In this document: piece after piece, positions 1-7,271 of the stretch
How the letters are laid out: each line of letters opens with the position of its first letter
Position numbering within the stretch: the first letter of the stretch is position 1
Assembly: GCA_022573935.1 (NCBI GenBank)
Contig: JACZTE010000043.1
Span: 1-7,271, forward strand
Direction of reading: 5' to 3'
Length of the DNA stretch: 7,271 bases
Source: Chloroflexota bacterium
GTDB taxonomy: Bacteria > Chloroflexota > Dehalococcoidia > DSTF01 > RBG-16-68-14
The notes under the pieces: model-generated
What the model saw: only the letters and a program-made list of their open reading frames with translations
What the model was told of the DNA's origin: nothing
The model's database searches: none
Made by a program: the position numbers and the translations under genes

Positions 1-349
1 CAACGCTATCAGCTGAGGATCTGTTCGTGCATGATCTTTCATCCTCAGCCCATCCGAGTGAGCCGGCAATCAGCCACGCGTGATCGACACAGGTTATCCC
101 GCCGCACGTTGTGTGGTGTTTCACGACTATGCGGCGTTCCAAGCCTTGCTCGGCCCGCCATAATGATCGGCCGTGTGCATCTCTGAAACCCTCTGAGATG
201 ACTTTCGTGGGAGCTTCTCGTGGAGTTTTTGGGCGGTGACAATTCCAACATGCCGAAGCCGACTTTAGCGCTCACCGCGGCTGGCGGCTGCGGAATCGGT
301 ACAACAGGGGGACGAAGCGACGGCAAGCGACATTGGTGATTTTTGGAGA
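1..349 (+). pseudogene. Decayed 5' part of the HEPN gene; no intact gene
   Basis: No intact gene is visible here. All three plus-strand frames carry stops (for example TGA at 85-87 and 238-240 in frame 3, TGA at 181-183 in frame 1, TAG at 266-268 in frame 2), and the minus-strand open stretch over this region has no recognisable family signature. The frame of the downstream HEPN gene stays open back to 269. It reads residues D-I-G-D-F-W-R-V-L at 329-355, which resemble the segment just before the HEPN helices in Apea-like proteins, so the coding homology starts before the first usable GTG at 350. I infer that this is the eroded N-terminal half of that gene. The region is less GC-rich than the rest of the window. 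No tRNA, attachment site or insertion-sequence end was seen. Confidence 0.35.
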
Positions 350-844
350 GTGCTGCGGAGCACGCCGCAGGCCCGATCGCTACCACGCATCTGTTTGCGA
401 CGATTCAATGCCGCAATAGATCAAGATTCCTTTGAAGATGCGATCGTCGATCATGTCATCGCTGCCGAAGCCCTGTTTCTAAAGGACGCGGGAGGTACCG
501 AGGGACGCGGAGAATTGGGCTTCCGACTGGCATTGCGAGCAGGAGCCTTATTGGAGGCGAGTGGACGAAATCGTCGCTCGACATTCAAATTCATGAAGAA
601 AGCGTACGACCTTCGGAGTACCGTAGCCCACGGAGGAACTGTAGAGCAAGAGATCCAAGTACATGAACGTGGGAGAGTCCGCCTCAGTCAGTTTGTCGTT
701 GAGTTGGCTCAACTAATGCGAGAGGCTCTTAAGAAGGCAGTGCGGGAGTACTCTTCGCAGTCCAACTTCGCTACACAGCCATACTGGGACGAACTTCTCC
801 TTGGACCACTGGAGGCCGCTCCAGGGAGCGGCCAGCACGATTGA
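350..844 (+). CDS. HEPN (Apea-like) domain protein, probably 5'-truncated remnant
   Basis: The 164-residue reading has the layout of the C-terminal HEPN domain of Apea-like proteins. A first helix carries L-R-R-F-N-A-A (16-22) and E-D-A-I-V-D (29-34), followed by A-E-A-L-F-L (39-44), then R-L-A-L-R-A-G-A-L-L (59-68). Last comes K-K-A-Y-D-L-R-S-T-V-A-H-G-G (83-96), where R89 and H94 form the Rx4-6H motif that is the RNase active site in catalytic HEPN proteins. HEPN proteins often act as RNases in toxin-antitoxin or anti-phage systems, but no partner gene is visible here. GTG 350 is a nominal start with no good ribosome site, and homologous-looking sequence continues upstream, so the native N-terminus is lost. 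Lower GC than its neighbours suggests foreign origin. It converges on the rhodanese gene with a 57-base gap. Domain call fairly sure; functionality doubtful. Confidence 0.55.
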   Translation: MLRSTPQARSLPRICLRRFNAAIDQDSFEDAIVDHVIAAEALFLKDAGGTEGRGELGFRLALRAGALLEASGRNRRSTFKFMKKAYDLRSTVAHGGTVEQEIQVHERGRVRLSQFVVELAQLMREALKKAVREYSSQSNFATQPYWDELLLGPLEAAPGSGQHD

Positions 845-847
845 CAA

Positions 848-879
848 CGGCGGTGCAACCCGGCGAGGCAGGGCCGCCG
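848..879. terminator. Possible hairpin between convergent genes
   Basis: CGGCGG at 848-853 pairs with CCGCCG at 874-879, and CCC at 859-861 can pair with GGG at 871-873 inside the loop. It lies in the 57-base gap between the convergent HEPN remnant and the rhodanese gene, where a two-way terminator would be expected. There is no T-run on either side, so intrinsic termination is not well supported. In DNA this GC-rich such stems also arise by chance. Confidence 0.22.
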
Positions 880-901
880 GACTGACTAGGGACCTGAGGC
901 A

Positions 902-1735
902 CTAGCTCACCAGCGGCGTATCGTCGCGGTTCGCCCACTCGGCGAACGAGGCGTCGTAGTTGCGCAGCCGCTGGTAGCCGAGGAGCCGCAGGACGAACAT
1001 GCCGTGCGCCGCACGGACACCGGCCTGTCAGTGGGTGATCACCTCGGCCTCCGGCTTCACGCCCGCGGCGGCCAGCATCGCCTGCAGCTCGTCCGCCGGC
1101 TTGAACAGGTGCCGCTCATCGACGAAGTTCTCCCACTCCAGGTGCACCGCGCCGGGGATGTGGCCCGCCCGCTCGTTGTCGCGATCGTCCTCGCCCGTCC
1201 ACTCCTCGTCGGAGCGCACGTCCAGGATGACGACGTCCGGGTTGTCGACGCAGCCCAGCAGGTAGTCGCAGGTGGCGAGCTGCTCCGGCGCAGGGGCGGG
1301 CGTGAACGTCGCCTCGGGATACTCGACCGCCGCGTTGGTGACCGGGCGGCCCTCGGCGAGCCACTTGTTCCAGCCGCCGTTCAGCACCTTGACGTTCGTG
1401 TGGCCGTAGAGTGCCAGCGCCCACCATAGGCGGGTCGCGTAGCGGCCCTTATAGTCGTCGTAGGCGACGACCAGCGTATCGTCGCCGATGCCCAGCTCGC
1501 CCATGACCCGGGCGAACTTGTCCGGCGGCAGGACGTGCAGCGGGTCGTCGGGGTCCTTCAGGTAGTGCTGCGGCTCCGGCAGCATCGGGTGGCTCAGGTT
1601 CAGCGAGCCGGGGATGTGCGCTCTGCTATAGGCAGCGGGACTGTCGCAGTCGACGACGCGCACGGTGGGGTCGTCCAGGTGCTGCGCCAGCCACTCCGTG
1701 TCGACCAGGAGCTCAGGGTGAGCGTACTCGGCCAT
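902..1735 (-). CDS. Two-domain rhodanese (sulfurtransferase), candidate selenoprotein with Sec at the catalytic Cys position
   Basis: Rhodaneses move sulfane sulfur from thiosulfate or 3-mercaptopyruvate to an acceptor through a persulfide on the catalytic cysteine. Domain 1 (about 10-130) is the usual inactive copy, with H-I-P-G-S (40-44), A-Y-D-D (91-94) at the degenerate active site, and Y-G-H...L-N-G-G-W (110-122). Domain 2 (about 150-277) has L-D-V-R-S-D-E-E-W (171-179) and G-H-I-P-G-A (191-196), then I-T-H followed by an in-frame UGA as codon 236. After the UGA come Q-A-G-V-R-A-A-H, F-V-L-R-L-L-G-Y and N-Y-D-A-S-F-A-E-W, ending at TAG 904-902. The UGA replaces the nucleophilic Cys of the CxxGxR loop. 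Read through, the protein has 277 residues, the normal length for the family; stopped at UGA, it has 235 and no active site. GGAGG at 1746-1742 lies 6 bases before ATG 1735. It is the third gene of the kinase-regulator operon. A disabling mutation or sequencing error (TGC to TGA) is the main alternative. Confidence 0.85.
989..1027 (-). promoter_or_regulatory. Candidate bacterial SECIS element directly after the UGA
   Basis: Counting from the first base after UGA (+1 = 1027), +12 to +17 CCGUGC pairs perfectly with +21 to +26 GCACGG, leaving a GGC loop at +18 to +20. Below a bulged U at +11 the stem can extend with G10-C27, U9-A28 and G8-U29. At the base, CAGG (+1 to +4) can pair with CCUG (+36 to +39). 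Bacterial SECIS elements lie within the coding sequence just after the UGA and carry a G at the start of the apical loop. In E. coli fdhF the upper stem-loop begins 11 bases after the UGA, the same spacing as here. The fold was made by eye, and both the high GC content and the protein-coding constraint could produce it by chance. Confidence 0.5.
1028..1030 (-). other. In-frame UGA at catalytic Cys codon, predicted selenocysteine codon
   Basis: This is codon 236 of the rhodanese. The flanking codons on both sides stay in one frame and encode family-conserved residues, so no frameshift is needed. Normal cysteine codons are TGC or TGT, one base away. Neighbouring genes end with TGA (842-844 and 6725-6727) and use TGG for Trp, so UGA is not globally reassigned. 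Local recoding would need SelB, tRNA-Sec and a SECIS element; the protein machinery cannot be seen in this window. Confidence 0.75.
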
Positions 1736-1753
1736 AGCCTGCCTCCTCTCTCG

Positions 1754-2434
1754 CTACTCGTCCTTGATCAGCCCGATCCGCACCGCGTGGGCCGCGGCCT
1801 CTGAGCGCCGCGACAGGCCGAGCTTGTTGAGGATGCGGATGACGTGATTGCGAGCGGTGTAGGGGCTGACGACGAGCTTCGCGGCGATCTCCTTGTTCGT
1901 GCAGCCCTGCGCGATCAGCACCAGCACCTCTCGCTCGCGCTCCGACAGGACGTCTGCTTGCTGAGCCGACGCCTCGCTCAACGCGGCGAGCCGCTCGATG
2001 ACGTTGCGCGTGACGCTGGGATCCAGCATCGACGCTCCCCGGCCGGCGGCGTGGATCGCCTCCACCAGCTTGCCGTGGCTGACGTTCTTCGTCAGGAAGC
2101 CCGTCGCGCCGGCCATGATCGAGGCGAGCACCGACTCCTGTTCGCTGTACGAAGTGAACATAATGACCTGGGTGTCCGGTAGCTCGCTGCGGATCTGGCG
2201 ACAGGCGTCGATGCCGCTGGCGTCGTCGCCCTCGTCCATGCGGATGTCCATCAGCACCACGTCCGGCCGCAGCGTCCGCGCCTTCTCCACCGCCTCATCA
2301 GCGCTGGCCGCCTCCCCGACGATCTCCAGCCCCTCCTCGTCCTCCAGCACGGCGCGCAGGCCGCTTCGCACGACAGCATGGTCATCCACGATGAGCACGC
2401 GCAGCAGCTTGGCTTCCTCGCTCATACCACTCAT
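1754..2434 (-). CDS. NarL/FixJ-family response regulator
   Basis: A 226-residue DNA-binding regulator and the likely partner of the kinase encoded just before it. The receiver domain (about 11-130) has the acidic pair D17-D18, the phospho-accepting D63 in V-L-M-D-I-R-M, the switch T94 and the conserved K116 in F-L-T-K. The C-terminal LuxR-type helix-turn-helix runs from about 162 to 222, with L-S-E-R-E-R-E-V-L (163-171), the N-K-E-I-A core (180-184) and recognition helix T-A-R-N-H-V (193-198). The stretch after D63 reads R-M-D-E-G-D-D-A-S-G, about three residues longer and more acidic than the usual R-M-P-x-M-D-G. ATG 2434 lies one base after the kinase stop, implying translational coupling. 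An in-frame ATG at 2425, nine bases further in and preceded by AGGA, is an equally possible start. The stop at 1754 lies 18 bases before the rhodanese. Confidence 0.93.
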   Translation of the reverse strand: MSGMSEEAKLLRVLIVDDHAVVRSGLRAVLEDEEGLEIVGEAASADEAVEKARTLRPDVVLMDIRMDEGDDASGIDACRQIRSELPDTQVIMFTSYSEQESVLASIMAGATGFLTKNVSHGKLVEAIHAAGRGASMLDPSVTRNVIERLAALSEASAQQADVLSEREREVLVLIAQGCTNKEIAAKLVVSPYTARNHVIRILNKLGLSRRSEAAAHAVRIGLIKDE

Positions 2435-2435
2435 C

Positions 2436-4220
2436 CTACTCGACGATCGGCACGACCACACGCACCGTCGTGCCGCGTCCCGGGGCGCTCGATATCGACA
2501 CCTCCGCTCCCAGCTCGCTGGTGCGCTGGCGCATGTTGCGTAGCCCGCGGCCGCCCGCGGAGCCGTCCTCGGCTCCTTCCACCGCGAAGCCGCTGCCGTT
2601 ATCGCTGATCTCCAGCGAGACCGATCGCTCGCTGAAGGCCAACCGCACGTCGACGGTAGAGGCGTTGGCGTGGCGGTAGACGTTCGCCAGCGCCTCCTGC
2701 GCGATGCGGTAGAGCGAGCCGCTCACGGCCATGGGCAGCGCTCGCTCTTCTCCTTCCACCTCTAGCTCCACCGTCAGTCCGGAGACGGCGGTGAACTCCC
2801 GTATCTGGCTGCGAATGGTTCCCGTCAGAGTGGCGTCTCCTTCCAGCAGCGGCTTCAGGTCGAAGATGTAGTGGCGTACCTCCAGAAGCGTCTCCTTCGC
2901 CAGGCCCACGAGATGGCCCAAGCGCTGGCTGAGCTTCGCGTCGCCGCTGGCTACCTCCGCCGCCTTCTCTAGATTGAGCGACAGCATATAGATCGACTGG
3001 GCGATGCCGTCGTGGATCTCGCGGGCGATGCGGCCCCGCTCCTCCAGGGCCGCCAGCTCCTCCTTCTGCTGGTCGAGCGCGATCTTCGTCAGGCCTAAGG
3101 AGAGCTGCCGGCTCACGGCCTGCATCAATTGCAGGTCCGTCGCCTCGGGTTCGGACGGCTCGTCCCAGGTAGCGAACGCGAGCGCGCCCCAGAGTCGGTC
3201 CTGCAGGTGCACGGGGACCGCCCAGCCCCCTGCCGATCCATCCGCCGATCGCAACGCGATCAGTCCTTCGGGCTGCGCGAGCGCCTGCCCGTCGGCCGGC
3301 GATAGGCGCTTGCCGGCGGTAGCGTCAGCCTCGTCGCCGAAGCCGGCTTTGCGGATGAGCTCGTCTCCTCCCGACAGTGAGTACACGGTGAGCGAGCTGA
3401 AGCGCTCCATCCCTTCCAGCGTCGTGACGACTTCAGCGATCAGCCGGTCAGGGTCATCGCTGGCAGCGATGGTTTGGGCGATGTTGTAGAGCGCCGAGGT
3501 CTCGCGGAAGGCACGGCGCGCCTGCTCGCGCTGGTCGGCCAGGCTGCGCGTCAGGGAGGAGAGGTACTGCATGACCACGACGACCATCAGCGGTGTGACG
3601 AGGACGCCGGTCAGGTTCCCCCTGTCCTCGCGGAGCCAGGGGCCGTCGGTACCATCGCCAGCGACGAAGAGGGTACCCAGGTAGGCGCCCAGGAAGGCGA
3701 GCATGAGCACGCCGGATCGTCGCCAGCCAAAGAGGAAGGTGGGGACGAGCAGCGACGAGACGGCATAGTGGTAGTATGGGCTGCGCCAGCCGCCGCTGAA
3801 GTAGAGGACGGCGATCACCAGGACCATATCGAGCACGGCCAGGGCGATCAGGTCGTCGCGGGGCCCCCAGCGGCGGCCGATCACTCCCTGGACGCGCGGC
3901 CGGATCAGCGGCACGTAGAGGGTCGCGACCAAGTTCTGGATAAAGGCCAGCCCCAGCAGCAGCGGCTCGTAACGAACGTTGTCGTCGGGCAGGTCACCGA
4001 AGGCGACGATGACCACGGCGATGGCCCAGGCGCCCCAGCGCACGGCGAACAGGAAGACCAGCACGCCCGCGAACCCCTCGCGTTCGGGATCGGCGCCGGA
4101 CTGTGCCGCGCGTCGCGTGTCATGGCTTCCCGATAGCTGACGGCTGATCGCTTCCATCGTGGAGTGCTTAGCGTTGTACCAATCGAGGCGCAGCCGGTCA
4201 ACCACGCTTCCCGCTAACAT
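2436..4220 (-). CDS. Membrane sensor histidine kinase (6 TM, GAF, HisKA_3, HATPase)
   Basis: A 594-residue NarX/DegS-type (HPK7) kinase, numbered from ATG 4220. After a polar N-terminus come about six hydrophobic helices (near 54-74, 86-106, 123-141, 149-166, 170-187 and 203-220). A linker and GAF-like domain follow at about 242-377, then a helix rich in Gln/Glu. The phosphorylated His is H403 in the HisKA_3 box (R-I-A-R-E-I-H-D-G-I-A-Q). The ATPase domain shows the N box around N513 (E-A-L-A-N-V-Y-R-H), D-N-G-S-G-F (540-545) and G-R-G-L-R-N-M-R (557-564). It should autophosphorylate and pass phosphate to the regulator encoded one base downstream. The signal is unknown; no known ligand motif was seen in the GAF or membrane part. 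ATG 4220 is preferred over the longer GTG 4292 because a strong ribosome site lies 7 bases before it and the extra residues look non-conserved. It is the first gene of the operon ending in the rhodanese. Confidence 0.93.
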   Translation of the reverse strand: MLAGSVVDRLRLDWYNAKHSTMEAISRQLSGSHDTRRAAQSGADPEREGFAGVLVFLFAVRWGAWAIAVVIVAFGDLPDDNVRYEPLLLGLAFIQNLVATLYVPLIRPRVQGVIGRRWGPRDDLIALAVLDMVLVIAVLYFSGGWRSPYYHYAVSSLLVPTFLFGWRRSGVLMLAFLGAYLGTLFVAGDGTDGPWLREDRGNLTGVLVTPLMVVVVMQYLSSLTRSLADQREQARRAFRETSALYNIAQTIAASDDPDRLIAEVVTTLEGMERFSSLTVYSLSGGDELIRKAGFGDEADATAGKRLSPADGQALAQPEGLIALRSADGSAGGWAVPVHLQDRLWGALAFATWDEPSEPEATDLQLMQAVSRQLSLGLTKIALDQQKEELAALEERGRIAREIHDGIAQSIYMLSLNLEKAAEVASGDAKLSQRLGHLVGLAKETLLEVRHYIFDLKPLLEGDATLTGTIRSQIREFTAVSGLTVELEVEGEERALPMAVSGSLYRIAQEALANVYRHANASTVDVRLAFSERSVSLEISDNGSGFAVEGAEDGSAGGRGLRNMRQRTSELGAEVSISSAPGRGTTVRVVVPIVE

Positions 4221-4227
4221 GGCGAGA

Positions 4228-4237
4228 CTCCTCCTCC
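4228..4237 (-). promoter_or_regulatory. Ribosome binding site that fixes the kinase start
   Basis: GGAGGAGGAG on the minus strand ends 7 bases before ATG 4220. It supports that start over the in-frame GTG at 4292, which would place a palindrome inside the coding sequence. Confidence 0.7.
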
Positions 4238-4275
4238 ACAGATCTCTATCGTAAGCAGGTTGTAGACTCGCGCCA

Positions 4276-4291
4276 TGGTGCAGATGCACCA
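4276..4291. promoter_or_regulatory. Perfect 7-2-7 palindrome, candidate operator
   Basis: TGGTGCA-GA-TGCACCA is a perfect inverted repeat of 7-base arms with a 2-base centre. It lies about 56 bases upstream of the kinase start, just upstream of a weak minus-strand promoter-like pair (ATGGCG at 4276-4271, TACGAT at 4253-4248, 17-base gap). NarL-family regulators typically bind inverted heptamers spaced by two bases. The geometry fits the regulator of this operon, although the heptamer is not the E. coli NarL consensus. Binding by that regulator is inference. Confidence 0.5.
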
Positions 4292-4322
4292 CTTGCCGAG
4301 TGACAAAAGCACTAGTCGAATT

Positions 4323-4348
4323 GGGGCGGCTGCACCTTGGTGCGCCCC
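4323..4348. promoter_or_regulatory. Second dyad with the same half-sites, over a plus-strand -35
   Basis: GCACC (4332-4336) and GGTGC (4339-4343) form a dyad around TT, flanked by GGGGC (4323-4327) and GCCCC (4344-4348), which also pair, with a four-base asymmetry on the left. The core uses the same TGCACC/GGTGC half-sites as the palindrome at 4276-4291 but in the opposite order. The proposed -35 of the plus-strand operon lies inside it, so a protein bound here could repress that promoter. Confidence 0.4.
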
Positions 4349-4365
4349 TGGACAGCGCGTATGCT
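4337..4365 (+). promoter_or_regulatory. Predicted sigma-70-like promoter of the NTF2/DUF5671 pair
   Basis: TTGGTG at 4337-4342 and TATGCT at 4360-4365 are separated by 17 bases; the -10 matches four of six consensus bases and the -35 three. Transcription would start near 4372, about 30 bases before ATG 4403. It is the best candidate in the divergent gap but weak by sequence alone. Confidence 0.35.
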
Positions 4366-4402
4366 GAGACCAGCTACAGAAGGAGAGAGGAGGAATCGAG
4401 CA

Positions 4403-4882
4403 ATGTCAAGAATCTGGCTATTCGGTGGCATGATCGTCGTGGCGGCGCTGGTGGTGGGCAGCGTGACCATCGCCCTGATCACCGGCCGTGACGTCGAACT
4501 GCTACCCGCAGACTCGCCCGAGGGGGTGGTACAGCGCTACCTGCTCGCTCTCAAGGATGAGGAGTACGCGGAGGCGTACGATTACCTGACCAGCGACTTG
4601 CAGGAGAGGTGCTCGCTCGCCGAGTTCGTGAGGAGGGCGCCCGGGACGCGAGTACAGGACACCCGCCTGACGCTGGACGAGACGCAGAGATTCGACGATA
4701 CCGCCTTCGTGCGGACGAGCATCACCGTATTCCGGCCCGTATCCCAGTTCGACTTCCCCCTGCGTTCCTCCGAGTACACCTACGAGCGGACCTACAATCT
4801 AAAGCTGGAGAACGGGCAGTGGCGCATGGCGGAGCCCGACTGGTGGTGCCCGCCCGAACGGCTCGAACCGTTCACCGAATAG
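4403..4882 (+). CDS. Small membrane-anchored NTF2-like protein
   Basis: A 159-residue protein with one N-terminal membrane helix or uncleaved signal anchor (about 5-27) and a 130-residue domain outside the cytoplasm. Residues 39-78 (P-E-G-V-V-Q-R-Y-L-L-A-L, then E-E-Y-A-E-A-Y-D-Y-L and S-L-A-E-F) resemble the first helices of NTF2/SnoaL-like or DUF4878-type domains. Beta-strands follow, ending in L-K-L-E-N-G-Q-W-R-M-A (133-143), a typical last strand. C70 and C149 could pair as a disulfide. The start is ATG 4403, after GGAGG at 4389-4393; an upstream in-frame GTG at 4337 falls in the promoter and is rejected. It lies 30 bases before the DUF5671 gene, so the two are probably co-transcribed. 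Catalytic residues are not evident; a binding or accessory role is inference. Confidence 0.8.
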   Translation: MSRIWLFGGMIVVAALVVGSVTIALITGRDVELLPADSPEGVVQRYLLALKDEEYAEAYDYLTSDLQERCSLAEFVRRAPGTRVQDTRLTLDETQRFDDTAFVRTSITVFRPVSQFDFPLRSSEYTYERTYNLKLENGQWRMAEPDWWCPPERLEPFTE

Positions 4883-4912
4883 CAACGCTGTGATCGTACA
4901 GGAGGTGTCGAA

Positions 4913-6727
4913 ATGGGAATCCTAGGCGGCATTGTGGGCTCGCTGTTTCCACTCGTGATCATCGTTGCCATCGTAGCCGCAGCGGTCGCCTGGAGCCGCC
5001 GCGAGGGGCTCGAAGGCGAGCGAGAAGAAGACCGCGGCATCGGCACGGCGAAGCGGCTCTACTTCTACGGCGCCACGTTCGTGTTCATGCTGGTGGCCGG
5101 CGCAGGCATTGTACTCGTAGCCGACTACGTGCTCGACGACGCGTTCGGGCCGGAAGCGTTTGGTAGAGGCGGCAGCGGTTCGCTCGCATTGGGCGTCGTC
5201 CTGGCGTTCGTCTGGACGCCCGTGTGGGCCTGGCACCGGCTGCGGGTGATGGTTTTCGCCGAGAAGGAGCCGGTGGAGCGGCGTTCGATCCTGCGAAAGA
5301 TCTACGTCTACCTGACGCTGGGGGTGACCGCGGCGCTGGTGGCGCAGGCCTCGGTGGAGCTGCTCCGCTGGGTGTTTGGCAGCCAGTCGTTTAACGGCTA
5401 CCCGTTGGCGGCGCTCCTGGTCTGGGGCGGGCTCTGGGCCTTCCACTGGCTGACCGAAGAGGCCGAAGGCCAGCCTACGGACGAGACGCGTACCGTTCGC
5501 CGGCTGTACCTCTACGCCACCTCGGCCTACAGCCTGACGATGCTGGCGACGGGGCTGAGCATCGCGCTCTACCTGGTCTTCCGCGAAGCCTATGACGGGC
5601 TTGTCGATCTGCCGCTGCTCACGCGCGGGGATGACGAGTTCGGAGGCGATACGATGAGGAACGCCCTGGCGGTCGCCTTCGTCGGCGGCGGCCTGTGGGC
5701 GTTCCACTGGCTGTATGCCGCACGAGACGACGCGGGCTCGGACGTCCGGCAGTTCTACTCCTACGTCCTCGCCATCCTCGGCGGCGTCATCACCGTCCTC
5801 GCCGCGACGGCCGTGATCGTATTCGGGGTGCTGCAGTGGCTCATCGGCACGCCGGACGACGGGACGGCGGCGGCCCACTTCCGCTTCCTGCCCGGGGCGC
5901 TTTCGGCGCTCATCGTCGGGCTCGGGCTCTGGGTCTACCACTGGGACATCGTGCGGCAGGAACGGGCGGCGGTGGGAGAGGCGGCAGTAGCCCGACGGGT
6001 CTACGCCTATATCATGGCCGCGCTGGGCCTGGGCGCTCTCGCCGCCGGCATGATCGTGCTGGTACCGACGGTGATCGGGATCGTCGTGACCAGCGCCAGG
6101 GAGGTGGCAGTAGGCGCCGACTGGTGGCGAGACCGCATCGTCACAGTGCTCACGCTCGGCCTCATCGGCGGCCCCGTCTGGGGCTACTACTGGTTCGCCA
6201 TGCAGCGCCGGCTGGCCGGCGGCGACGACGAGCGGACTAGCCTTCCCCGCCGGGTGCTCATATACAGTGTTATTGGCATAGGCGCGCTCGCAATCCTCGG
6301 CAGTGTGAGCCACATCCTGTTCCTCTTCCTCGATGCGATGCTGGAGGACGGCCTGTCGTTAGCGATGCTGCGAGACATGAAGTGGAGCATCGGCATCGCC
6401 TTCACGAGCGGGCTCTTCGTCCCGTACCACTGGCTGATCCTGCAGGAGGACCGCACGGCGACAGGCGAACCCGTCGCGGGGCCGGCCGCGCGACGGAAGT
6501 CGGTGACGGTGCTCGTCGGAGCAGGCGGCGGAGCCTTCGTGAGCCAGATCGAGGCGTCGCTGGGCGGGAAGGTGCGGGTGCTGCGCCGCGCCGATGCGAA
6601 CGTTGGCGTGCCCGAGCTCTCCGCTGAGGAGATCCAGGGCGTGGATCGCCGCATCACCGATGCCGAGGGCAGCCGGGTGTTGCTCATCGTCGACACGGCG
6701 GGAGTGCAGGTCTACTCGTATCGTTGA
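4913..6727 (+). CDS. Polytopic membrane protein with six DUF5671-like repeats and a soluble C-tail
   Basis: A 604-residue integral membrane protein of unknown function. One N-terminal helix (about 6-27) is followed by six repeats of about 70-87 residues. Each begins with an R-R/K-x-Y-x-Y-like box (near 47-52, 128-133, 196-201, 279-284, 361-366, 446-451), continues with one long hydrophobic segment and a polar loop, and ends with a second hydrophobic segment closing in W-x-x-H-W or similar. The closing His is H108, H178, H265, H343 and H506; repeat 5 has Tyr-Tyr-Trp at 425-427 instead. This matches the DUF5671 pattern common in Chloroflexota. The last 75 residues (about 530-604) are soluble, alternating strands and helices, and match no family I recognise. 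AGGAGGT at 4900-4906 is a near-ideal ribosome site 6 bases before ATG 4913. It sits 30 bases after the NTF2-like gene in the same operon. Confidence 0.9.
   Translation: MGILGGIVGSLFPLVIIVAIVAAAVAWSRREGLEGEREEDRGIGTAKRLYFYGATFVFMLVAGAGIVLVADYVLDDAFGPEAFGRGGSGSLALGVVLAFVWTPVWAWHRLRVMVFAEKEPVERRSILRKIYVYLTLGVTAALVAQASVELLRWVFGSQSFNGYPLAALLVWGGLWAFHWLTEEAEGQPTDETRTVRRLYLYATSAYSLTMLATGLSIALYLVFREAYDGLVDLPLLTRGDDEFGGDTMRNALAVAFVGGGLWAFHWLYAARDDAGSDVRQFYSYVLAILGGVITVLAATAVIVFGVLQWLIGTPDDGTAAAHFRFLPGALSALIVGLGLWVYHWDIVRQERAAVGEAAVARRVYAYIMAALGLGALAAGMIVLVPTVIGIVVTSAREVAVGADWWRDRIVTVLTLGLIGGPVWGYYWFAMQRRLAGGDDERTSLPRRVLIYSVIGIGALAILGSVSHILFLFLDAMLEDGLSLAMLRDMKWSIGIAFTSGLFVPYHWLILQEDRTATGEPVAGPAARRKSVTVLVGAGGGAFVSQIEASLGGKVRVLRRADANVGVPELSAEEIQGVDRRITDAEGSRVLLIVDTAGVQVYSYR
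5051..6436 (+). repeat. Six tandem protein-level repeats inside the DUF5671-like gene
   Basis: The repeat boxes start at residues 47, 128, 196, 279, 361 and 446, giving spacings of 81, 68, 83, 82 and 85. The units are clearly related in protein sequence (for example L-W-A-F-H-W-L closes both unit 2 and unit 3) but diverged in DNA, so they are old duplications rather than recent tandem copies. Confidence 0.75.
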
Positions 6728-6732
6728 CGAAG

Positions 6733-6756
6733 GCGGCGAGCGCGCTGGCACGCCGC
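6733..6756. terminator. Weak hairpin after the DUF5671 gene
   Basis: GCGGCG at 6733-6738 pairs with CGCCGC at 6751-6756 around a 12-base loop, starting five bases after the TGA. No T-run follows, and the next promoter's -35 lies in the loop, so its role as a terminator is uncertain. Confidence 0.25.
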
Positions 6757-6773
6757 AGCAGCGTGTGTATACT
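6745..6773 (+). promoter_or_regulatory. Predicted sigma-70-like promoter of the FAD oxidoreductase gene
   Basis: CTGGCA at 6745-6750 (four of six consensus bases) and TATACT at 6768-6773 (five of six) are separated by exactly 17 bases. A start near 6780 would give a leader of about 150 bases before ATG 6932. This is the best promoter match in the window. Confidence 0.55.
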
Positions 6774-6807
6774 AGACCTCGCATGTTACATAGGCAGAGC
6801 GAGGCTA

Positions 6808-6820
6808 GCGCATGATGCGC
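6808..6820. repeat. Short palindrome in the oxidoreductase leader
   Basis: GCGCAT-G-ATGCGC is a perfect 6-base inverted repeat about 35 bases downstream of the predicted -10. It could be an operator or a chance palindrome. Nearby GAGGAGCC occurs twice, at 6836-6843 and 6860-6867. No known riboswitch was recognised in this leader. Confidence 0.3.
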
Positions 6821-6931
6821 ATGCGAGACATCTCTGAGGAGCCGGGAGCGCGAGGTGTAGAGGAGCCATGGGAGCTGCGCAGCCCGCGACCACAAGCCTA
6901 AGACATCGCGGCGTGAGTGCCTGCTAATCGC

Positions 6932-7271
6932 ATGGCGCACGACGTCGACATCGCGATCATCGGTGCGGGTGTCGTTGGCCTCGCGATCGCAGTGGAGCTA
7001 TCCGCGACACGGCAGGTCGCCCTCCTGGAACGACACGAAAGCTACGGGCTGGAGAACAGCTCGCACAACAGCGGCGTCGTCCACGCCGGCATCTACTACC
7101 CGCCGGACTGGCTCAAGACGACCCTCTGCATCGAGGGCAACGCGCTGCTCTATCGCTGGGCGGAGGAGCACGGTGTGCCCGCCCGCCGCACAGGCAAGCT
7201 GATCATCGCTGTGGAGGAGGCCGAAGGCCGGGCGCTGGAGGAGCTGCTGGCGGCTGCACGGGCGAACGGCG
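6932..7271 (+). CDS. FAD-dependent oxidoreductase, L-2-hydroxyglutarate oxidase (LhgO)-like, 5' part
   Basis: The first 113 residues of a DAO-superfamily flavoenzyme; the gene runs off the window. The dinucleotide-binding fold is clear: hydrophobic strand I-A-I-I (7-10), G-A-G-V-V-G (11-16), and E33 at the end of strand two to hold the FAD ribose. N-S-S-H-N-S-G-V-V-H-A-G-I-Y-Y at 42-56 is the hallmark of L-2-hydroxyglutarate oxidase/dehydrogenase proteins, followed by P-P-D-W-L-K and C-I-E-G-N with E-E-H-G-V-P and G-K-L-I-I-A. Such enzymes oxidise L-2-hydroxyglutarate to 2-oxoglutarate and pass electrons to the membrane quinone pool; exact substrate specificity cannot be fixed from the N-terminus. 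ATG 6932 lacks a clear ribosome site; an in-frame GTG at 6917 would add five residues. It has its own predicted promoter, so it is probably separate from the DUF5671 operon. Confidence 0.88.
   Translation, partial: MAHDVDIAIIGAGVVGLAIAVELSATRQVALLERHESYGLENSSHNSGVVHAGIYYPPDWLKTTLCIEGNALLYRWAEEHGVPARRTGKLIIAVEEAEGRALEELLAAARANG

Follow-up and report, generated by a model that had tools for sequence, protein, structure and literature searches.

The closest described counterparts of the gene reported here are predicted rhodanese selenoproteins of the tandem-domain SseA group (COG2897). A 'Rhodanese-related sulfurtransferase' selenoprotein of COG2897, with three sequences, was predicted in the 2005 Sargasso Sea paper, and the legend of its Figure 3 refers to a SECIS element for this protein (Zhang et al., PMC1088965). 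A first, sequence-only reading of the present locus had stated that rhodanese-like selenoproteins were already predicted in bacteria, and the 2005 paper bears this out. Among later papers, the GOS study of 2008 names a 'Rhodanase-related sulfurtransferase' (cd01449) and a 'Sulfurtransferase COG2897', with 8 plus 1 sequences (PMC2398784), a 2022 review gives MQG53192.1 as an SseA selenoprotein (PMC9312934), and a 2026 review gives MCY3690685.1 under 'Rhodanese-like form 4, UxxG' (PMC13188914). A survey from 2006 counts three selenoproteins in Chloroflexi (PMC1794560). A literature search for selenocysteine (Sec) rhodaneses in SAR202, Dehalococcoidia or Chloroflexi, which left most subscription papers outside its range, gave no title or abstract opening on the subject among those listed.

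We analysed a 7,271-nucleotide stretch of DNA from a Chloroflexota bacterium (the window, by which we mean the whole stretch). The features of its rhodanese gene are as follows.

902-1735, minus strand: tandem-domain rhodanese gene of the thiosulfate/3-mercaptopyruvate sulfurtransferase type (from the ORF, PF00581, an AlphaFold model and a fold search)
1028-1030, minus strand: UGA in frame as codon 236, where relatives have the catalytic Cys; predicted to encode selenocysteine (from alignment and codon counts in 163 genes)
1013-1030, minus strand: loop of the active site, U-Q-A-G-V-R (UxxG motif), which comes after strand 231-235 and leads into helix 240-251 in the AlphaFold model

The frame runs on the minus strand from an ATG at 1735 through 235 codons to the TGA at 1030-1028, and continues for 41 more codons to the TAG at 904-902. 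The read-through product has 277 residues, and the TGA at codon 236 is the single in-frame stop. The coordinates, the frame, the lengths of 235 and 277 residues, the terminal TAG and the I-T-H-UGA-Q-A-G-V-R-A-A-H context are all as the sequence-only reading had given them. PF00581 matches two stretches of the protein (Pfam search), the two-domain arrangement that characterizes the COG2897/form 4 group, and the loop begins with U-Q-A-G, in agreement with the UxxG motif. Two rhodanese domains are a trait of the SseA group. Among NCBIfam models, the protein scores best with PRK11493 (3-mercaptopyruvate sulfurtransferase), at 145 bits and below the cut-off of 250. The AlphaFold model has a mean pLDDT of 97.6, and the fold is a confident prediction. 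Its nearest solved fold is that of 1uar (TM 0.91). In the model, residue 236 is located directly after strand 231-235 and ahead of helix 240-251.

The Thermus rhodanese 1uar has its catalytic Cys at the position aligned with residue 236. In an alignment with 50 full-length homologues, selected among 120 listed database relatives, column 236 is an invariant Cys (with the window residue entered as C), and Gln237, Gly239 and Arg241 are likewise invariant. The replacement of the catalytic Cys by UGA, which had been proposed from the letters alone, is thus confirmed by both alignments, including the suggested comparison of the UGA region with Cys-containing homologues. The motif C-Q-[AGST]-G-x-R is present in 107 of 121 proteins (the listed relatives and the query); the remaining 14 comprise 11 short proteins and three of another form. 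Those 11 relatives (57-95% identity) end at 232-242 residues, just short of the codon 236 position, and three database proteins with 92-95% identity terminate exactly where the window frame meets its UGA. Judging from these protein records, gene callers appear to cut such proteins before the active site, as would be expected of a truncation at the same UGA.

The catalytic codon was read in 163 homologous genes, including that of the window, and is TGA in 75, TGC in 81 and TGT in seven, with no TAA or TAG; at least two of the Cys loci are duplicates (L152 of L003 and L154 of L005). The sequence-only reading had proposed looking for UGA in this column of other genomes, and 74 further genes carry it. 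The first set of 147 loci (59 TGA, 81 TGC and seven TGT) is made up of the window gene, 76 loci out of 77 from one search (the remaining one, L073, ends before the codon), 30 loci from a class draw and 40 further loci. The sole other in-frame stop in this set lies in the Cys locus L032. The UGA loci with a named organism (L001, L002, L006 and L007) are recorded as Chloroflexi or Dehalococcoidia, and L007 is labelled SAR202.

The class draw comprised 393 genomes from the class of the kin genome G001, and at a threshold of 1e-50 a rhodanese match was found in 185 of them. Among the best 150 of these matches, counted by hand, 71 contain one TGA and 79 contain no stop, and TAA or TAG never occurs. 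The TGA is located at the catalytic codon in 71 of 71 UGA matches (16 of them were read later, all TGA). Because a stop in these matches is only ever TGA and all 71 are at the catalytic codon, chance as the origin of the UGA is excluded. The frame downstream is conserved as well. The mean identity between the window and 58 UGA loci is 64% after the UGA and 49% before it, and in comparisons with L129, L140, L141 and L160, 15-17 of the 26-32 nucleotide differences over 39 post-UGA codons are at third positions. Random decay, against which the sequence-only reading had argued from this one gene, is at odds with these counts.

A hairpin follows the UGA.

1002-1016, minus strand: hairpin CCGUGC-GGC-GCACGG, a predicted bacterial SECIS located 12-26 nt past the UGA (from pairing, covariation and a published model)

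The bacterial SECIS model, as given in the accessible part of the 2026 review, has a loop of 3-9 nt, an upper stem of 4-16 bp, a G in the first two loop positions, and a distance of 16-37 nt from the UGA with an MFE of -7.5 or lower (PMC13188914). The window hairpin agrees with all four published constraints, with a loop of 3 nt that begins with G (GG), a stem of 6 bp, a spacing of 17 nt and an MFE of -13.3 kcal/mol. Taken singly, it is not strong evidence. When the window gene is recoded synonymously, six pairs arise in 1.85% of cases, which makes the hairpin only modestly improbable, and its MFE z is -0.72. An Rfam scan of the window gave no match.

The comparison between UGA and Cys genes is more telling. 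In a fixed register, 67 of 75 UGA genes but none of the 88 Cys genes have all six pairs. This register was derived from the first 59 UGA loci (53 with all six pairs; 0/88 Cys loci), and the 16 UGA loci added afterwards constitute a fresh test that strengthens the hairpin evidence: 14 form the six pairs completely, and L206 and L220 have instead a 7-bp stem displaced by three bases. Four of the first 59 (L181, L183, L188 and L191) are displaced in the same way, with full pairing. When the register is left free, 57/59 UGA and 2/88 Cys loci have a stem of at least 6 bp whose loop carries a G at its first or second base, and two of the 59 UGA loci lack a 6-bp stem. Over 53 distinct sequences, 96.9% of the cells pair. 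Both-sided changes occur in three of the six pairs, the outermost of which appears as CG, GC and AU. The covariation score of 0.149 was reached by 0 of 500 shuffles, and slid registers scored at most 0.035. A second measure, counting further pair types, was not unusual (matched by 52 of 500 shuffles). The group MFE z is -1.04 for UGA loci versus -0.20 for Cys loci (p 1e-4, uncorrected for relatedness). One Cys locus, L143, keeps five of the six hairpin pairs after its Cys codon; this is perhaps a relic of a former SECIS, but it may be chance because five pairs occur in 3/88 Cys loci.

A tree was built from 86 of the 147 loci with residue 236 masked. Short and identical rows were dropped, as were those of less than 40% identity other than L017 and L018; 58 of the 59 UGA rows remain. 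The careful version requires seven Sec/Cys changes, at least five of them forced by starred branches (the bootstrap is not fully settled), and a quick version gives six changes, at least four of them forced. In the quick tree, L158 (UGA) and L152 (Cys) are sisters on short branches. These forced changes and the sister pair show that Sec/Cys exchange between relatives is recurrent. The position of the window itself is uncertain. Measured by path, its closest neighbor is a UGA locus (L129) in the quick tree but a Cys locus (L128, narrowly ahead of L129) in the careful tree.

The sequence-only reading had named selA, selB, selC and selD as genes to look for, and we searched for them in kin genomes. 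Contig L073 of the Chloroflexi MAG B27T3L8 (genome G001) is colinear with the window at 95.5% identity over 5,244 bp, and its end cuts the rhodanese ahead of codon 236, so that the UGA is not visible there. G001 contains selB and a selD with its own in-frame TGA, but selA was not found in its contigs and its tRNA-Sec is a partial match at a contig end (positions 23-91; 49.1 bits versus a cut-off of 47); ARAGORN calls no tRNA-Sec in G001. All four genes were found in the UGA kin genomes G002, G003 and G005. In the UGA genome G004, selA, selB and selD were found, and tRNA-Sec gave no match above or below the cut-off.

In a panel of 15 genomes (G001, four genomes of UGA loci and ten of Cys loci), selB exceeds the cut-off in 15/15, selA in 14/15 and tRNA-Sec in 13/15; the misses are selA and tRNA-Sec in G001 and tRNA-Sec in G004. 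The tRNA-Sec cut-off is not fully specific, because 5 of 14 control genomes pass it, and six of the 13 matches were therefore checked with ARAGORN. All six are tRNA-SeC with anticodon TCA, and three of them are in UGA genomes (L096, L101 and L102). ARAGORN also calls tRNA-SeC in the UGA genomes G276, G091 and G207. All 12 genomes searched for selD, 11 UGA genomes plus G001, have the gene. Its best copy contains one in-frame TGA in 11 of the 12 (G001:C232:3702-4637 and ten others), which suggests that selenophosphate synthetase, the selD product, is probably itself a selenoprotein in those genomes. Second, partial copies of tRNA-Sec (approximately bases 25-98) were observed at G091:C77:32073-32141, G276:C233:11157-11229, G276:C134:30-101 and G288:C63:7142-7206; the one in G091 is on the same strand and contig as the full gene, 14 kb away. 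These copies may be attachment-site duplications left by an element that integrated at selC, and the partial match in G001 could be such a duplicate.

In the class draw, selA was found in 67 of the 71 UGA-rhodanese genomes among the matches listed, compared with 51 of 67 genomes without a stop among those matches (Fisher p 0.003) and 186 of 322 of all other genomes (p 2e-10). Among the 67 no-stop genomes, the codon itself was read for the fetched loci, all of which have Cys; the matches of two (G087 and G348) end before codon 236, and dropping both keeps the Fisher p at 0.003. The four UGA genomes without a selA match are G043, G207, G288 and G367; G207 has a full tRNA-Sec, and both G207 and G288 have selD. 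Because many of the genome bins are probably incomplete, absent machinery genes are weak evidence.

Three other readings of the UGA have to be weighed. If it were a real stop, the gene would be a pseudogene, or its product would end after 235 residues and lack the active-site residue. The 11 of 120 listed relatives that end at 232-242 residues could be taken in this sense, but the use of TGA in 75 of 163 genes to the exclusion of TAA and TAG, the higher conservation after the UGA than before it, the covarying hairpin downstream, and the class-wide conservation, which strongly opposes a real stop, make this very improbable. Slimmer still are the prospects of a UGA read as Trp or Cys, by reassignment or by selenium-free read-through. 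The homologous residue is Cys, and beyond this nothing positive favors such decoding. A TGA at 6725-6727 terminates another reading frame of the window, so the genetic code as a whole is not reassigned; moreover, the hairpin accompanies UGA alleles and not Cys alleles, and the kin have selA, selB, selD and a tRNA-Sec with anticodon TCA. An error of sequencing or assembly, with TGC or TGT as the true codon, is scarcely credible, given that the same codon recurs in the assemblies of many other genomes and that three database proteins of 92-95% identity end at this residue. Pseudogene, code reassignment and sequencing error were all rejected.

Selenocysteine is by far the best reading of the UGA because of the class-wide alternation of UGA and Cys, the covarying SECIS and the Sec machinery in kin genomes, and the same three lines support the candidate Sec sulfurtransferase first suggested by the sequence-only reading. 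We consider it highly probable, judging from these sequence comparisons, that the UGA of the window rhodanese is read as Sec with the help of the predicted SECIS at 1016-1002. Sec-tRNA(Sec) would be brought to the UGA by SelB bound to this hairpin, yielding the 277-residue enzyme. If the chemistry familiar from rhodaneses applies, a donor, for example thiosulfate or 3-mercaptopyruvate, would transfer sulfane sulfur to the Sec236 selenolate, an enzyme-bound Se-S intermediate would form in the UQAGVR loop, and the sulfur would then be passed to a thiol or another acceptor.

Two genes of a two-component system lie upstream of the rhodanese.

1754-2425, minus strand: response regulator of the NarL/LuxR type, separated by 18 nt from the start of the rhodanese downstream (from the ORF, Pfam and NCBIfam)
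2436-4292, minus strand: sensor histidine kinase of the HisKA_3 type that precedes the response regulator and has a weak GAF-like match (from the ORF, Pfam and NCBIfam)

The shared strand and the 18-nt distance between the response regulator and the rhodanese downstream of it suggest that the three genes are likely co-transcribed. The two-component operon of the sequence-only reading stands insofar as these genes adjoin the rhodanese in the window and in the same-species-like L073, but it is not a family feature. Among 147 related loci (many with 1-3 kb of flank), only L073 shares these neighbors, which vary elsewhere; a single weak match to a response regulator was seen at L044. The two-component association thus belongs to the window lineage and not to the enzyme family. 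A scan of 44 neighboring ORFs, hand-picked (same strand, near) from 111 around 58 UGA loci, revealed no common operon partner, the commonest families, AhpC-TSA and thioredoxin-like domain, reaching only 5/44 each. It is conceivable, but rather unlikely, that selenium enables a reaction poorly performed by the Cys versions (e.g., fast polysulfide or peroxide handling via Se-S) and that the co-transcribed NarL-type system of this lineage senses the redox or sulfur state, forming a sensor-regulator-selenoenzyme operon.

The plus strand of the window carries three further frames. Positions 4913-6727 encode a protein of 604 residues in which DUF5671 matches five stretches, followed by an additional C-terminal portion. 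The segment 6917-7271 holds the first part of an FAD-dependent oxidoreductase that runs off the end of the window; its best NCBIfam match, L-2-hydroxyglutarate oxidase, is under its cut-off. A 164-codon open frame at 350-844 has no Pfam or NCBIfam match at E 0.001.

The fold and domain order of the window model are shared with the Cys-type tandem rhodaneses 1uar, 3hwi, 3aay, 3hzu, 1e0c and 1urh chain A (TM 0.81-0.91, normalized by the model). Of these, 3hwi, 3aay and 3hzu are M. tuberculosis CysA2/CysA3/SseA, 1e0c is an A. vinelandii sulfurtransferase, 1urh is E. coli SseA and 1uar is a Thermus thermophilus rhodanese. In contrast to these enzymes, the active residue of the window protein is encoded by UGA, and its loop is UQAGVR, whereas that of 1uar is CRIAER.

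Other rhodanese selenoproteins, namely forms 1-3 and 5 in the accessible part of the 2026 review (PMC13188914) and TsoB (NCBIfam NF041203), resemble the window protein in having a rhodanese domain with Sec. Their motifs, as listed there, are UxxS in form 1, UxxG in form 2 (COG0607 group), CxU in form 3 and UxxxxU in form 5. NF041203 gives 38 bits against the query protein (P0001), with a cut-off of 115. The closest likeness is to the COG2897/form 4 family: from what is available of its descriptions, both it and the window protein are SseA-group rhodaneses with predicted Sec in a UxxG motif, widespread Cys homologues and a bacterial SECIS right after the UGA. By description, the window rhodanese fits the form 4, UxxG definition of this family, whose named representatives are AACY01016424, MQG53192.1 and MCY3690685.1. 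In the portions of the 2005 and 2008 papers available to us, the family comprises three and 8 plus 1 sequences and no host class was noticed, whereas here it extends across Dehalococcoidia, with a covarying SECIS and Sec/Cys exchange. An old and thinly sampled prediction thereby gains a firm natural setting, in which the Sec rhodanese is widespread in Dehalococcoidia, including a SAR202-labelled genome (L007), and the repeated exchange of Sec and Cys between relatives offers a direct test of what selenium contributes to sulfur-transfer chemistry. This kind of enzyme had already been predicted; its spread across Dehalococcoidia, the repeated Sec/Cys exchange and the near-invariant SECIS are new.
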